Shown here piece after piece: positions 1 through 64,000 of a stretch of 64,000 nt of DNA. The translations under genes and the position numbers were made by a program. The notes beneath the pieces are model-generated. The model saw only the letters and a program-made list of their open reading frames with translations, was not told the DNA's origin and made no database searches. The stretch lies in the NCBI RefSeq assembly GCF_947036865.1, contig NZ_CAMQSF010000001.1, positions 248,001-312,000 on the forward strand, in the 5' to 3' direction. The stretch is from an uncultured Caulobacter sp. Its GTDB lineage: Bacteria > Pseudomonadota > Alphaproteobacteria > Caulobacterales > Caulobacteraceae. How positions within the stretch are numbered: the first letter of the stretch is position 1; each line of letters begins with the position of its first letter.

Positions 1-28
1 CCTTCGAAAATCGCGAGATCAGGGTCAT
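1..28 (-). CDS. Start of an unidentified gene (partial)
   Basis: Only the first nine codons lie in the window (MTLISRFSK). The start is supported by a GGAGGA Shine-Dalgarno at 36-41, seven bases before the ATG, and by the position just downstream of the XRE regulator gene on the same strand. It is probably the third gene of that operon. No function can be inferred from nine residues. An ATG six bases further upstream sits too close to the ribosome binding site. Confidence 0.5.
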
Positions 29-55
29 GGACATGTCCTCCGAACAGGCGGGCCC

Positions 56-250
56 TCAGGCCTCGTCCTGAAAGATGGCTTCGATCGGCTGCTCGAACAG
101 GCGGGCGATCCGGAAGGCCAGCGGCAGGCTGGGATCGTACTTGCCCGTCTCGAGCGCGTTGATGGTCTGGCGGGAAACCTGGAGCTTGTCGGCGAGGTCG
201 GCCTGACTCCAGTCGCGCTCGGCGCGCAGGACCTTCAGGCGGTTCTTCAT
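56..250 (-). CDS. Small XRE-family transcriptional regulator
   Basis: A 64-residue protein that is almost entirely one Cro/C1-type helix-turn-helix (roughly residues 5-58, with SQADLADKLQVSRQTINALE as recognition region). Proteins of this size (YozG/HipB-like) are DNA-binding dimers without a ligand domain. The start ATG overlaps the stop of the upstream membrane-protein gene (TCA/CAT overlap at 247-250), so the two are translationally coupled. This pairing of a mini-XRE regulator with a small membrane protein is common in bacteria; the regulator usually controls its own operon. The palindrome at 856-873 is the obvious candidate operator. Confidence 0.85.
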   Translation of the reverse strand: MKNRLKVLRAERDWSQADLADKLQVSRQTINALETGKYDPSLPLAFRIARLFEQPIEAIFQDEA

Positions 251-834
251 TGGTACCGCCGCCGGATCAGGGGTTGGCTCACGCCCCAGGCGAGGCAGAA
301 CAACGGGAACACCAGGAAGAGCGGCGGCGCGGGCACGACCTGGGCGTTGCTCAGGAAGCCCCAGACCGTCGTCAGCGCCAGGACGACGCCCAGCCCCCAC
401 AGCATCGCCTCGACGTGCACGGCCCGCTCGAACTCGTCGGGCTCCTCCTTCAGATAGAGACCCATGACGACCAGCACGCCCAGGATCGGGATGGCCGGCG
501 CCGCGGCCACGATCCACAGCAGCGGACCGGTCAGCGCGCCGCCGCGCAGCAGGGCCAGGGAGCCCATCAGCGCCACGCAATAGGCCAGCATCGCGCCGGC
601 CAGCCTGCGCCGATAACGCCGCATCGCCGGTCCGATCCGCCCCGCCTTCAGGCGCGAGGAGCCGACAAAGACATAGGCCATGTAGGCGACGAACCAGACG
701 CCCATGGCGACCAGCATAGCGGCCCCCTTCAGCGCATGGGAGAAGGCGAGGCCGAACGGGATGGCCGACAGGGCGGCGGCGCCGGCGAAGAACAGCGCCC
801 ATCTCGGCCACGTAGGCTTCACGGCATCCGACAT
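247..834 (-). CDS. Multi-pass membrane protein coupled to an XRE regulator
   Basis: 195 residues with about five to six hydrophobic segments (for example near residues 13-30, 38-57, 80-100, 105-125, 150-165 and 172-188) and a basic C-terminus, so an inner-membrane protein. I recognise no enzymatic motif. I chose the ATG at 834, which is preceded by a GGAGGG ribosome binding site; an in-frame TTG two codons upstream is possible but has worse spacing. The next gene (XRE regulator) starts inside its stop codon. Membrane proteins paired this way are usually uncharacterised. Function unknown. Confidence 0.8.
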   Translation of the reverse strand: MSDAVKPTWPRWALFFAGAAALSAIPFGLAFSHALKGAAMLVAMGVWFVAYMAYVFVGSSRLKAGRIGPAMRRYRRRLAGAMLAYCVALMGSLALLRGGALTGPLLWIVAAAPAIPILGVLVVMGLYLKEEPDEFERAVHVEAMLWGLGVVLALTTVWGFLSNAQVVPAPPLFLVFPLFCLAWGVSQPLIRRRYQ

Positions 835-855
835 TGACAAGCACCCTCCTCAATT

Positions 856-873
856 TGACAAGGATACTTGTCA
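856..873. promoter_or_regulatory. Perfect 7-4-7 palindrome, candidate XRE operator
   Basis: TGACAAG-GATA-CTTGTCA is a perfect inverted repeat 22 bases upstream of the membrane protein/XRE operon. Further TGACA/TTGTCA half-site copies flank it (around 835-841 and 889-894). A symmetric site directly in front of an autoregulated XRE operon fits an operator. The role is inferred from position and symmetry. Confidence 0.5.
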
Positions 874-931
874 TTCAGAGCGCGCTAGGTGTCAAGCGTG
901 TTTGTCATTTTGTCGGGCATGCCTGACGCCT

Positions 932-1228
932 CTAGGCCGCCTCGCGCCCGAGGAACGGATCGCCGGACGGGCGCTCGCCCGTCACGCCGCGCCAGTGGAC
1001 GGCCTCCAGCCGCTTGAGACCGCGGCCCCAAGCGCGGGGACCGCGGCGGGTGACCACCTCCCAGCCATAGCGCGAGAACCGGTCGCCGAAGTCGGACCAG
1101 CGGATCACCCGCCCCTCGCCGTCCTGACGCCAGACGGCCTTGTCGCAGCCGGGGATCCGGGCGCACCGCTCCCAGGCCTCGACGCGGCCTTGCAGGATCA
1201 CGAAGGGATCTTGAGTAAGACGGAGCAT
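932..1228 (-). CDS. Small conserved-looking hypothetical protein
   Basis: 98 residues, rich in Trp and Arg, without signal peptide or membrane segment. It contains a CARIPGCDKAVWRQDGEG stretch whose two cysteines might bind metal, but no family is recognised. The reading frame is supported by a GGGAGG ribosome binding site six bases before the ATG. A shorter frame on the same strand (885-1166) lacks this support. It stands alone between the XRE operon and dcd. Confidence 0.55.
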   Translation of the reverse strand: MLRLTQDPFVILQGRVEAWERCARIPGCDKAVWRQDGEGRVIRWSDFGDRFSRYGWEVVTRRGPRAWGRGLKRLEAVHWRGVTGERPSGDPFLGREAA

Positions 1229-1389
1229 GGCGGCCTCCCGGGAGCGTTCAGCGTCCTCGAAGCCACGCGGGTGAGTCGCCGGGCTCGCGAGAACGGCCCC
1301 AGGATTTGTGCATCAGCACTCAGTGTCCACTAGATGTGGTGCGGCGGGTTGCCGCGCGGCGCCGGGTGCGACAGGCGCCGACGGGTCCG

Positions 1390-2415
1390 TCAGGACCAGG
1401 CCTTGAAGTGCTTGGACAGTTTCAGCCCCTGACGCTGATAGTGCGAGCCGCCCTCGCCGTAGAGGCGCTCCGGACGGGCCGTCAGCGGTTCGTAGACCAG
1501 CCGGGCCACCGTCTGACCGTCCTCCAGAAGGAACGGCGTCTCGTGGCTGCGCACCTCCAGCACGCCCTTCGAGCCGACCGCGGCGGCTTCCTCCGTGCCG
1601 AAGCCGGGATCGAAGAAGCCGGCATAATGGACGCGGAACTCGCCCACCGACGGGTCGATCGGCGTCATCTCGGCGGCCTCGAGGGCGGGGATCTCGATGT
1701 CGTCCTTGGAGGCCAGGATATAGAACTCGCCCGGATCCAGCAGCAGTTCGCCGTGACGCGCCTCCAGCGGCTCCCAGAAATCGCGGGGATCGTGGCCGTC
1801 CTCGTGGTCGAGGTCGATGACCCCGGCGTGGCGGCGTCCCCGGAAGCCGACGACGCCGGTATCGGGCATCAGGTCGACGCCGACGCTGCGGGTGGCCAGC
1901 TTGGCGGGCTCGCCGCGCTTCAGGCGCAACTGGTTCAGGCGGGTGCCGGCGCGGACCAGCACCGAGAAGGTCTGCGGCGCGATCTCGATATAGAGCGGCC
2001 CCGTATAGCCGGCGTCGACGTCGTCGAAGGCGCGCGAGTGGTCGGTCAACAGGCGCACGAACACGTCGACGCGGCCGGTCGAGCTCTTGGGATTGCCGCG
2101 CGCCGACACGGTCATCGGCAGGGCCAGGCGCTCCTGGATCTCGGCGATGTAGACGCAGCCCTTCTCCAGCACGGCGCCCTTGGTCAGGTCCAGCTCGTGC
2201 ATGGCCACGTCCTTCAGGCGCTCGGGCACCTTGCGGGTCAGGCCCGGGAGGAACGAAGCGCGGATGCGCCAGGCGCGCGCGCCCAGCCGCAGATCGAGGC
2301 TGGCGGGCTGCACCTGGTCGGCGTCGAATGGCGTGGCCGAGGTGATCGCGTCCTGGGCGATCAGGTCCTCGATGGTCTGACAGGGAAGAATCCCCGCGGC
2401 ATGGGCGTCGGTCAT
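1390..2415 (-). CDS. dcd: 2'-deoxycytidine 5'-triphosphate deaminase, long alphaproteobacterial form
   Basis: 341 residues from the ATG at 2415; an in-frame TTG at 2451 would add 12 residues. Dcd deaminates dCTP to dUTP, feeding dTTP synthesis. The dUTPase/Dcd fold is visible in SARGNPKSSTGRVDVFVRLL (about 112-131), the equivalent of the phosphate-binding motif, and in AGYTGPLYIEI further on. At about 340 residues it is nearly twice E. coli Dcd (193 aa) and seems to carry two related beta-rich halves, as usual in alphaproteobacteria. It is divergent from metZ, with repeat elements in between. The family call is firm; dCTP specificity is taken from the family. Confidence 0.88.
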   Translation of the reverse strand: MTDAHAAGILPCQTIEDLIAQDAITSATPFDADQVQPASLDLRLGARAWRIRASFLPGLTRKVPERLKDVAMHELDLTKGAVLEKGCVYIAEIQERLALPMTVSARGNPKSSTGRVDVFVRLLTDHSRAFDDVDAGYTGPLYIEIAPQTFSVLVRAGTRLNQLRLKRGEPAKLATRSVGVDLMPDTGVVGFRGRRHAGVIDLDHEDGHDPRDFWEPLEARHGELLLDPGEFYILASKDDIEIPALEAAEMTPIDPSVGEFRVHYAGFFDPGFGTEEAAAVGSKGVLEVRSHETPFLLEDGQTVARLVYEPLTARPERLYGEGGSHYQRQGLKLSKHFKAWS

Positions 2416-2470
2416 CGGCGGGACACTCGCCAAACCCGGCCGCAAAGGCAAGGCGGCAAGGACCTCGGGC

Positions 2471-2505
2471 TCGCCCGTGACAATATGATTTTCGCCCGTG
2501 ACAAT
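2471..2505. promoter_or_regulatory. Two 14-bp direct repeats between dcd and metZ
   Basis: TCGCCCGTGACAAT occurs at 2471-2484 and again, identical, at 2492-2505. The copies are 21 bp apart (two helical turns), within the divergent dcd-metZ intergenic region. Identical sites on the same DNA face suggest a regulator binding in tandem, but no known box is recognised. Confidence 0.4.
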
Positions 2506-2590
2506 TCTCCGGTCGCGGAAGAGGCGTTCGCGCTTGACCCAGACCCCCTCCCCGCCCTCTATGCCCGCGGTTCAAGCGTAGGAGCAGCCG

Positions 2591-3775
2591 GTGGCCGAGG
2601 ATCCGAAAGACTGGGACGTCGCGACGAAGCTCATCCGAGGCGGCATCGCGCGCTCGCAGTTCATGGAGACCGCCGAGGCGCTCTACCTGACCCAGGGCTT
2701 CACCTATGACAGCGCCGAGGGCGCCGACCGCCGCTTCGCCGGCGAGGACCCGGGCTTCGTCTATTCGCGGTTCAACAACCCGACCGTGAAGATGTTCGAG
2801 GACCGCCTGGCGCTGCTCGAAGGCGCCGAGGTCTGCCGCGCCCAGGCGACCGGCATGGCCTCGATCCACGCGTCCCTGATGGGCCTGGTCCGCGCGGGCG
2901 ACCACGTGGTGGCCGGGCGGGCGCTGTTCGGCTCGTGCCGCTGGATCGTCAGCGAATGGCTGCCGCGCTTCGGCGTCGAAACGACCTTCGTCGACGCCAC
3001 CGATCTTCGCGAATGGGAAGCGGCGATGCGGCCCAACACCAAGGCCGTGCTGATCGAGACGCCGTCGAACCCGGTGCTGGAGATCACTGACATCCGCGCG
3101 GTGTCCGAACTGGCCCACGCGGTCGGCGCCAAGGTGATCGTCGACAATGTCTTCGCCACCCCGATCTTTCAGAAGCCGCTGGAGCTGGGCGCGGACGTGG
3201 TCGTCTATTCGGCCACCAAGCACATCGACGGCCAGGGCCGCGTGCTGGGCGGGGCCATCCTGACCAGCGAGGCGATCAACGAGGAGTTCTATCGCGACAG
3301 CCTGCGCCACACCGGCCCCTCGCTGTCGCCGTTCAACGCCTGGGTGTTGCTGAAGGGCTTGGAAACCCTCGACCTGCGCGTCCGCCGCCAGGCCGACACC
3401 GCCGCCGCCTTGGCCGACGTGATCGCCGAGCACAGGAAGGTGGAGAAGGTCCTCTATCCCTTCCGCGCCGACCACCCGGGCTACAACGTCGCCAAGACCC
3501 AGATGACCGGCGGCGGCACGGTGATCGCCCTGGACCTCGGCACGCGAGAGGCCGCCTTCAAGTTCCTGAACGCGCTGGAGATCGTCGACATCTCCAACAA
3601 TCTGGGCGACGCCAAGTCGATGGCGACCCACCCGCCGACCACGACCCACCGCTCGGTCCCCGAAGCCGACCGCCCGTCGCTGGGCGTGACCGAAGGCGGC
3701 GTGCGCCTGTCCGTGGGCCTGGAAAGCCTGGCCGATCTGACCCGAGACGTGACCCGTGCGCTCGATCAGGCGTGA
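2591..3775 (+). CDS. metZ: O-succinylhomoserine sulfhydrylase
   Basis: 394-residue Cys/Met-metabolism PLP enzyme. It condenses O-succinylhomoserine with sulfide to give homocysteine in methionine synthesis. The PLP lysine is Lys210 in SATKHIDGQGR. Other family marks are YSRFNNPT (58-65), GMASIHASL (88-96) and ETPSNPVLEI (156-165). The GQGR after the lysine is typical of MetZ rather than MetB/MetC. The start is a GTG with TAGGAGC upstream. apaG follows with almost no gap and is probably co-transcribed. Confidence 0.93.
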   Translation: MAEDPKDWDVATKLIRGGIARSQFMETAEALYLTQGFTYDSAEGADRRFAGEDPGFVYSRFNNPTVKMFEDRLALLEGAEVCRAQATGMASIHASLMGLVRAGDHVVAGRALFGSCRWIVSEWLPRFGVETTFVDATDLREWEAAMRPNTKAVLIETPSNPVLEITDIRAVSELAHAVGAKVIVDNVFATPIFQKPLELGADVVVYSATKHIDGQGRVLGGAILTSEAINEEFYRDSLRHTGPSLSPFNAWVLLKGLETLDLRVRRQADTAAALADVIAEHRKVEKVLYPFRADHPGYNVAKTQMTGGGTVIALDLGTREAAFKFLNALEIVDISNNLGDAKSMATHPPTTTHRSVPEADRPSLGVTEGGVRLSVGLESLADLTRDVTRALDQA

Positions 3776-3788
3776 GACCTCCCCGCCG

Positions 3789-4220
3789 ATGCAGCGGATG
3801 CGCCGGCGTCGCGGCCACGACGCCTCGGCCTACGAGGCGCGGACGCGCGACATCCTCGTGCGGGTCTTCCCGACCTACGCCCACGAGGAGTCCTCGCCCG
3901 AGCAGGGCCTCTATCTGTGGTCCTACACCGTCGAGATCGAGAACCACGGCGAGGAGACCGTGACCCTGATCGCGCGCCGCTGGACCATCACCGACGGCTT
4001 CAACCGCGTGAACGAGGTCGAGGGCAGCGGCGTCGTGGGCGAACAGCCGGAGCTGAAGCCGCGCGAGGCCTTCCGCTACGTCTCCAACTGCCCCCTGCCG
4101 ACACCCTCGGGCGCGATGCGGGGCAGCTATCAGATGGTCACCGACGAGGGCGACCTGTTCGACGTCGAGATTCCCGAGTTCTCGCTGCACATGCCCGGCG
4201 CGGCGCTGAAGCTGAACTGA
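3789..4220 (+). CDS. apaG: ApaG protein
   Basis: 143 residues from this ATG; a GTG at 3756 overlapping the metZ stop would give 154, and the ribosome binding sites do not decide. The conserved ApaG fold (fibronectin-III-like beta sandwich) starts at YEARTRDILVRVFPTY and includes the family hallmark EGSGVVGEQPELKPREAFRY (about 76-95). ApaG is linked to cobalt/magnesium tolerance in enterobacteria and resembles FBXO3-type domains; its biochemical role is unclear. It lies 13 bp after metZ and is convergent with hslO. Confidence 0.92.
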   Translation: MQRMRRRRGHDASAYEARTRDILVRVFPTYAHEESSPEQGLYLWSYTVEIENHGEETVTLIARRWTITDGFNRVNEVEGSGVVGEQPELKPREAFRYVSNCPLPTPSGAMRGSYQMVTDEGDLFDVEIPEFSLHMPGAALKLN

Positions 4221-4221
4221 G

Positions 4222-4244
4222 CGCCGCCTTTCCGCCGGGCGGCG
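4222..4244. terminator. Hairpin between convergent apaG and hslO
   Basis: CGCCGCC and GGCGGCG form a perfect 7-bp GC stem with a 9-base loop, directly in the 27-bp gap between the two stop codons. No T-run follows on either strand, so it is only a probable bidirectional terminator. Confidence 0.4.
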
Positions 4245-4247
4245 TCC

Positions 4248-5159
4248 TCAGGCGGCTTCAGGCGGCTCCAGCTTGTAGACCCGCGAGCAATACTCGCACG
4301 TCACATGGATCTTGCCGTCGGGCTCGATCATTTCGGCCACTTCCTCGGCCGAAAACGAGTCCATTACCACGCCGATGCGATCCTCGTTGCAGCGGCAGAA
4401 GGCCCGTAGCGGCTTTTCGTCCAGCAGGCGCACGCCGTCCTCGTTGAACAGACGCCACAGCAGGGTCGGGGTCGAGACCGTGGGATCGATCAGTTCGTCC
4501 TCGCCGGTGGTCTCGAACAGCGCCTGCACGTGGGTCCAGGCGTCCTGGGTGTCGCCGCGCGCCTGATCGCCGGCGATGACCTGGATCAGGATGCCGCCGG
4601 CGCGCCACTGGGCGCCCTCGCCCGTGTCGACCTGGCCGACGGCCAGGCGGATGCGGGTCGGGGTCTGTTCCGACTGGGCGAAGTACTGCTCGGCGCACAG
4701 GGCCAGGGTCTCGCCCTCGATCGGCGTCACGCCCTGATAGCGGTCCATGTCCGGCCCCTGGTCGAGGGTCATGATGAACACGCCGCCGCCCAGCAGGGTC
4801 TTTGCCCCCGGACGGGCGAAGCCCTCCGAAACCGCCGCCACCTCGTCCGGATCGAACCGGCAATAGCCGCGCAGGCCGCCGGACGTGTCGTAGTCGACCA
4901 CGACATAGCGCACCGGGCCGTCGCCCTGGGCCTGGATGATCAGCCGGCCGTCGAACTTCAGGCTGGATCCGACCAGCGCCGCCAGGGCGCAGGCCTCGCC
5001 CAGCAGGTTGGCGACGGGCTCGGGATAGGCGTGGCGGGTCAGCACCTCGTCGACGGCGGCGCCGAGGCGGACCACGCGGCCGCGCACGGGCAGCCCCTCG
5101 ATCTGGAACGCGGAAACGACGTCGTCGAGGACGCGGGTGTTGGGGGCGATGTCGGTCAT
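4248..5159 (-). CDS. hslO: Redox-regulated chaperone Hsp33
   Basis: 303 residues, the usual Hsp33 length. Hsp33 is a cytosolic holdase activated by oxidation of a zinc centre. The four zinc cysteines are present: a CxC (FCRCNED, about residues 255/257) and a CxxC (CEYC, about 288/291), in the family order. The N-terminal core contains ALVGSSLKFDGRLIIQAQGDGP, and GGVFIMTLDQGP follows. It is convergent with apaG and lies downstream of argF on the same strand. Confidence 0.95.
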   Translation of the reverse strand: MTDIAPNTRVLDDVVSAFQIEGLPVRGRVVRLGAAVDEVLTRHAYPEPVANLLGEACALAALVGSSLKFDGRLIIQAQGDGPVRYVVVDYDTSGGLRGYCRFDPDEVAAVSEGFARPGAKTLLGGGVFIMTLDQGPDMDRYQGVTPIEGETLALCAEQYFAQSEQTPTRIRLAVGQVDTGEGAQWRAGGILIQVIAGDQARGDTQDAWTHVQALFETTGEDELIDPTVSTPTLLWRLFNEDGVRLLDEKPLRAFCRCNEDRIGVVMDSFSAEEVAEMIEPDGKIHVTCEYCSRVYKLEPPEAA

Positions 5160-5332
5160 GGGGTGGCTAGATAAGCGGTCCGCGCGAAATTGCGAGCCCG
5201 TTCGTCGCCGCCGCGCCGCGACGCGCGGTCTCTAGATCGGGTACGCCCAGGCATCCGGGTTCTTGCGGGCCCCGGCGATTCGCCCGACGCCATGATCGTT
5301 CCGCCGCTCTTGCCCATACGCGGCGGGACGGT

Positions 5333-5363
5333 CGGCCGGCGCTTTCCAACCGGGCGCCGGCCG
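5333..5363 (-). terminator. Hairpin after argF
   Basis: CGGCCGGCGC and GCGCCGGCCG give a perfect 10-bp stem with an 11-base loop just after the argF stop. There is no U-tract, so termination is likely but not certain. Apart from this, nothing else is seen in the 211-bp hslO-argF gap. Confidence 0.4.
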
Positions 5364-5370
5364 GCAACCC

Positions 5371-6306
5371 TCAGCCGATCGCGCCGAAGCACCAGGCCAG
5401 GACCGACTTCTGGGCGTGGATGCGGTTCTCGGCTTCGTCCCAGACCAACGAACGCGGCCCGTCCATCACCGCGTCGGTGACTTCCTCGCCCCGGTGCGCC
5501 GGCAGGCAGTGCAGGAAGACGCCGTTCGCCGCCGCCAGATCCATCAGCTTGTCGTCGACCTGATAGGGCTCCAGCGCGGCCAGGCGCTCGTCATGGTCGG
5601 TGTCGCCCATCGACACCCAGGTGTCGGCCACGACGACGTCGGCGCCGCTGACGGCGGCCTTGACGTCGGTGGTCATGCTGACCTTTCCCCGCAGGCTCTC
5701 GGCCCGCGCCAGGTCGTGCAGGTCGGCGTGATAGACCGCCGGGCAGGCGATCTTCAGCTCGAAGCCCAGCAGCGGCGCGGCGTGGATGAAGCTGGAGCAG
5801 ACATTGTTGCCGTCGCCGACCCAGGCGATGGTCTTGCCGGCGATCGGACCGCGATGCTCCTCGATGGTGAGGATGTCGGCCATGATCTGGCAGGGGTGGC
5901 TCTTGTCGGTCAGGCCGTTGATCACCGGCACCGTCGCCACCTGGGCGAAGCGCTCGACGTCGGCGTGGCTGTTGGCGCGGATCATCACCGCGTCGACCAT
6001 GCGCGAGAGCACCTTGGCGGTGTCCTCGATCGTCTCGCCCCGCCCCAGCTGCATGTCGGAGGCGGTGGAGATGATCGCCGCCCCGCCCAGCTGGCGCATG
6101 GCCGCGTCGAAGGAGAAGCGGGTGCGGGTCGAGTTCTTCTGGAAGATCATCGACAGCACGCGGTCCCTGGCCGGCGCGTCGGCGTCGACCTTGCCCTGGG
6201 GCCAGCCCTTGCGGGCGGCCTTGCGGGCGTGGGCGTCGTCGAGCATCCGGCGCAGGGTGGCGCCGTCCAGCTTCCACAGGTCGATGAAGTGGCGGGGTTG
6301 GGTCAT
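5371..6306 (-). CDS. argF: Ornithine carbamoyltransferase
   Basis: 311 residues from the ATG at 6306. It transfers the carbamoyl group to ornithine to form citrulline in arginine synthesis. The carbamoyl-phosphate motif STRTR is at residues 59-63 ([10 protein letters not shown]), the HPCQ motif appears as [10 protein letters not shown], and the ornithine loop [10 protein letters not shown] is near residue 268. It lies directly downstream of argD on the same strand, so argDF form a biosynthetic operon, although a palindromic repeat sits between them. The frame continues upstream of the ATG but without conserved sequence. Confidence 0.96.
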
Positions 6307-6321
6307 CAGCCTATCCCTGTT

Positions 6322-6408
6322 CCCGCCTCCCCGGCGAAGGCCGGGGCCCAGATACATCCGGGAGGTCAGCGGGCTTGATCTGGGTCCCGGCATTCGCCGG
6401 GAAGACGG
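6322..6408. repeat. Palindromic intergenic repeat, CCCGG..CCGGG family
   Basis: A roughly 31-bp arm at 6322-6353 (CCCGCCTCCCCGGCGAAGG onward) is the imperfect reverse complement of the arm at 6378-6408. It occupies the argD-argF gap and would form a long hairpin in the transcript. Arms of this sort end in GGGxCCCAGAT-like sequence. The element at 9447-9563 has the same plan of two GGGxCCC-bearing arms, although its sequence differs. Confidence 0.7.
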
Positions 6409-6420
6409 AGAAAGAGAGCC

Positions 6421-7638
6421 TTAGGCGGCCGCCTTGGCGCGCGCGGCTTCGCAAGCCTTTTCGAGCTTGGCGATCGCTTCGCTGGCCTCCTCGAGGGTCA
6501 GGTTCAGCGGCGGCAGCAGGCGCACGCAGTTGTCGCCGCCGCCGGCGATCAGCAGATGCTGGTCGCGGGCCAGAACCATGAACTCGCGGTTGTTCGGGAT
6601 CAGCTTGATCCCGATCAGCAGGCCCTTGCCGCGGATGTCGACGATGACGTCCGGGAAGCGGTCCTTCAGGCCGTTCAGCTGCTGGGTGAAGAAGCCGCCG
6701 ACGGTCTTGACGTTGTCGAGCGTCTCTTCGGAGTTGATCAGGTCGAAGGCCGCCTTGCCGACGGCCATGGCCAGCGGGTTGCCGCCGAAGGTCGAGCCGT
6801 GCGCCGCGACGGTCATGCCCTTGGCCGCCTCGGTGGTGGCCAGGCACGCGCCGATCGGGAAGCCGCCGCCCAGGGCCTTGGCCACGCACATGATGTGCGG
6901 CTCGCCGCCCTCGGCCCACTCATAGGCGAAGAGCTTGCCGGTGCGGCCCATGCCGCATTGCACTTCGTCATAGATCAGCAGCACGCCGTGCTCGTCGCAC
7001 AGCTCGCGCAGGCCTTTCAGGCACTGCGGCGGCAGCGCGCGGGCGCCGCCCTCGCCCTGCACCGGCTCGATGATGATCGCCGCCGTCGTCGGGCGGGCGA
7101 TGGCGGCCTTGACCGCCTCGTGGTCGCCGAAGGTCAGCTGCTGGTAGCCCGGCAGCCGCGGCCCGAAGCCGTCGACATAGCTGGGATTGCCCGAGGCGTT
7201 CACGGCCGCGTAGGTGCGGCCGTGGAACGAGCCGTCGAAGCCGTAGATATCGACCCGCTCGGGCTGGCCGTTGGCCGAGTGATACTTGCGCGCGGTCTTC
7301 AGCGCGCACTCGACGGCTTCGGTGCCCGAGTTGGTGAAGAACACCACGTCGGCGAAGGTCGCCGCGCAGATGGCGTCGGCCAGGGCTTCCTGTTCGGGGA
7401 TCCGATAGATGTTCGAGACGTGCCACAGCTTCTCGCCCTGAGTCTTGAGGACCTCGACGAGGGCGGGATGGGCGTGGCCCAGGCCGTTGGTGGCGATGCC
7501 GGCGACGCAGTCCAGATAGTCGCCGCCGTCCGTCGAGAACAGGCGCGCGCCTCGGCCTCGCTCGAACGCCAGCGGGGCGCGGTTGTAGACGCCCATGATG
7601 TGCTGTTGCGAGGAGTTGGACGACGTCGCGGTGCTCAA
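6421..7638 (-). CDS. argD: Acetylornithine/succinyldiaminopimelate aminotransferase
   Basis: 405 residues, class-III PLP aminotransferase, acting in arginine (and possibly lysine) synthesis. Visible motifs are TNSGTEAVECALKTARKYH, EPVQGEGGARAL, IYDEVQCGMGRTG and the PLP-lysine region CVAKALGGGFPIGA. I chose a TTG start at 7638 because a perfect AGGAGG lies seven bases upstream (7646-7651). The frame extends 27 codons further but those overlap a hairpin/T-rich leader. It is followed by argF and preceded on the same strand by an ABC permease. Confidence 0.93.
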   Translation of the reverse strand: MSTATSSNSSQQHIMGVYNRAPLAFERGRGARLFSTDGGDYLDCVAGIATNGLGHAHPALVEVLKTQGEKLWHVSNIYRIPEQEALADAICAATFADVVFFTNSGTEAVECALKTARKYHSANGQPERVDIYGFDGSFHGRTYAAVNASGNPSYVDGFGPRLPGYQQLTFGDHEAVKAAIARPTTAAIIIEPVQGEGGARALPPQCLKGLRELCDEHGVLLIYDEVQCGMGRTGKLFAYEWAEGGEPHIMCVAKALGGGFPIGACLATTEAAKGMTVAAHGSTFGGNPLAMAVGKAAFDLINSEETLDNVKTVGGFFTQQLNGLKDRFPDVIVDIRGKGLLIGIKLIPNNREFMVLARDQHLLIAGGGDNCVRLLPPLNLTLEEASEAIAKLEKACEAARAKAAA

Positions 7639-7665
7639 GACCGGCCCTCCTAAAAGGAAAGAAGC

Positions 7666-7686
7666 CCCCACGCCGTGAGCGAGGGG
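7666..7686 (-). terminator. Hairpin plus pyrimidine run just before argD (terminator or attenuator)
   Basis: On the minus strand CCCCTCGC-tcacg-GCGTGGGG forms an 8-bp stem with one A-A mismatch. It is followed by CTTCTTTCCTTTT and then immediately by the argD ribosome binding site. It could end the ABC-permease transcript or attenuate argDF. No leader peptide rich in Arg codons was seen. Confidence 0.4.
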
Positions 7687-7792
7687 ACCGGAAGGCCGCA
7701 GGTTGTCGCCGCGGAACAAGGTCGTGTCAATCGAAGGCCCATGAAAGCGCTCTGAAATTCGGCGATTTCGGCGCGCGCGCCACAGGCGCCGG

Positions 7793-8614
7793 TCAGCTCT
7801 TCAGACGGTAACCGGTGACGAACAGGCGCCAGCACCACAGGAACATGCCCGCGGTCAGAACGCCCATGCTGACGACGCCTATCAGGATCGAACCGTCGGC
7901 GTGGCCGATGAAGCCGTATCGGAAGCCGTCGATCAGATAGAAGAACGGGTTGAAGTGGCTGGCCGAGCGGAACGGCTCGGGCAGCTTGTCGACCAGATAG
8001 AAGGTCCCCGACAGGAAGGTCATCGGCATGATCAGGAAGTTGGTCACGGCCGCCAACTGGTCGAACTTCTCCGACCACAGCCCCGCCAGGATGCCGGCCA
8101 GGCCGAGGATCAGCGAGGCGGTGAGGCCGAAATAGAGGATCGCCCAGGGATGGGCGACCGACAGGCCCGCGCCGGGCAGCACGCCGATGACCAGGGCCGT
8201 GACCGCGCCGACCACGACGCCCCGCGTCGCCGCGCCCAGGGTGAAGCCCAGCACCTGCTCCAGGGCCGACAGCGGCGGCGTCAGGAAGTCCGGCGTCAGG
8301 CCCATCATCTTGGCCTGGATCAGCGAGGACGACGAATTGGCGAAGGCGTTGTTCAGGATGGCCATCATGATCAGGCCCGGGGCCACGAAATGCCCGAAGG
8401 TCACGCCGCCCACCGCCGGCCGGCTTGCGCCGACCGCGACCACGAAGACCAGCATGTAGAGCAGCGTGGTGACCACGGGCGCGGCGACGGTCTGCGTGCC
8501 CACCTTCCAGAACCGGCGGATCTCGCGCTGATACAGCGTGACGAACCCGGACCAATTCCAGCCGTGATAGTCGCGCGGCTGCGGCGGAATGACGCTCTCG
8601 GCCATGTCTCTCAT
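7793..8614 (-). CDS. ABC-2 type transporter permease
   Basis: 273 residues with about six membrane segments and an ABC-2 membrane fold, resembling YadH-type permeases. Characteristic stretches are FVAPGLIMMAILNNAFAN, the gap-loop KMMGLTPDFLTPPLSALE, and a late PMTFLSGTFYLVDKLP region. Such permeases work with a separate ATPase and export drugs, lipids or polysaccharide. No ATPase gene lies in the window next to it, so its partner is encoded elsewhere. The start may be 8614 or the ATG three codons later. It is divergent from gcrA. Confidence 0.85.
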   Translation of the reverse strand: MRDMAESVIPPQPRDYHGWNWSGFVTLYQREIRRFWKVGTQTVAAPVVTTLLYMLVFVVAVGASRPAVGGVTFGHFVAPGLIMMAILNNAFANSSSSLIQAKMMGLTPDFLTPPLSALEQVLGFTLGAATRGVVVGAVTALVIGVLPGAGLSVAHPWAILYFGLTASLILGLAGILAGLWSEKFDQLAAVTNFLIMPMTFLSGTFYLVDKLPEPFRSASHFNPFFYLIDGFRYGFIGHADGSILIGVVSMGVLTAGMFLWCWRLFVTGYRLKS

Positions 8615-8683
8615 CGGCTCAACCCGTTGTGTTGCTTGGCCATGTGCGCCTTGGAACCCCGTTTCGCAAGCGCGGGCTTGCCG

Positions 8684-8749
8684 GAATCAACATCTTGTTT
8701 CTGTGGACAGAGTCGTGGGCGCCCATTGTGTGTTTTAACGCATTCTTTA
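8684..8749 (+). promoter_or_regulatory. gcrA control region: GANTC sites, DnaA-like box, CtrA-like box
   Basis: Two CcrM methylation sites are present, GAATC at 8684-8688 and GAGTC at 8710-8714. CTGTCCACA on the minus strand (8702-8710) resembles a DnaA box with two mismatches. TTAA-N7-TTTA at 8735-8749 matches the CtrA consensus TTAA-N7-TTAA with one mismatch. In C. crescentus gcrA is activated by DnaA and repressed by CtrA, so this arrangement fits. The 233-bp gap also carries the start of the divergent ABC permease. Confidence 0.55.
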
Positions 8750-8847
8750 CGATATCTAGTAGGACGACCGCCGGCGGGGCGGTCGGGGCACCATATATGG
8801 GGTCGGGCGCTGGGGCGCCCTGCCCCGCCAATTGGCGGAGATGGGAC

Positions 8848-9369
8848 ATGAGCTGGACCGACGAACGGGTTTCCACCCTGAAGAAGCTCTGGTTGGACGG
8901 CCTCTCGGCCAGTCAGATCGCCAAGCAGCTGGGCGGCGTCACCCGCAACGCCGTGATCGGCAAGGTTCACCGCCTCGGCCTGTCGGGCCGCGCCGCGCCG
9001 TCGCAGCCCGCCCGTCCGGCCTTCAAGGCCCCGCGTCCCGCGCGTCCGGCCGCCCAGGCCATGCCCTCGGCGCCGCGTCGCGTGACACCGGTGGAAGCGC
9101 CGACCGCCGTGGTCGCCGCCGCGCCCGCGCCGCTGCCGGCGTTCCGGCACGAGGAGCCGGGCTCGGCCACCGTGCTGACCCTGGGCGCGCACATGTGCAA
9201 GTGGCCGATCGGCGATCCGTCGTCGGAAGGCTTCACCTTCTGCGGCCGCCGCTCGTCGGAAGGCGCGCCCTACTGCGTCGAACACGCCCGGGTCGCCTAC
9301 CAGCCCCAGCAGACCAAGAAGAAGGGCGGCGCCACCGAACTCGCCCGCTCGCTTCGCCGCTACATCTAA
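8848..9369 (+). CDS. gcrA: Cell cycle master regulator GcrA
   Basis: 173 residues starting MSWTDERVSTLKKLWLDGLS. GcrA binds sigma70-RNA polymerase and stimulates promoters carrying methylated GANTC sites. The N-terminal DNA-binding domain (1-45) includes SQIAKQLGGVTRNAVIGKVH. A Pro/Ala-rich linker follows (about 48-105), then the C-terminal sigma-interacting domain with CKWPIGDPSSEGFTFCGR and YCVEHARVAYQP. The frame is open much further upstream, but the conserved start and GGAGATGGGAC leader set the ATG here. A strong terminator follows. This gene is a good taxonomic marker for Caulobacterales. Confidence 0.97.
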   Translation: MSWTDERVSTLKKLWLDGLSASQIAKQLGGVTRNAVIGKVHRLGLSGRAAPSQPARPAFKAPRPARPAAQAMPSAPRRVTPVEAPTAVVAAAPAPLPAFRHEEPGSATVLTLGAHMCKWPIGDPSSEGFTFCGRRSSEGAPYCVEHARVAYQPQQTKKKGGATELARSLRRYI

Positions 9370-9397
9370 GAAGAACAAAAGTCTCTCAGGGCGGCGG

Positions 9398-9428
9398 ATC
9401 CCGGGAAGCGCGGCTTCCCGGGATTTTT
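9398..9428 (+). terminator. Rho-independent terminator of gcrA
   Basis: ATCCCGGGAAGC-GCG-GCTTCCCGGGAT is a perfect 12-bp stem with a 3-base loop, followed by TTTTT. It begins 29 bases after the gcrA stop. Confidence 0.9.
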
Positions 9429-9446
9429 GCGTTTCAAGGCCTTCAA

Positions 9447-9563
9447 CCGTCATCCCGCGACGTGTTCGCGGGACCCATTGGTCCGTCGCAAGGGCGGGGC
9501 GGAAGTTCACACGCACACGAAAGCTGAACCATGGGTCCCGCGCATAAAGCGCGGGATGACGAC
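9447..9563. repeat. Palindromic intergenic repeat between gcrA and xseA
   Basis: CCGTCATCCCGCG..CGCGGGACCCA at 9447-9482 is mirrored by TGGGTCCCGCG..CGCGGGATGACG at 9528-9563. Each arm itself contains a small hairpin, so the whole folds as a cloverleaf-like element. It fills most of the gap before xseA. The type is that of dispersed REP-like repeats. Confidence 0.7.
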
Positions 9564-9621
9564 GTGGAGGTCGAGCGAGAACACCGATGACCTCCACGGA
9601 CTTCCCTCTTAAACAGGACCC

Positions 9622-11133
9622 ATGAGCGACCTACCGCCAACCGACTCCAACGCCCCGCCCTATTCGGTCTCCGAACTGGCCTTCGCCCTGAAGCGGACGC
9701 TGGAGGACCGCTACGGCTTCGTGCGGCTGCGCGGCGAGCTCTCCAAGGTCACCCACCACGGGAACGGCCACGTCTATCTGACCATCAAGGACGACAAGGC
9801 CGCCATCGACGGCGTCGTGTGGAAGGGCAATGTGCGGGGCCTCGGCGTGCGGCCCGAGCACGGGCTGGAGGTCATCGTCACCGGCAAGATCACCACCTAT
9901 CCGGCCGGTTCCCGCTATCAGATCGTCATCGACAGCATGGAGGCCGCCGGCGTCGGCGCCTTGCTCGCGCAACTGGAGCGCCTGAAGGCCAAGCTGGCCG
10001 CCGAAGGCCTGTTCGCCGCCGAGCGCAAGCGCCCCCTGCCCTCGATGCCCGCCGTGGTCGGGGTGATCACCAGCCCGACCGGCGCGGTGATCCGCGATAT
10101 TCTTCACCGCATCCGCGACCGCTGGCCCTGCCGGGTTCTAGTCTGGCCGGTCGTCGTCCAGGGCGAGGCGGCGGCCAGCCAGGTCTGCGCCGCGATCCGG
10201 GGCTTCAACGCCATTCAGCCCGACGGCCCCGTGCCGCGCCCCGACATCCTGATCGTGGCGCGCGGCGGCGGCTCGGTCGAGGATCTCTGGGCCTTCAACG
10301 ACGAGACCCTGGCCCGCACGGTCGCCGAAGGGACCATCCCGCTGATCTCGGCCGTCGGCCACGAGACCGACACCACCCTGATCGACTTCGTCTCGGACCG
10401 CCGCGCCCCCACCCCGACCGCCGCCGCCGAGATGGCGACGCCGGTGCTGGCCGAGCTGCGGGCCTTGATCTCGGACTTCGATCGCCGGCTGAACCGCTGC
10501 GGGTCGCGAACGATCGAGGAGCGCCGCACGCGCCTGGTCAGCGCCGCGCGCGGCCTGCCGCGCCCTGCCGACCTGCTGGCCCTGGCCCAGCAAAGGTTCG
10601 ACATCGCCTCGGGACGTTTGGACGCGGCCCTGCAGCGCAACACCAATGTCCACGCCCAGGACCTGCTGAAGGTTACGGCTCGCCTGACCCCGGACGCCCT
10701 GCGCCGGCAGCATGCGGCCAAGGCCGACCGCCTGGCGGACCTCTCCCGCCGCCTGAACGCCTGCGGGACGAGAGCCCCGGAGCGCGCCGCCGCTCACGCT
10801 CGCCTTCCCGCGCTGGGCGACCGCCTGCGGGAGGCGGCCCGGCGCCGGTTGACCCGCGCCGAGGACCAACTGACCAACCTGGACAAGCTGCGCCAGTCGC
10901 TGAACCCCGAACGACCGCTGGAGCTGGGCTTCGCCCTCGTCCGCAAGGCCGACGGGTCCCTGGCCCGCTCTGCGGCCGAGCTGGTCTCGGGCGAGCGCGT
11001 GAACCTGAAGTTCAAGAGCGGCGACCGCGACGCGGTGATTGACGGCGACGGCGGCCTCATCCCGCCCACGCCGGCCGGCAAGCCTCGCCTCCGGCCCGCC
11101 ACGCCGCCGGTCGGCCAAGGCGACCTGTTCTGA
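9622..11133 (+). CDS. xseA: Exodeoxyribonuclease VII large subunit
   Basis: 503 residues. XseA with small subunit XseB degrades single-stranded DNA bidirectionally. The N-terminal OB-fold (about 12-110) contains [20 protein letters not shown]. The catalytic domain carries [34 protein letters not shown] and the [20 protein letters not shown] block. A long helical segment follows (about 270-440). The ATG follows a weak AGGACCC ribosome binding site. A short DUF2093 gene follows after 28 bp. The small subunit is not in the window. Confidence 0.96.
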
Positions 11134-11161
11134 AGCCGCCGCATGGCGTAGACTGTGATCC

Positions 11162-11374
11162 ATGAACGCTTTCGATCGTGATCTCGGAAAGGACGGCCTG
11201 GCCGTTCTGCACTATGGCGATGGCGAATACGCCGTGCTGAGCCCTGGGCGGTTCGTGCTGTGCGCCGTCAGCAACCGGCAAATCCCGCTGGAAGCCCTGC
11301 GCTACTGGAGCCCCGAGCATCAGGAAGCCTATGCCGGTCCCGCCGAGGCGCTGCGGCGTTGGCGGCAAGGCTGA
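11162..11374 (+). CDS. DUF2093 protein
   Basis: 70 residues matching the alphaproteobacterial DUF2093 pattern: LHYGDGEYAVLSPGRFVLCAV followed by IPLEALRYWSPEHQEAYAGP. No signal peptide or membrane segment, so cytoplasmic. Function unknown. It sits between xseA and the M23 peptidase gene, and its stop overlaps the start of that peptidase gene by 16 bp, suggesting co-translation. Confidence 0.85.
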   Translation: MNAFDRDLGKDGLAVLHYGDGEYAVLSPGRFVLCAVSNRQIPLEALRYWSPEHQEAYAGPAEALRRWRQG

Positions 11375-12207
11375 ACCGGCGCGCGGTCCTCGCCGCGCTG
11401 CCGCTCACCGCGCTTGGCGGGACCGTCAAAGCCAGCGCGCCGGGTCTTTCGCTCTCGGGCAAGTTCGTGCAGGGCGGCTTCGCGGTCGGGCGCACCGCCC
11501 CGCGCGCGGTGATCGATGTCGACGGCCAGATCCTGACCACCGCCTCGGCGAACGGCTGGTTCGTGGTCGGCTTCGACCGCGACGCGCCGCCCGTGAGCAA
11601 GCTGACCGTGACGACGCCGGACGGCTCCGCCGTCGACGAGCGCGCGATCGCCGTCGGCGACTTCGACATCCAGCGGATCGATGGCCTGCCGCCGGAACAG
11701 GTGACGCCCACCGACCCGGCGCTGCTGGCGCGCCTGGAGGCCGAGGGCGTCCGCAAGTCGGCCGGCTTCGCCAGCCAGGCCGATCTGGAGGGCTTCCGCG
11801 AAGGCTTCGTCCCGCCGGTGGCCGACGCGCGACGCTCCGCGCGGTTCGGCGGCCAGCGCATTCTGAACGGCGAGCCCAAGCGCCCGCACTATGGCATGGA
11901 TCTCGCCGTGCCCGTCGGCACGCCGGTACGCGCGCCCGCCTCGGGTCTCGTCTGCTTCGCCGAGACCGGTCTGCACTACGAGGGCGGCCTTGTCCTGATC
12001 GATCATGGGCAGGGCTTGGTGAGCGCCTATCTGCACCTGTCGAGGATCGTCGCGCCGGCGGGCGCCTATGTGTCGAAGGGCCAGCTGATCGCCGAAAGCG
12101 GCAAGGAGGGACGCGCCACCGGTCCTCACCTTTGCTGGCGCATGAAGTGGCGCGGCCGGAACCTGGATCCGTCGCTGATGGTCGGCGCCGGCCCGTTTCG
12201 TGTTTGA
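11359..12207 (+). CDS. Exported M23-family (LytM) peptidase
   Basis: 282 residues from a TTG at 11359, chosen because it gives a normal signal peptide (MAARLNRRAVLAALPLTALG). The C-terminal LytM domain shows HxxxD as PHYGMDLAVPVGTP (about 173-186), the catalytic-His region YLHLSRI, and the last motif as GPHLCWRMKW, where the usual second His of HxH is Cys. M23 enzymes cleave peptidoglycan cross-bridges or act as envelope regulators. The N-terminal half is a beta-rich domain of unknown role. The altered zinc ligand leaves activity open. Confidence 0.85.
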   Translation: MAARLNRRAVLAALPLTALGGTVKASAPGLSLSGKFVQGGFAVGRTAPRAVIDVDGQILTTASANGWFVVGFDRDAPPVSKLTVTTPDGSAVDERAIAVGDFDIQRIDGLPPEQVTPTDPALLARLEAEGVRKSAGFASQADLEGFREGFVPPVADARRSARFGGQRILNGEPKRPHYGMDLAVPVGTPVRAPASGLVCFAETGLHYEGGLVLIDHGQGLVSAYLHLSRIVAPAGAYVSKGQLIAESGKEGRATGPHLCWRMKWRGRNLDPSLMVGAGPFRV

Positions 12208-12343
12208 AATTGTTACATTTCGCCTCTGGCGCGAGTGGAAATCATTCGCTAGCAATGCCGGCGTTATCGGGCCTTGAGGTCGCTGGGGGAGCGGCGCTCA
12301 ATACCTCTTTTTCCGCGAAGACTCTCGAGGAGGCGGCTCCCGC

Positions 12344-12853
12344 ATGTCGGTGGCGCTGGACAAGCTGCGCTTTCTGCTGGTGGACGACAACCAGCATATC
12401 CGCTCGATCGTCTCGACGATCCTCAGGGGGGTGGGCGTCAAACACATCCGGGAGGCGATGGACGGCGCCGAGGGCCTGCAGGTCCTGCGCGACTGGCGCA
12501 CCGACATCGCCATCGTCGACTTCAAGATGAGCCCGCTGGACGGGGTTCAGTTCACGCAGCTGGTTCGTAATTCGCCCGACGCCGTCGATCCGTTCCTGCC
12601 CATCATCATGCTGACGGGCTTCGCGGAACGTCACCGCGTGTTCGAAGCCCGCGACGCCGGCGTGACCGAGGTGGTGGTCAAGCCGGTCACGGCCCGCTCG
12701 CTACTGGATCGTATCAACACGGTGATCTTCCATCCGCGGCCGTTCATTCGGTCTTCGGACTATTTCGGCCCCTGTCGCAGGCGTCGCGTCGATCCGCACT
12801 ATGCGGGCCCGTTCCGCCGTTCCGGCGAAAAGGACGCGGCGGTCGAGATCTAG
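12344..12853 (+). CDS. Single-domain CheY-like response regulator with a basic tail
   Basis: 169 residues. The receiver domain spans about 8-128: acidic pair in LLVDDNQ, phospho-acceptor Asp in AIVDFKMSPLDG, conserved Thr in IMLTGF, Lys in VVVKPVT. No DNA-binding domain follows, but a 40-residue tail carries RSSDYFGPCRRRRVDP. This tail pattern (YFGPxRRR) recurs in alphaproteobacterial stand-alone receivers. The partner kinase is not adjacent. It is convergent with, and overlaps by 4 bp, the acyltransferase gene. AGGAGG precedes the ATG. Confidence 0.85.
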   Translation: MSVALDKLRFLLVDDNQHIRSIVSTILRGVGVKHIREAMDGAEGLQVLRDWRTDIAIVDFKMSPLDGVQFTQLVRNSPDAVDPFLPIIMLTGFAERHRVFEARDAGVTEVVVKPVTARSLLDRINTVIFHPRPFIRSSDYFGPCRRRRVDPHYAGPFRRSGEKDAAVEI

Positions 12854-13785
12854 CCGGCCTCGGCTTCTCGGCGGGCCAGGGCCGCATAGACCTCGTTGGG
12901 CCAACGGCGGTGGACCCAGAACCACTCCGCCGGCCGCTCGCGGATGCGCTCTTCCAGGAAGGCGTTGATCATCCGCACCCCGGCCTCGATGTCGGCGGTT
13001 CGGTCGCCGGTGCTGGGAGGGACGATGGGATCGTGCACCACCGCCCGGAAGCGCGCGCCCTTCAACCGCTGGACCGACATCGGCTGCAGCACCGTGCCAA
13101 AACGGATCGCTAGTCGCGTCGGGGCCGGCGCGGTGCGGGCGTCATGGCCAAAGAACGGCGCGGCCACGCCGTTGTTGAACTTCTGATCGTTCATCAGGGC
13201 GACCGACCGCCCCTCCATCATCCCCTTCAGCAGTTCGCGCGAGCCGTCGCCGCCCTTCGGGGCGAACAGACGGACCCCGTAGCGGAAGCGGCTGTCCTTG
13301 ATACGCTGGTCGACATAGGGGTTGTTGGCCGCCCGATAGGTCATCTCGCATACCACGCCGCTGTCGACGATGGCGGCGGGCATCACCTCCCAGTTCGACA
13401 GGTGACCGGAAACGAACACCACCGGCGTCTTGCGCTCGGCGATCTCGGCGAGGCGCTCCTTGTTCACCACCTCGACCCGGCCGGTGGACGGCAGGATCTT
13501 GTCCATCAACGGGAATTCGGCGAACGAGCGGCCCAGGCCCTCCCACTGCTCGTCCAGGATCCGCGCGTGCCAGGCGGCGTCCTTGTCGGGAAAGGCCAGC
13601 TTCAGATTGCGCGCGGCGACCTTGTGCGCCCCGCTCATCGGGCCGAAGGTCCGTCCCAGCCAGCCCCCGAAGTCCGACGCCCGGTCCACGCCCATCAGGC
13701 GAACCGCCCCGATGAACAGATCGAAGCCGAAGGCCTCCAACCGCCACAGGAAATCTTGAACCGCGGGCCGACGCTTATCCGACAT
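12850..13785 (-). CDS. Lipid A biosynthesis lauroyl/myristoyl acyltransferase (LpxL/HtrB family)
   Basis: 311 residues. The family adds secondary acyl chains to Kdo-lipid A at the inner membrane's cytoplasmic face. The HxxxxE catalytic motif is HLSNWE (about 127-132), followed by YRAANNPYVDQ and the RELLKGMMEGRSVALMNDQK region typical of the family. An uncleaved N-terminal hydrophobic region (FDLFIGAVRLMG) anchors it. Which acyl position it modifies cannot be told from sequence. It is divergent from an XRE regulator gene. Confidence 0.88.
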   Translation of the reverse strand: MSDKRRPAVQDFLWRLEAFGFDLFIGAVRLMGVDRASDFGGWLGRTFGPMSGAHKVAARNLKLAFPDKDAAWHARILDEQWEGLGRSFAEFPLMDKILPSTGRVEVVNKERLAEIAERKTPVVFVSGHLSNWEVMPAAIVDSGVVCEMTYRAANNPYVDQRIKDSRFRYGVRLFAPKGGDGSRELLKGMMEGRSVALMNDQKFNNGVAAPFFGHDARTAPAPTRLAIRFGTVLQPMSVQRLKGARFRAVVHDPIVPPSTGDRTADIEAGVRMINAFLEERIRERPAEWFWVHRRWPNEVYAALARREAEAG

Positions 13786-13842
13786 GCGTCCTTACTAGGT
13801 TAGCCCGCACGCATCGCGCAACGTTCTCTCGCCCCCCTTCTT

Positions 13843-13856
13843 GTTCAGATCTGAAC
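13843..13856. promoter_or_regulatory. Perfect 14-bp palindrome in the lpxL-like/XRE divergent promoter region
   Basis: GTTCAGATCTGAAC is its own reverse complement and lies 57 bp upstream of the acyltransferase start and 143 bp upstream of the XRE start. It is a plausible operator for a dimeric regulator, perhaps the neighbouring XRE protein. Confidence 0.4.
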
Positions 13857-13999
13857 CAGACGGGGACGAATTCCATAATCGGGCGCGCGCCAGCCGGCGA
13901 AACCGCACGCGTTTTCGCCTGGCGCTCGCCCGGCACGCGACTTGCGGCGGTGACGTCAGGCCGTTCCGTTCTGGGACGGGTCGGGAAAAACGAGGGGGC

Positions 14000-14395
14000 A
14001 TGGCTTCCATGGGTAACGACATCGACGTTCACCTGGGCAAGCGTCTGCGTCGCCGCCGCCGTCTGCTGGGCCTGACCCAGCAGCAGCTGGCGGGCGCTGT
14101 CGGCGTGCGGTTTCAGCAGATCCAGAAGTACGAGTGCGGCGCCAACCGGATCTCGGCCGCGCGTCTGTGGCAGCTGTCCGAGGCGCTGGAAGTGCCGGTC
14201 GGCTACTTCTACGACGGCCTGTCCGACACGCGTCGCGAGGGCGCCGGCGAGTCGACCGAGGGCGGCGAAATGTTCGCCCGCAAGGAGACGCTGGACCTGA
14301 TCCGCGCCTATTACCTGCTGGGCGAGCGTCCGCGCCGTCGCCTGCTGGATCTGGCCAAGTCGCTGAACGGCGGCGCCGAGCACGTCGACGCCTGA
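14000..14395 (+). CDS. XRE-family transcriptional regulator
   Basis: 131 residues. An N-terminal helix-turn-helix (about 10-72) has the pattern LGKRLRRRRRLLGLTQQQLA and FQQIQKYECGANRISAARLW, a group frequent in Rhizobiales and Caulobacterales. A 60-residue C-terminal part (ETLDLIRAYYLLGERPRRRL) probably mediates dimerisation. The ATG has GAGGGGG just upstream; a second ATG three codons later is possible. The frame is open upstream without conserved sequence. Its targets are unknown. Confidence 0.88.
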   Translation: MASMGNDIDVHLGKRLRRRRRLLGLTQQQLAGAVGVRFQQIQKYECGANRISAARLWQLSEALEVPVGYFYDGLSDTRREGAGESTEGGEMFARKETLDLIRAYYLLGERPRRRLLDLAKSLNGGAEHVDA

Positions 14396-14416
14396 AGTCG
14401 CTGGTGGCGTCGCGAC

Positions 14417-14438
14417 GGCGGGGAGGCTAAACCCCGCC
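14417..14438 (+). promoter_or_regulatory. Hairpin covering the hisN ribosome binding site
   Basis: GGCGGGG-aggctaaa-CCCCGCC forms a perfect 7-bp stem that includes the hisN Shine-Dalgarno GGGGAGG, and it ends one base before the ATG. It could lower translation initiation or act as the XRE gene terminator; no T-run is present. Confidence 0.3.
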
Positions 14439-14439
14439 C

Positions 14440-15276
14440 ATGACGCTCTCCGCTGACCGGCTCGCCGCGCTCGACGCCTTCATTCTCGACCTGAACCGCG
14501 CCTCGGCGGCGGCGATCCTGCCGCTGTTCCGGGCTGGGCACGGGCTGGAGGACAAGGCCGCGGGCAAGAACCTTCCGCGCGACACCCACGCGGGGTTCGA
14601 CCCGGTCACCGAGGCCGATCGCGGCGCCGAGGCGGCGATCCGCCAGCTGATCGCCGAGCGGTTTCCCGAGCACGGCGTGATCGGCGAGGAATATGGCGAG
14701 GACCGCCCGGACGCCGAGTTCGTCTGGGTGCTGGATCCGATCGACGGCACGCGCGCCTTCATCTCCGGCCTGCCGCTGTGGACCACCTTGATCGGCTTGC
14801 GCCACCAGGGCCGGCCGGTGCTGGGCTCGATCGGCCAGCCCTATGTCGGCGAGGTGTTCGTCGGCTCCGCCCAAGGCTCTCGCCTGGTCGCGGGTGGGAC
14901 CGAGACGCCGATCCGCGTGCGTGAATGCGCGACCCTGACCGACGCCGTCATCGCCACCACCGATCCCGACGCCTGCTTCGACGGGGCCGAGCGCGGCGCC
15001 TGGCTGCAGGTGCGCGCGGCGTCGAAACTGGCGCGCCTGGGCTGCGACGCCTACGCCTACGCCATGGTGGCGATGGGCAAGATGGACATGGTCATCGAGG
15101 CGGGGCTGAAGGCCTGGGACATCGAGGCCGCTATTCCGCTGCTTGAAGGCGCCGGAGGCCTGGTGACCAACTGGCGCGGCGAGCCCGTCGGCCCGAACGG
15201 CGGCCAGATGGTCGTCACCGGCGACCGCCGCCCGTTGGACGAGGCGCTGGTCAGTCTGAGGCGTTCGGCGAAATAA
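14440..15276 (+). CDS. hisN: Histidinol-phosphatase, inositol-monophosphatase family
   Basis: 278 residues. Metal binding motifs of the IMPase fold are present: GEEYGEDRPD (Glu), VLDPIDGTRAFISGLPLWT (metal-binding DPIDGT) and the late AWDIEAAIPLLEGAGG. The DGTRAFISG variant and overall match favour the HisN-type histidinol-phosphatase that dephosphorylates L-histidinol phosphate; a plain inositol monophosphatase is the alternative. The C-terminus overlaps the convergent hydrolase gene by 26 bp. Confidence 0.82.
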   Translation: MTLSADRLAALDAFILDLNRASAAAILPLFRAGHGLEDKAAGKNLPRDTHAGFDPVTEADRGAEAAIRQLIAERFPEHGVIGEEYGEDRPDAEFVWVLDPIDGTRAFISGLPLWTTLIGLRHQGRPVLGSIGQPYVGEVFVGSAQGSRLVAGGTETPIRVRECATLTDAVIATTDPDACFDGAERGAWLQVRAASKLARLGCDAYAYAMVAMGKMDMVIEAGLKAWDIEAAIPLLEGAGGLVTNWRGEPVGPNGGQMVVTGDRRPLDEALVSLRRSAK

Positions 15277-16234
15277 GGGGTTCACGCGGGGCGATCGGAT
15301 CGACCGTCTCGTCGAAGGCCTTCCAGAACACGGCGCGGCGCGGATCGGTCTCGATCAGGATCTCGTGGAAGGCGCCCGGGACCTCGACATAGCGTCCCTT
15401 GGGCAGGCGGCCGGCGATGGCCTTCTGGCTTGAATTGAGCACCAGGTGGTCGAGCTCGGCGGCGACCAAGGTCACCGGGACGGCGATCGCCTCGACGCTC
15501 TTGCTCCGCCGCAACCACGCGCAGGCGGAGATGGCGAAGTCGGCCCAGCCCCAGGTGACGCCGCCCAGAGCGATCTCGGGATCGGCCCGAAGTTGGGCGT
15601 GATAGCGGTCGTAGCGCGCCTCGTCATGGGTGAGGGCGTCGCCGACGAAGGTCTGGACCAGCGGATCATAGGGCGCGGACACGTAGCCGCCGGCCAGACC
15701 GAAACGCGACAGGGTCCAGGCCAGGGGCGTGGCCAGCCACGGCGGCACGCCGGCGGTGTTCAGGCCCAACATCGGCGCCGACAGCACGGCGGCGGCGAAC
15801 CGTGTCTCGCCATGAGCCAGACCCATCAGGGTCAGGCAGCCGCCCATCGAGTGCCCCACGGCGATCCAGGGCTTGGGCAGGCGCGCCTCGAACGTGTCGA
15901 GCAACGCCTTGTAGTCCGAGACGAAGGTCTTGAAGCCGCGGGCGTGGCCCTTGAGGCGGTCGGGCAAGGCGCGGGCCGACAGCCCCTGCCCTCGCCAGTC
16001 GTGCAGCAATACGGCGAAGCCGCGCGCCAGGAGGTCCTCGACCACCTCGAAATATTTCTCGAGCGGCTCGCTGCGGCCAGGGCTGACCACCACGGAGCCC
16101 CGCGCTGGGCCAGGCGGGAAAAACGTCGCGGCGCGGAGGGTCGCCCCATCCGCGCCGCGAAACCATTCGGCCGTGCCGTGATCGGGAACCGGCGCCTCGG
16201 GGATCGAGACCAGACGCGCCGGCGCTTCCGTCAT
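15251..16234 (-). CDS. Alpha/beta hydrolase, lysophospholipase/monoglyceride-lipase-like
   Basis: 327 residues. Nucleophile elbow GHSMGGCLTLMG (Ser around 133), an upstream oxyanion-region VVSPGRSEPLEKYFEVVEDL, LLHDWRGQGLS, the acid in AAELDHLV and the catalytic His in VPGAFHEILIE. This pattern is the PldB/monoglyceride lipase group (COG2267). There is no signal peptide, so probably cytoplasmic. It precedes the SCP2 gene's direction (SCP2 upstream by 7 bp), suggesting a lipid-related pair. Substrate unknown. Confidence 0.85.
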   Translation of the reverse strand: MTEAPARLVSIPEAPVPDHGTAEWFRGADGATLRAATFFPPGPARGSVVVSPGRSEPLEKYFEVVEDLLARGFAVLLHDWRGQGLSARALPDRLKGHARGFKTFVSDYKALLDTFEARLPKPWIAVGHSMGGCLTLMGLAHGETRFAAAVLSAPMLGLNTAGVPPWLATPLAWTLSRFGLAGGYVSAPYDPLVQTFVGDALTHDEARYDRYHAQLRADPEIALGGVTWGWADFAISACAWLRRSKSVEAIAVPVTLVAAELDHLVLNSSQKAIAGRLPKGRYVEVPGAFHEILIETDPRRAVFWKAFDETVDPIAPREPLISPNASD

Positions 16235-16241
16235 CTTCGGC

Positions 16242-16550
16242 TTAGCGCATCTTGGCGAACAGAGCGCCCATCTTGGGCTGCAGCGCCATGGCCGTGCCCA
16301 TGTCCGACAGCTTCAGCTTGCCGGTCATGACCGCCATGGTCGGATCCAGCGAGCCGCCGCCGATGGCTTCCAGATCATCCTTGCTGAGCGTCATGGTCAG
16401 GTCGGCGGGCCTGTCCTCGTTGGTGACCGAGCCGCCGTCGATGTGGATGAAGCCTTCGCCCTTCAGGTCGAACTTGAGGCTCTTGCCCAGACCGCTGTCG
16501 TCGCCCACGGCGGCCTTGATGCGATCGGTGATTTCTTGAAGCGTGGCCAT
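16242..16550 (-). CDS. SCP2 sterol-binding domain protein
   Basis: 102 residues forming a single SCP-2 domain, seen in FDLKGEGFIHIDGGSVTNEDRPADLTM and the LDPTMAVMTGKLKLSDMGTAM segment near the C-terminus. These proteins bind lipids or fatty acyl compounds in a hydrophobic tunnel. The gene lies 7 bp upstream of the alpha/beta hydrolase on the same strand, so an operon with a lipid-handling theme is likely. Confidence 0.88.
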   Translation of the reverse strand: MATLQEITDRIKAAVGDDSGLGKSLKFDLKGEGFIHIDGGSVTNEDRPADLTMTLSKDDLEAIGGGSLDPTMAVMTGKLKLSDMGTAMALQPKMGALFAKMR

Positions 16551-16640
16551 GAGCGCGATCTCCCTCTGCGCGAATTTGAGTTGCGAATAGCTAGACCGGC
16601 CCGAGCCGATGAGTAAACAGCGTTCAGACGGCTCGGACCC

Positions 16641-17291
16641 TTATTTCTTACCGTCGTAGAACCCGACCTTAGTCGGCGTTTTTGTCAACTTTACCCGTAC
16701 GGCGCCCTGGTGGTCGGCGGGTCGGAAGTAGGGCGCGTCCTTGACCTGCGGCAGCGGCGCGGACCGGCCGTCGGCGAAGATCACGGTTCCGCTCTCGGCC
16801 TTGGGAAAGATCAAGCCCGTCATCTTCGGGGCCATGAACGACAACGCGCCAGCGGCCTTGCCGATCGCGCGGTTGCTTTCATCCACCGTCGCGACCAACT
16901 CCCGCGCGTCATAGTCGGCGGCCGGGTTGAGCTGAGGCCTGATGTCGATGGCCGTCCCCAATTTCCAGTCCGAAGGCACGTCGAAGACCACGTCGGCCTC
17001 GCCCGCCAATTGAGGCAGGGTCGGCAGCCGTTCGAAATAGCCGTCGGCGTTGACCGGCAGCGGCGTGCGCGCGCCGTTCTTCTCGACCAGGGTCGCCGTG
17101 ACGTTCGGCAGCGGACGCCCGTCGCGCCGGACCGCGTAGGCCAGCTTCATCCGCGCGCGTTCAGCCGAGGGCACCTTCAGGAACTTGTCCAGGAACATGA
17201 ACACCTTGCCGGCCGGCGCGGTCTTTTCCGCCCAGGCCGGCGTGGCGACGATGGCGGTCAGCACGGCCGCGAGGATCAGCGTCTTCTTCAT
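16641..17291 (-). CDS. Exported hypothetical protein downstream of the methyltransferase-fold pair
   Basis: 216 residues with a Sec signal peptide (MKKTLILAAVLTAIVATPAWA, predicted cleavage after AWA). The mature part is beta-rich (NVTATLVEKNGARTPLPVNADGYFERLP) and I recognise no catalytic motif. The start ATG overlaps the stop of the upstream Tat-type methyltransferase gene (17288-17291), so it is translationally coupled to it. It is probably a periplasmic partner of that protein. Function unknown. Confidence 0.75.
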   Translation of the reverse strand: MKKTLILAAVLTAIVATPAWAEKTAPAGKVFMFLDKFLKVPSAERARMKLAYAVRRDGRPLPNVTATLVEKNGARTPLPVNADGYFERLPTLPQLAGEADVVFDVPSDWKLGTAIDIRPQLNPAADYDARELVATVDESNRAIGKAAGALSFMAPKMTGLIFPKAESGTVIFADGRSAPLPQVKDAPYFRPADHQGAVRVKLTKTPTKVGFYDGKK

Positions 17292-18166
17292 TTCGGCTTC
17301 ACGAACTTGAGGGTCATGCGGTCGCTCTCCCCGATCGCATCGTATTTGGAATGGTCGAAGCCCGGTTCGGCCGGCTCGCCGCGCGGCGCCGACAGGCGGG
17401 TGGGCGGCAGGGTCCAGACGCCGAAGGGGTGATCCTTGGTGTCCTTGGGATTGGCGTTGATCTCGCTGGTCGCGGCCAGCAGGAACCCCGCCTCCTTGGC
17501 CATCTGGATCACATAGGCCTGCTGCACATAGCCGTCGGCGGCCAGCACGTCCTGCACCCGGCCAGGCTCGCCCCGGTGCTCCTCGATCCCGAGAACCCCG
17601 CCGGGCTTCAGCGCCGCCAAGGCGTCCTTGAAGGCCTTCTCCGCGATGCCCCCGGCCATCCAGTTGTGCAGATTGCGCAGGAACAGCACCAGATCGGCGC
17701 TCCCCGCCGGGGCCACGGCTCCGCTGGTGGGACCAAAGGCGGTGAACGTCACGTCGCCGTAGATCTTCTTCTTTTCGGTCAGCTTGCGGCGATACCCCTC
17801 GACGATCTCGGTCGCGGCCGGATCGGACGGGTCGCTGGCCTGCAGCACGGCGGCGTAGAGCTTGCCGTGGGTGTCGGCCAGGAACGGGGCCAGGATGTCG
17901 GTGTACCAGCCCGCGCCGGGCCAGAACTCGACGACCGTCTGGCCGGGCTTCAGGCCCCAGAATTTCAGGGTCTCGACGGGGTGGCGCCAGACGTCGCGCG
18001 CGCGATCCGCCGCCGGGCGCCAATCGCCCGCGACGGCGGCCTCGATGGTCTCGGGCCCCGTGGCGGCCTTGGCTTGGCCCTGGGCCGGCTTGCGGCCGCA
18101 GGCGGCCAGCGCGCCAACGCTCGCCAGCACGCCGCGGCGCGACCATTGCTGTGACCGAACCATCAT
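17288..18166 (-). CDS. Tat-type lipoprotein with a class I methyltransferase fold
   Basis: 292 residues. The N-terminus shows SRRGVLASVGALAAC, a twin-arginine signal ending in a lipobox (LAAC), so a lipoprotein exported folded. The body resembles predicted SAM methyltransferases of the COG4798 type: VVEFWPGAGWYTDILAPF (motif I, D/E-x-x-P-G-x-G), ADLVLFLRNLHNWM, and LAALKPGGVLGIEEHRG. The end NPKDTKDHPFGVWTLPPTR is nearly identical in the next paralogue. Two ATGs are adjacent (18166/18163) behind GGGGGA. It is 59 bp downstream of the paralogue. Confidence 0.82.
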   Translation of the reverse strand: MMVRSQQWSRRGVLASVGALAACGRKPAQGQAKAATGPETIEAAVAGDWRPAADRARDVWRHPVETLKFWGLKPGQTVVEFWPGAGWYTDILAPFLADTHGKLYAAVLQASDPSDPAATEIVEGYRRKLTEKKKIYGDVTFTAFGPTSGAVAPAGSADLVLFLRNLHNWMAGGIAEKAFKDALAALKPGGVLGIEEHRGEPGRVQDVLAADGYVQQAYVIQMAKEAGFLLAATSEINANPKDTKDHPFGVWTLPPTRLSAPRGEPAEPGFDHSKYDAIGESDRMTLKFVKPK

Positions 18167-18225
18167 TCCCCCGTCGCTCACGCCAGCTTCGCCGCCGACC
18201 TTGGCCAAAGTCGGGCCGCCGAAGA

Positions 18226-19068
18226 TCAGGCCGGCTTCCGGAAGCGCAGCGTCATGCGGTCGCTCTCGCCGATCGCCTCGTACTTGGAGCGGTCGAAGTT
18301 GGGATTGGCCGGCTGGCCCGCCGGGGCGGTGCGCCGGGTGGGCGGCAGCGTCCAGACGCCGAACGGATGGTCCTTGGTGTCCTTGGGGTTGGCGTTGATC
18401 TCCGACTGGGCGTCCAGCTTGAAGCCGGCCTTCTCCGCCAGGGCGACCACGGTGGCGGTGTTCAGATAGCCGTCGGCGCCGGCGGCCTTCTCCGAGCGCG
18501 GATCGGCGCGATGGTCCTCGACGGCGAGAACGCCGCCCGGCTTCAGCACCGCGAAGAAGTCGGCGAACACCTTGTCGGCCATGCCGGGCGTCACGGTCCA
18601 GTTGTGGACGTTGCGGGCGGTCAGCACGAGATCCGCCGAACCGGGCGCGCCCAGGGGACCCGACACCGGACCGAAGTTCACGAACCGGGGCGTCCCGTAC
18701 TTGGCCGGATCGGCGAAGCGCGCCTCGAAGTCGGCGCGGCCCTTCTTGGCCCCCTCGGAAAGCTTCGGGTTCGACAGGTCGGCGACGCCGGCGATGTAGG
18801 TCCCGCCCGTGGCCTTGGCGTAGGGGGCCAGGATCTCGGTCCAGTAGCCGCCGCCGGGCGAGATCTCGATCACGGTCTGGCCGGGCTTGAGGCCCCAGAA
18901 GGTCAGGCTCTGGACCGGGTGGCGCGCGCCGTCGCGAGCGACGTCGGCGGCCGGGCGCGTGGGCGAGGCGACGGCGGCCTTCAAGGCCGCGTCCTCGGCG
19001 GCGAAGGCGGCGGGCGCGGCGAGGCTGAGCGCGGCGGCGACCAGCAGAACGTGACGACGAAGCGGCAT
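18226..19068 (-). CDS. Exported class I methyltransferase-fold protein (paralogue)
   Basis: 280 residues with a Sec signal peptide (ending APAAFA). Motif I is VIEISPGGGYWTEILAPYAK, then ADLVLTARNVHNWT and FAVLKPGGVLAVEDHRAD. It shares ANPKDTKDHPFGVWTLPPTR and YEAIGESDRMTL(R/K)F with the neighbouring lipoprotein, so the two are a tandem duplication that have kept different export signals. Periplasm has no known SAM supply, which makes the in vivo substrate unclear. Confidence 0.83.
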   Translation of the reverse strand: MPLRRHVLLVAAALSLAAPAAFAAEDAALKAAVASPTRPAADVARDGARHPVQSLTFWGLKPGQTVIEISPGGGYWTEILAPYAKATGGTYIAGVADLSNPKLSEGAKKGRADFEARFADPAKYGTPRFVNFGPVSGPLGAPGSADLVLTARNVHNWTVTPGMADKVFADFFAVLKPGGVLAVEDHRADPRSEKAAGADGYLNTATVVALAEKAGFKLDAQSEINANPKDTKDHPFGVWTLPPTRRTAPAGQPANPNFDRSKYEAIGESDRMTLRFRKPA

Positions 19069-19266
19069 GGGGCGTCCTCCGGCGAAGTGGGCGCGGCGAC
19101 CTTAGCCGGGGCTCGGCACGCGTCAACGATTCAGGTTCTTCGAAACGAGGGGCCTTGAACCCTGGAAAACCGCTCACCAACTACCTGGACGAAGGCGCTG
19201 GACAACCGGGCCTTCCGGACCACAGGCGACGCCGAACCCGGGTCGCCGACGGGACGCACATTCAAA

Positions 19267-19289
19267 GACCTTGCTTGATGAGAAGGATC
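19267..19289 (+). ncRNA. ROSE-like RNA thermometer hairpin in the hsp20 leader
   Basis: CCTT-G-CT (19269-19275) pairs with AGAAGG (19281-19286) leaving one bulged G, with a 5-base loop; GA/TC (19267-19268 with 19288-19289) extend the stem. AGAAGGA is the Shine-Dalgarno, 9 bases before the ATG. A bulged G opposite the SD (TTGCT pattern) is the hallmark of ROSE elements, which melt on heating to allow translation of small heat-shock genes in alphaproteobacteria. A CTTGAA sigma32-like -35 lies at 19154-19159, without a good -10. Confidence 0.72.
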
Positions 19290-19296
19290 TGACCCC

Positions 19297-19752
19297 ATGC
19301 GTACGCTCGACCTTACGCCCCTGTACCGCTCGCTCGTCGGCTTCGACCGCCTCGCCGACCAGCTGGACGCCGCCGCCCGTAACGAAGCGGCCTCGGGCTA
19401 TCCCCCCTACAATATCGAACGCACCGGCGAGAACGACTACCGCATCGAGATCGCCGTGGCCGGCTTCAAGCCGGAAGAGCTGAACGTCGAGGTGAAGGAA
19501 AACCTGCTGACCGTCACCGGCCGCAAGGCGGCCAACGACGAGGCGCGGCAGTACCTGCATCGCGGCCTGGCCGAGCGCAACTTCGAGCGCAAGTTCCAGC
19601 TGACCGACTACCTGGTGGTGGTCGACGCCGATCTCTCGAACGGCCTGCTGTCGATCGCGCTGAAGCGCGAACTGCCCGAGGCTCTGAAGCCGCGCACCGT
19701 CGAAATCAAGACCAGCGCCTCGCCGCTGATCGAAGGCGAAAAGGCCGCCTAA
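19297..19752 (+). CDS. Small heat-shock protein, Hsp20/IbpA type
   Basis: 151 residues. The alpha-crystallin domain runs from about 35 to 130: PPYNIERTGENDYRIEIAVA, GFKPEELNVEVKENLLTVTG and the LSNGLLSIALKRELPE motif (the GxLxIxL-type signature). The C-terminal tail has an EIK..SP stretch in place of a clear IxI. sHSPs hold unfolding proteins in the cytosol. Regulation is probably thermosensor-based (leader hairpin). A strong terminator follows. Confidence 0.93.
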   Translation: MRTLDLTPLYRSLVGFDRLADQLDAAARNEAASGYPPYNIERTGENDYRIEIAVAGFKPEELNVEVKENLLTVTGRKAANDEARQYLHRGLAERNFERKFQLTDYLVVVDADLSNGLLSIALKRELPEALKPRTVEIKTSASPLIEGEKAA

Positions 19753-19793
19753 GGGCGGCCCGATATCTTGTCTCCCCAATCCCTCTGAACTTG

Positions 19794-19820
19794 GGCGGCG
19801 TCTTCGGGCGCCGCCTTTTT
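19794..19820 (+). terminator. Rho-independent terminator of hsp20
   Basis: GGCGGCG-tcttcggg-CGCCGCC, a 7-bp stem followed by TTTTT. It lies between hsp20 and the convergent pentapeptide-repeat gene, whose stop is three bases further on. Confidence 0.85.
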
Positions 19821-19823
19821 CGT

Positions 19824-21086
19824 TCAGGGCATGGAGAGATCCAGACCCTGAACCGCGTTCAGATCCACGTCCCGGAAACTGGCCCTGGCGACGCGCGCGC
19901 CGGTCAGGTCCGAGCCCCGCAGGTCCGCGCCATCCAGGATCGCTTCGCTGAGATCGGCGGTCTGCGCCGCGGCGTAGCGGATCCGGGCGCCTTGCAGGGT
20001 CGCCGGCGTGCGGCGGTCTGGTCCCAGCGGCAGCGGCGACAGGAAGGCCTGGCGCAGGTCGGCCTTGGTCAGGTTCGCCCCCGCCAGCCGCGCCCCGCGC
20101 AGGTCGGCCCCGCGAAGATTGGCCGCGCGCAGGTCCGCTCCGGTCAGGTTCGCGCCCTGCAGCTGCGCGCCCGACAGGTCGAGGCCCACCATGCAGGCGC
20201 CCTTGGCGCTCATCGCCGTCAGGCGAAGGCCCTTCAGCTTGTCGCCCAGCGGACGCAGATCCTCGCCGTCGAGGCGCGCGGCCTGACCTTCCTTGCCGCC
20301 GGTCTGGCACCACAGCTGATTATCGGTGGCGCGCTTGTAGAGTTCCTGAGCCTTGGCCACGGCTTCACGCGTCGAAGCCCCCAAGGCGCCGTTCATGCTG
20401 GCGCCGCTGACGCGGGCCGCGGAGGTGTCGACATTGGCCATCACGGCGCCGCACAGGTTGGCCCCTTCGAGATTGGCGCCCTTGACGTCGGCGTTGTCGA
20501 GAATGGCGCCCGCGAGGTTGGCCTCCTTCAGATTGGCGCCGGAGAGCTTGGCGCCCCGCAGGGAGCAGTCGCTGAAATCGGCCTTGAACGCCGACACGCC
20601 CTCGAACTGAGAGCCGTCCAGGGTGGCGCCCGAGAAGTTCACCTCGTCGACCTCGCCCTGGCGTGTCTCGTGACGCAGGGTGTCGAGGCCCTTGCGCGGG
20701 TGGGGAATGGCGATCTGGCCCTCGCGGAAATCGGCCTGAGTCAGGTCGGCCTGGGCCAGGTTCGCGCCGCGCAGGCAGGCGCCGCGCAGGTCGGCCCGGA
20801 CGAGCGAGGCCTGACGCATGTCGCTCTTGCGCAGGTCGCAGCCGAACAGGCTGGCGCGGTCCAGCTTGGTGCGCACCAGGCGGCACCCTTCCAGGATCGA
20901 GGCGGTGAGGTCCGCGTCGACGAGGTTCCGGAACGACAGATCAAGGCCCGACAGCTGCACGAAACGGAGGGAGGCGCGCTTGCCGCCCTGCTTGCCGGTG
21001 ACGAATTTCTCGTGCGCCGTTACGATCATGTCGAGCTCGGCCTGGCTCAGGCGCCGCCGCCCGGCCACGCTTTGCGCGGCGTCCAT
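19824..21086 (-). CDS. Pentapeptide-repeat protein (second of a tandem pair)
   Basis: 420 residues dominated by A(D/N)LxxA pentapeptides that form a right-handed quadrilateral beta-helix. Two repeat blocks (about 40-190 and 250-405) are separated by a helical linker at roughly 195-240. Each is preceded by an H/W-x-(T/S)-G-x-x-G-type motif (HEKFVTGKQGGKRASLRF and LWCQTGGKEGQAARLDG). The same plan is found in the adjacent paralogue. No signal peptide. Function unknown; some such proteins mimic DNA (MfpA/Qnr), but nothing here shows that. Confidence 0.88.
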   Translation of the reverse strand: MDAAQSVAGRRRLSQAELDMIVTAHEKFVTGKQGGKRASLRFVQLSGLDLSFRNLVDADLTASILEGCRLVRTKLDRASLFGCDLRKSDMRQASLVRADLRGACLRGANLAQADLTQADFREGQIAIPHPRKGLDTLRHETRQGEVDEVNFSGATLDGSQFEGVSAFKADFSDCSLRGAKLSGANLKEANLAGAILDNADVKGANLEGANLCGAVMANVDTSAARVSGASMNGALGASTREAVAKAQELYKRATDNQLWCQTGGKEGQAARLDGEDLRPLGDKLKGLRLTAMSAKGACMVGLDLSGAQLQGANLTGADLRAANLRGADLRGARLAGANLTKADLRQAFLSPLPLGPDRRTPATLQGARIRYAAAQTADLSEAILDGADLRGSDLTGARVARASFRDVDLNAVQGLDLSMP

Positions 21087-21183
21087 AACGTATTCCCCGT
21101 GATGGTTATTTTCTAAGTTACGCGGACAGTAGCAACGAGGGACGAGCGAAGCGTTAAGCCTGCGGCCGTTTGTCGCGATTTCT

Positions 21184-22452
21184 TCAGAGGACGTCGTTTA
21201 GCCCGCGCGCCGCCAGACGGATCGCGCCCGTCAGATCGACATCGCGAAGCAAGGCTCCGGTGAAGTTGGCGCGCGAGACGTCGGCCCCGGCCATACGGGC
21301 CTGGCGCAGATCGGCGCGCGCGAAATCGGTGTTGGTCAGGATCGCGCCCGTCAGGTCGCAAGGCAGCACGCGGTCGGCGGCGATCAGCAGCGGCCCCAGC
21401 TGAGCGTCGCGCAGATCCGAGCCGGACAGCTTGGCCCCCTTCAACCGCGCCCCGCGCAGGTCGGCCCGTCGCAGGTTGCAGGCCCGCAGGTCGGCGCCTT
21501 CCAGCTGAGCGCCCTGCATCTGCACGCCCTCCATGTCGAGGCCGTAGAACACCGCCGACTTGGCCGAGAGCGCGGTGAGGTTGAAGCCCCGGATCGAGCG
21601 CAGATTGCGCAGGTCGGCATTGTCGAAGACCGAGGGCTTGCCCTCGGCGCCGCCGGTCTCGATCCAGCGGGCGTGGTCGGCGATCATCTCCTCGTAAGGC
21701 AGGTCCGAGACGCTCTTGCCCAACGGCTTGTCGGTGAGGGCGCCGTCCAGATTGGTGTCGCTGATGTTCCACGACATCGTCTTGACGCCGATCAGCACCG
21801 TGTTTCGGAGGTCCGCCCCCGAGAGGTTCGCGCCGGACAGGTCGGCCCCCGCCAGATTGGCGCCGTTGAAATTGGCCTGTTTCAGATTGGCGCGGACAAG
21901 CTTGGCGTCCTTCAGGACCGCGTCGCTGAAGTCGGCCTTGGTGGCGACGATGCCCGACAGCCGCGAGCGCTCCAGATTGGCCCCCGAGAGGTTGGCCCCG
22001 GAGGCGTAGGCCTCGCGTTGAGTCAGCTCGATGACGCGATAGCCTTCCTTGCGATCCGCCGCCGCGATGGTGCCCTCGCGCAGATCGGCCTCGAACATGT
22101 CGGCGCCGGTCAGGTTCGCGCCGCGCAGGCTGGAGCCGCGTAGGTCGGCGCGCCGCAGCGAAGCGTCGGTCAGGTCCGCGCCCTGAAGGTCCGCGCCGTA
22201 GAAGTTGGCGTTGTCCAGCTTGGCCTTGCGCAGGTCGCAGCCGGCCATCACCGCGCCGGTGAAGTCCGCGTCGCAGAGATTGCGCCCCGGGAAAGCCAGC
22301 CCCGAAATGTCGCAGAACGCGAAGACGGCGCGCGCCCCGCCCATCCGCGCCGACCACAGGCGATCGTGCTTGGCGCAGATGACGTCAACGTCATGCTGCG
22401 TCAGGCGCTTGTATTCCTGTGGAGGGGTGGCGACCGCGCTCATGTCCGGCAT
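21184..22452 (-). CDS. Pentapeptide-repeat protein (first of a tandem pair)
   Basis: 422 residues, paralogue of the following gene with the same two-solenoid layout. N-terminal header HDRLWSARMGGARAVFAF (about 25-42), first solenoid up to about 190, a helical linker with SVSDLPYEEMIADHARWIET, then GGAEGKPSVFDNADLRNL and the second solenoid. The repeats use A/C at the inward position (SGADLRNT, GCDLRKAK). Both genes lie on the same strand, 97 bp apart, probably co-transcribed. Function unknown. Confidence 0.88.
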   Translation of the reverse strand: MPDMSAVATPPQEYKRLTQHDVDVICAKHDRLWSARMGGARAVFAFCDISGLAFPGRNLCDADFTGAVMAGCDLRKAKLDNANFYGADLQGADLTDASLRRADLRGSSLRGANLTGADMFEADLREGTIAAADRKEGYRVIELTQREAYASGANLSGANLERSRLSGIVATKADFSDAVLKDAKLVRANLKQANFNGANLAGADLSGANLSGADLRNTVLIGVKTMSWNISDTNLDGALTDKPLGKSVSDLPYEEMIADHARWIETGGAEGKPSVFDNADLRNLRSIRGFNLTALSAKSAVFYGLDMEGVQMQGAQLEGADLRACNLRRADLRGARLKGAKLSGSDLRDAQLGPLLIAADRVLPCDLTGAILTNTDFARADLRQARMAGADVSRANFTGALLRDVDLTGAIRLAARGLNDVL

Positions 22453-22534
22453 GGAATCCCGAGATTAGGGACGACCATGCACCGATCAAAATTAACGCCG
22501 TGTTTCCAAGGGCTTCCGGTGAAGCTTGCGGCGC

Positions 22535-23248
22535 TTAGGCCACCTGGGGAAGCGCTTCGGCGCGACTTTCGTCCAGGTAGCGCGCGCTGGTCGGCTTGAG
22601 CTGGTCGTCGAGCGTGATGACCAGCGGATTGCCCGTCGGGATCTCGACGCCGACGATCTTGTCGTTCGGGACGTCGAACAGATGCTTGACGATCGCGCGC
22701 AGCGAATTGCCGTGGGCGGCGATCAGCACCGTCTCGCCGGCCTTCAGATGCGGAGCGATGTCGCTCTGCCAATAGGGCAGCACGCGCACCAGGGTCGTCG
22801 CCAGGCTTTCGGTCGTCGGCAGGGTCGCGCCCTTGTAGCGGCGGTCCTTGCTGAAGTCGTATTCGCCGCCCGGCGCCAGCTCCGGCGGCGGGATGTCGTA
22901 GGACCGGCGCCAGATGGTGACCTGTTCGGCGCCGTGCTTCTCGGCGGTCTCGGCCTTGTTCAGACCGGTCAGCCCGCCGTAGTGGCGTTCGTTCAGGCGC
23001 CAGTCCTTGGTGACCGGCACGAAGCTCTGCTTGGCGGCGTCCAGCGCCAGATTGCCGGTGCGGATGGCGCGGGTCTGCACCGAGGTGAACAGATGGTCGA
23101 TCTGGAGACCGGCCGCGGCGATCAGTTCGCCGCCCTTCTTGGCCTGGGCCTCGCCCTCGGCGGTCAGGTCGACATCGACCCAGCCCGTGAAGCGATTTTC
23201 AAGGTTCCACTGGCTCTGGCCGTGGCGGAGCAGAACGAGGGTCGGCAT
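22535..23248 (-). CDS. gpmA: 2,3-bisphosphoglycerate-dependent phosphoglycerate mutase
   Basis: 237 residues. Interconverts 2- and 3-phosphoglycerate in glycolysis/gluconeogenesis through a phosphohistidine. The phospho-His motif is LLRHGQSQWN (His9), the second His lies in IAAHGNSLR (about 176), and NERHYGGLTGLNK carries the conserved Glu. The length is a little below the E. coli enzyme (250). It is divergent from the kdsD operon. Confidence 0.96.
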   Translation of the reverse strand: MPTLVLLRHGQSQWNLENRFTGWVDVDLTAEGEAQAKKGGELIAAAGLQIDHLFTSVQTRAIRTGNLALDAAKQSFVPVTKDWRLNERHYGGLTGLNKAETAEKHGAEQVTIWRRSYDIPPPELAPGGEYDFSKDRRYKGATLPTTESLATTLVRVLPYWQSDIAPHLKAGETVLIAAHGNSLRAIVKHLFDVPNDKIVGVEIPTGNPLVITLDDQLKPTSARYLDESRAEALPQVA

Positions 23249-23369
23249 CGGGCGTCCTTGGCGTGTCGGCGAATGTCAGGGCGCGGGCTAAGGCCAGCCG
23301 GTCGAAGCGTCAAGCGCCGAAGCCGCGATCGCCCCTCCCCCACGCCGCCGCCCGTGCTATAGGCGGACC

Positions 23370-23615
23370 ATGCCTGATCGCATCTTCATGCCGCTGATGG
23401 GCCTGATCGCCGCGGCGCTGATCGCCCTGTCCCTCGTCTGGCCGCAAGGTCAAGGCGACCGTTCGTGGGGCCCCTTCGGCCACATGCCCGTGCAGCAGAC
23501 GCCCGAGATGAAGGCCAAGATCCAGCGGGAAAAGGACGCCGCCGCCCGCCGCGACGAGGCCGCCAAGAAGGCGGTCGAGGCCGTCAGCCAGATGCCGAGC
23601 GCTGCGCCGCGATGA
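23370..23615 (+). CDS. Small membrane-anchored protein upstream of kdsD
   Basis: 81 residues. One N-terminal membrane segment (about 8-25, LMGLIAAALIALSLVWP) followed by a charged, mostly helical tail (MKAKIQREKDAAARRDEAAK). Its stop codon overlaps the kdsD ATG (ATGA), so the two are translationally coupled. No family recognised. Confidence 0.72.
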   Translation: MPDRIFMPLMGLIAAALIALSLVWPQGQGDRSWGPFGHMPVQQTPEMKAKIQREKDAAARRDEAAKKAVEAVSQMPSAAPR

Positions 23616-24568
23616 GCGCGTTCGACGCCGTGGCGGTGGGTCGCCGCGTCCTGACCATCGAGGCCGAGGCCCTCGCGGCGCTGTCGGAGTCGCTGGGCGA
23701 GGCCTTCACCCGGGCGGTCGAGACGCTGTTCGACGCCAAGGGCCGGATCGTCTGCACCGGCATCGGCAAATCCGGCCACGTGGCGCGCAAGATCGCCGCC
23801 ACCCTGGCCTCGACCGGCGCCCAGGCGATGTTCGTCCACCCCGCCGAGGCCTCGCACGGCGATCTGGGCATGATCGGCCCGGACGACGTGATCCTGGGGC
23901 TGTCCAAGTCCGGCGAGGCGCGGGAACTGTCGGACATCATCGCCTACGCCAAGCGCTTCTCGATCCCGCTGATCGCCATGACCGCCGTGGCGGACAGCCA
24001 GCTGGGGCGCGGGGGCGACATCGTGCTGCTGCTGCCGGACGCGCCCGAGGCCACGGCCGAGGTCAATGCGCCGACCACCTCCACGACCCTGCAGATGGCC
24101 CTGGGCGACGCCATCGCCGTGGCCCTGCTGGAGCGGCGCGGCTTCACGGCCAGCGATTTCCGGGTGTTCCACCCGGGCGGCAAGCTCGGCGCGATGCTGC
24201 GGACGGTCGCTGACCTGATGCATGGCGCGGACGAACTGCCGCTGATCGGCGCCGAGGCCGCCATGCCCGACGCGCTTTTGATCATGAGCGAGAAACGTTT
24301 CGGCGCGGTCGGCGTTGTCGACGCCTCGGGCCGGCTGGTCGGCCTGATCACCGACGGGGATCTGCGACGGCACATGGACGGGCTGCTCGGGCACACGGCG
24401 GGCGAGGTCATGACCCGAAGTCCGCTGACCGTCGCCCCGGGCGCCCTGGCGGCCGAGGCGCTGAAGCTGATGAACGAGCGGCGGATCACCGTGCTGTTCG
24501 TGGTCGACGCGGGTCGTCCGGTCGGGGTGCTTCATGTCCACGACCTGCTCCGCGCCGGCGTGATCTAG
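23612..24568 (+). CDS. kdsD: Arabinose-5-phosphate isomerase
   Basis: 318 residues. KdsD makes D-arabinose 5-phosphate from ribulose 5-phosphate for Kdo and lipopolysaccharide synthesis. SIS domain about 25-170: CTGIGKSGHVARKIAATLAS and GLSKSGEARELSDIIAYA; then FHPGGKLG; two CBS domains about 200-318 (FGAVGVVDASGRLVGLITDGD, ITVLFVVDAGRPVGVLHVHD). The ATG overlaps the previous stop. A phosphomannomutase gene follows, consistent with an envelope-sugar cluster. Confidence 0.93.
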   Translation: MSAFDAVAVGRRVLTIEAEALAALSESLGEAFTRAVETLFDAKGRIVCTGIGKSGHVARKIAATLASTGAQAMFVHPAEASHGDLGMIGPDDVILGLSKSGEARELSDIIAYAKRFSIPLIAMTAVADSQLGRGGDIVLLLPDAPEATAEVNAPTTSTTLQMALGDAIAVALLERRGFTASDFRVFHPGGKLGAMLRTVADLMHGADELPLIGAEAAMPDALLIMSEKRFGAVGVVDASGRLVGLITDGDLRRHMDGLLGHTAGEVMTRSPLTVAPGALAAEALKLMNERRITVLFVVDAGRPVGVLHVHDLLRAGVI

Positions 24569-24608
24569 GTCATTCCTGAATTTACCGAACCTTGTCATGT
24601 GATCGTGC

Positions 24609-24633
24609 TAGCCGTCCGGCCAAGAGACGGCTA
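24609..24633. terminator. Hairpin between kdsD and the phosphomannomutase gene
   Basis: TAGCCGTC-cggccaaga-GACGGCTA, a perfect 8-bp stem without T-run, 41 bp after kdsD. It may be a weak terminator or a processing hairpin. Confidence 0.3.
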
Positions 24634-24666
24634 AAGCGGCCTCCTCAAAACTGAAGCGAGCTTTCG

Positions 24667-26163
24667 ATGTTCTCCGCCCCCCGCGCCGATCTCGTTCCGA
24701 ATACCGCCGCGTACGAAAACGAGGCGCTGGTCAAGGCGACAGGCTTTCGCGAGTACGACGCGCGCTGGCTGTTCGGGCCCGAGATCAATCTGCTGGGCGT
24801 CCAGGCGCTGGGCCTGGGGCTGGGGACCTATATCCACGAGCTGGGCCAGTCGAGGATCGTCGTCGGCCACGACTTCCGCTCCTATTCCAGCTCGATCAAG
24901 AACGCCCTGATCCTCGGCCTGCTGAGCGCCGGGTGCGAGGTGCATGACATCGGCCTGGCCCTGTCGCCGACCGCCTATTTCGCCCAGTTCGACCTCGACA
25001 TCCCCTGCGTGGCCATGGTCACGGCCAGCCACAACGAGAACGGCTGGACCGGCGTCAAGATGGGCGCTCAGCGTCCCCTGACCTTCGGCCCGGACGAGAT
25101 GGGCCGCCTGAAGGAGATCGTGCTGGGCGCCAAGTTCGTCGAGCGCGACGGCGGCAAGCTGGTCCGCGTGGCGGGCGAGGCCCAGCGCTACATTGACGAC
25201 GTCGCCAAGCGCGCCAGCGTTTCGCGTCCGCTGAAGGTGGTGGCCGCCTGCGGCAACGGCACGGCCGGCGCCTTCGTGGTCGAAGCCCTGAAGAAGATGG
25301 GCGTCACCGACCTCGTGCCGATGGACACGGACCTCGACTACACCTTCCCCAAGTACAATCCGAACCCGGAAGACGCCGAGATGCTGCACGAGATGGCCCA
25401 CGCCGTTCGCGAGCACGGGGCGGACCTGGCCTTCGGCTTCGACGGCGACGGCGACCGCTGCGGCGTGGTCGACGACGAGGGCGAGGAGATCTTCGCCGAC
25501 AAGATCGGCCTGATGCTGGCTCGCGACCTGGCGCCGCTGCATCCCGGCGCGACCTTCGTGGTCGACGTCAAGTCCACCGGTCTCTACGCCACCGACCCGA
25601 TCCTGGCGCGGCACGGCTGCAAGGTCGTCTACTGGAAGACCGGCCACAGCTACATCAAGCGCAAGAGCGCCGAGCTGGGCGCCCTGGCCGGCTTCGAGAA
25701 GAGCGGCCACTTCTTCATGAACGGCGAACTGGGCTACGGCTACGACTGCGGCCTGACGGCGGCCGCCGCCGTCCTGGCCATGCTGGATCGCAATCCCGGC
25801 AAGAAGCTCAGCGATCTGCGCAAGGCCCTGCCGGTGGCCTTCACCTCCCTGACCATGAGCCCCCACTGCGACGACGAGAAGAAGTACGGCGTCGTCGCCG
25901 AGGTGGTGAAGGAATACGAGGACCTGTTCGCCGCCGGGGGCTCGATCCTGGGCCGCAAGATCACCGAGGTGATCACGGTCAACGGCGTGCGCGTCCACCT
26001 GGAAGACGGCTCGTGGGTCCTGGTCCGCGCCTCGTCGAACAAGCCCGAGGTCGTGGTGGTGGTCGAAAGCACCCAGTCGGAAGACGACATGCGCGCCCTG
26101 TTCCGACTAGAGGTCAAGCCGCGCCTGGGCGACCGGGTCGGCAAGTACAATCAGGAAATCTGA
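24667..26163 (+). CDS. Phosphomannomutase/phosphoglucomutase
   Basis: 498 residues of the alpha-D-phosphohexomutase family (AlgC/ManB-like). Catalytic phosphoserine in VTASHNENGWTGVK (about 119), metal loop FGFDGDGDRCG (about 258-268), sugar-binding GEKSGH counterpart as GFEKSGHFF, and phosphate loop RASSNKPEV near the end. It supplies mannose-1-P or glucose-1-P for polysaccharide and LPS. The ATG is followed by a moderately conserved extension. Substrate preference (manB versus pgm) is not decidable here. Confidence 0.92.
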   Translation: MFSAPRADLVPNTAAYENEALVKATGFREYDARWLFGPEINLLGVQALGLGLGTYIHELGQSRIVVGHDFRSYSSSIKNALILGLLSAGCEVHDIGLALSPTAYFAQFDLDIPCVAMVTASHNENGWTGVKMGAQRPLTFGPDEMGRLKEIVLGAKFVERDGGKLVRVAGEAQRYIDDVAKRASVSRPLKVVAACGNGTAGAFVVEALKKMGVTDLVPMDTDLDYTFPKYNPNPEDAEMLHEMAHAVREHGADLAFGFDGDGDRCGVVDDEGEEIFADKIGLMLARDLAPLHPGATFVVDVKSTGLYATDPILARHGCKVVYWKTGHSYIKRKSAELGALAGFEKSGHFFMNGELGYGYDCGLTAAAAVLAMLDRNPGKKLSDLRKALPVAFTSLTMSPHCDDEKKYGVVAEVVKEYEDLFAAGGSILGRKITEVITVNGVRVHLEDGSWVLVRASSNKPEVVVVVESTQSEDDMRALFRLEVKPRLGDRVGKYNQEI

Positions 26164-26175
26164 TCGCCGCGTCTT

Positions 26176-26251
26176 CGCCCTTCGACGGGCTCGGGGTGAC
26201 GACGGTTGCGAGCCCGCGGTAGAAACCTCACCCTGAGCCTGCCGAAGGGCG
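26176..26251. repeat. Palindromic intergenic repeat, CGCCCTTCGAC family (copy 1)
   Basis: The arm at 26176-26199 (CGCCCTTCGACGGGCTCGGG..) is the imperfect reverse complement of 26228-26251 (20 of 24). The same element occurs at 61665-61750. It lies between the phosphomannomutase and GNAT genes. Confidence 0.8.
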
Positions 26252-26276
26252 GGGTTTTCGGGCCAAGAAGCCGGTC

Positions 26277-26714
26277 ATGATCAAGCTCCGCCCCTCCCGT
26301 CCCGAGGACGGCGATCGCGTCGTGGAAATCTGGGCCGCCGCGGTGGACGCCACCCATGACTTCCTAACGCCCGAGGACCGCGCCGCCATCGGGCGGGAGG
26401 TCGCCGCCTTCCTGCCGGGCGCGCCGCTGATGCTGGCGGTCGACCGCCGCGACCGCGCGGTGGGTTTCATGCTGATCAACGACGCCCACATGGAGGCGCT
26501 GTTCATCGATCCCGAGCATCGCGGCGCCGGGATCGGGCGGATGCTGATCGAATACGCCCTCGCCGTTCACCCGATCCTGACCACCGAGGTCAACGCCCAA
26601 AACGCTCAGGCCGTCGGCTTCTACGAGCATATGGGCTTCGAGCGTACGGGCTGGTCGGCCACCGACGGCCAAGGGCGTCCCTATCCGCTCATCCATCTAC
26701 GCTTTGGCGTCTGA
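26277..26714 (+). CDS. GNAT acetyltransferase, YjaB-like
   Basis: 145 residues, one GNAT domain. Acetyl-CoA binding motif A is [20 protein letters not shown] (about 81-100; R/Q-x-x-G-x-G/A), followed by [20 protein letters not shown], the usual motif B. The C-terminus [12 protein letters not shown] is close to YjaB-type enzymes. Acceptor unknown. ATG at 26277; the repeat element ends 25 bases earlier. Confidence 0.87.
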
Positions 26715-26760
26715 CACGGTTTTGGGCTTAGCTGGCGCGGTCCCATCGTGCGAGTCGATC

Positions 26761-28038
26761 ATGCGCCGCCTGCTTACCGCCCTCGCCCTGCTCCTGAGCC
26801 CCGGCCTCGCGGCCGCCGGCCCCGCCGTCCTGCTCAAGCCCGCCAAGGTCTGGACGGCCGAAAGCGCCGCGCCGCCACGCGAGGGCTGGGTCGTGCTGGT
26901 CAAGGACGGCAAGATCGCCGCCGTCGGCCCGGCCGCCCAGGTGGAAGTCGCTGGGGCGGAGGTCATCGACCTGCCCGGCGCGACGGTGATCCCGGGCATG
27001 ATGGACCTGCACAGCCATCTCTTCCTGCACCCCTACAACGAGACCCTGTGGGACGATCAGGTGCTGAAGGAGACGCCGACCTATCGCACCCTGCGGGCGG
27101 CGGTGCAGGCCAAGGCGACGCTGGAGGCCGGCTTCACCACGCTGCGCGACCTCGGCACCGAGGGCGTCGGGACCGCCGACGTGCCGCTGAAGAAGGCGAT
27201 CAATGACGGCCTGATCCCCGGTCCGCGCCTGTTCGTGGCGACCCGGGCGATCGTGGCGACCGGCGCCTATGGCCCCGCCCGCCGCAACTACAATCCCGAG
27301 GCCGAGCTGCCACAGGGCGCCCAGGAAGCCAGCGGCGTTCCCGAGGTGATCAAGGCCGTGCGCGAGCAGGCCGGCGCCGGCGCCGACTGGATCAAGGTCT
27401 ACGCCGATTACAGGGTCGGGCCGGAAGGCTCCACGCAGCCCACCTTCAGCCTCGAGGAGCTGAAGGCCCTGGTCGAGACCGCCCACTCGACTGGCCGCCC
27501 GGTCTCGGCCCACGCCTCCAGCGACGAGGGCATGCGTCGGGCGGTGCTGGCCGGCGTCGACACCATCGAGCACGGCTATGGCGGCAGCGACGCGACCTTC
27601 AAGCTGATGGCCGAGAAGGGCGTGGTATTCTTCCCCACCCTGACGGCGGTCGAGAGCACCTCGACCTATTTCGGCGGCTATGTCGCCGGCAAGACGCCGC
27701 CGACCCCAGCGATGCAGACGGCGGAGCGGGCCTTCAAGCTGGCGGTCAAGAACGGCGTGACCATCGGCCTGGGCAGCGATGTCGGCGTCTTCCGGCACGG
27801 CGACAACGCGCGTGAACTGGTGTGGCTGGTCAAGGAGGGCATGAGCCCCGCCCAGGCCCTGCTGGCCGCGACGGCCGTTGACGCCAAGGTGCTGGGCCGC
27901 GCCGGCGACCTGGGCCAGCTCAAGCCCGGCTATCTCGCCGACATCGTGGCGGTGAAGGGCGACCCGACCCAGGCGATCGAGGCGACCAGGGACGTCGTCT
28001 TCGTGATGAAGGGCGGCCAGGTGGTCCGGCGGCCATGA
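26761..28038 (+). CDS. Exported amidohydrolase, Xaa-Pro-dipeptidase/imidazolonepropionase-like
   Basis: 425 residues starting at [20 protein letters not shown], a Sec signal peptide; the frame is open upstream but not signal-like. The metal-dependent amidohydrolase core shows [14 protein letters not shown] (HxH), a probable carboxylated Lys in [33 protein letters not shown] and GLGSDVGVF (metal Asp). It belongs to the COG1228 group; related Caulobacter enzymes cleave C-terminal Lys/Arg or hydrophobic residues from dipeptides, so a periplasmic carboxypeptidase is the best guess. The next gene overlaps by 4 bp. Confidence 0.87.
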
Positions 28039-28682
28039 CGCCCCGGCGCGGCGCCCTTCCCGCCCTGGTCGCGCTCGCCCTCGCCGGTCCGGCCCTGGCC
28101 GGTGATCCAGGGACCTTGCAGGAGCACGACACCTTCCGCGACGCGGCGACCGCGCCGCTTGAAGACCTGAACCTCAAGCGCAAGACCATCCCGCCGGTCC
28201 TGCAGAGGGCGGTGGACAATCCCTATGACCTGACCGGCCTGACGCGCTGCGAGCCGATCGCCGCCGAGATCGGCAAGCTGGACGCGGCGCTGGGACCCGA
28301 CCTCGACGAAGCCCCGCCGCCGGACCAGCGCTCGCGCGGCAAGAAGGTCGCCGACGCCGCCTATGGCGCCGGCGTGGCCGAGGTCCGCGACACGACCCAG
28401 CACGTCTTGCCGTTCCGAGGCTGGATCCGCCGGCTGACAGGAGCGGCCAAGCACGACCGGGCCGTGGCCAAGGCCATCCAGTCCGGCGGCGTCCGGCGCG
28501 GCTATCTGAAGGGCGTCGGCATGCGCATGAACTGCGCCCCGCCCGCCGCGCCCAGCTGGTTCGTGCCGGTCGAGACCAAGCCGGTCCCGCCGCCGAAGGC
28601 CACCGGCGTCGTCGAGGCTTTCCTGGCGTGGTGGCGTGATCTGCTGGCCTGGCTGAAAGGCCTGATCAAGCTCGGCGCGTGA
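28035..28682 (+). CDS. Exported hypothetical protein with C-terminal amphipathic helix
   Basis: 215 residues. Sec signal peptide (ending GPALAG), mature part rich in charged helices, one possible disulfide pair (Cys in TRCEPI and MNCAPP), and a Trp-rich end, [19 protein letters not shown], that could lie on a membrane. The ATG overlaps the amidohydrolase stop, so it is coupled to it. No family recognised. Confidence 0.75.
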
Positions 28683-28776
28683 GCAGACGCGGCGCGGCGC
28701 GTCCGAAGCCCGCATCGGCCCTTGGGCCTGCGCGACTTGGCCGCTAAGCAGTCGAACGCCTCGCCAAGGAGTCGCC

Positions 28777-29679
28777 ATGCGCCTGCCCGCCCTCGTTCTT
28801 GTCCTTCTGGCCCTGTTCGTCTCGCCCGCCCTGGCCCAGCGCCTGGACGAGACGCCGCGCGTGGCGGTGATCTCGGCCTTCCCGCCGGAGATCGGGGCGC
28901 TCAGCGCGGCGACCAGCCTGACCAAGACCTACGAGGTCAATGGCGTGCGCTTCACCACTGGCCAGATGGAGGGCAAGCCGGTCGTCGTGTTCCTGAGCGG
29001 CGTGTCGATGGTCAACGCGGCCATGACCACCCAGATGGCGCTGGACCGCTTCAACATCACCCGCATCGTCTTCTCCGGCATCGCCGGCGGCGTCGACGAG
29101 GGGCTGGACATCGGCGACGTGGTGGTGGCCGACCAATGGGCGCAGAACCTGGAAAGCGCGTTCGCCCGCGAAACCGACAAGGGTTTCGAGGTCTCGCCCA
29201 GCATCAGCAACAGCCCGCTGGCCAATTACGGCATGATCTATCCGCGAGGGATCATCCTGCCCGGGACCGATCTGTCCGCGCCGGCCCGCGTCTGGTTCCC
29301 GGCCGATCCGGCGCTGCTGGACACCGCGCGCAAGGTCGCCGCCGCCGTGCCTCTGCAACGCTGCGCCGCGGACAAGTGCCTGGTCCATGCGCCGAAGGTG
29401 GTGGTGGGCGGCAACGGCGTCTCGGCCCCGGTCTTCCTCGACAACGCGGCCTATCGCAAATATCTGCGCGCGACGTTCGAGGCCCGCCTGGTCGACATGG
29501 AGAGCGCGGCGGTCGCCCACGTGGCGCTGGTCAACAAGACCCCGTTCATCGCCTTCCGCAGCCTGTCGGACCTGGCGGGCGGCGGCGCGGGGGCCAACGA
29601 GATGCACACCTTCATGGCCCTGGCGTCGGACAATTCCGCCACAGTGGTCCGCGCCTTCGTCAAAGCGCTACCGAACTGA
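28777..29679 (+). CDS. Exported MTA/SAH nucleosidase-family protein
   Basis: 300 residues. Sec signal peptide (MRLPALVLVLLALFVSPALA). The rest has the purine nucleosidase/phosphorylase fold of MtnN: VAVISAFPPEIGAL, IVFSGIAGGVDEGLDIGDVV, VDMESAAVAHVA (the Met-Glu ribose pair) and FRSLSDLAGG (Asp). The catalytic Asp of MtnN (SDxAD) corresponds to SLSDLAGG. Such exported nucleosidases are known in several Proteobacteria; the periplasmic substrate is unproven. Confidence 0.87.
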   Translation: MRLPALVLVLLALFVSPALAQRLDETPRVAVISAFPPEIGALSAATSLTKTYEVNGVRFTTGQMEGKPVVVFLSGVSMVNAAMTTQMALDRFNITRIVFSGIAGGVDEGLDIGDVVVADQWAQNLESAFARETDKGFEVSPSISNSPLANYGMIYPRGIILPGTDLSAPARVWFPADPALLDTARKVAAAVPLQRCAADKCLVHAPKVVVGGNGVSAPVFLDNAAYRKYLRATFEARLVDMESAAVAHVALVNKTPFIAFRSLSDLAGGGAGANEMHTFMALASDNSATVVRAFVKALPN

Positions 29680-29845
29680 GCGGCCATAATCGGTCCTTCG
29701 CGAGACCGGCATTGAAGATCAGGGGTTGCGGAATCGACAATAACGACTGTGACATGGCGTCGCACGTCGCCGCGCCTTGTTGTCGATCAAGGCGAAGCTG
29801 ACGGGCCCTAGCCTTCTAGGCTTAAGAAAAAAGGGGGAGGCTCAC

Positions 29846-30691
29846 ATGCCGAAGTCAGTCTTCAGCCGAAAAAGATCGTCGACGTCCGATGACGCGATCC
29901 TCAAGGCCCACGCGGTCGGCGAAGTCGGCTCTGGCGAGCCCGCCCTGGTGCTGCTTCACGGCTTCGGCGCCGACCAGGCGATCTGGCGGCGACTGACGCA
30001 CCGTTTCGCCGAGACGCGGCGCGTGATCCTCTATGATCAGATGGGATGCGGCGCGTCGGACCTCGCGCACTACGACCCCGAACGCTATCGCACGCTCGAA
30101 GGCTACGCGGACGATCTGGTCGAGATCCTCGACGCGCTGCGCCTGCGCGACGCCACCGTGGTGGCGCACTCGGTCGGCGGCATGATCGCTCTGCTCGCCA
30201 GCCTGCGCACCGACCGCATCGCGAGGCTGGCCATGATCGGCGCGTCGCCGCGCTACCTCAATGACGGCGCTTACGAGGGCGGCTTCGAACTTCAGGACGT
30301 CGAGGACTTCCTGGGCATGATGGAACTGGACTTCCAGGGCTGGGCCAAGACCCTGGCGCCCCAGGTGATGGACCAACCCGACAGGCCCGAACTGGTCGAG
30401 GAGTTGGTCTACAGCTTCAGCAGGGCCAACGCCGATCTCAGTCGGCGGTTCGCCAAGGCGACCTTCATGTCCGATCACCGCGCGCGGCTGGGGGAGTGCG
30501 CGTTGCCGACCCTGCTGCTGCAGACCCGCGTCGACGCGGTGGTCCCGCTGACGGCCGCGCGGTTCCTTGCCGATCACATGCCCAACGCGCGTCTGGAGAT
30601 TCTCGACGCGCGCGGCCACTACCCGCAACTGAGCGCGCCGGACGCCGTGTTCGCGGCCGTCGAGACGTTCCTGGCGGAGACGACGGGTTGA
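29846..30691 (+). CDS. RsbQ/KAI2/D14-type alpha/beta hydrolase
   Basis: 281 residues. Catalytic triad by motif: Ser109 (VVAHSVGG), Asp230 (QTRVDAVVP) and His258 (ARGHYPQLSAP), spaced as in RsbQ. The family-specific LHGFGADQAIWRRL and ILYDQMGCGASD..RYRTLEGYADDL closely resemble RsbQ and plant KAI2/D14 receptors. In B. subtilis RsbQ activates the PAS phosphatase RsbP during energy stress. Here its stop overlaps a PAS histidine-kinase gene (TTGA at 30688-30691). AAGGGGGAGG precedes the ATG. Cytoplasmic. Ligand unknown. Confidence 0.92.
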   Translation: MPKSVFSRKRSSTSDDAILKAHAVGEVGSGEPALVLLHGFGADQAIWRRLTHRFAETRRVILYDQMGCGASDLAHYDPERYRTLEGYADDLVEILDALRLRDATVVAHSVGGMIALLASLRTDRIARLAMIGASPRYLNDGAYEGGFELQDVEDFLGMMELDFQGWAKTLAPQVMDQPDRPELVEELVYSFSRANADLSRRFAKATFMSDHRARLGECALPTLLLQTRVDAVVPLTAARFLADHMPNARLEILDARGHYPQLSAPDAVFAAVETFLAETTG

Positions 30692-31776
30692 ACGGCGGCG
30701 GCGCCCCCGCGCTTGTCGACGCCGTTCCCGTGGCGCTGTTCGAAGCGGACCCGGACATGGTCATCGGGGCGGCCAACGCCCGAATGGCCGAGATGCTGGG
30801 GCTGCCGATGGAGGAGATCGTCGGCCGCTCCTTCCGCTCGTTCCTGACCCGCTCCTCGCAGTTCGTCTACGCGCTGAAGGCCGAGCCGTCGCTGGTCACG
30901 CGTCGCGCCACCGAGGAGACCTTCCTGGAACTGGACCACCGCGACGGCCGTCCTCGCGCGGTCCTGTTGACCGTGCGGCCGGACGCCGATCGTCAGGAGC
31001 GCCTGTACGGCGCCCTCTTCGCGGCCCCCGAGCGGCGCGCGTACGAACTGGAGCTGATCGCCGCCCGCCGCCTCGCGGTCGAGAATCTCGAGGCGCTCGA
31101 GCGCGCCCAGGGCGCGCTGCAGGACGCCAACGCCGAGTTGGCCCGGCTGGTCGACGAGCGCACCGCCGCCCTGGCGCAACGCGATCTGCTGCTCCGCGAG
31201 GTGTACCACCGGGTCAAGAACAACCTGCAAGTGGTGGATGGACTTCTGATGATGCACGCGCGCAAGATCAGGGATCCCGCCGGAACAGCGGCCTTCGACG
31301 ACGTTCGCAAGCGGGTCTTCGCCTTGGGTCTCGTGCACCACCAGCTGATGGGCTCGGCGGATCTCAAAACGTTCGACATCGGGGCGTTTCTATCGGAGCT
31401 GACGATGCATCTTCAGGCCGGCGCGCCCGACAATGTGACCTTGAAGATCGATTGCTCGCCTCTGAAGGTCGATCTGGACTTCGCCGTGCCGTTGGGCCTG
31501 CTGATCACCGAGCTCGTCACCAACGCCATGAAGCACGCCTTCCCTTCGGGCGGAGGCGAGATCGCCGTGGCGCTGGAGGGGCCCGTCGAGGGCGAAATGG
31601 CGCTGCGCGTCTCCGACACCGGCGTGGGTCTGCCCGCCGCCGCCGAGGATGCGAAGCCGTCGCTCGGGCTGGCCATCGTCAAGGGGCTCGTCCGCCAGCT
31701 GGGCGGGCGTATCGAGACCGGCGAGGGCGATGGGGTCCGGTGGGAAGCGCGCCTGCCCGCGCCGAGCGTGGCCTGA
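30688..31776 (+). CDS. Soluble PAS-HisKA_2 sensor histidine kinase
   Basis: 362 residues from a TTG that overlaps the hydrolase stop; the frame continues upstream inside the hydrolase, so the overlapping start is preferred. N-terminal PAS domain about 8-112 (VALFEADPDMVIGAANARMA), a coiled-coil about 115-165, phospho-acceptor His174 in LLREVYHRVKNNLQVVDG (HisKA_2), N-box ELVTNAMKHAF, DTGVGLP and GLAIVKGLV for ATP. No membrane segment. The probable input is the neighbouring RsbQ-like hydrolase, the probable output the following receiver. This pairing is inferred. Confidence 0.92.
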   Translation: MNGGGAPALVDAVPVALFEADPDMVIGAANARMAEMLGLPMEEIVGRSFRSFLTRSSQFVYALKAEPSLVTRRATEETFLELDHRDGRPRAVLLTVRPDADRQERLYGALFAAPERRAYELELIAARRLAVENLEALERAQGALQDANAELARLVDERTAALAQRDLLLREVYHRVKNNLQVVDGLLMMHARKIRDPAGTAAFDDVRKRVFALGLVHHQLMGSADLKTFDIGAFLSELTMHLQAGAPDNVTLKIDCSPLKVDLDFAVPLGLLITELVTNAMKHAFPSGGGEIAVALEGPVEGEMALRVSDTGVGLPAAAEDAKPSLGLAIVKGLVRQLGGRIETGEGDGVRWEARLPAPSVA

Positions 31777-32162
31777 TGCTGCATCCCGACCGCGTCCTGA
31801 TCGTCGACGACGAGTTCATCATCACCGAGACCTTGCGGATCTATGTCGAGGATCTGGGCCTGGAGGTCTGCGGCACGGCGGCGACGGCCGACGCCGCCGT
31901 CGACATGGCGCTAGCCCAAAAGCCTTTTCTGGTCCTGATGGATGTCCGCCTGCAAGGCGAACGCGACGGGGTCGACGCCGCGCTGGCCATCCATGAGCAG
32001 GTCGGGGCCAAGGTGATCTTCATCACGGGCTCGCGCGAGCCGGCGACCCTGACGCGCATCCAGAGCGATCATCCGGCCGGCATCCTGTTCAAGCCGATCT
32101 CGGAAGGCCAGCTCGTCTCGACGATCCAGCGCCTGCGGGCCGAGGCTTCGGAGGGCGCCTGA
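31776..32162 (+). CDS. Single-domain response regulator
   Basis: 128 residues. Receiver domain only: acidic pair in LIVDDEFI, acceptor Asp in VLMDVRLQGERDG, Thr/Ser in IFITGS, Lys in LFKPI. The VRLxGxxDGxxAA segment matches stand-alone receivers linked to HisKA_2 kinases. ATG shares its A with the kinase stop (TGATG). As the last gene of the operon it is the likely phosphate sink or transfers the signal onward. There is no output domain. Confidence 0.92.
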   Translation: MLHPDRVLIVDDEFIITETLRIYVEDLGLEVCGTAATADAAVDMALAQKPFLVLMDVRLQGERDGVDAALAIHEQVGAKVIFITGSREPATLTRIQSDHPAGILFKPISEGQLVSTIQRLRAEASEGA

Positions 32163-32165
32163 GCC

Positions 32166-32795
32166 TCACCGCGTGCCGAAGGTGCGGTCCCCGGCGTCGC
32201 CGAGGCCCGGAACGATGTAGCCGTGATCGTTCAGCTTCTCGTCGATCGCCGCCGTCCAGATCGGCACGTCCGGGTGCGCCGCCTGGAGCGCCTCGACGCC
32301 GGGCTGAGCCGCCAGCAGGCAGACGAAGCGCAGGCTGGTGACGCCCGCCTGCTTCAGCCGGGTCACGGCGGCGATGGCCGAGTGCCCGGTGGCCAGCATC
32401 GGATCGACGACGATCACCAGACGACCGGCGATGTCCTCGGGCGCCTTGAAGTAGTACTCGACCGCCTCCAGCGTCTCGTGGTCGCGATAGAGGCCGATAT
32501 GGGCCACCCGCGCCGAGGGGACGAGATCCAGCATGCCGTCCGCCATGCCCAGGCCGGCCCGCAGGATCGGCGCGAAGACCAGCTTCTTGCCGGCGATCTC
32601 ATAGGCCGTGGTCGGCGCGACGGGGGTCTCGATCTCGACCGGATCCATCGGCAGATCGCGGGTGATCTCGTAGCAGATCAGGGTCGCGACCTCGCGCATC
32701 AGGGCGCGGAAGGTCTTGGTCGAGGTCGTCCGGTCGCGCATCTTGGTCAGCTTGTGCTGGACCAGCGGGTGGCTGACGACGGTGACCTGGGACAT
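32166..32795 (-). CDS. upp: Uracil phosphoribosyltransferase
   Basis: 209 residues. Salvage enzyme making UMP from uracil and PRPP. PRPP loop [14 protein letters not shown] (about 126-139), uracil-binding end [15 protein letters not shown], and N-terminal [13 protein letters not shown]. Length matches E. coli Upp (208). Convergent with the receiver gene with only a 3-bp gap. Confidence 0.97.
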
Positions 32796-32829
32796 CGCGA
32801 TACCTTGCCTGAGCGCGTGACCCCCTGAC

Positions 32830-35007
32830 CTAGGCCAGTTGGTCGGCGATCGGCAAGGACCGGATGCGCTTGCCCGTGGCGGCGAACAGCGCGTTGCACA
32901 GCGCCGGCGGCGTCGGCGGATAGGCCGGCTCGCCCAGGCCCGTCGGCTTGTGGTCGGTCAGCACGAAGGCGACTTCCACGGGAGGGGCCTCGGCCATGCG
33001 CAGCAGCGGGAAGGTGTTGAAATTGGCCTGGGTCGCCGCGCCGTTCTCGAAAGTGATCTTCTGGCGCAGGGTCGAGCCGATGGCGTCCAGCACCGAACCC
33101 TGAACCTGTTGTTCGGCGCCGCTGGGATTGACGATCTGGCGGCCGACATCGACCGCGACCCAGGCCTTGTGGACCGTCGGCTTGCCGCCTTCGCCCACCG
33201 AGGCTTCGATCACCACGGCCACATAGCCCTGATGGCTGTAGTGCATGGCGACGCCGAGGCCGGTTCCGGCGGGAACGGCGCGGCCCCAGCCCGACATCGC
33301 GGCGACCCTGTCCAAGACGCCGCGCAGGCGGCCGGTGTCGACGGTGTCTTCCTTGCCCGGCTCGCCCAGCAGGCGCGCCTCGCCCAGAAGGCGGCGGCGG
33401 TAGGCGACCGGGTCCTGGCCCGCGGCATGGGCGAGCTCGTCGATGAAGCCCTGCATCACGAAGCCGAAGGCGTTGTTGCCCGGGGCGCGCAGCCAGCCGG
33501 TCGGCAGGTCCAGCGGCATGGTCGAGACCGCCTGGACATAGTTGGCGATGGCGCGGGCGGGGAACTGATTGCCGTCGATCTCGGCGCCACGCGCGAAGTC
33601 CTTGTCGTCGCCGAAGCTCACCGCGTGGCCGCGCCAGGCGACGAGGTCGCCCTTGGCGTCGAGGCCCGCCGTCAGGTCGTACCAGCCCGCCGGCCGGTAG
33701 AAGTCGTGCCGCGTGTCGTCCTCGCGGGTCCAGACCAGCTTGACCGGGGCGCCGACGGCCTTGGAGATCCACGCGGCCTCGACCATGACGTCGTTCATCA
33801 GCCGGCGGCCAAACCCGCCGCCGCTGCGCGTCAGATGGATGGTGATGGCCTCGGGGGCGATCCCCAGGATCTTGGCGACCAGCTTGCGGCCTTCCTCGGG
33901 ATCCTGGGCCGGGGCCCAGATCTCGACCTTGCCGTCTTTCCAAGACGCCGTGCAGTTCTGCGGCTCCAGCGTGGCGTGGGCCAGGAAGGGATAGTCGTAG
34001 GACGCCTTGACCACCTTGGCCGCCTTGGCCAAGGCCGCGTCGACGTCGCCATCCTGGCGAAGCACCTTGTGTGGCGTCTGGGCCGAAAGCGCCTTGGCCT
34101 GGGCGGCGAGCGTGGCGGAACTTTGCGCGGCGGTCGGAGAGTCGGCCCAGACGATCTCCAGCGCGTCGCGGCCCTTGCGGGCGGACCACCAGCTGTCGGC
34201 GACGACCGCGACGCCGGGCAGCAGGCCGTCCAGCTCGGTCCCGCCCTCCACGACGAACGCGGCGCGCACGCCCTTGACCGCCTTGGCCGGGGCGAGGTCG
34301 ACCTTGGCCACCTTGGCCCCGAACACCGGGGCCTTGGCGTAGGTCGCGTACAGCATGCCCGGAAGGCGCGTGTCGATGCCGAACAGCGGCTCGCCCGTGA
34401 CGATCGCGAGATTGTCCGACTGCGGGTGAAACTTGCCGACGATCCGATAGGTCTTGGGATCCTTCAGCGGCACGGTCTTGGGGTCGGGCGGCGCGAGCTT
34501 GGCGGCGGCCTCGACGAGCTCGCCATAGGCGGCGCGGCGCTTGGTCCTGGGATCGACCACGAAACCCGGCTCGGTGACCAGCCCCTCGGTCGGGACGTTC
34601 CACTTCTGGGCGGCGGCCTGGATCAGCATGGCTCGCCCGACGGCCCCGGCCTGGCGGCTGGGCTCCCACTCGTCGGGGGTCGTGGTCGAACCGCCGACCC
34701 ACTGATCGCCATAGACCTTGGCGTCGACCGGCGCCTGTTCGATCCGGACCTTGGCCCAGTCGACGTCCAGCTCCTCGGCGATCATCATCGGCAGCGAGGT
34801 CCGAACGCCCTGCCCGATCTCCGCCCGCTTGGCGGCGATGGTGACGATCCCGTCGGGGGCGATGCGGACGAAGGCGTTCAGGGACGGCGCCGTTCCGGCC
34901 GCCCGGGCCGCGCCCCGAATCTCGAACGACAGCAGGAGGCCGCCGCCCACGGCCGCGCCGGCTTGCAGGAACAGGCGGCGCGAGGGCTTTTCGAGAAGCT
35001 CGCTCAT
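32830..35007 (-). CDS. Molybdopterin-binding subunit of a periplasmic aldehyde/isoquinoline-type oxidoreductase
   Basis: 725 residues with a twin-arginine signal ([15 protein letters not shown]), so exported folded with cofactor. It belongs to the IorB-like xanthine dehydrogenase family: [42 protein letters not shown] and the active-site Glu in [12 protein letters not shown]. Such enzymes hydroxylate N-heterocycles or oxidise aldehydes and pass electrons through the [2Fe-2S] subunit encoded next door. Substrate not predictable. No XdhC-type cofactor protein is adjacent. Confidence 0.9.
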
Positions 35008-35009
35008 GG

Positions 35010-35474
35010 TCACGCCTCCACGAGGCCGGCGGCGACCTTGATCGCCTTCTTGATGCGAAGATAGGCCGCGCAGCGGCAGAGATTGCCGTTCATCGCCGCG
35101 TCGATCTCCGCGTCGGTGGGCTTGGGCTTGGCGGTCAGCAAGGCCGTGGCCGACATGATCTGGCCGGCCTGGCAGTAGCCGCACTGCGGCGCGTCGACCG
35201 CCTGCCACGCCGCCTGGACCTTGGCGCCGACGGGGGTCTTGCCGACGCCCTCGATCGTGGTCACCGCTCGCGTTCCCACCCGGCTGATCGGCGTGACGCA
35301 GGCGCGCGCCGGAGCGCCGTCCAGATGCACCGTGCAGGCGCCGCACAGCGCCGCGCCGCAGCCGAACTTCGCCCCCACCAGCCCCAGGGTGTCGCGCAGC
35401 ACCCAGAGCAGCGGCGTGTCGCCGTCAACATCGGCGGTCCTGGTTTGTCCATTGACGGTCAGCGTGAACGCCAT
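35010..35474 (-). CDS. [2Fe-2S] subunit of the molybdopterin oxidoreductase
   Basis: 154 residues. Plant-type ferredoxin cluster [15 protein letters not shown] and a second C-terminal cluster with [10 protein letters not shown] and [11 protein letters not shown], the two-cluster layout of IorA/CoxS subunits. No signal peptide, so probably co-exported by the Tat signal of the large subunit. It is 2 bp upstream of the large-subunit gene on the same strand. Confidence 0.93.
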
Positions 35475-35757
35475 GACGCGACTCCCGTTCGCTTTGTCGC
35501 GACGATCCTGCCTCAGCTTGGCCTTGCGGGCGAGCCCGACGCGAGAAATCCACCGGATGAATTTGACAGACGCCCGCCCACGTGATTTTCCCCTCCGCCA
35601 TTCGATCCGTTTACGGAATATGTCGGACGCGCGGAGGCTTCGAGGGGCCTGCCGGCGACCGAGCGTCTCGCGGCCCACGACGTGAAGGCCGCGAACCGGT
35701 ATTCTCGCGGACTTGGAGGATCTCGCCGCGTGGTCGGTTCGCAGGGCTTGGAGTGAC

Positions 35758-36324
35758 GTGACGCAGTCGAGGCGCAAGCAAGGGACGAGCAAGCCGCCGA
35801 CGCGCGGCAAGCGGCGTCAGGTCGCCGCCCTGCCCTGGCGCGGTGAAGGCGAGACCCTGCGCGTCCTGCTGGTCTCCTCGCGCGAGACTCGGCGCTGGGT
35901 GATCCCCAAGGGCTGGCCGATGAAGGGCAAGCTCGACCACGCCGCCGCGGCCCAGGAGGCCTACGAGGAAGCCGGCGTCGAGGGCGTGATCGAGCAGGCC
36001 TCGATCGGGACCTATGACTACCTCAAGGGACTGAAGAGCGGGGTGTCCCGACCCGTCACGGTCGAGGTCTATCCGCTGCGGGTCACCGTCGAGCACAAGG
36101 TCTGGCCCGAGAAGGGCCAGCGCACCCTGCAATGGGTGACGCCCGTCGAGGCGGCCTTGTCGGTGCAGGAGCCGGACCTGCGCGATCTGATCGCGCGCTT
36201 CGCCGGAGTCGAGCTGCCCAAGGAAGAACGCCCGGCGCCGATGCGGGCGCCGACGCCGATGCGGGTGGCGCTCCAGCGCCTGCGCCGCCGCGTCACCGCG
36301 CTGTGGGGCCGCGATCGGGGCTGA
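35758..36324 (+). CDS. Nudix hydrolase, diphosphoinositol-polyphosphate-phosphohydrolase-like
   Basis: 188 residues from a GTG with TTGGAG five bases upstream; a TTG at 35713 would add 15 residues. The Nudix box reads [20 protein letters not shown] followed by AGV, with the H-x-x-A-A variant typical of DIPP-like Nudix proteins. A basic tail ([16 protein letters not shown]) follows. Actual substrate unknown. The 283-bp gap upstream, shared with the divergent oxidoreductase genes, shows nothing further. Confidence 0.85.
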
Positions 36325-36404
36325 GGCCTCGACCAACGGAGGCTGTGGACAAGTCCGCCCGGCGGACATAATGTTCGCATTATGTTCTCGTCGAGCGAGT
36401 CTCC

Positions 36405-37127
36405 ATGCAGCTGTCCCTAGCCCTGGCCCGATCGCCGCTGGAGAGCGTTCGCGACGCCCTGCTGTGCGAGTTCGGCCCGCAGCGGCCGGTGTCGCGCATG
36501 GACCCGATCTCTCAGCTGGTGAAGGCCTCGATCAGCGGCCGCACCCGCGACGCCGTCTCGTGGGCGGCGTTCCTGCGGTTGCGCGCCGAGTTCCGCTGCT
36601 GGGAGGACCTGGCCCGCGCGCCGGTCGCCGCCCTGGCGCGGTTGATCGACGACGTCACCTTCGCGCCCGACAAGGCCCGGCATCTGACCACCGCCCTGAC
36701 GATGATCGAGGCCAAGGTGGGCTGGCTGTCCCTGAGCCATCTGAAGACCCTGACGGTCGATCAGGCCCGCTGGGAGCTTCAGGCCCTCCCCGGCGTCGGA
36801 GTCGAGGTCGCCGCCTGCGTGCTGAACTTTAGTGACTTGGCGATGCGCGCCCTGGTGGTCGACACCCACATCCACCGCGTCGCCCGGCGGATCGGCCTGG
36901 TCGGCGCGGGGGATGCGACCCACGCCTATCACGCCCTGATGGACCTGGCGCCCGACGCCTGGACAGCCGACGACCTCTTCGAGCTGCACTGGTTGATGAA
37001 GCGCGGCCTGGGCCAGATGCTGTGCCCGCATGAAGCGCCCCGGTGCGGGGCGTGTCCGATGAAGGCGATATGCGCCAAGGTCGGCGTCGAGGGCGCGACG
37101 GTGCTGGCCTGGCGGCCGCGCGGGTGA
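36405..37127 (+). CDS. Endonuclease III-like HhH-GPD protein without the catalytic lysine
   Basis: 240 residues. The helix-hairpin-helix is LQALPGVGVEVAACVLNF, the conserved Asp is in VVDTHIHRV, and a complete [4Fe-4S] motif C-x6-C-x2-C-x5-C (CPHEAPRCGACPMKAIC) is present near the C-terminus. E. coli Nth has GVGRKTA with lyase Lys120; here the same place reads GVGVEVA. It is therefore probably a monofunctional glycosylase or has another substrate. A typical nth may exist elsewhere. The ATG is at 36405. DUF72 gene follows after 30 bp. Confidence 0.82.
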   Translation: MQLSLALARSPLESVRDALLCEFGPQRPVSRMDPISQLVKASISGRTRDAVSWAAFLRLRAEFRCWEDLARAPVAALARLIDDVTFAPDKARHLTTALTMIEAKVGWLSLSHLKTLTVDQARWELQALPGVGVEVAACVLNFSDLAMRALVVDTHIHRVARRIGLVGAGDATHAYHALMDLAPDAWTADDLFELHWLMKRGLGQMLCPHEAPRCGACPMKAICAKVGVEGATVLAWRPRG

Positions 37128-37157
37128 ACCCCGCCGCCCCTCGCGCGCTGTGCGGGG

Positions 37158-37892
37158 ATGAACATTCGCATCGGCACGGCGGGCTGGAGCCTCTATCGGA
37201 TCGCGGACGCCTTCCCCGCCGAGGGCACGGGGCTCCAGCGCTATGCGACCCGGTTCAACGCGGTGGAGATCAACACCGCCTTCTATCGTCCTCATCGGCG
37301 CCAGACCTATGAACGCTGGGCCGCGAGCACGCCGCCGGACTTCCGGTTCGCGGTCAAGGTTCCCAAGGCCATCACCCACGAGCGGCGCCTGGTCGATATC
37401 GAGGAGCCCCTGGCGCGGCTGATCGACGAATGCGCTGGTCTCGGCGAGAAGCTCGGCCCACTGCTCGTGCAGCTGCCGCCCAGCCTGGGCTTCGATCCCG
37501 CCATCGTCGCGCCATTCCTGGAGACCTGGCGCCGGCGGGTCGACGGCGCGACGGTGCTGGAGCCCCGGCATGCCGACTGGTTCACCGCCGAGGCCGACGC
37601 GATGCTGGCCGCCTTCCACGTGACCCGCGTCGCGGCCGATCCCGCCAAGGTCCCGCGCGCCGCCGAGCCCGCCGGCTGGGACGGGCTCGTCTACTACCGT
37701 CTTCATGGCTCGCCGGTGATGTATCGCTCGGCCTACGAGGAACCGTTCCTGGCGAACCTGGCCGAGCGGCTGTCGGCCACGTCCGTCGAGGCGTGGTGCG
37801 TGTTCGACAACACTCAGCTCGGCGCGGCGGGGACGGACGCCTTGCGGCTGATGCGCGAACTGTCGGTTAGCGCCCTACCGCCAGTTCCGTGA
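37158..37892 (+). CDS. DUF72 (YecE-like) protein
   Basis: 244 residues. TIM-barrel-like DUF72 signature: IRIGTAGWSLYR, FNAVEINTAFYR, FRFAVKVPKAITHERRL, and VYYRLHGSPVMYRSAY. Commonly next to nucleases and DNA repair genes, as here. Role unknown. The last 26 bp overlap the convergent dipeptidase gene. Confidence 0.9.
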   Translation: MNIRIGTAGWSLYRIADAFPAEGTGLQRYATRFNAVEINTAFYRPHRRQTYERWAASTPPDFRFAVKVPKAITHERRLVDIEEPLARLIDECAGLGEKLGPLLVQLPPSLGFDPAIVAPFLETWRRRVDGATVLEPRHADWFTAEADAMLAAFHVTRVAADPAKVPRAAEPAGWDGLVYYRLHGSPVMYRSAYEEPFLANLAERLSATSVEAWCVFDNTQLGAAGTDALRLMRELSVSALPPVP

Positions 37893-38838
37893 ACGTCTTG
37901 GTCCCGATCGGGTAGCGCCGGTAGTCGCGATAGTCGAAGTGCCACCACTCCTCGGGATAGACCTCGAAACCCTCGGCCTCCATGGCCTGGCGCAGGATGG
38001 CTCGGCGCGCGCGCTGGGCCGTGGTCCCGCCGACGAAGTCGGCATAGGCGCGGGTCGAGAACTCGTCGTAACGGCTGGGCATGTCGGCGGGCTTGCCGGT
38101 CTTCAGATCGTAGAGCGTCAGGTCCACGGCGCAGCCGCGATTGTGGCGCGAGCCCTGGGCGGGATCGGCGACGAAGACGTGATCCTCCGACGGGGTCGCG
38201 GCCCAGAACATCCAGGTCACGAACCAGGGTCGATAGGCGTCGTGGATCAGGAGACCGTACCCCTTGGCGGCCAGGGCGCGATGCGCGCGGCCCAGCGCCT
38301 CGGCGGCGGGGCGCTGCAGATAGGCCGCCGATCGCTCATAGAGCGGAATGCCCATGAAGTTGTCGGCCCCCGCGTAGCGGATGTCGAGCTTGACGCCAGG
38401 CTCGATCGTCGCGACGTCGACCAGGTCGGAAGGCAGCTTGTCGCCCGTCTCGACCGGCGGCGTCGCGGCCAGGGCCTGGCGGCGCAGCGCCTCGGGATCG
38501 GCTCGCACGCCGGCGCGGATCGCGGCCTGGGTCTCGGCCCCGAAGTCGTGGAAGGCCAGGCGCGTCCCATTCAGGCGCACGGCGCCCCGCTCCAGGACCA
38601 GCGCGCCGCCGCCCGCGACCGCGTAGCGGCCCCGTCCCGTCGCCGTCAGCCGCGCCGACTTGAAGCCGCCGCCGTCGATGTGCAGCGCGCCGTCCTTCTC
38701 GAACACCGTCAGCGGCGCGGCCTTGTCGCCGTACTGGCCGATCGCGGCCCGTTCGGATCTTACGAGCGCGAGCGCGCTCGGCGCGGCGAAGGCGGCGGCG
38801 CCGAGCGTCAGGAAGGATCGCCGAACCAGGCCGTTCAT
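37867..38838 (-). CDS. Exported M15-family D-Ala-D-Ala dipeptidase (VanX/DdpX type)
   Basis: 323 residues. N-terminal twin-arginine-like signal (VRRSFLTLGAAAFAAPSALA). The catalytic domain is in the C-terminal two thirds: SRHNRGCAVDLTLYD (SxHxxGxAxD, zinc ligands) and EEWWHFDYRDYR (catalytic Glu and third ligand). About 100 extra N-terminal residues form a beta-rich region absent from short VanX. Such dipeptidases hydrolyse D-Ala-D-Ala, here probably for recycling in the periplasm, not vancomycin resistance. The stop lies inside the DUF72 gene. Confidence 0.88.
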   Translation of the reverse strand: MNGLVRRSFLTLGAAAFAAPSALALVRSERAAIGQYGDKAAPLTVFEKDGALHIDGGGFKSARLTATGRGRYAVAGGGALVLERGAVRLNGTRLAFHDFGAETQAAIRAGVRADPEALRRQALAATPPVETGDKLPSDLVDVATIEPGVKLDIRYAGADNFMGIPLYERSAAYLQRPAAEALGRAHRALAAKGYGLLIHDAYRPWFVTWMFWAATPSEDHVFVADPAQGSRHNRGCAVDLTLYDLKTGKPADMPSRYDEFSTRAYADFVGGTTAQRARRAILRQAMEAEGFEVYPEEWWHFDYRDYRRYPIGTKTFTELAVGR

Positions 38839-38878
38839 GTGCAAGGCTCCCTCGGCCCGCGTACGCCGCGCCGCGCGC

Positions 38879-39403
38879 CTATTCCGCGTCGACATGCACG
38901 CGGCGGAACCGGCCCTGCAGATAGACCAGCGGCTCGTGATCGGGGTCGTAGCGGAGTTTGACCACCCGCCCGACATAGACCCGATGGTCGCCCGCATCGA
39001 AGGCGTGATGCGTCTCGCATTCGAAATTGGCCATGCAGCCCGGAAGGATCGGGGCGCCTGTCCGCCAGGTCTCGGTCTCGAGCCCGGCGAAACGGTCGGT
39101 GTCCTTCTGCACGAACTGGCGGGCCAGGGCCTGGTGCTCGGCGTGCAACACGTTGACGGCCCAGCAGCCGGCGGCGTCGAGCGCGGGCAGGCTGGCAGAG
39201 TTCAGATCGACGCACACCAGGGCCAGCGGCGGCCGCAGCGACACCGAGGTGAAGGAATTGGCGGTCAGGCCGACCCGGCGCCCGTCCGCGGCGGTGGTGG
39301 TGATGACCGTCACGCCGGTCGTGAAGCATCCGAACGCGTTGCGCAGAGCCCGCGCGTCATGCTCGACGCCTTCGCCCAATTCGATCGTGACCGCCTGACT
39401 CAT
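38879..39403 (-). CDS. Flavin reductase-like FMN-binding protein
   Basis: 174 residues, flavoprotein of the HpaC/ActVB type: FGCFTTGVTVITT, GLTANSFTSVSLRPPLALVCV and FVGRV-like DHRVYVGRVVKL. They supply reduced flavin to two-component monooxygenases or halogenases. Interestingly a flavin-dependent halogenase is in the window (57.8 kb), but there is no direct link. It lies 40 bp downstream-facing of the dipeptidase gene start. Partner unknown. Confidence 0.88.
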   Translation of the reverse strand: MSQAVTIELGEGVEHDARALRNAFGCFTTGVTVITTTAADGRRVGLTANSFTSVSLRPPLALVCVDLNSASLPALDAAGCWAVNVLHAEHQALARQFVQKDTDRFAGLETETWRTGAPILPGCMANFECETHHAFDAGDHRVYVGRVVKLRYDPDHEPLVYLQGRFRRVHVDAE

Positions 39404-39419
39404 TTGAAGAGCAGTAAGC

Positions 39420-39442
39420 CCCTTCCCCCTTATGGGGAAGGG
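39420..39442. terminator. Hairpin between flavin reductase and the cupin_8 operon
   Basis: CCCTTCCCC-cttat-GGGGAAGGG, a perfect 9-bp stem just after the cupin_8 gene stop. The following run is not T-rich. It probably ends the three-gene operon to its right. Confidence 0.5.
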
Positions 39443-39451
39443 ATTTGCCCC

Positions 39452-40366
39452 TCAGCGCTCGACCAGAACGCCCGGCCGGTTCGCGTCGAGGCCGAACGTC
39501 ACCGGAAGATGCCGCACGTGGGGCGTCTGCAGGCCCAGCGCCTTGGCCCCGCGCGCGACCGCCAGCTTGGTCAGCGCCGTCGGCCCGAAGCCGTCCTGGA
39601 TTCGCGGCCTGGCCCCCAGGCGACGGCGCAGCACGCCATTGGCGTAGATGACATTGGCGCGCATCAGCGCCGGCGGGGTCATGAATTCGATCGAGATCGA
39701 GACGTTCAGCATCGGGCCGTTCTCGATCCGGTGCGGCGCGTTCTGCTTCCAGGTCACCATGGCGCCCGGCCTCAGCGTCACCGCCCGCGCGCCCTTGTCC
39801 CATTCGGGATCGAAGGCGAACTGCTCGGCGGTCTCGCGCAGCACGATCTTCTCCAGCGCCAGATCGCCCACATAGGGATCGGCCACCGGATAGACCCACA
39901 CCTTCTTCTCGCCCCGGATCTGCCACAGCGACACCAGCGGCACGTCGAGATGGTAGAACACCTGGGCGTTGGCGCTGGAGATCAGCATGCCCAGGTCGCG
40001 CTTGAAGGTCCGCAAGCCCGGCACGTGGGCCTGCTTGTCGGCGAAGATCTCGTCGGCCAGGGCGGCGTATTCGGGAAGATGGTCGTTGGTCTGGCGCAGG
40101 TTCAGCCAGATGCGGCCCGCCTTGGCGGCCTCCAGCAGCTGGTCGCCCGTGAGATTGCCCGCCGAGCCCTTGCGCCAGGTCGTCCACGCCTTGGGATCCT
40201 CGCCCATGGTGAAGACGCCCAGCTTGTCGCGCGGATACTGGTCCAGAAGGCGCGCCAGCCCCTCGTCGTCGAACATCGGCCGCTCGTGCAGGCCGTGCCG
40301 GAACATCAGGGTGTCGCGGCCGAAGGCCTTGGCCTTGTCCGCCGTCCAGTCGGTGATCACGCTCAC
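39452..40366 (-). CDS. Cupin_8/JmjC-like protein
   Basis: 304 residues from a GTG with GGGAGGA upstream. Its core has YHLDVPLVSLWQIRGEKKVW and WKQNAPHRIENGPMLNVSIS, which look like a JmjC/cupin_8 beta-barrel with possible HxD...H iron ligands (HLD and HRI). JmjC proteins are 2-oxoglutarate oxygenases; catalytic competence is inferred. GTGA overlap with the upstream glycosyltransferase stop makes it part of a three-gene coupled operon. Confidence 0.75.
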   Translation of the reverse strand: MSVITDWTADKAKAFGRDTLMFRHGLHERPMFDDEGLARLLDQYPRDKLGVFTMGEDPKAWTTWRKGSAGNLTGDQLLEAAKAGRIWLNLRQTNDHLPEYAALADEIFADKQAHVPGLRTFKRDLGMLISSANAQVFYHLDVPLVSLWQIRGEKKVWVYPVADPYVGDLALEKIVLRETAEQFAFDPEWDKGARAVTLRPGAMVTWKQNAPHRIENGPMLNVSISIEFMTPPALMRANVIYANGVLRRRLGARPRIQDGFGPTALTKLAVARGAKALGLQTPHVRHLPVTFGLDANRPGVLVER

Positions 40367-41283
40367 GCGGTCCTCCCGTAGAATTGGATCTTGAAGGGGC
40401 CCCACCAGAAGGTCTTGCCCAGGCCCCGCGCGGCGCGGTCCAGCCATTCGGCGCGGTCGGCCGCGCGGGTCAGCCACTTGAAGCCGGCGACGAAGCCGAA
40501 GACGGCGCCCTGCGCGAGGCCGATGAGCATCCAGCGCGCGACGCCCAGACGGTCGGGGGGGACGGCGGCGGCGCAATGCGAGGTCGGCCCCTGCCCGTAG
40601 GCGAAGGCGCGAGCTAGGGTGTAGCGGAGGTTCAGGCGCGAGGGCACGGGATCCTCCCAGACCCAGGCCGCCGGCTCCCAGGCGAACCGCTTGCCGGCCG
40701 CGCCCATGCGCCCGAACAGCATGTCGTCCTCGCCGCCGATCAGGTTGCGCTCGACGGCGAAGGGCGCGACCGGGTCCGGCAGGGCCGATCGACGGACCAG
40801 GCTGTCGCCGCAGCCGTAGTGGCGGTCGAGAAGCCCCGCCTCGGCCGGGCCCTCGCGCGAGAAGAAACGCTCGAGATAGGCGCGGTGCTGGGTGATGTGG
40901 GCGGGCGCGCGGGCCTTCACCGGGCCGAAGACGACATCCGCGTCGAACCGGACCTGGGCGGCCAGCAGGGCGGCCAGCCAGCCGGGCGGCGCCTCCTCGT
41001 CGTCATCGAGGAAGGCGATCAGGTCGCCGGAGGCTCGCGCCATCCCCGCGTTGCGGGCGAAGGCGACGCCGGGGCGCTTTTCGTTGACGTAGATCACCGG
41101 AAACGGCGCGATCCTGGCCAGGTCGTCCGCGACGGGCTTGGCGGACGGGACCTGATCGTTGTCGACGATGACCAGCTCCAGCTCGGCCGGGTCGACCCCG
41201 ACCTGGCCGAACACCGAACGCGCCGCGACGGACAGGCCGTCGGGGCGTCGCTGGGTCGGGATCATGATCGTGACGCGCGCCAT
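40363..41283 (-). CDS. Family 2 glycosyltransferase
   Basis: 306 residues. GT-A fold: VTIMIPTQRRPDGLSVAARS, VIVDNDQVPS, GDLIAFLDDDEEAPPGWLAA (DxD) and GEDDMLFGRM (ED acceptor-site). Near the C-terminus a hydrophobic segment (LIGLAQGAVFGFVAGF) may sit in the membrane. Probably extends a cell-surface glycan. Coupled to the FemAB-like gene upstream (TGATG) and the cupin_8 gene downstream. Confidence 0.9.
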   Translation of the reverse strand: MARVTIMIPTQRRPDGLSVAARSVFGQVGVDPAELELVIVDNDQVPSAKPVADDLARIAPFPVIYVNEKRPGVAFARNAGMARASGDLIAFLDDDEEAPPGWLAALLAAQVRFDADVVFGPVKARAPAHITQHRAYLERFFSREGPAEAGLLDRHYGCGDSLVRRSALPDPVAPFAVERNLIGGEDDMLFGRMGAAGKRFAWEPAAWVWEDPVPSRLNLRYTLARAFAYGQGPTSHCAAAVPPDRLGVARWMLIGLAQGAVFGFVAGFKWLTRAADRAEWLDRAARGLGKTFWWGPFKIQFYGRTA

Positions 41284-42434
41284 CAGGCCTCCGGCTGATC
41301 TCCGGGGCGGCGGTTCGCCTTCAGCGCCACGGCCTCGACGAAGTCGCGGACGCGGCCGGACATGGTCAGCTCCGTGCTGGCGATCGCGTCCATGCGGCGG
41401 CGAAGGCGGCCGACGGCCCCGGCGCCGCGCCCGCCCGCCAGGCTCCAGACGCTCTCCATCGACGACGCCATGCGGCCGCCCAGGGTCGAGGCCGTCGCCG
41501 CGCCTTCGCCGATCGTGACGGTGTTCAGACCGTAAGCGCGCTTGTAGTGGTCGTGGCCCGGCCCGAGATCGTAGCGGGTCAGGCCGAGTTCCGGCATGGC
41601 GGCGATGGCGCGCAGGAAGAAGATCTGGCCCGGCGACCAGGCGGCGTGCTCGGGGTTCGTCGAGGCGATCCAGGGATGGTAGACCGCGCCCTGGCGCACG
41701 CCGAAATGGCCGCCCACCAGCGTGTCGCCCGCGTAGAGATTGATCATCAGGCCGCGGAAGTCGCCTTCGCGGCGCTGGAACAGCTCGGCCATCAGTTCGC
41801 GCGTCCAGTCCGCGCGCAGGAAGTCGTGGCCGCCGGTGCGCGCCAGCTGCTCGCGCTTCCAGTCGATCAGCAGGTTGAACGCGTCGCGGGAAACGTCGCC
41901 GGCCACCAGGCGGACAGGCCCGACCTCGCGGTCCAGCTTGTTATCGAGGCGGCGGTAGTTCTTGATCTTCTTGGGGCTCTCGGCGCGGATCGCCTCCAGA
42001 TAGGCTTCGGCGGTCGTGCCCCGCAGGTCGATCAAGTAGGCTTGGCGGTCCCTCTCCGGCGCGGGCGGAAACACCCCGTGCGGATCGACGAGGCCGGTGT
42101 AGCGATAGACCGAGATGTCGGCGGCGCGCAGGACCTGTCCCAGATCAAGTCCCGCATCGGGACGCGCGACCAGGCCGTGATAGTCGGAAAGCGGCGAGCC
42201 GATCGGGCGGGCCAGGCCGCCCGGGCGCTGGTGATAGGCCAGGAACCCCACGGCCTCGCCCGCGCGGCGCACCACCGCCACGCGCGCGTCTTCGCGAACC
42301 TTTCCAACGGCTTGCGCGAAGTCCGGGCCAAGCAGAGGGTTGTCAAACCCGCCCTCGGCCCGGGCGAGATTCCGCCAGCACGCCACGTCCGCGGCGTCCA
42401 GCAGGCTCGGGTGCAGGGTCTCGACGTCCAGCAT
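41283..42434 (-). CDS. FemAB/BioF2-like GNAT acyltransferase
   Basis: 383 residues from the ATG at 42434 (AGGTGG upstream). The BioF2-like acetyltransferase domain is seen in ESPKKIKNYRRLDNKLDREV, WKREQLARTGGHDFLRADWT and a late TRYDLGPGHDHYKRAYG. Caulobacter HfsK, a c-di-GMP-responsive holdfast polysaccharide modifier, is a protein of this class and length; the neighbouring glycosyltransferase fits, but I cannot confirm orthology. Likely N-acylates a surface sugar. Confidence 0.83.
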   Translation of the reverse strand: MLDVETLHPSLLDAADVACWRNLARAEGGFDNPLLGPDFAQAVGKVREDARVAVVRRAGEAVGFLAYHQRPGGLARPIGSPLSDYHGLVARPDAGLDLGQVLRAADISVYRYTGLVDPHGVFPPAPERDRQAYLIDLRGTTAEAYLEAIRAESPKKIKNYRRLDNKLDREVGPVRLVAGDVSRDAFNLLIDWKREQLARTGGHDFLRADWTRELMAELFQRREGDFRGLMINLYAGDTLVGGHFGVRQGAVYHPWIASTNPEHAAWSPGQIFFLRAIAAMPELGLTRYDLGPGHDHYKRAYGLNTVTIGEGAATASTLGGRMASSMESVWSLAGGRGAGAVGRLRRRMDAIASTELTMSGRVRDFVEAVALKANRRPGDQPEA

Positions 42435-42515
42435 GTCCACCTGTCCTACTCCGGGGCGGGTTAGGGAAAGATGGACCGTCCGCTGCAATCAGCGGGCCAT
42501 ATGTGGGTTAGCCGA

Positions 42516-43013
42516 CTATTGCCCGAAGACCGATCCGAGGATCTTTTCCAGCCAGGCCTGGTCGACGGCGTCGAAGGCCGCGGGCTTGTCGGAATCGACG
42601 TCGAACACCGCGATCAGTTGGCTGTTCGCGTCGAACACCGGCACGACGATCTCGCTGGCCGAGCGGCTGTCGCAGGCGATGTGGCCGGGGAAGGCGTGGA
42701 CGTCCTCGACCAGCTGGGTCCGTCCGGTCTCGGCCGCCGCGCCGCAGACGCCGCGCCCGAAGGCGATGCGCAGGCAGCCTAGCGTCCCCTGATAGGGCCC
42801 GACGACCAGTTCGCGCGGCTTGGCCGGATCGACGACGTAGAAGCCGGTCCAGAAATAGTGGTCGAAGCTGTTGGCCAGCATCGAGGCCACCGTCGCCATG
42901 CGGGCGGTCAGGTTGCTCTCGCCGTCCAGGACGGACGCGATCTCGTCGGCCACCTCGGCATAGCGGGTCGCCTTGTCGGCGGAGAGGGTGAGTTCGTTGA
43001 ACGCTTCGGCCAT
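42516..43013 (-). CDS. msrC: Free methionine-(R)-sulfoxide reductase, GAF domain
   Basis: 165 residues. One GAF domain with the catalytic cysteines of fRMsr: GTLGCLRIAFGRGVCGAAAE and HIACDSRSASEIVVPV (three Cys in family order). Reduces free Met-R-sulfoxide using thioredoxin. Cytosolic. Stands alone between the FemAB operon and the accessory genes. Confidence 0.92.
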   Translation of the reverse strand: MAEAFNELTLSADKATRYAEVADEIASVLDGESNLTARMATVASMLANSFDHYFWTGFYVVDPAKPRELVVGPYQGTLGCLRIAFGRGVCGAAAETGRTQLVEDVHAFPGHIACDSRSASEIVVPVFDANSQLIAVFDVDSDKPAAFDAVDQAWLEKILGSVFGQ

Positions 43014-43159
43014 GCGGCGGATATAGCGCGGCCAGGGAAAGATGCGAGAGGTCGCCGGAAGTTCCCGCGAGCCACGCCGTTGAGAGCATGATCTGAGCGC
43101 TGGCGCTTAAGCCGTGGGCGGTCTTGGCTTCCCTGGATTTATGGCCATATACTTCGCTC

Positions 43160-43351
43160 ATGAAGGTCACTTCGCCCGAAATGATCGAAGCGTTGGACGA
43201 GGCTCGCGGCGACCGGTCGTGGGACGAGTTTATCGATGCCTGTCGTCGCACGCGAGATGGGGCCATCATCGTTCCACGCCCCAAAGGCGTCCTCGCCAAG
43301 GCTCAGCGGCGGGGCCTATTCGGTTTCGTATCACGCGCGACGAATCGCTGA
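43160..43351 (+). CDS. Small hypothetical protein
   Basis: 63 residues, highly charged (MKVTSPEMIEALDEARGDRS), no membrane segment. Ribosome binding site is weak. It precedes the DUF6338 gene by 14 bp. A real gene is likely but not proven. Confidence 0.5.
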   Translation: MKVTSPEMIEALDEARGDRSWDEFIDACRRTRDGAIIVPRPKGVLAKAQRRGLFGFVSRATNR

Positions 43352-43365
43352 CCCGTTAGGCTGAC

Positions 43366-44154
43366 GTGACATTCAGCTACAATCTGGTCTTGGCGCTCTT
43401 CCTGCTCGCCCCCGGATTTGCCTTTGTCGCTGGCGTGTACGCAACGGGTCGTAGCGCGATCCATGAAGCCTCTCCTCCGCCGCCGAACTCCATCATGGCG
43501 CTGGCCATGGTCACGGGTGGATCGCTTGTCGCGCACACCTTCGCGGCGGCCGTGTTCCTGCTGGGTCACGTCCTAAACAGCTGGACGCGCTGGTCCTGGC
43601 CCGCGCCCGATCCAAACCCGTACTATCAGGCCATGCACCTGGCGGGCGGCGATGGAACCGCGACCTCCGCCAGTTTCGCTTGGATCTTGCTGTTGCTGAC
43701 CCTGCTCTGCGTCGGGACCTTTCTGGCGACCAGAGGGGTCATGAGCAGCCCGATCGGCCGGAGCGAACGCGTCGGGAGCGCGCTTTACGGCTGGTTCTGG
43801 CAGATTGAAAAGACCCAAGGCGCCTATGCCTATGTTCTCACCCAGTTCGAGAACGACCACGGCACGGTCGGCTATCAAGGGCTCCTCGAATACGTGACCT
43901 TGGACGCCGAAAAGCAAATCTCCTCGCTCGTCCTGGCCCACGCGGAGCCCTTCAGTCTTGCGATTCTAGAGGATCGGAAGGTTCAGCGGACCGCGACTCC
44001 GCGCGCCGACAGGAAGCTGAGGGTTCTGCTCACCAAGTCCGAGATCAAGAACATCGTCTATGCGCCCTTGGTGTTCGAAGACGAGGCGGACCTTGAAGTC
44101 GAAATCGACGAGCATCCCGCCAGTGATCCTCTGTTAGGGGACGGCACGGATTAG
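43366..44154 (+). CDS. DUF6338-type membrane protein
   Basis: 262 residues from a GTG. Three hydrophobic segments in the first half (LVLALFLLAPGFAFVAGVYA; IMALAMVTGGSLVAHTFAAA; FAWILLLLTLLCVGTFLAT), then a soluble C-terminal domain with a WFWQIEKTQGAYAYVLTQF motif. The pattern matches proteins annotated DUF6338, often in accessory regions. Function unknown. Flanked by palindromic repeats on its 3' side. Confidence 0.7.
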   Translation: MTFSYNLVLALFLLAPGFAFVAGVYATGRSAIHEASPPPPNSIMALAMVTGGSLVAHTFAAAVFLLGHVLNSWTRWSWPAPDPNPYYQAMHLAGGDGTATSASFAWILLLLTLLCVGTFLATRGVMSSPIGRSERVGSALYGWFWQIEKTQGAYAYVLTQFENDHGTVGYQGLLEYVTLDAEKQISSLVLAHAEPFSLAILEDRKVQRTATPRADRKLRVLLTKSEIKNIVYAPLVFEDEADLEVEIDEHPASDPLLGDGTD

Positions 44155-44163
44155 GCTTCCGCC

Positions 44164-44214
44164 TAGAGCGTGATAGCCGAAAGTGTGAGCGGTTTCGGCG
44201 GCTATCACGCTCTA
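44164..44214. repeat. Long perfect inverted repeat of the TAGAGCGTGATAGCCG family
   Basis: TAGAGCGTGATAGCCG at 44164-44179 and its exact reverse complement at 44199-44214, 16 bp each. The inner GAAAGTGTGAGCGGTTTC resembles the alphaproteobacterial dispersed palindromes with an AGAGC(A/G)TGAT start and a GGTTTC(C/G)G core. Confidence 0.75.
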
Positions 44215-44227
44215 AATGTAAGAAATC

Positions 44228-44275
44228 GAGCCTGTTTATCTGTTTCGAATGATCCCGTTTGAGACAGACAGGCTC
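44228..44275. terminator. Second inverted repeat at the mcp 3' end
   Basis: GAGCCTGT at 44228-44235 and ACAGGCTC at 44268-44275 form an 8-bp stem with partial complementarity inside. It ends at the mcp stop codon and is probably the shared terminator of the convergent DUF6338 and mcp genes. Confidence 0.45.
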
Positions 44276-45789
44276 TAGAACTCCTCCCACGCCCCTGGCC
44301 GTGAGCTCGGCTGGGTCTTCAGCGCGTTGGCGCCCTGCACATAACGCTGGCGGAAGCTTTCGCGGGTCGGGGCGGCGGCCGGACGCGAGACGGGCGCGGC
44401 CGGCCGACGCTCGACCCGGGCCGGCATCTGGTGAACCACCGCGCCGATTTGGAAGCGGCCGACCAGGCGCTCCAGCTCGGCGGCCTCGTTCGACAGCGCG
44501 TGGCTCGCCGCCGCCGACTGCTGGACCATGGCGGCGTTCTGCTGAGTGACCTGATCCATCTGGCCCACGGCCTTGTTCACCTCGGCCAGGCCCACGGCCT
44601 GTTCCTTGGCGGAAGCGGCGATCTCGCCGACCAGATCGTTGATTTCGGCGACCTGGGTCAGGATCTGATCCAGGGTCTCGCCCGTCTCGCCGACCAGCTT
44701 GACGCCCTTGCCCACCTGCTCGCTCGAGGCGCTGATCAGCCCCTTGATCTCGCGCGCGGCGTCGGCCGAGCGTTGGGCCAGGGCGCGGACTTCCTGGGCG
44801 ACGACGGCGAACCCGCGTCCCGCGTCGCCGGCGCGCGCGGCCTCGACCCCGGCGTTCAGGGCCAGAAGGTTGGTCTGGAAGGCGATCTCGTCGATCACGC
44901 CGATGATCTGGGTGATCGAGCGGGAGGATTTCTCGATGCCGCTCATGGCGCCGACGGCCTCCTTGACCACCACCCCGCTGCGCTCGGCGGCGGCCTTGGC
45001 GTTCAGCGTCACCTGGCGCGCGCGCTCGGCGCCCTCGGCGCTGCGTCTCACCGTCGCGGTGATCTGGTCGAGCGCCGCGGCGGTCTGCTCCAGACCCGCG
45101 GCCTGGCGTTCGGTCCGTTGCGACAGGTCGTCGGCGGCGGCGCTGATCTCGGCGCAGCCGCCGCGGATGTTGCGCGCGGCGTCGAGAATGCCGGCCATCG
45201 TGCTCTGCAGGCGCTCGACGGCGGCGTTGAAGTCTCGCGGCGTCTGGACGTCGTCGCCCTGGAAGGCGTCCTCGCGCATGCGCCAGATCAGGTCGCCCTC
45301 GGCCAGGCGTTCCAGCCCCTCGCCGACGACATCGGCGGCGCGCGCCTGGGCGTTGGCGAGGGCCGCGGCCTCCTCGGCCTGGCGACGGTGTTCGGCCTCG
45401 GCGGCCGCCCATTGCGCCTCGCGCTGGGCCTTCCGGCGCTCGCCGTCGACCAGGGTCGCGCGGACGCCGTCGAGCGCCCGGGCGACCGCGCCGATCTCGT
45501 CGTCGCGCTCGGTCCCGTGGACGACCTGGTCGTACTGGCCGGCGCTCAAGGCCTCGGCCGACCGAGACAGCCCCCCGAGAGGCTTCTTGACCACCACCTT
45601 GGCGGCCAGGGCCAAGGCGATCAGCACCACCAGGGTGAAGACGCCCCCGGCCCCCAGCAGGCCGAGCGCCAAGGCGGAGCCGGCCCCCGCCCGCATCGCG
45701 ACGCCCCCAGCGGCGGCGATCAGCAGAACGCCCATCGTCAAGCCGGTGGCGAGAGTCAGCTTCCGCGCGATGGACGATCGACGGGACAT
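44275..45789 (-). CDS. Methyl-accepting chemotaxis protein without periplasmic domain
   Basis: 504 residues. Two membrane segments about 11-33 and 38-64 are separated by only a few residues, so there is no periplasmic sensor. HAMP-like regions follow (about 65-190), then the signalling domain with the hairpin IDEIAFQTNLLALNAGVEAA. The C-terminus ends in GAWEEF, resembling the CheR/CheB-docking pentapeptide NWETF. It probably senses membrane or cytoplasmic signals. Other che genes are not in the window. Confidence 0.93.
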   Translation of the reverse strand: MSRRSSIARKLTLATGLTMGVLLIAAAGGVAMRAGAGSALALGLLGAGGVFTLVVLIALALAAKVVVKKPLGGLSRSAEALSAGQYDQVVHGTERDDEIGAVARALDGVRATLVDGERRKAQREAQWAAAEAEHRRQAEEAAALANAQARAADVVGEGLERLAEGDLIWRMREDAFQGDDVQTPRDFNAAVERLQSTMAGILDAARNIRGGCAEISAAADDLSQRTERQAAGLEQTAAALDQITATVRRSAEGAERARQVTLNAKAAAERSGVVVKEAVGAMSGIEKSSRSITQIIGVIDEIAFQTNLLALNAGVEAARAGDAGRGFAVVAQEVRALAQRSADAAREIKGLISASSEQVGKGVKLVGETGETLDQILTQVAEINDLVGEIAASAKEQAVGLAEVNKAVGQMDQVTQQNAAMVQQSAAASHALSNEAAELERLVGRFQIGAVVHQMPARVERRPAAPVSRPAAAPTRESFRQRYVQGANALKTQPSSRPGAWEEF

Positions 45790-45869
45790 GAAACGGGGTC
45801 TCCGGCCTGAAAGACGGCTGTCGACCTTGTCTTTGCGGGCCGATTCCTGAATCGCCCGTTAACCACGTT

Positions 45870-48188
45870 TCAGGGGCGTCCGAAGCGGACCTTCACCGGC
45901 GCGTAGCTGTCCCAGACCTGGCCGTCGCTGACCGAGCGCAGCAGCTTGACGTATTCGGCATGGCTCCAGGCCAGCGGCGTGGCCGAGTCGGTCCCCTCGC
46001 CGCGCGTGTAGCCATGGGCGCTGTCGGCGCCGACGCCGTCCCAGACCTGCTCGGGGATCAACAGGCCTTCGTTGGCGAACAGCTCCATGGCCTTGACGTA
46101 GGTGTCACGGATCTTCTTGACGGCGGCGGCGTCCGGTTTGCCCGAGAGGCCCGCGAGGGCCAGCTCGTAGTGGCCGCGCTCGCCGGTGAAGATCGGCCAC
46201 ACCCGGCCGCGCTGGCCGGGGCGCATCCGGCCGTCGGCGCCATAGTTGGCGCCGGTCTTGGTGTCCTCGCCGTAGCCGTCGACGCCGTAGCGCCGCCAGC
46301 CGGGGAAGGTCCCGCTCACGCCCGGGAAGGTGAACCCGTAGCGAACGCGGTAAAGGTCCTCCATCGACTCGTCGTCCAGCTTCGGCAGGCTGGCGACGAT
46401 GGCCGGATCGTCGGCGCGGCGCACGCCGTAGCGGACGAGCTCCAGGAACCCCGCGTCCAGCATCTGGTCCTCGGCGACGGCCGGCTGGCCGTTGCGTTCC
46501 TCGACCTTGCTCTTGTTGTTCGGGTCCTGATCGCTGTTGAGCCGCAGATAATAGTGACCGTCGCCGAACGCGCCCTTGGTCGTGACCATCCGCGCCTCCA
46601 CCTTGGACGAATAGTCGTCGGCGGTCTGCCGATAGAGCGCGGCCGAGGCCTTGTCGCCCGCCGCCTCGGCGATGTCGCCCGCCACGACCAGCCCCGCGAT
46701 CACCGCGGCCGTCGTTGACGGCGAATACCCGCCCTGCTCTTCCCAGCGCTCCTGCTGGGTGAAGGGCGGGGTGATCGTGGCGTGGTTCCAGTCCAGATCG
46801 ACCTTGCCCCCCTTCACAAGAAAGTCGGCGGCCGGCTTCAGCATCCGGGCGTAATAGGTCTTCAGCTCGGCCTCGGGCAGCCAGCCCAGCTTCCAGAGCT
46901 TCCAGCCCAGCATGATCGGCATGGCGGTCTGATCGAGCTGGACGCCGACCCATTCGGGCGTCCCGTCGACATGCGACTTCTGCAGGAACCAGCCGCCGAC
47001 GCCCTTGTTGCCCGGCGTCTTCGCCCCGACCTGCACCGTCGGCAGATAGCGGAACGCCGCCAGCGGCGTGGCCTTGTCGCCGAGCGCGGCCAGGGCCATC
47101 GCGCATTGATAGAAGTCGCGCGGCCAGACGGCCTTGTAGCCGGTCGAGGCCTTGGTCGCGTCGACCGTGTCGCCCCAGGGGTTCGACAGCGAGGCGATCA
47201 GGGCGCCGGCGTGGGTGCGGTCCTCCTGGACCTTCAGCATCAGGGCGCTGGCCTGGACCAGCTTGCCGCCATCCTCCGAGGCCGCGCGCAGGCGGGGCAG
47301 TTCGGTCAGCGAGGCCAGATAGTCCTCCCAGCCGACCCGCGCGCCCTCGCCGTTGAAGCGGGCGAGCACCTCGCGATAGCCGGTCTTGAGCGTCGCGGCG
47401 GCGGCGGCGTCGGCGGCTTTGGCGTTGGGACCGAAACCGATCGCGAAATCGACGGTCGTCTCCTTGGCCACCGAAGGCAGCCGGCCGGTCAGGACGATCG
47501 CCCCCTTGGCCGAGGTCGTGGTCGCTTCGACGCCCTGAACCGCGTCGTTGTCCTTCAGCACGCTGGCCGAGGCCTTGACGAACGGTAGGGTCCCCTTCAG
47601 GCTCAGAAACGCCTTGCCCTCGTAAGCCGTCAGCGCCGCCCTAGAGGCCGCGCCGGCATCGCCGCCGCCGGTGTTGGCCATGTGCGGCTCCAGCACCAGG
47701 ATTGGGGTGACCGGCCCCTTCAGCGCCTTGACCGTCACGCGCACGAACAGGCTGTCGCGGTCCGGGTCGGTGAAGATCCGCTTCTCGATCACGAACCGGC
47801 CCTGCTTGTCGGTGGTCGTGACCTTGTAGGCCGGCGACAGCGGCCGGCCGGCGGCGTCGACGTGCAGATATTCGATCTTGGAGGTCGTGTCGGTCCCCTC
47901 GACCGCCAGCCCGGAGGCGGTCTGGACCGCCACGCGCATCTGCTTGATCTGGGCCTCGTGGATCAGGCCGTACATGGTCTCGGTCAGCACGCCGTCGGCG
48001 ATCGAGAACCAGACCTTGGACACCGCCCCGGTCTTGCCGCCGGGCTTGTACGCGCCGTCGACATAGGCCTCGTAGGACGCGCCGACGCCGGTCTTAGCCG
48101 CGTAGGCCCAGGTGGTCGGCGCGGCGTGCGCGCAGGTCGCGGCGAAGATGGCGGCCGAGGCCAGGGCGATCGGTTTCAGGCTGCGCAT
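45870..48188 (-). CDS. Periplasmic glucoamylase, GH15 with glucodextranase N-domain
   Basis: 772 residues with a Sec signal peptide (ending ATCAHA). N-terminal beta-sandwich (about 25-290: LHVDAAGRPLSPAYKV, LVLEPHMANTG), then the (alpha/alpha)6 GH15 domain with STGYKAVWPRDFYQCAMAL and the catalytic-Glu region QQERWEEQGGYSPSTTAA. Releases glucose from maltodextrins in the periplasm. Its gene is 13 bp after malY on the same strand. An equivalent gene sits next to malY in C. crescentus. Confidence 0.9.
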   Translation of the reverse strand: MRSLKPIALASAAIFAATCAHAAPTTWAYAAKTGVGASYEAYVDGAYKPGGKTGAVSKVWFSIADGVLTETMYGLIHEAQIKQMRVAVQTASGLAVEGTDTTSKIEYLHVDAAGRPLSPAYKVTTTDKQGRFVIEKRIFTDPDRDSLFVRVTVKALKGPVTPILVLEPHMANTGGGDAGAASRAALTAYEGKAFLSLKGTLPFVKASASVLKDNDAVQGVEATTTSAKGAIVLTGRLPSVAKETTVDFAIGFGPNAKAADAAAAATLKTGYREVLARFNGEGARVGWEDYLASLTELPRLRAASEDGGKLVQASALMLKVQEDRTHAGALIASLSNPWGDTVDATKASTGYKAVWPRDFYQCAMALAALGDKATPLAAFRYLPTVQVGAKTPGNKGVGGWFLQKSHVDGTPEWVGVQLDQTAMPIMLGWKLWKLGWLPEAELKTYYARMLKPAADFLVKGGKVDLDWNHATITPPFTQQERWEEQGGYSPSTTAAVIAGLVVAGDIAEAAGDKASAALYRQTADDYSSKVEARMVTTKGAFGDGHYYLRLNSDQDPNNKSKVEERNGQPAVAEDQMLDAGFLELVRYGVRRADDPAIVASLPKLDDESMEDLYRVRYGFTFPGVSGTFPGWRRYGVDGYGEDTKTGANYGADGRMRPGQRGRVWPIFTGERGHYELALAGLSGKPDAAAVKKIRDTYVKAMELFANEGLLIPEQVWDGVGADSAHGYTRGEGTDSATPLAWSHAEYVKLLRSVSDGQVWDSYAPVKVRFGRP

Positions 48189-48201
48189 GGCGAGACCCTC
48201 G

Positions 48202-49716
48202 TCAAGCTTGAAGGGAGGATGGCGCGCGATCGTCGACCGCGAAGGTCGCCGCCGCGGCGATGGCGAACGCGGCCGCGCCCAGGACCAGCGCGAAGATCGC
48301 CTGACCGCCGAAGAAGGTCTTCAGCAGCAGGCCCAGCACGGTCGCGGCCAGCAGCTGCGGCACGACGATGAAGATGTTGAAGACGCCCATATAGACGCCC
48401 ATCTTCCGCGCCGGCAGCGCGCCGGCCAGGATCGAGTAAGGCGTGGAGAGGATCGAGCTCCAGGCGAAGCCGACGCCGATCATGCCGATCCAGAGCAGCC
48501 CCGGCTGGCGGATCAGCAGGAAGGACAAGAGGCCCAGCGCGCCGAGGCCCAGGCACGCGGCGTGGCTGAGTTTCCGGCTGCTGGCGCGCGCCATCAGCGG
48601 GATCACCAGCGCCGCCAGGGCCGCCACCCCGTTGTAGACGGCGAACAGCACCCCGACCCAGTCGGCGCCCTCGTTATAGGCCTTAGAGCTGGCGCTGGCG
48701 GCATGGAAGTGGACGGCCGCCACCGCGGGCGTCGTGTAGATCCACATGGCGAACAGGCCGAACCACGAAAAGAACTGCACCACCGCCAGCTGGCGCATGG
48801 TGCGCGGCATGCGGAACACGTCGGCGAGCACCTCGGAGAAACCGTTGTCGGTGCGGCCGATCCGCTTGTTGCGCGCCCCGACCACGCCCGCGACGCCGAA
48901 GCCAAGCAGCATGGCGGCCAGCACATAGAGCTCTTTCTCCAGCCTGGCCGCCCAGACCAGGCCCGCGAGCGCCAAGCCGATGAGCACGCCGGCCACGGCG
49001 AGCGCGATATAGGCGTTCACCGAGGGCTCGGGCTCCTCGCGCGGACCGAACCCCAGCGCGACGTGCTCCGCGGCTTCGAAGGCGGAGAGTTGTTCGGGGC
49101 TGTATTCCTTGGTCGTGAACACCGTCCACAGCACCGAGATCAGCAGCATCGCGCCGCCGGCGTAGAAGGCGATCTTCACCGAGTCGGGGATCTGGCCGGC
49201 CGGCGCGGTGTTGGCCACGTGAAGCCAGTTGGTCAGCATCCACGGCAAGGCCGAGGCCAGCACGGCGCCCAGGCCGATGAAGAAGCTCTGCATCGCGTAA
49301 CCGGTCGCCCGCTGCTCGTCCGGCAGGTTGTCGCCGACGAAGGCTCGGAACGGCTCCATGGTGATGTTGATCGAGGCGTCCATCAGCCACAGCGCGCCGG
49401 CCGCGACCCAAAGGGCGGGCGCGTGGGGCATGATGAAGAGGCCCAGCGTGGTCAGCACCGCGCCCCAGAAGAAGTAAGGCCGCCGGCGACCGAAACGCCC
49501 CCAGGTCCGGTCGGAGAGGTGGCCGATGATCGGCTGCACCAGCAGCCCGGTCGCGGGCGCGGCGATCCACAGGATCGCCAGGTGGTTCACATCGACGCCC
49601 AGCGTCTGGAAGATCCGGCTGACATTGGCGTTCTGCAGGCCGAAGCCGATCTGGATTCCGAAGAAGCCAAAGCACATGTTCCAGATCTGCAGGAACGTCA
49701 GCCTCTGCCTGGCCAT
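48202..49716 (-). CDS. malY: MFS sugar transporter (MalY type)
   Basis: 504 residues with 12 membrane segments, SLC45/GPH-like family: FGLQNANVSRIFQTLGVDVN, the QPIIGHLSDRTWGRFGRRRP loop with the MFS-A motif, and MDASINITMEPFRAFVGDNLPD. Imports maltose/glucose released in the periplasm. The ATG follows GGAGG; longer starts are possible but lack the RBS. It diverges from malI. The name follows the C. crescentus locus. Confidence 0.88.
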   Translation of the reverse strand: MARQRLTFLQIWNMCFGFFGIQIGFGLQNANVSRIFQTLGVDVNHLAILWIAAPATGLLVQPIIGHLSDRTWGRFGRRRPYFFWGAVLTTLGLFIMPHAPALWVAAGALWLMDASINITMEPFRAFVGDNLPDEQRATGYAMQSFFIGLGAVLASALPWMLTNWLHVANTAPAGQIPDSVKIAFYAGGAMLLISVLWTVFTTKEYSPEQLSAFEAAEHVALGFGPREEPEPSVNAYIALAVAGVLIGLALAGLVWAARLEKELYVLAAMLLGFGVAGVVGARNKRIGRTDNGFSEVLADVFRMPRTMRQLAVVQFFSWFGLFAMWIYTTPAVAAVHFHAASASSKAYNEGADWVGVLFAVYNGVAALAALVIPLMARASSRKLSHAACLGLGALGLLSFLLIRQPGLLWIGMIGVGFAWSSILSTPYSILAGALPARKMGVYMGVFNIFIVVPQLLAATVLGLLLKTFFGGQAIFALVLGAAAFAIAAAATFAVDDRAPSSLQA

Positions 49717-50024
49717 GGATCCTCCGCCCGCTCCGACCGCTGGTTGCCCCAGCTGGTTCGCAAATTTTTTCATAGTTGTCGCGAGGCCTATTTGCCCATG
49801 CGCCGCTGCGAGATGCAACGCAAATCGCTTTGATTGTGGACGATTTGGTAAGAGGGTTTGCTTTCTTCGCGCAACCTCCCAACAGGATCAGCCCTAGCAG
49901 GCTGCGCTATGTTTGCAGTGATTTTCACTCAGATTTTCACCCGGCCCCGTTGCAAAGCCGACCGAACGACGCTTTATGGATCGCTGAAAAATTTGCAGAA
50001 ATCTTTGCAGCGGGAACGGACTGG
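49717..50024. promoter_or_regulatory. malY-malI divergent control region with TTTGCA elements
   Basis: This 308-bp gap contains no gene. TTTGC-type elements occur on the minus strand at 49759-49765 (CGCAAAT), on both strands around 49811-49826, and on the plus strand at 49911-49917 and, as a pair, at 49992-49997 and 50004-50009 just before malI. They match similar elements before the amylase and malA, making them candidate MalI operators. Confidence 0.5.
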
Positions 50025-51035
50025 GTGAGCAAGGGCGCGACGCGACTGGAGGATCTGGCCAAGCTGGCCGGGGTCTCGATTTCTACCGCCTCGCGCGCGC
50101 TCAACGACAGCCCCGCCGTCAACAAGCGCACCAAGCAGCTGATCTGGAAGCTGGCGCGCGAGATGGACTATCCGTTCCGTCGCTACATGCCCGCCGGCCC
50201 GATCGGGGCCGAGGCGACGATCGCCATCGTCACCCCCCGCCCCCAGGGCCGCAACGGCGGCATGTCCGACCCGTTCTTCCTGGAGCTGCTGGCCGGCGTC
50301 GGCGAGGCGGCGCGCGAGCGCGACTGCGACGTGATCCTCAGCCACATCGCCCCGACCAATTTCGAGGATCTGTCGGCGGCCATGACCACCAGCCGCGCCG
50401 AGGGCGTCATCTTCCTGGGACAAAGCTCGCTGCACGCGGCCTTCAACCGGCTGGCCGAGACCGAGAACCGCTTCGTGGTCTGGGGCGCGCAACTGCCGGA
50501 CCAGAACTACTGCTCGGTCGGCTCCGACAACGTCATGGGCGGCCGCCGCGCCACGCTGCACCTGCAGCGGCTGGGGCGCCGGCGCATCGTCTTCCTCGGC
50601 GACACCGAGGCGCCGGAGGCCATGCAACGCCACCGGGGCTATCTGGACGCCCTCGAGCACGCCAAGCTCGGCGTCGATCCGGAGCTGATCGTCCCCGCCC
50701 ACTTCGAGGTCGAGTCGGCCGAGTCCGCGCTCGACTCGCTGATTCACCACGGCGTGAAGTTCGACGGCGTCGTGGCGGCCTCCGACCTGATCGCCTTGGG
50801 CGCCATCCGGGCGCTCAAGCACGCCGGACTGTCGGTGCCGGGCGATGTGTCGGTGATGGGCTTCGACAACGTGCCGTTCAGCCGCTACGCCAGCCCGGCC
50901 CTCTCGACGATCGCGCAGGACACGGCCAAGGCCGGCCGGCTGATGGTCTCCAAGCTGCTCGACAGCGGCGAACGCGCCAGCCGCTCGGAGCGCGTGCCGA
51001 CGGATTTGATCATCCGGGAGAGCTGCGGGGGGTGA
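50025..51035 (+). CDS. malI: LacI-family repressor MalI
   Basis: 336 residues from a GTG. N-terminal LacI helix-turn-helix RLEDLAKLAGVSISTASRAL (8-27) with the hinge-helix region, then a periplasmic-binding-protein-like core with IAIVTPRP, EGVIFLGQSS, VGSDNVMGGRRATLHL and GDVSVMGFDNVPFSRYASP. Represses maltodextrin genes until a sugar is bound. Divergent to malY, convergent to the alpha-glucosidase gene. Name by context with the C. crescentus locus. Confidence 0.88.
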   Translation: MSKGATRLEDLAKLAGVSISTASRALNDSPAVNKRTKQLIWKLAREMDYPFRRYMPAGPIGAEATIAIVTPRPQGRNGGMSDPFFLELLAGVGEAARERDCDVILSHIAPTNFEDLSAAMTTSRAEGVIFLGQSSLHAAFNRLAETENRFVVWGAQLPDQNYCSVGSDNVMGGRRATLHLQRLGRRRIVFLGDTEAPEAMQRHRGYLDALEHAKLGVDPELIVPAHFEVESAESALDSLIHHGVKFDGVVAASDLIALGAIRALKHAGLSVPGDVSVMGFDNVPFSRYASPALSTIAQDTAKAGRLMVSKLLDSGERASRSERVPTDLIIRESCGG

Positions 51036-51060
51036 TGTCACCGTAAACCCAAGCCGCCTT

Positions 51061-51079
51061 CCTCGCCCTTGTGGCGAGG
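51061..51079. terminator. Hairpin between malI and the alpha-glucosidase gene
   Basis: CCTCGCC-cttgt-GGCGAGG, a 7-bp stem between convergent genes; no T-run. The rest of the 179-bp gap shows nothing. Confidence 0.4.
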
Positions 51080-51214
51080 CCCCATGGCGGCGCGAACTTC
51101 GGCGCTTCGGGCGACCGCCAAGAACGGCTCCGCTCAGGCCATCGCAGCATGGATTGAACAATGGATCCTGGGCACAAGGCCCAGGACGGCAGCGCAATGG
51201 AAAGCGCTTCGGGA

Positions 51215-52795
51215 TTATTCCCGCCGCGCCACCAGCCCCGCGCATACCGGCATCTCCCCCGGCGCGCCCAGGTTCACCCCGTCGACCCTCACCCAGCCCT
51301 CCGGCAGCGACCACGCCGCCGGCTCAAAGCCCAGGTTGAACGCCAGCAGCACCGCGTCGGCGCCCTCCCCGCGCTGGAAGATCAGCAGCGGGCTGTTGGT
51401 GTCGACGAAGCTGATCGCGCCGGTGCGCAGCGCCGGATAGGCCTTGCGCAGGGCGATCAGGCGGCGGGCCACGTGCAGGGTCGAGGCCGGGTCCGCCTCC
51501 TGGGCGTCGACGGCCAGCGGAAGATGCTCGGGATCGACCGGCAGCCACGGCTCGACGACCGAGAAGCCCGCGTTCGGCGCGTGGGCGATCCATGGCATCG
51601 GCGTGCGGGCGCCGTCTCGCCCCAGGGTCTGAGGCCAGTTGGCGATGGCCTCGGGGTCCTGAAGGCGCTCGAACGGGACGTCGGCCTGCGGCAGGCCCAG
51701 CTCCTCGCCCTGGTAGACGAAGACATTGCCGCGCAGCCCCATCAGCAGCAGCAGGCACATCTCGGCGAAGGCCTTGCGGTCGCGGCCTTCGGCCCAGCGC
51801 GAGACGGCGCGCGGGGCGTCGTGGTTCGAGAAAGTCCAGGACGGCCAGCCCTCGCCATCCTCGCCGGGCCAGCGGGCGGCGCTGTCCAGCACCATGTCCG
51901 CCGCCAGCCGGTCGGCATAGAGATAGACGAAGCCATAGGCGCTGTTCAGCCGTTCCTCGCCAGCCGTGAACAGCTTCATCTCGCGCTCGGCATGATCGCC
52001 GCCGACCTCGGCCACCGAGAACCGGCCGCCGCTGGCGTCGGTCAGCGCGCGGATCCGGCCGAGGAACTTCGGGATGTCGGCGTGGCTCTGGTTGAAGATC
52101 TTGTCCTGGAAGTCGAAGGGCCGCGTGCGCTTACCGCCCGGCGGCAGCGGCGGATTGTCGGTGAAGGCCGGGTCGTGCATCGAGAAGTTGATGGCGTCGA
52201 AGCGGAAGCCGTCGACGCCCTTGTCGATCCAGAACTGGGTGACCGCCAGCAGCGCGTCTTGAACCGCGGGATTGTGCAGGTTCAGCTGCGGCTGGCTGCT
52301 GAGGAAGTTGTGCATGTAGTACTGGCCGCGCCGGGCGTCCCAGGTCCAGGCGGGACCGCCGAACACCGACTGCCAGTTGCTGGGCGGGCTGCCGTCGGGC
52401 TTGGCGTCGGCCCAGACGAACCAGTCGGCCTTGGCGTTGTCACGGCTGGCCCGGCTCTCGGCGAACCAGGGATGCTCCTCGGAGGTGTGGGAGAACACCA
52501 GGTCGATGATGATCTTCAGGCCCAGCGCATGCGCCTTGGCGATCAGGGCGTCGAAGTCGGCCAGGGTCCCGAAGATGGGATCGACGTCGCGATAGTCCGA
52601 GACGTCGTAGCCGAAGTCCTTCATCGGCGAGCGGAAGAACGGCGACAGCCACACGCCGTCGACGCCCAGCGAGGCGATATGCTCGAGATGGGCGGTGATG
52701 CCCGGCAGGTCGCCGACGCCGTCGCCATTGGAGTCGGCGAAGCTGCGCGGATAGACCTGATAGATCACCGCGCCGCGCCACCATTCGGCGTTCAT
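51215..52795 (-). CDS. Alpha-glucosidase, GH13
   Basis: 526 residues, cytoplasmic (no signal peptide), starting MNAEWWRGAVIYQVYPRSFA. GH13_23-like motifs: DLVFSHTSEEHPWF (region I), GVDGFRFDAINF (nucleophile Asp), FSVAEVGGDH (acid Glu) and TFSNHDAPR. Hydrolyses maltose/maltodextrin after import. It lies 41 bp after the amylase gene on the same strand. Confidence 0.93.
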   Translation of the reverse strand: MNAEWWRGAVIYQVYPRSFADSNGDGVGDLPGITAHLEHIASLGVDGVWLSPFFRSPMKDFGYDVSDYRDVDPIFGTLADFDALIAKAHALGLKIIIDLVFSHTSEEHPWFAESRASRDNAKADWFVWADAKPDGSPPSNWQSVFGGPAWTWDARRGQYYMHNFLSSQPQLNLHNPAVQDALLAVTQFWIDKGVDGFRFDAINFSMHDPAFTDNPPLPPGGKRTRPFDFQDKIFNQSHADIPKFLGRIRALTDASGGRFSVAEVGGDHAEREMKLFTAGEERLNSAYGFVYLYADRLAADMVLDSAARWPGEDGEGWPSWTFSNHDAPRAVSRWAEGRDRKAFAEMCLLLLMGLRGNVFVYQGEELGLPQADVPFERLQDPEAIANWPQTLGRDGARTPMPWIAHAPNAGFSVVEPWLPVDPEHLPLAVDAQEADPASTLHVARRLIALRKAYPALRTGAISFVDTNSPLLIFQRGEGADAVLLAFNLGFEPAAWSLPEGWVRVDGVNLGAPGEMPVCAGLVARRE

Positions 52796-52836
52796 CGCGG
52801 TCTCCGCGTCGGGTCGAACCAGAACCTGCAGTGTCA

Positions 52837-54640
52837 CTATCGTCCCTCGGAAACGCAAATCATGTAGTCGAGCGGCTTGAGCTCGATGGTATAGCTGCCC
52901 GGCGCCGCCGCCGTCCCGGCGCAAGCGCCGCGCAGCGATCGCCAAGCCGCCGAGCTCGCCTCGACCGGAATGTTAGCCTTCAAGGTCTGGTCGCCGGTGT
53001 TGAACACCGCCAGCACCTCGGTCTTGTCCAGAAGGCGTGAGAACGCCAGCAGGCCCGGCTTGTCGCCCGCCACGCGCGTCACCTGCCGGCCCTCGCGAAG
53101 GGCGGGCGTCACGCGCCTCAGCTTGGCCAGCTCGGCGATGCGGCCGTAGAGCGGGGCGTCCGTCCGGAACGCCGACCGCGGGCCCCTGGCCGAGGACCCG
53201 ATCAGGCGGTTGTCGTTGTAGCTGGGGACCTGGCTTTCGAACATGTCCTCGCGGCTGTCGGCGTAGTCGCCGTCGCCGGTAAAGCCTTGCTCGTCGCCAT
53301 AATAGATCGTGGGAACGCCGCGCGCGGTCAGCATGATGGCGTTGGCCAAGGTCACCCTGGCCAGCAGTTCGTCGTCGGAGATCGCCGGCTTGGCCTTGAG
53401 CATGAACCAGCCGATGCGGCCCATGTCGTGGTTGCCGAGGAAGGTCGGCAGCTGAGCCGCGCCCTCTTCCCCGCCTTCGTAGTCCGGATCGGCGGCGAAG
53501 ACGCGCGCCAAGCGGTCGGTCCCCGCGCGCCCGATCGCGACGTCGGTCACCGCCGCCTGGAAGGCGAAATCCAGCACCGCCGGCAGCTTGTCGCGGCGGG
53601 TATGGCTGGCCAGGATCGCGGGATCGGGGTCGAAGACCTCGCCGAAGATGTGGAAGTTCGGGATCCCCCTGGCCTTGGCCCGCGCCAGCATGGCTGGAAC
53701 GAAGGCCCGCCAGAACTCCGGGTTCACGTGACGGGCCGTATCGATGCGGAAGCCGTCGACGCCGAAATCGTCGATCCACTGGCCGTAGATCGCGATGAAG
53801 CCGGCCGCCACGCGGGGGTTTTCCGTGAAGACGTCGTCCAGCGTGTCGAAGTCGCCGGTCAGCGAGCTCTCGCCCGCGAACGTGCTGTTGCCGCGGTTGT
53901 GGTAGTAGATGGGGTCGTTGAGCCAGTCGGGCTTCTTGACGTGTTCCTGACCGGCCGGGACATAGGGCGTATAGGCCCAGTCGGGGCGCGTCAGCTTGCT
54001 GAAATCCTTGCCGTCGAACCCGTCGTTGATCGGCGCGCCCGCCACGCCGCCTCGGCGGACATAGGGGTAGTCTGCGACGCTTCGATAGGGGCACGGCCCC
54101 TCGGGACATTCCTTGTACCGGATCACGTCCGCCGTGTGGTTGACCACGATGTCCATATAGACCTTCAGGCCCCGCGCGTGAGCCGCGTCGACCAGGGCCT
54201 TGAAGTCGGCCCTGGTCCCCGAAGTGCGGATCGACATCGGTGAAGTCGGTGATCCAGTAGCCGTGGTGCGCCGCCGACTCGTGGCCCGGCGGGCCTTGTA
54301 CCGGACGGTTCTTGAAGATCGGCGCCAGCCAGATCGCCGTCGCCCCAAGACCCTGGATATAGTCCAGCCGGCGGGTCACGCCCTTGAGGTCGCCGCCGTG
54401 ATAGAAGCCCGCCCGCGTCGGATCGAAGCCGTCGACCAGCGGTCCCGCCGCCGGGCCGCCGTGATCATTGGTCGCGTCGCCATTCTCGAAGCGATCGGGC
54501 AACAGGAAGTAGATGACCTCGTCGCGTGGCTGACGCAGGCGGTAGGCGCCGGGCTCGGCCTTCGCCGTCGCGCCCCCGGCCAGCGCGGCCAGGGCGGTCA
54601 CGGCCAGCAACGTTCGTCGCCAAGGCGCCAAGGCCCGCAT
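52837..54640 (-). pseudogene. Alpha-amylase, frameshifted by one base
   Basis: Signal peptide (MRALAPWRRTLLAVTALAAL) and GH13 start (VIYFLLPDRFENGDATNDHG, HHGYWITDFTDVDPHFG) read in one frame down to about 54217; the rest (TRADFKALVDAAHARGLKVY, DIVVNHT, GFRIDTARH, IFGEVFD, FLGNHDMG) reads in another. A run of four Cs at 54217-54220 (four Gs on the coding strand) should be three to restore DVDPHFGTRADF. All catalytic motifs are intact otherwise. So either a recent mutation or a sequencing error. It would be a periplasmic amylase of the mal operon. Confidence 0.85.
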
Positions 54641-54943
54641 AGCTCCCTCCCCCGTGAGCGACCCGTCTCGACCGCCGCTGCAATTCTTTGCAAGAATTTG
54701 CAGAAGCCGGGACACCCTGTCAATCGCCTCTCTTTATGCGGTTTGCAGGAGATTGACCGAGCCGAACCCGCCGATCAGTGGCGCACGGAAGCCACACAAG
54801 GCCCTCTTCCGCCCCATCGCGGACGGCCCTGTCGTCAATTTGCAATTTTTTGGGTTGATTACCGCGCGTTAATTTGCGGTAATTTGCACAACGGCCCGAT
54901 CGCAGACTCCAACAGCGCAGAGCCGGACAGGGAGGGAGACTTC
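54641..54943. promoter_or_regulatory. Amylase-malA divergent control region with TTTGCA elements
   Basis: A 303-bp gap without genes. TTTGCA occurs at 54687-54692 and 54697-54702 (10-bp phase), 54742-54747, 54839-54844 and 54883-54888, with TTTGCG at 54873-54878 (again 10 bp from the next). CAATTCTT-tgc-AAGAATTTG at 54681-54700 is nearly palindromic. Probable MalI operators for malA and the amylase/glucosidase pair. Confidence 0.55.
54858..54883 (+). promoter_or_regulatory. Inverted repeat just upstream of malA
   Basis: ATTACCGC-N10-GCGGTAAT, a perfect 8-bp inverted repeat 60 bp before the malA ATG, overlapping one TTTGCG element. It may be the core operator or a second regulator's site. Confidence 0.45.
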
Positions 54944-57670
54944 ATGACCACCGCATTTTCGCGCCGTCGCGCCTGGCTGATGGCCGGCGGGGCCACGGGC
55001 CTGGCGCTGGCCTTCGCCATGACGGGCGCGGCCCAAGCCCAGACCAAGACCGCCGCCGCCACGGACGACTCCAAGGTCGAGGAGATCGTCGTCACCGGTA
55101 TTCGCCGCGGCATCGAGGGCGCCATCTCGCTGAAGAAGAGCTCGACCTCGATCGTCGAAGCGGTTTCGGCCGAGGACATCGGCAAGCTGCCCGACGTGTC
55201 GATCGCCGAGTCGCTGGCGCGCCTGCCGGGCCTGACCGCCCAGCGCCTGGACGGCCGCGGGCAAGTGATCTCGATCCGGGGCCTGGCGCCGGACTTCACC
55301 ACCGCCCTGCTGAACGGCCGCGAGCAAGTCACCACCGGCGACAACCGCGGCGTCGAGTTCGACCAGTACCCGTCAGAGCTGCTCAGCGCCGTGGTGGTCT
55401 ACAAGACCCCGGACGCGGGCCTGATCGGCCAGGGCCTGGCCGGCACCGCCGACATGCGCACCGTCCGTCCGCTAGCGTTCGGCAAGCGCGCCCTGGCGAT
55501 CGGCGCGCGCTACGAGTGGAACGACATCGGCGCCCTGAACGCCGGCACCAAGGCGCACGGCAACCGCCTGTCGATCTCGTACATCGATCAGTTCATGGAC
55601 GGTAAGCTGGGCCTGGCGCTCGGCTACGCCCACCTGGAGTCGCCGTATCAAGCCGAGCGGTGGAACGCCTGGGGCTATCCCACCGACTCGGCCGGCAACC
55701 TGGTGATCGGCGGCGCCAAGCCGTACGTGCAGTCCAGCATGCTCAAGCGCGACGGCTTCATGGGCGTCGTCGAGTACGCGCCGACCGACAAGGTCAGCAC
55801 CTCGCTGGACGTCTTCTATTCGACCTTCAAGAACCACCAGATCCAGCGCGGCATCGAACTGCCGCTGGTGTGGGGCGGCGTGCCGCTGACCAACGCCAAG
55901 GCCTCGGGCGGATTCGTCACCAGCGGCGCCTTCAACGGCGTCAAGGGCGTGGTCCGCAACGACGGCAACGATCGCGACGCCGACATCTGGTCGGTGGGCT
56001 GGAACACCAAGTACCACGTCGGCGACGCCTGGACCCTGATGAGCGACCTGTCCTGGTCGCGGGTCAAGCGCACCGACCAGGTTCTGGAATCGTATTCGGG
56101 CACGGGCCGGGCCGGCGTGGGCGCGACCGACAACATGACCTTCACGATCGACGAGAACGGCAAGGCGATCTTCAAGTCGACGCTGAACTACGCCGATCCC
56201 AGCCTGATCAAGCTGACCAGCCCGCAAGGCTGGGGCGGCGACATCATCACCGGCGGTCAGGACGGCTATCTGAACCAGCCGCGTATCCAGGACGAGCTGA
56301 AGGCCGTCCGCCTGTCGGCCCAGCGCGCGCTGGACAGCGGGCTGTCGAGCGTGGAGGCCGGCTTCAACTACAGCGAACGCACCAAGGGCCTGGTCAATGA
56401 CGAATGGTTCCTGCGCGCCAAGGGCTCGCCGGCCAGCGTCTCCATCCCCTCGTCGGCGATCGTCGGCAACACCTCGCTGGCCTTCATCGGGCTGGGCAAC
56501 ATGGTCAGCTACGACCCGTTCGCCCTGGTCGCCAGCGGCGCCTATGACCTGGTCCGCAACCCGAACGCCGACGTGCTGGTCAAGAGCTGGAACGTCACCG
56601 AAAAGGTCGCGGTCGGCTATCTGAAGGCCAATATCGACGCCGCCATGGGCGACGTGCCGGTCACCGGCAACTTCGGCTTCGAGATCGTCCGCACCGACCA
56701 GAGCTCGACCGCCCTGGGCGCCAGCGGCACCGGCACGGGCGTGGTCCGCACCACCCTGTCCGGCGGCAAGGTCTATACGGACTTCTTGCCGAGCGTGAAC
56801 CTGCAGTTCCACCTGCCGGCCGAGCAAAGCCTGCGCCTGGCGGTCGCCCGCACCCTGGCCCGTCCGCGGATGGACCAGATGCGCGCCAGCAAGACCTTCA
56901 GCTACGACCAGTCCAAGGCCGGCAACACCAACGTCAACTTCTCGGCCTGGAGCGGTTCCGGCGGCAATCCGGAGCTCGAGCCCTGGCGCGCCGACGCCTA
57001 TGACGTGTCGTACGAAAAGTACTTCGGTCGTCAGGCCTACATCTCGCTGGCCGCGTTCTACAAGGACCTGAAGACCTACGTGTACGACCAGAGCGTCGTG
57101 TTCGACTTCACCGGCTTCCCGATCGGCGGCGGCCCGACCCCGGCCACGCGCCTGGGCCTGGTGACCACGCCGCAGAACGGCAAGGGCGGCAGCCTGAAGG
57201 GCCTGGAGTTCGCCGCCTCGATGCCCGGCGCGCTGCTGACCCCGGCTCTGGACGGCTTCGGCGCCACCTTCAGCGCCTCGTACACCAAGAGCTCGATCCA
57301 GCCGAACCCGGGCGATCCGCGTCAGCCGATCCCAGGCCTGTCCCGGAACGTGGCCAACCTGACCGTCTATTACGAGAAGAACGGCTTCTCGTTCCGGGTC
57401 AGTGACCGCTATCGCTCCAAGTTCCTGGGCGAGGTCACCGGCTTCGGCAACGGCCGCAACTACCGGATGGTCAAGGGCGAGTCGGTGGTCGACAGCCAGA
57501 TCGGCTACACGTTCGACAAGGGTCCGATGGCCGGCCTCTCGGTCCTGGCCCAGGTCAACAACCTGACCGACGAGCCGTTCACCACCTTCCAGAACAACGA
57601 CGAGCGGCAGGTCATCGACTACCAGCGCTACGGCCGCACGTACCTGATCGGCCTGAACTACAAGTTCTAA
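54944..57670 (+). CDS. malA: TonB-dependent maltodextrin receptor MalA
   Basis: 908 residues. Signal peptide (cleavage after AAQAQ), TonB box VEEIVVTGIR (about 45-54), plug domain with ADIGKLPDVSIAESLARLPG-like sequence, and a 22-strand barrel that ends in the aromatic YLIGLNYKF. Imports maltodextrins across the outer membrane. The frame is open upstream but the ATG has GGGAGGGAGAC and a clear signal. A strong terminator follows. Named by locus match with C. crescentus MalA. Confidence 0.93.
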   Translation: MTTAFSRRRAWLMAGGATGLALAFAMTGAAQAQTKTAAATDDSKVEEIVVTGIRRGIEGAISLKKSSTSIVEAVSAEDIGKLPDVSIAESLARLPGLTAQRLDGRGQVISIRGLAPDFTTALLNGREQVTTGDNRGVEFDQYPSELLSAVVVYKTPDAGLIGQGLAGTADMRTVRPLAFGKRALAIGARYEWNDIGALNAGTKAHGNRLSISYIDQFMDGKLGLALGYAHLESPYQAERWNAWGYPTDSAGNLVIGGAKPYVQSSMLKRDGFMGVVEYAPTDKVSTSLDVFYSTFKNHQIQRGIELPLVWGGVPLTNAKASGGFVTSGAFNGVKGVVRNDGNDRDADIWSVGWNTKYHVGDAWTLMSDLSWSRVKRTDQVLESYSGTGRAGVGATDNMTFTIDENGKAIFKSTLNYADPSLIKLTSPQGWGGDIITGGQDGYLNQPRIQDELKAVRLSAQRALDSGLSSVEAGFNYSERTKGLVNDEWFLRAKGSPASVSIPSSAIVGNTSLAFIGLGNMVSYDPFALVASGAYDLVRNPNADVLVKSWNVTEKVAVGYLKANIDAAMGDVPVTGNFGFEIVRTDQSSTALGASGTGTGVVRTTLSGGKVYTDFLPSVNLQFHLPAEQSLRLAVARTLARPRMDQMRASKTFSYDQSKAGNTNVNFSAWSGSGGNPELEPWRADAYDVSYEKYFGRQAYISLAAFYKDLKTYVYDQSVVFDFTGFPIGGGPTPATRLGLVTTPQNGKGGSLKGLEFAASMPGALLTPALDGFGATFSASYTKSSIQPNPGDPRQPIPGLSRNVANLTVYYEKNGFSFRVSDRYRSKFLGEVTGFGNGRNYRMVKGESVVDSQIGYTFDKGPMAGLSVLAQVNNLTDEPFTTFQNNDERQVIDYQRYGRTYLIGLNYKF

Positions 57671-57701
57671 GCCGCGCCTAGCCTTCCCCGAAGCCTTGAG
57701 C

Positions 57702-57737
57702 GCCCCTGTCGGACCTGCCCGACAGGGGCTCTTTTTT
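57702..57737 (+). terminator. Rho-independent terminator of malA
   Basis: GCCCCTGTCGG-acctgc-CCGACAGGGGC, a perfect 11-bp stem, followed by TCTTTTTT. Confidence 0.92.
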
Positions 57738-57765
57738 GGCCTAAGGGTAGGACAGGGAGACAGGC

Positions 57766-59268
57766 ATGGACGATCCACGCATCAAGACGGTGGTGATCGT
57801 CGGCGGCGGGACCGCCGGTTGGATGGCCGCCGCCCTGCTGGCCAAGACCTTCGGCCGCGCCCTCGACATCCGCCTGATCGAATCCGACGAGATCGGCACG
57901 GTCGGCGTCGGCGAGGCGACCATCCCGGCCATCAAGCTGTTCAACGCCACGCTGGGTCTCGACGAGGACGCCTTCGTCCGCGAGACCCAGGGCTCGTTCA
58001 AGCTCGGCATCGAGTTCGTCGACTGGGGCCGGGTGGGCGAGCGCTATCTGCACGCGTTCGGCGGGATCGGGGTGGATCTGGGGATCACCGACTTCCACCA
58101 GTTCTGGCTGCGGCATCGGCAGGCGGGCGGAGCGAGCGACCTCTGGGACTATTCGCTGAACGCGGCGGCGGCGAAGGCCAACCGGTTCGGGCGCTTGCCC
58201 CGCGTGGGCGACACGCGGCTGCAGGGCCTGGCCTACGCGTTCCACTTCGACGCCGGCCTCTATGCCCGCTTCCTGCGAACCTTCGCCGAAGGCCTGGGCG
58301 TGGCCCGGATCGAGGGCAAGATCGCCCGCGCCGCGCTGCGCGAGCCGGACGGCTTCGTCGACAGCGTCGTGCTGGAGCGCGGCGAGACCGTCGCCGGCGA
58401 CCTCTTCATCGACTGCTCGGGCTTCCGAGGCCTGCTGATCGAGGAGACGCTCGAGACCGGCTATGAAGACTGGTCGCGCTGGCTGCCCTGCGACCGAGCC
58501 CTGGCCGTTCCCAGCGCGCGAACCGAACCGCTGCTGCCCTACACCCGCGCCACCGCCGACCGGGCCGGCTGGCGCTGGCGCATCCCCCTGCAACACCGCA
58601 CCGGCAACGGCCATGTCTATTGCAGCCGCTATGTCACCGACGACGAGGCGACCGCCGCCCTGCTGGCCGGGCTGGACGGCGAGCCGCTGGCCGAGCCGCG
58701 CCCGCTGAAGTTCGTGACCGGGCGCCGCAAGCGCTTCTGGAACCGTAACGTCGTCGCCATCGGCCTGGCGTCGGGCTTCATGGAGCCGCTGGAGAGCACC
58801 AGTATCCACCTGATCCAATCGGGCCTGGCGCGGCTGGTCTCGATGTTTCCCGACAAGCATTTCGACGCCGCCGTCGTCGAGGCCTACAACCGCCAGACGG
58901 CGCTGGAATACGAGCGCGTCCGCGACTTCATCGTGCTGCACTACAAGGCCACGCGGCGCGCCGCCACGCCGTTCTGGCGCCACTGCGCGGCCATGCCGAT
59001 CCCCGAGACGCTGGCGCGCAAGATCGCCCTGTTCCAGAGCGCCGGCCAGCTGCTGCGCGAGGACCAGGACCTGTTCCTGGAGCTCTCGTGGCTGCAGGTG
59101 CTGATCGGCCAGGGCGTCGTCCCGCGCGGTCGCCACCCGCTGGCCGACGGGATCAGCGACGCGCAGCTGGACGGCTTCCTGGCGGACCTGCGCACGCTCA
59201 TCGACGACGCCGTGGCGCCCCTGCCCGACCACGCCGCCTTCATCGCCCGAACCCGCGCGGCGCGCTGA
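57766..59268 (+). CDS. Tryptophan-halogenase-family flavoprotein
   Basis: 500 residues. FAD motif VVIVGGGTAGWMAAALLAKT, GVGEATIPAIK, the conserved Lys in QGSFKLGIEFVDWG, and the halogenase signature WRWRIPLQ (WxWxIP). Family members use FADH2, O2 and halide to make HOCl/HOBr held by the Lys. Genes of this type commonly accompany TonB receptor genes in Caulobacter, where the substrate is unknown. It is 29 bp after the malA terminator. Confidence 0.9.
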   Translation: MDDPRIKTVVIVGGGTAGWMAAALLAKTFGRALDIRLIESDEIGTVGVGEATIPAIKLFNATLGLDEDAFVRETQGSFKLGIEFVDWGRVGERYLHAFGGIGVDLGITDFHQFWLRHRQAGGASDLWDYSLNAAAAKANRFGRLPRVGDTRLQGLAYAFHFDAGLYARFLRTFAEGLGVARIEGKIARAALREPDGFVDSVVLERGETVAGDLFIDCSGFRGLLIEETLETGYEDWSRWLPCDRALAVPSARTEPLLPYTRATADRAGWRWRIPLQHRTGNGHVYCSRYVTDDEATAALLAGLDGEPLAEPRPLKFVTGRRKRFWNRNVVAIGLASGFMEPLESTSIHLIQSGLARLVSMFPDKHFDAAVVEAYNRQTALEYERVRDFIVLHYKATRRAATPFWRHCAAMPIPETLARKIALFQSAGQLLREDQDLFLELSWLQVLIGQGVVPRGRHPLADGISDAQLDGFLADLRTLIDDAVAPLPDHAAFIARTRAAR

Positions 59269-59328
59269 CCTTCAAGCTCTTTTCAGAATTGCGCCGGATA
59301 GTGCGCGCTATCTGGGGAGCGCATCGCG

Positions 59329-60096
59329 ATGACGACCAACACCATCCGACTGGCCGTGCTGCTGGCGAGCGCCGGCCTCCTGGCCGCTTGCGCGACGCGC
59401 GAGGACGTCGCCCTGCTGCGTCAGCCGCCGATGCCGCCCCGCGCCGTGGCGGTGGCCTCTCCGGCCCGCCCGTTCTATCGCAACGTCGCCGTCCAGGCGG
59501 TGGAGGGCGCGCCCGAAAGCGGCCTGTTCAACACTCGCCCCACCCGCGCCGAGGTGCTGGACAGCCTGACCGACCATCTGCGCCGCGCCGACATGCTGGC
59601 CCCCAGCCGCCTGGACGCCGAATACGTGCTGTACGCCGACTTCGACGACCTGCGCGGCCCCAATGTCTGGCCGGGCGCCGACAAGCTGGCGTCTGCCCGC
59701 GTCACCTTCCGCCTGGTGCGTTGGCGCACGGGCCAGGTGGTGCGCGAGAAGACGGTCGACGCCTCGTACGAGTCCCGCTGGACCGGCCTGACGTCCGGCG
59801 TGGCGGGCGCTCGCGAGACCTCGGCCCGGCAGGAGGTCTCGACCGATTTCGGCGGCGGCGAACGCGCCCGCGCCGCGACGCGGGGCCTGATGGACCTGGC
59901 CTTCGACATGTTCATGGGCGAACTGGGCCGCGATGGCGCGGCGGTCTACAAGACCGCGGTGTCGTGCGCCGCCCTGAACGGCGGCGCCGATCGCGGCCCT
60001 TATCTTGCCGAAACGGCGACGGCCTATGGCGTCGACTGCCCCGGCGCGCGACACAACACCGCGCGGACGGCCCGCGCCTACCCCTCGCGGTTCTAA
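59329..60096 (+). CDS. Lipoprotein of unknown function
   Basis: 255 residues. Lipobox LLAAC at residues 17-21. The mature part (ADMLAPSRLDAEYVLYADFD, ASARVTFRLVRWRTGQVVRE) resembles outer-membrane-assembly-type or LptE/GNA1162-like helper folds but no assignment is safe. Cys pair near the C-terminus could be disulfide-bonded. Stands alone. Confidence 0.8.
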   Translation: MTTNTIRLAVLLASAGLLAACATREDVALLRQPPMPPRAVAVASPARPFYRNVAVQAVEGAPESGLFNTRPTRAEVLDSLTDHLRRADMLAPSRLDAEYVLYADFDDLRGPNVWPGADKLASARVTFRLVRWRTGQVVREKTVDASYESRWTGLTSGVAGARETSARQEVSTDFGGGERARAATRGLMDLAFDMFMGELGRDGAAVYKTAVSCAALNGGADRGPYLAETATAYGVDCPGARHNTARTARAYPSRF

Positions 60097-60103
60097 GCCG
60101 TCG

Positions 60104-60421
60104 TCACAGCTTCTCCACCCGCTCGGCGGCCCGGCGCTTGACCACCCGGAACAGCAGCGGCAACAGCTCCCAGCTGAACGCCCCGATGGCGAAGCCGAAC
60201 AGATAGGCCTCGCGCAGCGGCGTCCACGGGATCAGCGGCAGCGCCGCCCGGACGAAGAAGCCGGCCAGGATCACGGCCGAGGCCGTCGCGCAGGCCAGCC
60301 GCACCGTCAGCTCGCGCGGGCTCGCCCCGCCCAGCGCGCCGAACTGCACCAGGCCGTAGACGGCCACGCCGCCCAGCGCGCCCACGATCGCGCGCAGGCG
60401 ATCGGGATCGATGTCCATCAC
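60104..60421 (-). CDS. Small membrane protein
   Basis: 105 residues with three hydrophobic segments (LRAIVGALGGVAVYGLVQFG; RLACATASAVILAGFFV; YLFGFAIGAFSWELLPLLF) and a basic C-terminus. Unknown function. Convergent with the preceding lipoprotein gene. Confidence 0.65.
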   Translation of the reverse strand: MMDIDPDRLRAIVGALGGVAVYGLVQFGALGGASPRELTVRLACATASAVILAGFFVRAALPLIPWTPLREAYLFGFAIGAFSWELLPLLFRVVKRRAAERVEKL

Positions 60422-60687
60422 GGCCTCCTCAGCCCGGGATCTTGGGATGACGGCGTCAGCACGTCCCGCTTCGCGTTCGCGACGGCGCCGGAACGTCCCC
60501 GCCGTTAAGAAATGTGCCTGCGAGGCGCGGAAGAGTCGATTGGGCGCGGAGGGGTGTGCGTCCGCGTTTGACGTGGACTCTAAAGCAAACTTAGACTGCG
60601 GCCGCGAACGAGAACAAAAGCAGAACTCGTTAGGGCTCTGCGCACAGTGGAAGCGCTAAGCGGTTGTCTCTGAAAGCTTCTGGCGGG
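60422..60687. other. Gap with a LexA-like GAAC-N7-GAAC motif
   Basis: 266 bp between the membrane protein gene and the tRNA. GAAC-aaaagca-GAAC at 60612-60626 matches the alphaproteobacterial LexA site (GTTC-N7-GTTC on the minus strand). One to two such matches are expected by chance in 64 kb, so this is weak. Nothing else is seen. Confidence 0.25.
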
Positions 60688-60763
60688 TGGTAGGCCTGGA
60701 GGGACTCGAACCCCCAACCAGACCGTTATGAGCGGTCGGCTCTAACCATTGAGCTACAGGCCC
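60688..60763 (-). tRNA. tRNA with CAU anticodon, probably tRNA-Ile2 (lysidine-type)
   Basis: 76 nt including encoded CCA. Anticodon loop CTCATAA (stem GACCG/CGGTC); D-arm AGCTCAATGGTTAGAGC matches tRNA-Ile2 better than elongator tRNA-Met (which usually has an extra T, TTGGTT). Acceptor GGGCCTG pairs with CAGGCCT with a G-T at 1-72; T-arm GGGGTTCGAGTCCC. The CAU would be modified to lysidine by TilS and read AUA. A tRNA-Met cannot be fully excluded. Confidence 0.88.
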
Positions 60764-60910
60764 GCGCGGACACGGATGAACGTGCGGCGAGCGGGCGGAT
60801 TAGCATGAGCCGAACGCGGCTTAAAGCTCCGGTTCAGGTAGAGCCTGTCACGAAGGATCCATAGCGCTCCGGCGACGCTTTAACCGCGCCGGCCGCTCCT
60901 GGAGAAAGAC

Positions 60911-61654
60911 ATGACCCGCACCGCTCGCCATCCCGCCATCATCCCCGCCCTGATCGGCGGGGCGCTGCTGCTGGGCGCCGCCGCCCCGGCCCTGGCCCAG
61001 ACCGACGGCGACGCCGCCTTCAAGGCAACCACCTTCAGCCTGTCGGCCTTCGGCGAGACCCGCGTCGCGCCGGACATGGCCACGATCACCCTCGGCGTCG
61101 AGACCAGCGCCGCCACCGCCGGCGAGGCCCTGAAGGCCAACGGCGCGCGGATGAACCAGGTGATGGCCGCGCTGAAGAAGGCCGGCATCGCCGAGCGCGA
61201 CATCCAGACCTCGAACCTGAACCTGAACGCCCAGTACGCCTATGAGCAGAACCAGCCGCCGAAGCTGACTGGCTACCAGGCCAGCAACCAGGTGACGATC
61301 ACGGTCCGCGACCTGACCCGGCTGGGCGCGACGGTCGACGCCACCGTCGGGGCCGGGGCCAATACCGTCAACGGGATCAGCTTCGGCCTCGCCAATCCGC
61401 AAGCCGCCGAGGACGCCGCGCGGCTGGCGGCGGTCAAGGCTCTGCAGGCCAAGGCCGAGCTCTATGGCCGCGCCACCGGCTACAAGGCGGTGCGGCTGGT
61501 CAATTTGAGCGAAGGCGGCGGCTACGCGCCCGTCTCGCCCCCCGTGCCGATGATGGCCTTCGCCAAGCGCGAGGCGGCCGACGCCACCAGCGTCTCGGCC
61601 GGCGAACTGAAGGTGCGGGTGGACGTCAACGCGGTGTACGAGGCGGCGAAGTAG
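60911..61654 (+). CDS. SIMPL (DUF541) domain periplasmic protein
   Basis: 247 residues. Sec signal peptide (ending APALAQ) and one SIMPL domain: GETRVAPDMATITLGVET, LKKAGIAERDIQTSNLNLN, QVTITVRDLTRLGATVD and ELKVRVDVNAVYE. Homologues (YggE, BP26) are oligomeric envelope proteins linked to oxidative stress. Repeat element follows. GGAGAAAGAC before ATG. Confidence 0.9.
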   Translation: MTRTARHPAIIPALIGGALLLGAAAPALAQTDGDAAFKATTFSLSAFGETRVAPDMATITLGVETSAATAGEALKANGARMNQVMAALKKAGIAERDIQTSNLNLNAQYAYEQNQPPKLTGYQASNQVTITVRDLTRLGATVDATVGAGANTVNGISFGLANPQAAEDAARLAAVKALQAKAELYGRATGYKAVRLVNLSEGGGYAPVSPPVPMMAFAKREAADATSVSAGELKVRVDVNAVYEAAK

Positions 61655-61664
61655 CGGGCCGCGC

Positions 61665-61750
61665 CCTCGCCCTTCGACAAGCTCGGGGTGAGGGCGTCAC
61701 CTCAGTCGGTTCAGTCGAAAACCTCACCCTGAGCCTGTCGAAGGGCGAGG
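61665..61750. repeat. Palindromic intergenic repeat, CGCCCTTCGAC family (copy 2)
   Basis: CCTCGCCCTTCGACAAGCTC onward (61665-61693) matches the reverse complement of 61722-61750 at 27 of 29 positions. The same family as 26176-26251. It ends 11 bases before the neighbouring lipoprotein gene stop. Confidence 0.85.
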
Positions 61751-61760
61751 TTTTCGCGCT

Positions 61761-62225
61761 TTAGAACCCGGCCTTCTCGAAGGCGCGTTCGACGCGTTCG
61801 CCGATCTCGCGGCCCGGCAGGGCCTTGTCGCCTTCCATGACCGCCACATAGGTCAGCTGGCGACCCGGCTTGCCGGGGCTGGTCGGGACCGGGCCCACGG
61901 CCCAGCCGACGGTGTTGGCCGCGGCGGCCGGGCTGGCGCAGCTGAGGAAGCGGGCCGGCTTGCCCAGATTGGCCTTCAGCACCGCCTCGGCCGTGGTCTG
62001 GCCGCCCTCGCAGGACGGCAGCTCGCGGGCGCAGGTGATATAGCCGCCGGCGCGCCAGGCCAGGCGGCCCTGGGCGTCGGCGATCATCACGCAGGTCGAG
62101 GGCGAGCCGATCTGACGCCCCACGGCCTGAGCCAGGGCGTCCTCGTCGACCCCTTCGGGCAGCTTGGCCGAGCAGGCGGCGAGGCCCGCGGCGGCGAACG
62201 CGACGAGGGCCAGGCGCCGGATCAT
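61761..62225 (-). CDS. Small lipoprotein
   Basis: 154 residues, lipobox GLAAC at about 14-18. The mature part has four further Cys (STCVMI, YITCAREL, PSCEGGQT, FLSCASP) suggesting disulfides, and a helical C-terminal end. No family recognised. It is 3 bp downstream of panD on the same strand, so co-transcribed. Confidence 0.75.
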   Translation of the reverse strand: MIRRLALVAFAAAGLAACSAKLPEGVDEDALAQAVGRQIGSPSTCVMIADAQGRLAWRAGGYITCARELPSCEGGQTTAEAVLKANLGKPARFLSCASPAAAANTVGWAVGPVPTSPGKPGRQLTYVAVMEGDKALPGREIGERVERAFEKAGF

Positions 62226-62228
62226 GCC

Positions 62229-62585
62229 TCAGGCCGCCGTCTTGATCTGGTTGCCCGCGTCCAGCAGCACGACCGTCGGGGCGTAGTTGCGCGCCTCCTC
62301 GGCCGGCATCTGGCAGTAGGTCACGACGATGACGAGGTCGTTCTTCTGCACCAGGCGCGCGGCCGCGCCGTTGACGCCGATCACCTTGGAGCCGCGCGGG
62401 GCCTCGATGGCGTAGGTGGTGAACCGCGCGCCGTTGGTGATGTTCAGCACGTCCACCTGCTCGTTCGGCAGGATGCCCGAGGCGTCCAGCAGGTCGCGGT
62501 CGATGGCGATCGAGCCTTCGTAGTCGAGATCGGCCTGGGTCACCGTGGCGCGGTGCAGCTTGGCCTTCAGCATCGTGAGCAGCAT
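62229..62585 (-). CDS. panD: Aspartate 1-decarboxylase
   Basis: 118 residues from the ATG at 62585 ([20 protein letters not shown]). Makes beta-alanine for pantothenate/CoA. Self-cleavage occurs at Gly24-Ser25 (YEGSIAID), giving the pyruvoyl group. [15 protein letters not shown] and [19 protein letters not shown] are also conserved. Activation may need PanZ/PanM in some bacteria; none is adjacent. Confidence 0.96.
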
Positions 62586-62777
62586 GGCGGGAAACCTATC
62601 CCCTGAACGAAAAGAGAGGTCTTCGGGGCCGCCACACACAAGGCCTCGAGAACAAGGTCCCGCCATATAGCGACGAACCGGTCGCCATTCAATCGCACCG
62701 CAGCATGGGACAAAGGTTAACAGCGCGGCCTTTCCGCGTTAAGGTTTGACCGAACGCGGTTCTGTGGGGGGAATGTC

Positions 62778-63407
62778 ATGCGTGATGGAAGACGCTGGGT
62801 GACGACGGCCGCCGTCGTCGCCGTGATCGCGGGCGCGGCGCTTATTTCCAAGGGCGAGGCTCAGACGCCGCCGGGCGCGCCGCCCTTTCGGTTCGGGATC
62901 GCGGCCGTGGTGGCTCGGCCCCGGATCACGGTGGAATGGCAGGCGGCGGTCGGCGGCCTTCGCCAGTCGGCCAATGTCGGCGAGAGCCTGGCCGCCAATC
63001 TTGACCGCGCCCAGGTCGACGCGACCGCCGTGCCGATCCTGCTGCCGCGGGATCCGAAGCTGACCGCTGGCGCCCGGCTCTATAGCTTCGGCGACTACTA
63101 CACGATCACGGCCAATACGGCGGGCGGCCGGGTGTCGCTGAGCGGAACCACGGCCACCGTGCCGCTGCCGGCGGCCAAGCCGCTGAAGGTCGAGACGGGG
63201 CCGGAAGGCTTGACGGTGCAGCGCACGGTCGATGGGCAACTGGCCAGCTTCGTGCGCTTCGGGGTGCTCTATACGGTCGAGATCCGCTGCGACGCGCCCG
63301 GCGACCCGCGGTGCCACGACGACAACTACGTGCTGGGCCTGGTCGGCAAGACCACGGCCGTCGTGATGGGCAAGGCCGCGCGGCAAGCCGCCGGCCTGGG
63401 GGGCTGA
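62778..63407 (+). CDS. Exported hypothetical protein
   Basis: 209 residues with a signal peptide (VTTAAVVAVIAGAALISKGEA). Beta-rich (FGIAAVVARPRITVEWQAAV, TITANTAGGRVSLSG) with a Cys pair in EIRCDAPGDPRCHDD. No family recognised. GGGGGGAAT precedes the ATG. Followed at 3 bp by an M23 lipoprotein gene, so they may act together in the envelope. Confidence 0.72.
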   Translation: MRDGRRWVTTAAVVAVIAGAALISKGEAQTPPGAPPFRFGIAAVVARPRITVEWQAAVGGLRQSANVGESLAANLDRAQVDATAVPILLPRDPKLTAGARLYSFGDYYTITANTAGGRVSLSGTTATVPLPAAKPLKVETGPEGLTVQRTVDGQLASFVRFGVLYTVEIRCDAPGDPRCHDDNYVLGLVGKTTAVVMGKAARQAAGLGG

Positions 63408-63409
63408 TC

Positions 63410-64000
63410 ATGCGCGTCTCTCCGATCCCGCTGATCGCCGTCCTGCTGCTGGCCCCGCTGGCCGGCTGCGACGACACGACCAAGCCGCCGCCCGCCGGCG
63501 AGGCGCCCAAGCCGCCCTCGCCCGAGCCCGGTCCGCCCAAGGCCGACGACGCGCCCGCCGACGGCGGCGCCGAGCAGCCGGCCAGCGAGCCGATCCCGCC
63601 CAGCCCCGATCCCGCCGCCCAGCCGGCCGATCCGCCGGGGCCGACCTCGGCGAGCTTCGATCACGCCCCCGCCGGCGCCATCCCGCCCGGACAGGGTCCC
63701 GGCTATCTGGACCGCACCGTCTGGTCGCCGAACATGTGCTGGCCTCTGGCAGAGGCGGGTTTTCCGAACTCGCAGGTCTATGGCCCGGGCGGCGGCAGCG
63801 GCCCGGCCGGCCATCCCAACCAGTGCGACAGCCTGAATTACAGCCTGCCCTGGCATGACACCTTCTGCGAGGCGCGCTCGCGCTCGAACCCGCTGTGCGC
63901 CGGCTCTGGCACGGGCCACCAGGGTCAGGACATTCGCCCCGCCACCTGCAAGAAGAACGAGCACTGGGCCGTGGCCGCCGAGGCCGGGACGATCACCGAC
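63410..64000 (+). CDS. Lipoprotein with M23-type peptidase motif (3' end outside window)
   Basis: At least 197 residues. Lipobox LAGC at 17-20 (MRVSPIPLIAVLLLAPLAGC), then a Pro/Asp-rich linker to about residue 95. The sequence continues through several Cys to GHQGQDIRP, which fits the M23 H-x-x-x-D zinc motif, and HWAVAAEAGTI typical just after it. The catalytic core continues beyond 64000. Probably a periplasmic murein peptidase. Confidence 0.72.
   Translation, partial: MRVSPIPLIAVLLLAPLAGCDDTTKPPPAGEAPKPPSPEPGPPKADDAPADGGAEQPASEPIPPSPDPAAQPADPPGPTSASFDHAPAGAIPPGQGPGYLDRTVWSPNMCWPLAEAGFPNSQVYGPGGGSGPAGHPNQCDSLNYSLPWHDTFCEARSRSNPLCAGSGTGHQGQDIRPATCKKNEHWAVAAEAGTITD

Follow-up and report, generated by a model that had tools for sequence, protein, structure and literature searches.

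The plant receptors KAI2 and D14 are alpha/beta hydrolases with a Ser-Asp-His triad and a four-helix lid that signal via an F-box protein. In Bacillus subtilis, the hydrolase RsbQ is paired with RsbP, in which a PAS domain is coupled to a phosphatase of the PPM (PP2C) type that acts on the partner switch of SigB. Residues F55 and Y59 of this PAS domain are required for signalling and for the interaction with RsbQ, according to the accessible text of Nadezhdin, Brody and Price, who in 2011 also reported that RsbQ occurs in Gram-negative bacteria together with RsbP-type PAS domains that are fused to histidine kinases (PMC3183031). In the module as set out there, an RsbQ homologue is encoded immediately upstream of a protein with an N-terminal RsbP-class PAS domain, which is joined through a helical linker to an output domain, histidine kinases being among the Gram-negative outputs.

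Proteins of the HisKA_2 class are known in Caulobacter from LovK-LovR and PhyK-PhyR, the former consisting of a kinase-like protein with a PAS-type (LOV) sensor and a single-domain receiver; PhyK and LovK had no autokinase activity and behaved as phosphotransferases (PMC5964349). In C. crescentus, at least six histidine kinases donate phosphate to MrrA, those named being of the HWE (CC2554 and four in a figure legend) or HisKA (CC2874) type, and in both Caulobacter and Sphingomonas the stress response is a point of convergence for HisKA2/HWE kinases (PMC5964349). A further related system is AzoEtr1-AzoRRetr1 of Azospirillum, for which the accessible text of PMC11819568 describes a kinase with an ethylene-binding membrane domain, overlapping a receiver of 135 residues without an output domain.

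The window, i.e. the whole stretch of 64,000 nucleotides analysed here, carries on its forward strand three genes (29846-32162) that overlap at TTGA and TGATG junctions, as had been stated in the preliminary description (Table 1). This trio shares the hydrolase class, the PAS class and the gene order of B. subtilis RsbQ-RsbP, but differs from it in its output. Among the trios, differences are about 2-3.6 times as frequent at third codon positions as at either of the other two.

Table 1. Genes, junctions and functional elements of the trio in the window
Feature	Position	Strand	Details
RsbQ/KAI2/D14-class alpha/beta hydrolase	29846..30691	+	281 aa; ORF extendable to TTG 29777
Catalytic Ser109 codon (HSVG)	30170..30172	+	
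Catalytic Asp230 codon	30533..30535	+	
Catalytic His258 codon (GHYP)	30617..30619	+	
TTGA, overlap of hydrolase TGA stop and kinase TTG start	30688..30691	+	kept in 6/6 members
Kinase, PAS - helical linker - HisKA_2 - HATPase	30688..31776	+	362 aa; TTG start
RsbP-class PAS domain	30709..31023	+	kinase residues about 8-112
PAS F-alpha helix	30850..30900	+	kinase residues 55-71; counterpart of the B. subtilis RsbP contact element; rewritten in the clade
HisKA_2 dimerization/phosphoacceptor region with HRVKNN	31198..31416	+	His174 codon 31207-31209
HATPase_c catalytic domain	31489..31761	+	
TGATG, overlap of kinase stop and receiver ATG	31774..31778	+	kept in 4/6 members
Single-domain response regulator	31776..32162	+	128 aa; Asp56 codon 31941-31943

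Linkage of hydrolase and kinase in related genomes had been set beforehand as a check, and searches sampled 385 genomes of the class, 299 of the order, 149 of the family and 75 of the genus. Hydrolases of at least 69% identity occur in six Caulobacter genomes, the window being the sixth, and the kinase and receiver genes lie behind the hydrolase gene in all of them; kinases of at least 63% identity also number six and belong to the same six loci. No hydrolase of this kind (at least 69% identity) was found in the other 69 of the 75 Caulobacter genomes. The linkage is thus kept in six genomes and confined to a subset of the genus (6/75). Gene order and first junction are the same across four different gene neighbourhoods, so that the three genes remain linked although their location varies; as judged from these sequence comparisons, the linkage of hydrolase, kinase and receiver exceeds chance. 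The hydrolase tree and the PAS tree differ on the nearest relatives, and the pair can therefore not be taken to have arrived as one unit. That both were inherited together from relatives of L073-L075 is supported by the PAS tree (96/89) but not by the hydrolase tree, and is hence not claimed. One genome, G576, carries a canonical RsbQ-HisKA module as well as a trio (L189 and L195).

The alpha/beta fold, the Ser-Asp-His triad and the four-helix lid of the hydrolase are all present in sequence and AlphaFold2 model, and no substitution occurs at Ser109, Asp230 or His258 across 12 aligned sequences, that of the window included. The best PDB match is RsbQ (1wom, phmmer E = 5.1e-67), with KAI2/D14-type entries next, and RsbQ is also the top Foldseek match of the model (TM 0.91). 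These three analyses agree with the initial assignment to the RsbQ/KAI2/D14 class with an intact triad. Listed KAI2/D14 entries superpose on the model at a query TM of 0.85-0.90; unlike these plant receptors, the Caulobacter hydrolase has a PAS kinase as its neighbour. Generic esterase and enol-lactonase families also match, but below their cut-offs. At 24 positions where at least 75% of 107 canonical hydrolases agree, all six members carry a different residue.

The window kinase matches PAS_4/PAS, HisKA_2 and HATPase_c and has no membrane domain, in accordance with its earlier description as a soluble PAS-HisKA_2 kinase. Its HisKA_2 score is 70.7 bits (cut-off 22.3), versus 29.5 bits for HWE_HK, and Pfam assigns the other five members' kinases to HisKA_2 as well (67.6-74.2 bits). 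A profile was made of 99 PAS domains adjoining RsbQ homologues, members of the clade being left out, and on it the PAS domains of the six kinases score 82-94 bits; other HWE/HisKA_2 kinases of the same genome reach at most 17.9 bits, with 11 of the 15 scored at all and one, C17_1, misframed. By these profile scores, the trio PAS belongs to the RsbP-PAS class. The positions equivalent to F55 and Y59 (B. subtilis RsbP numbering) are V/I and K in 6/6 members, C10 is V in 6/6 and P86 is A in 4/6. In the canonical set, the usual residue is missing at F55, at Y59 or at both in 28/99 domains, and at both in 3/99, so that these residues are not strictly defining; the trio PAS is therefore filed as a diverged variant rather than a canonical RsbP-PAS. 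The DIT motif is absent at the PAS end, all six sequences ending in F(A/S)APERRAYELEL, and in the AlphaFold2 model a single helix (residues 116-193) runs into the kinase. In a tree of the kinases, that of the window falls together with PhyK, LovK and C24 from its own genome (100/100) and not with the HWE kinases. In the chassis analysis below, PhyK, LovK and C24 form a branch separate from it (89/95), with long branches flagged. C17_1, a kinase from a clipped locus that was read in the wrong frame, was left out of the trees. Since PhyK and LovK, the nearest HisKA2 proteins, showed no autokinase activity in the published work, the trio kinase may, by analogy, not be an autokinase either.

The third gene encodes a lone receiver, as had been noted (Response_reg, 61.2 bits). 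Within its genome it ranks second to PhyR on the NCBIfam PhyR model, with 80.8 bits versus 78.9 for a LovR-like protein. The MrrA/SdrG motif PFxFATG G/Y is not found in this receiver, which has KVIFITGSREP instead, and orthology to MrrA/SdrG is rejected on this ground. Two other receivers of the genome, C62 (PFAFASGYG) and C17 (PFAFVTGYG), resemble MrrA/SdrG, neither matching the published motif exactly. The trio was likewise rejected as a LovKR orthologue: the C33 pair, with its LOV motif NCRFL, is regarded as this genome's own LovK and LovR, and the trio kinase differs from LovK in lacking this motif. The genome contains PhyR and NepR as well as a neighbouring sigma-type match. A SigT-type promoter (at most one mismatch, 300 bp upstream; some gene starts set by eye) was found at none of the six trios and none of the nine sister loci introduced below; among the controls, nepR-sigT, phyR and lovK gave exact matches and phyK none (3/4). 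The trio is thus rejected as a SigT-regulated locus, a further difference from lovK.

Pairing of RsbQ and an RsbP-type PAS with a histidine kinase has been published (PMC3183031, accessible text), and the initial remark that this exact arrangement was not known as described did not hold. The trio differs from the 2011 module, as far as the accessible text goes, in its HisKA_2 kinase, its separate single-domain receiver, and its F-alpha helix and C10. No description of a HisKA_2/HWE output for the RsbQ-PAS module was found, and the words Caulobacter, HisKA and HWE are absent from the main text of PMC3183031. Among the matches listed, 115 RsbQ-type genes at 114 loci are followed by 55 HisKA, 19 GGDEF and 7 HisKA_2/HWE outputs, 28 PAS proteins with an unclassed output and 6 proteins without a seed match (34 unclassed together). 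Outputs were assigned to classes by comparison with a small set of seeds, with no PP2C seed among them; one of the lists of loci covers the best 80 matches, and some places are doubled (L088/L157; L161 and part of L191). Within this set of 115 genes, 34 of them unclassed, a HisKA_2/HWE kinase follows an RsbQ-type hydrolase only in the Caulobacter clade and at one place in Rhodobacteraceae.

Nine further Caulobacter loci have the same kinase and receiver pair with other sensors, and eight of them carry an intact-looking ETR1 (ethylene-receptor) domain. A kinase/receiver chassis common to RsbQ-PAS and ETR1-like sensors is well supported by sequence. In their kinase overlapping a receiver that has no output domain, the ETR1-type sister loci resemble AzoEtr1-AzoRRetr1, which differs from the trio in that its sensor is an ethylene-binding membrane domain and not RsbQ-PAS (PMC11819568, accessible text). 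The receivers of all 15 chassis loci form one group in their tree (90/94), to which PhyR, LovR and an MrrA-like receiver do not belong, with long branches flagged; each receiver tree omits at least five receivers of the same genome, C17_329 among them. Both trees of the chassis analysis carry long-branch warnings and do not resolve which sensor came first. None of the 75 Caulobacter genomes has both the RsbQ trio and an ETR1-type chassis; with six and eight carriers, about 0.6 co-carriers would be expected by chance, and no exclusion is therefore claimed. It is conceivable, though unlikely, that a swappable HisKA_2/receiver chassis was independently given two plant-hormone-receptor homologues (KAI2/D14-like RsbQ-PAS and ETR1-like) in different species sets, with butenolide-like and ethylene-like plant signals entering one phosphorelay, perhaps within a stress/attachment network.

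We propose, with a probability of about 0.5, that in the trio a diverged RsbQ-PAS module serves as the sensor of a HisKA_2 kinase and its partner receiver, possibly feeding the PhyR network. A small molecule would enter, or be cleaved in, the hydrolase pocket, after which the hydrolase would contact the N-terminal PAS domain of the kinase or pass a product to it; the change would run down the long helix and alter phosphorylation of His174. The phosphate on His174 could derive from the kinase's own activity or from another receiver, as published for PhyK and LovK (PMC5964349), and would be exchanged with Asp56 of the partner receiver. Having no output domain, this receiver most likely passes on or drains phosphate, or binds a partner, and the likeliest network in the genus would be the MrrA - PhyK - PhyR - NepR - SigT stress relay. 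Energy stress was dropped as the signal: there is no sequence evidence for it, and it is also called an assumption in the accessible text of PMC3183031.

Alternatively, the hydrolase may make or remove a PAS ligand without ever docking, in which case a co-transcribed enzyme would supply an otherwise conventional kinase of the PAS type. Replacement of the F-alpha contact residues in 6/6 members, in a PAS domain otherwise intact, would fit such an arrangement, as would the incongruent trees. Yet the trio PAS belongs to the class that co-occurs with RsbQ, deviating canonical PAS domains still adjoin RsbQ homologues, so that deviation alone does not show a lost contact, and the 24 changed hydrolase positions fit a re-matched interface as well; we consider this explanation rather unlikely. 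Far more improbable is a chance position of a metabolic esterase before a two-component pair. The matches to generic esterase and enol-lactonase families would allow it, but an arrangement kept in 6/6 members and four neighbourhoods, with its first two genes overlapping, argues against it, as do the top rank of RsbQ by both sequence and fold and the RsbP class of the PAS domain.

A different question is where the phosphate goes. The pair might bypass PhyR, its receiver being an insulated output or a LovR-like sink on attachment, c-di-GMP or another target. This is a serious possibility, somewhat short of even odds, to which the separate grouping of the chassis receivers (long branches flagged), the missing SigT promoter and the fusion of a receiver homologue to PAS-GGDEF-EAL in another alphaproteobacterium all point; the published convergence of HisKA2/HWE kinases on the stress response (PMC5964349) speaks for a link to PhyR instead.

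Those who described the RsbQ-PAS module in 2011 termed its cue mysterious (PMC3183031, accessible text). RsbQ is the nearest solved bacterial protein to the hydrolase, just ahead of the plant KAI2/D14 receptors, and a module wired to a histidine kinase offers a direct biochemical readout, phosphorylation, for tests of ligand and interface. The shared chassis permits a controlled comparison in which kinase and receiver are constant and the sensor varies (RsbQ-PAS, ETR1-like or other). If the output is PhyR, one sensor module would serve two unrelated stress responses, that of SigB in Bacillus and that of SigT in alphaproteobacteria.

The hydrolase, kinase and receiver genes of the trio lie within a window (G000:C1:248001-312000) that is part of a 4.25 Mb genome. 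As identified by eye, a nucleosidase-like gene is found 5' of the trio, and a convergent upp-like gene lies 3' of it, 3 bases off.

Genes of the trio, with positions in the window
Feature	Position	Strand	Remark
Hydrolase gene	29846-30691	+	overlaps kinase gene
Kinase gene	30688-31776	+	TTG start; overlaps hydrolase and receiver genes
Receiver gene	31776-32162	+	overlaps kinase gene

The trio is a genuine, conserved signalling unit. An RsbQ-type hydrolase was detected at E <=1e-45 in 15 of 75 Caulobacter genomes; six of these hydrolases (that of the window counted) share 69% identity or more with the window's, and the full trio is present in all six genomes concerned. Kinases at least 63% identical to the window's were found in Caulobacter at exactly the same six loci. 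The TTGA junction between hydrolase and kinase genes occurs in every trio, and the TGATG junction between kinase and receiver genes in four, the remaining two reading TGACCATG and TGACGATG. Comparison of 16 kb of the window with about 9-10 kb of the other trio loci revealed four settings, one common to G035, G536 and G576 and none common to the window, G126 and G548. A further PAS-HisKA_2 kinase (L190:7119-8225, - strand; 63.3 bits) is located about 1.5 kb from the G548 trio. An order-wide kinase search at E 1e-45 matched no genus but Caulobacter (5 of 299 genomes, all Caulobacter), and RsbQ-type matches were obtained in 14 of 149 genomes of the family at E 1e-30 and in 11 of 385 class-level genomes, our own counted, at E 1e-40.

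The top solved relative of the window hydrolase is RsbQ (5.1e-67), followed by a reconstructed plant-type hydrolase (7ukb) and then D14- and KAI2-type entries. Its AlphaFold2 model (mean pLDDT 91.7) superposes best on RsbQ (TM 0.91, 41% identity), and next on KAI2 and D14 entries, along with 3qvm. Ser109, Asp230 and His258 are invariant in an alignment of 12 sequences including the window's. According to Pfam, the kinase comprises PAS, HisKA_2 (70.7 bits, versus only 29.5 for HWE_HK) and HATPase_c domains, and the third gene product is a receiver; HisKA_2 scores 67.6-74.2 bits in the other five trio kinases. The best NCBIfam models for kinase and receiver are PhyK and PhyR, both far under their cut-offs. 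The predicted kinase structure shows a PAS domain, an F-alpha helix at 55-71 and a single helix (116-193) running into the kinase, with a pLDDT of 81.5 and a pTM of 0.46 that make domain placement unreliable. All six trio members retain the H-box, the N-box, G1 and the receiver motifs.

On a profile built from 99 RsbQ-adjacent PAS domains, trio clade members left out, the six trio kinases score 82.5-93.8 bits; only 11 of the own genome's 15 other HWE/HisKA_2 kinases (one of them, C17_1, misframed) scored at all, with 17.9 as best. The trio PAS ends in the common RRxYExEL and lacks the DIT motif. Its F-alpha helix reads SSQFVYALKAEPSL, the typical form being GGRIYFETHFAPLL. Numbered as in B. 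subtilis RsbP (constant offset of 5), C10 is replaced by V, F55 by V or I and Y59 by K in all six members, and P86 by A in four; L48, Q53 and E72 are retained, while L13 has become F and C56 Y. In B. subtilis, F55A and Y59A are described as signalling null, with disturbed RsbQ interaction (PMC3183031). The usual residue class is missing from the F55 and/or Y59 position in 28 of the 99 canonical PAS domains, and three (L075, L082 and L090) deviate at both. On the hydrolase side, all six trio members are altered at 24 positions that at least 75% of 107 canonical proteins conserve. These changes in helix and hydrolase may be explained by a re-matched interface, or alternatively by loss of the contact.

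The preliminary description knew of no account of this exact arrangement. The general RsbQ-PAS-kinase layout is known: Nadezhdin et al. (2011) reported 45 pairs of RsbQ and RsbP-PAS whose output is a phosphatase, a histidine kinase or a diguanylate cyclase, the kinase-output pairs occurring in Gram-negative bacteria (PMC3183031). For the HisKA_2/single-domain receiver version, no description was found in titles and abstract openings of the open-licence papers that matched. We surveyed the outputs of 115 RsbQ-type hydrolase genes at 114 loci (sets of 25, of the best 80 matches listed, and of 9; window excluded). The gene behind the hydrolase matched a HisKA_2/HWE seed in seven cases, namely the five trio members other than the window's and the pair L088 and L157, which represent a single Rhodobacteraceae place; the others gave HisKA (55), GGDEF (19), PAS only (28) or no seed (6). 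The Rhodobacteraceae kinase (L088:5453-6793, + strand), with PAS domains and an HWE_HK region, is the only HWE/HisKA_2 output outside the trios among the scanned loci, 34 of the 115 outputs being unclassed. In two Gram-positive RsbQ loci (L118:6818-7300 and L142:6814-7044, + strand) the PAS and GGDEF parts are in different reading frames, possibly by frameshift or as a genuine split.

The chassis of HisKA_2 kinase and receiver is shared more widely. Nine further Caulobacter loci match the window kinase at E <1e-55 (46-58% identity), eight aligning with the catalytic half only and that of G544 nearly over its full length, and behind each lies a receiver of the trio kind (139-167 bits to the window's). 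Pfam places an ETR1_N domain in eight of these kinases (L209 and L211-L217, in G544, G557, G541, G542, G082, G116, G558 and G540), at 118-125 bits against a cut-off of 27, and one of the eight has an extra PAS; the ninth, L210, has a sub-threshold DUF4118 match and a PAS. G548 carries both a trio and a second chassis copy (L210:4284-6352, - strand) with a different, membrane-plus-PAS sensor. Counterparts of D25, Y32, I35, P36, I62, C65 and H69, residues of the ethylene/copper site of ETR1, are present in all eight ETR1-type sisters; D25, C65 and H69 are named in PMC11819568. AzoEtr1 with its overlapping 135-aa receiver is a known parallel (PMC11819568). LysR-like and quinone-reductase-like neighbours (named by eye) are common to the eight loci. 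ETR1_N occurs in ten of 75 Caulobacter genomes, eight with the chassis and two with HWE kinases. Of the two trees, that of the kinases sets PhyK, LovK and C24 on a branch of their own (89/95), separate from the 15 chassis kinases, and that of the receivers groups all 15 chassis receivers together (90/94). Long-branch warnings apply to both; neither resolves the order in which sensors arrived. Outside the genus, G494 encodes two MASE4-HisKA_2 kinases with a chassis-type receiver behind each, one receiver being 55% identical to the window's. A cluster in this genome (L249:1424-8988) contains several trio-like kinases and like receivers side by side, one kinase being MASE4 by Pfam and the others GAF-like by eye. 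Behind another trio-like kinase, a relative of the trio receiver is fused to PAS-GGDEF-EAL (L252:2989-5475, - strand), a sequence that hints that the chassis can feed c-di-GMP turnover.

That the trio feeds the stress response has even odds at best. In favour, HWE/HisKA2 kinases are reported to coordinate this response in Alphaproteobacteria (PMC12148442), and at least six kinases to pass phosphate to MrrA in C. crescentus (PMC5964349). The trio kinase is of the HisKA_2 class and clusters with PhyK and LovK. The own genome contains PhyR and NepR as well as an adjacent sigma-type match, and the trio receiver ranks there second to PhyR on the PhyR model, narrowly above a LovR-like one. Against it, the SigT promoter consensus GGAAC-N16/17-CGTT was not found, with up to one mismatch allowed, upstream of any of the 15 chassis loci; among the controls, nepR-sigT, phyR and lovK gave exact matches and phyK none. 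The trio receiver is also not of the MrrA type, and the MrrA donors that PMC5964349 names belong to the HWE or HisKA kinases. The same paper describes the two proteins nearest to the trio kinase, PhyK and LovK, as phosphotransferases that lack autokinase activity.

The trio belongs to a module class that is already known; its contact helix has diverged, and its output chassis is both unusual and swappable. G576 carries both a trio and a separate RsbQ-PAS-HisKA module (L189, L195), and thereby offers a natural test of insulation between the two.
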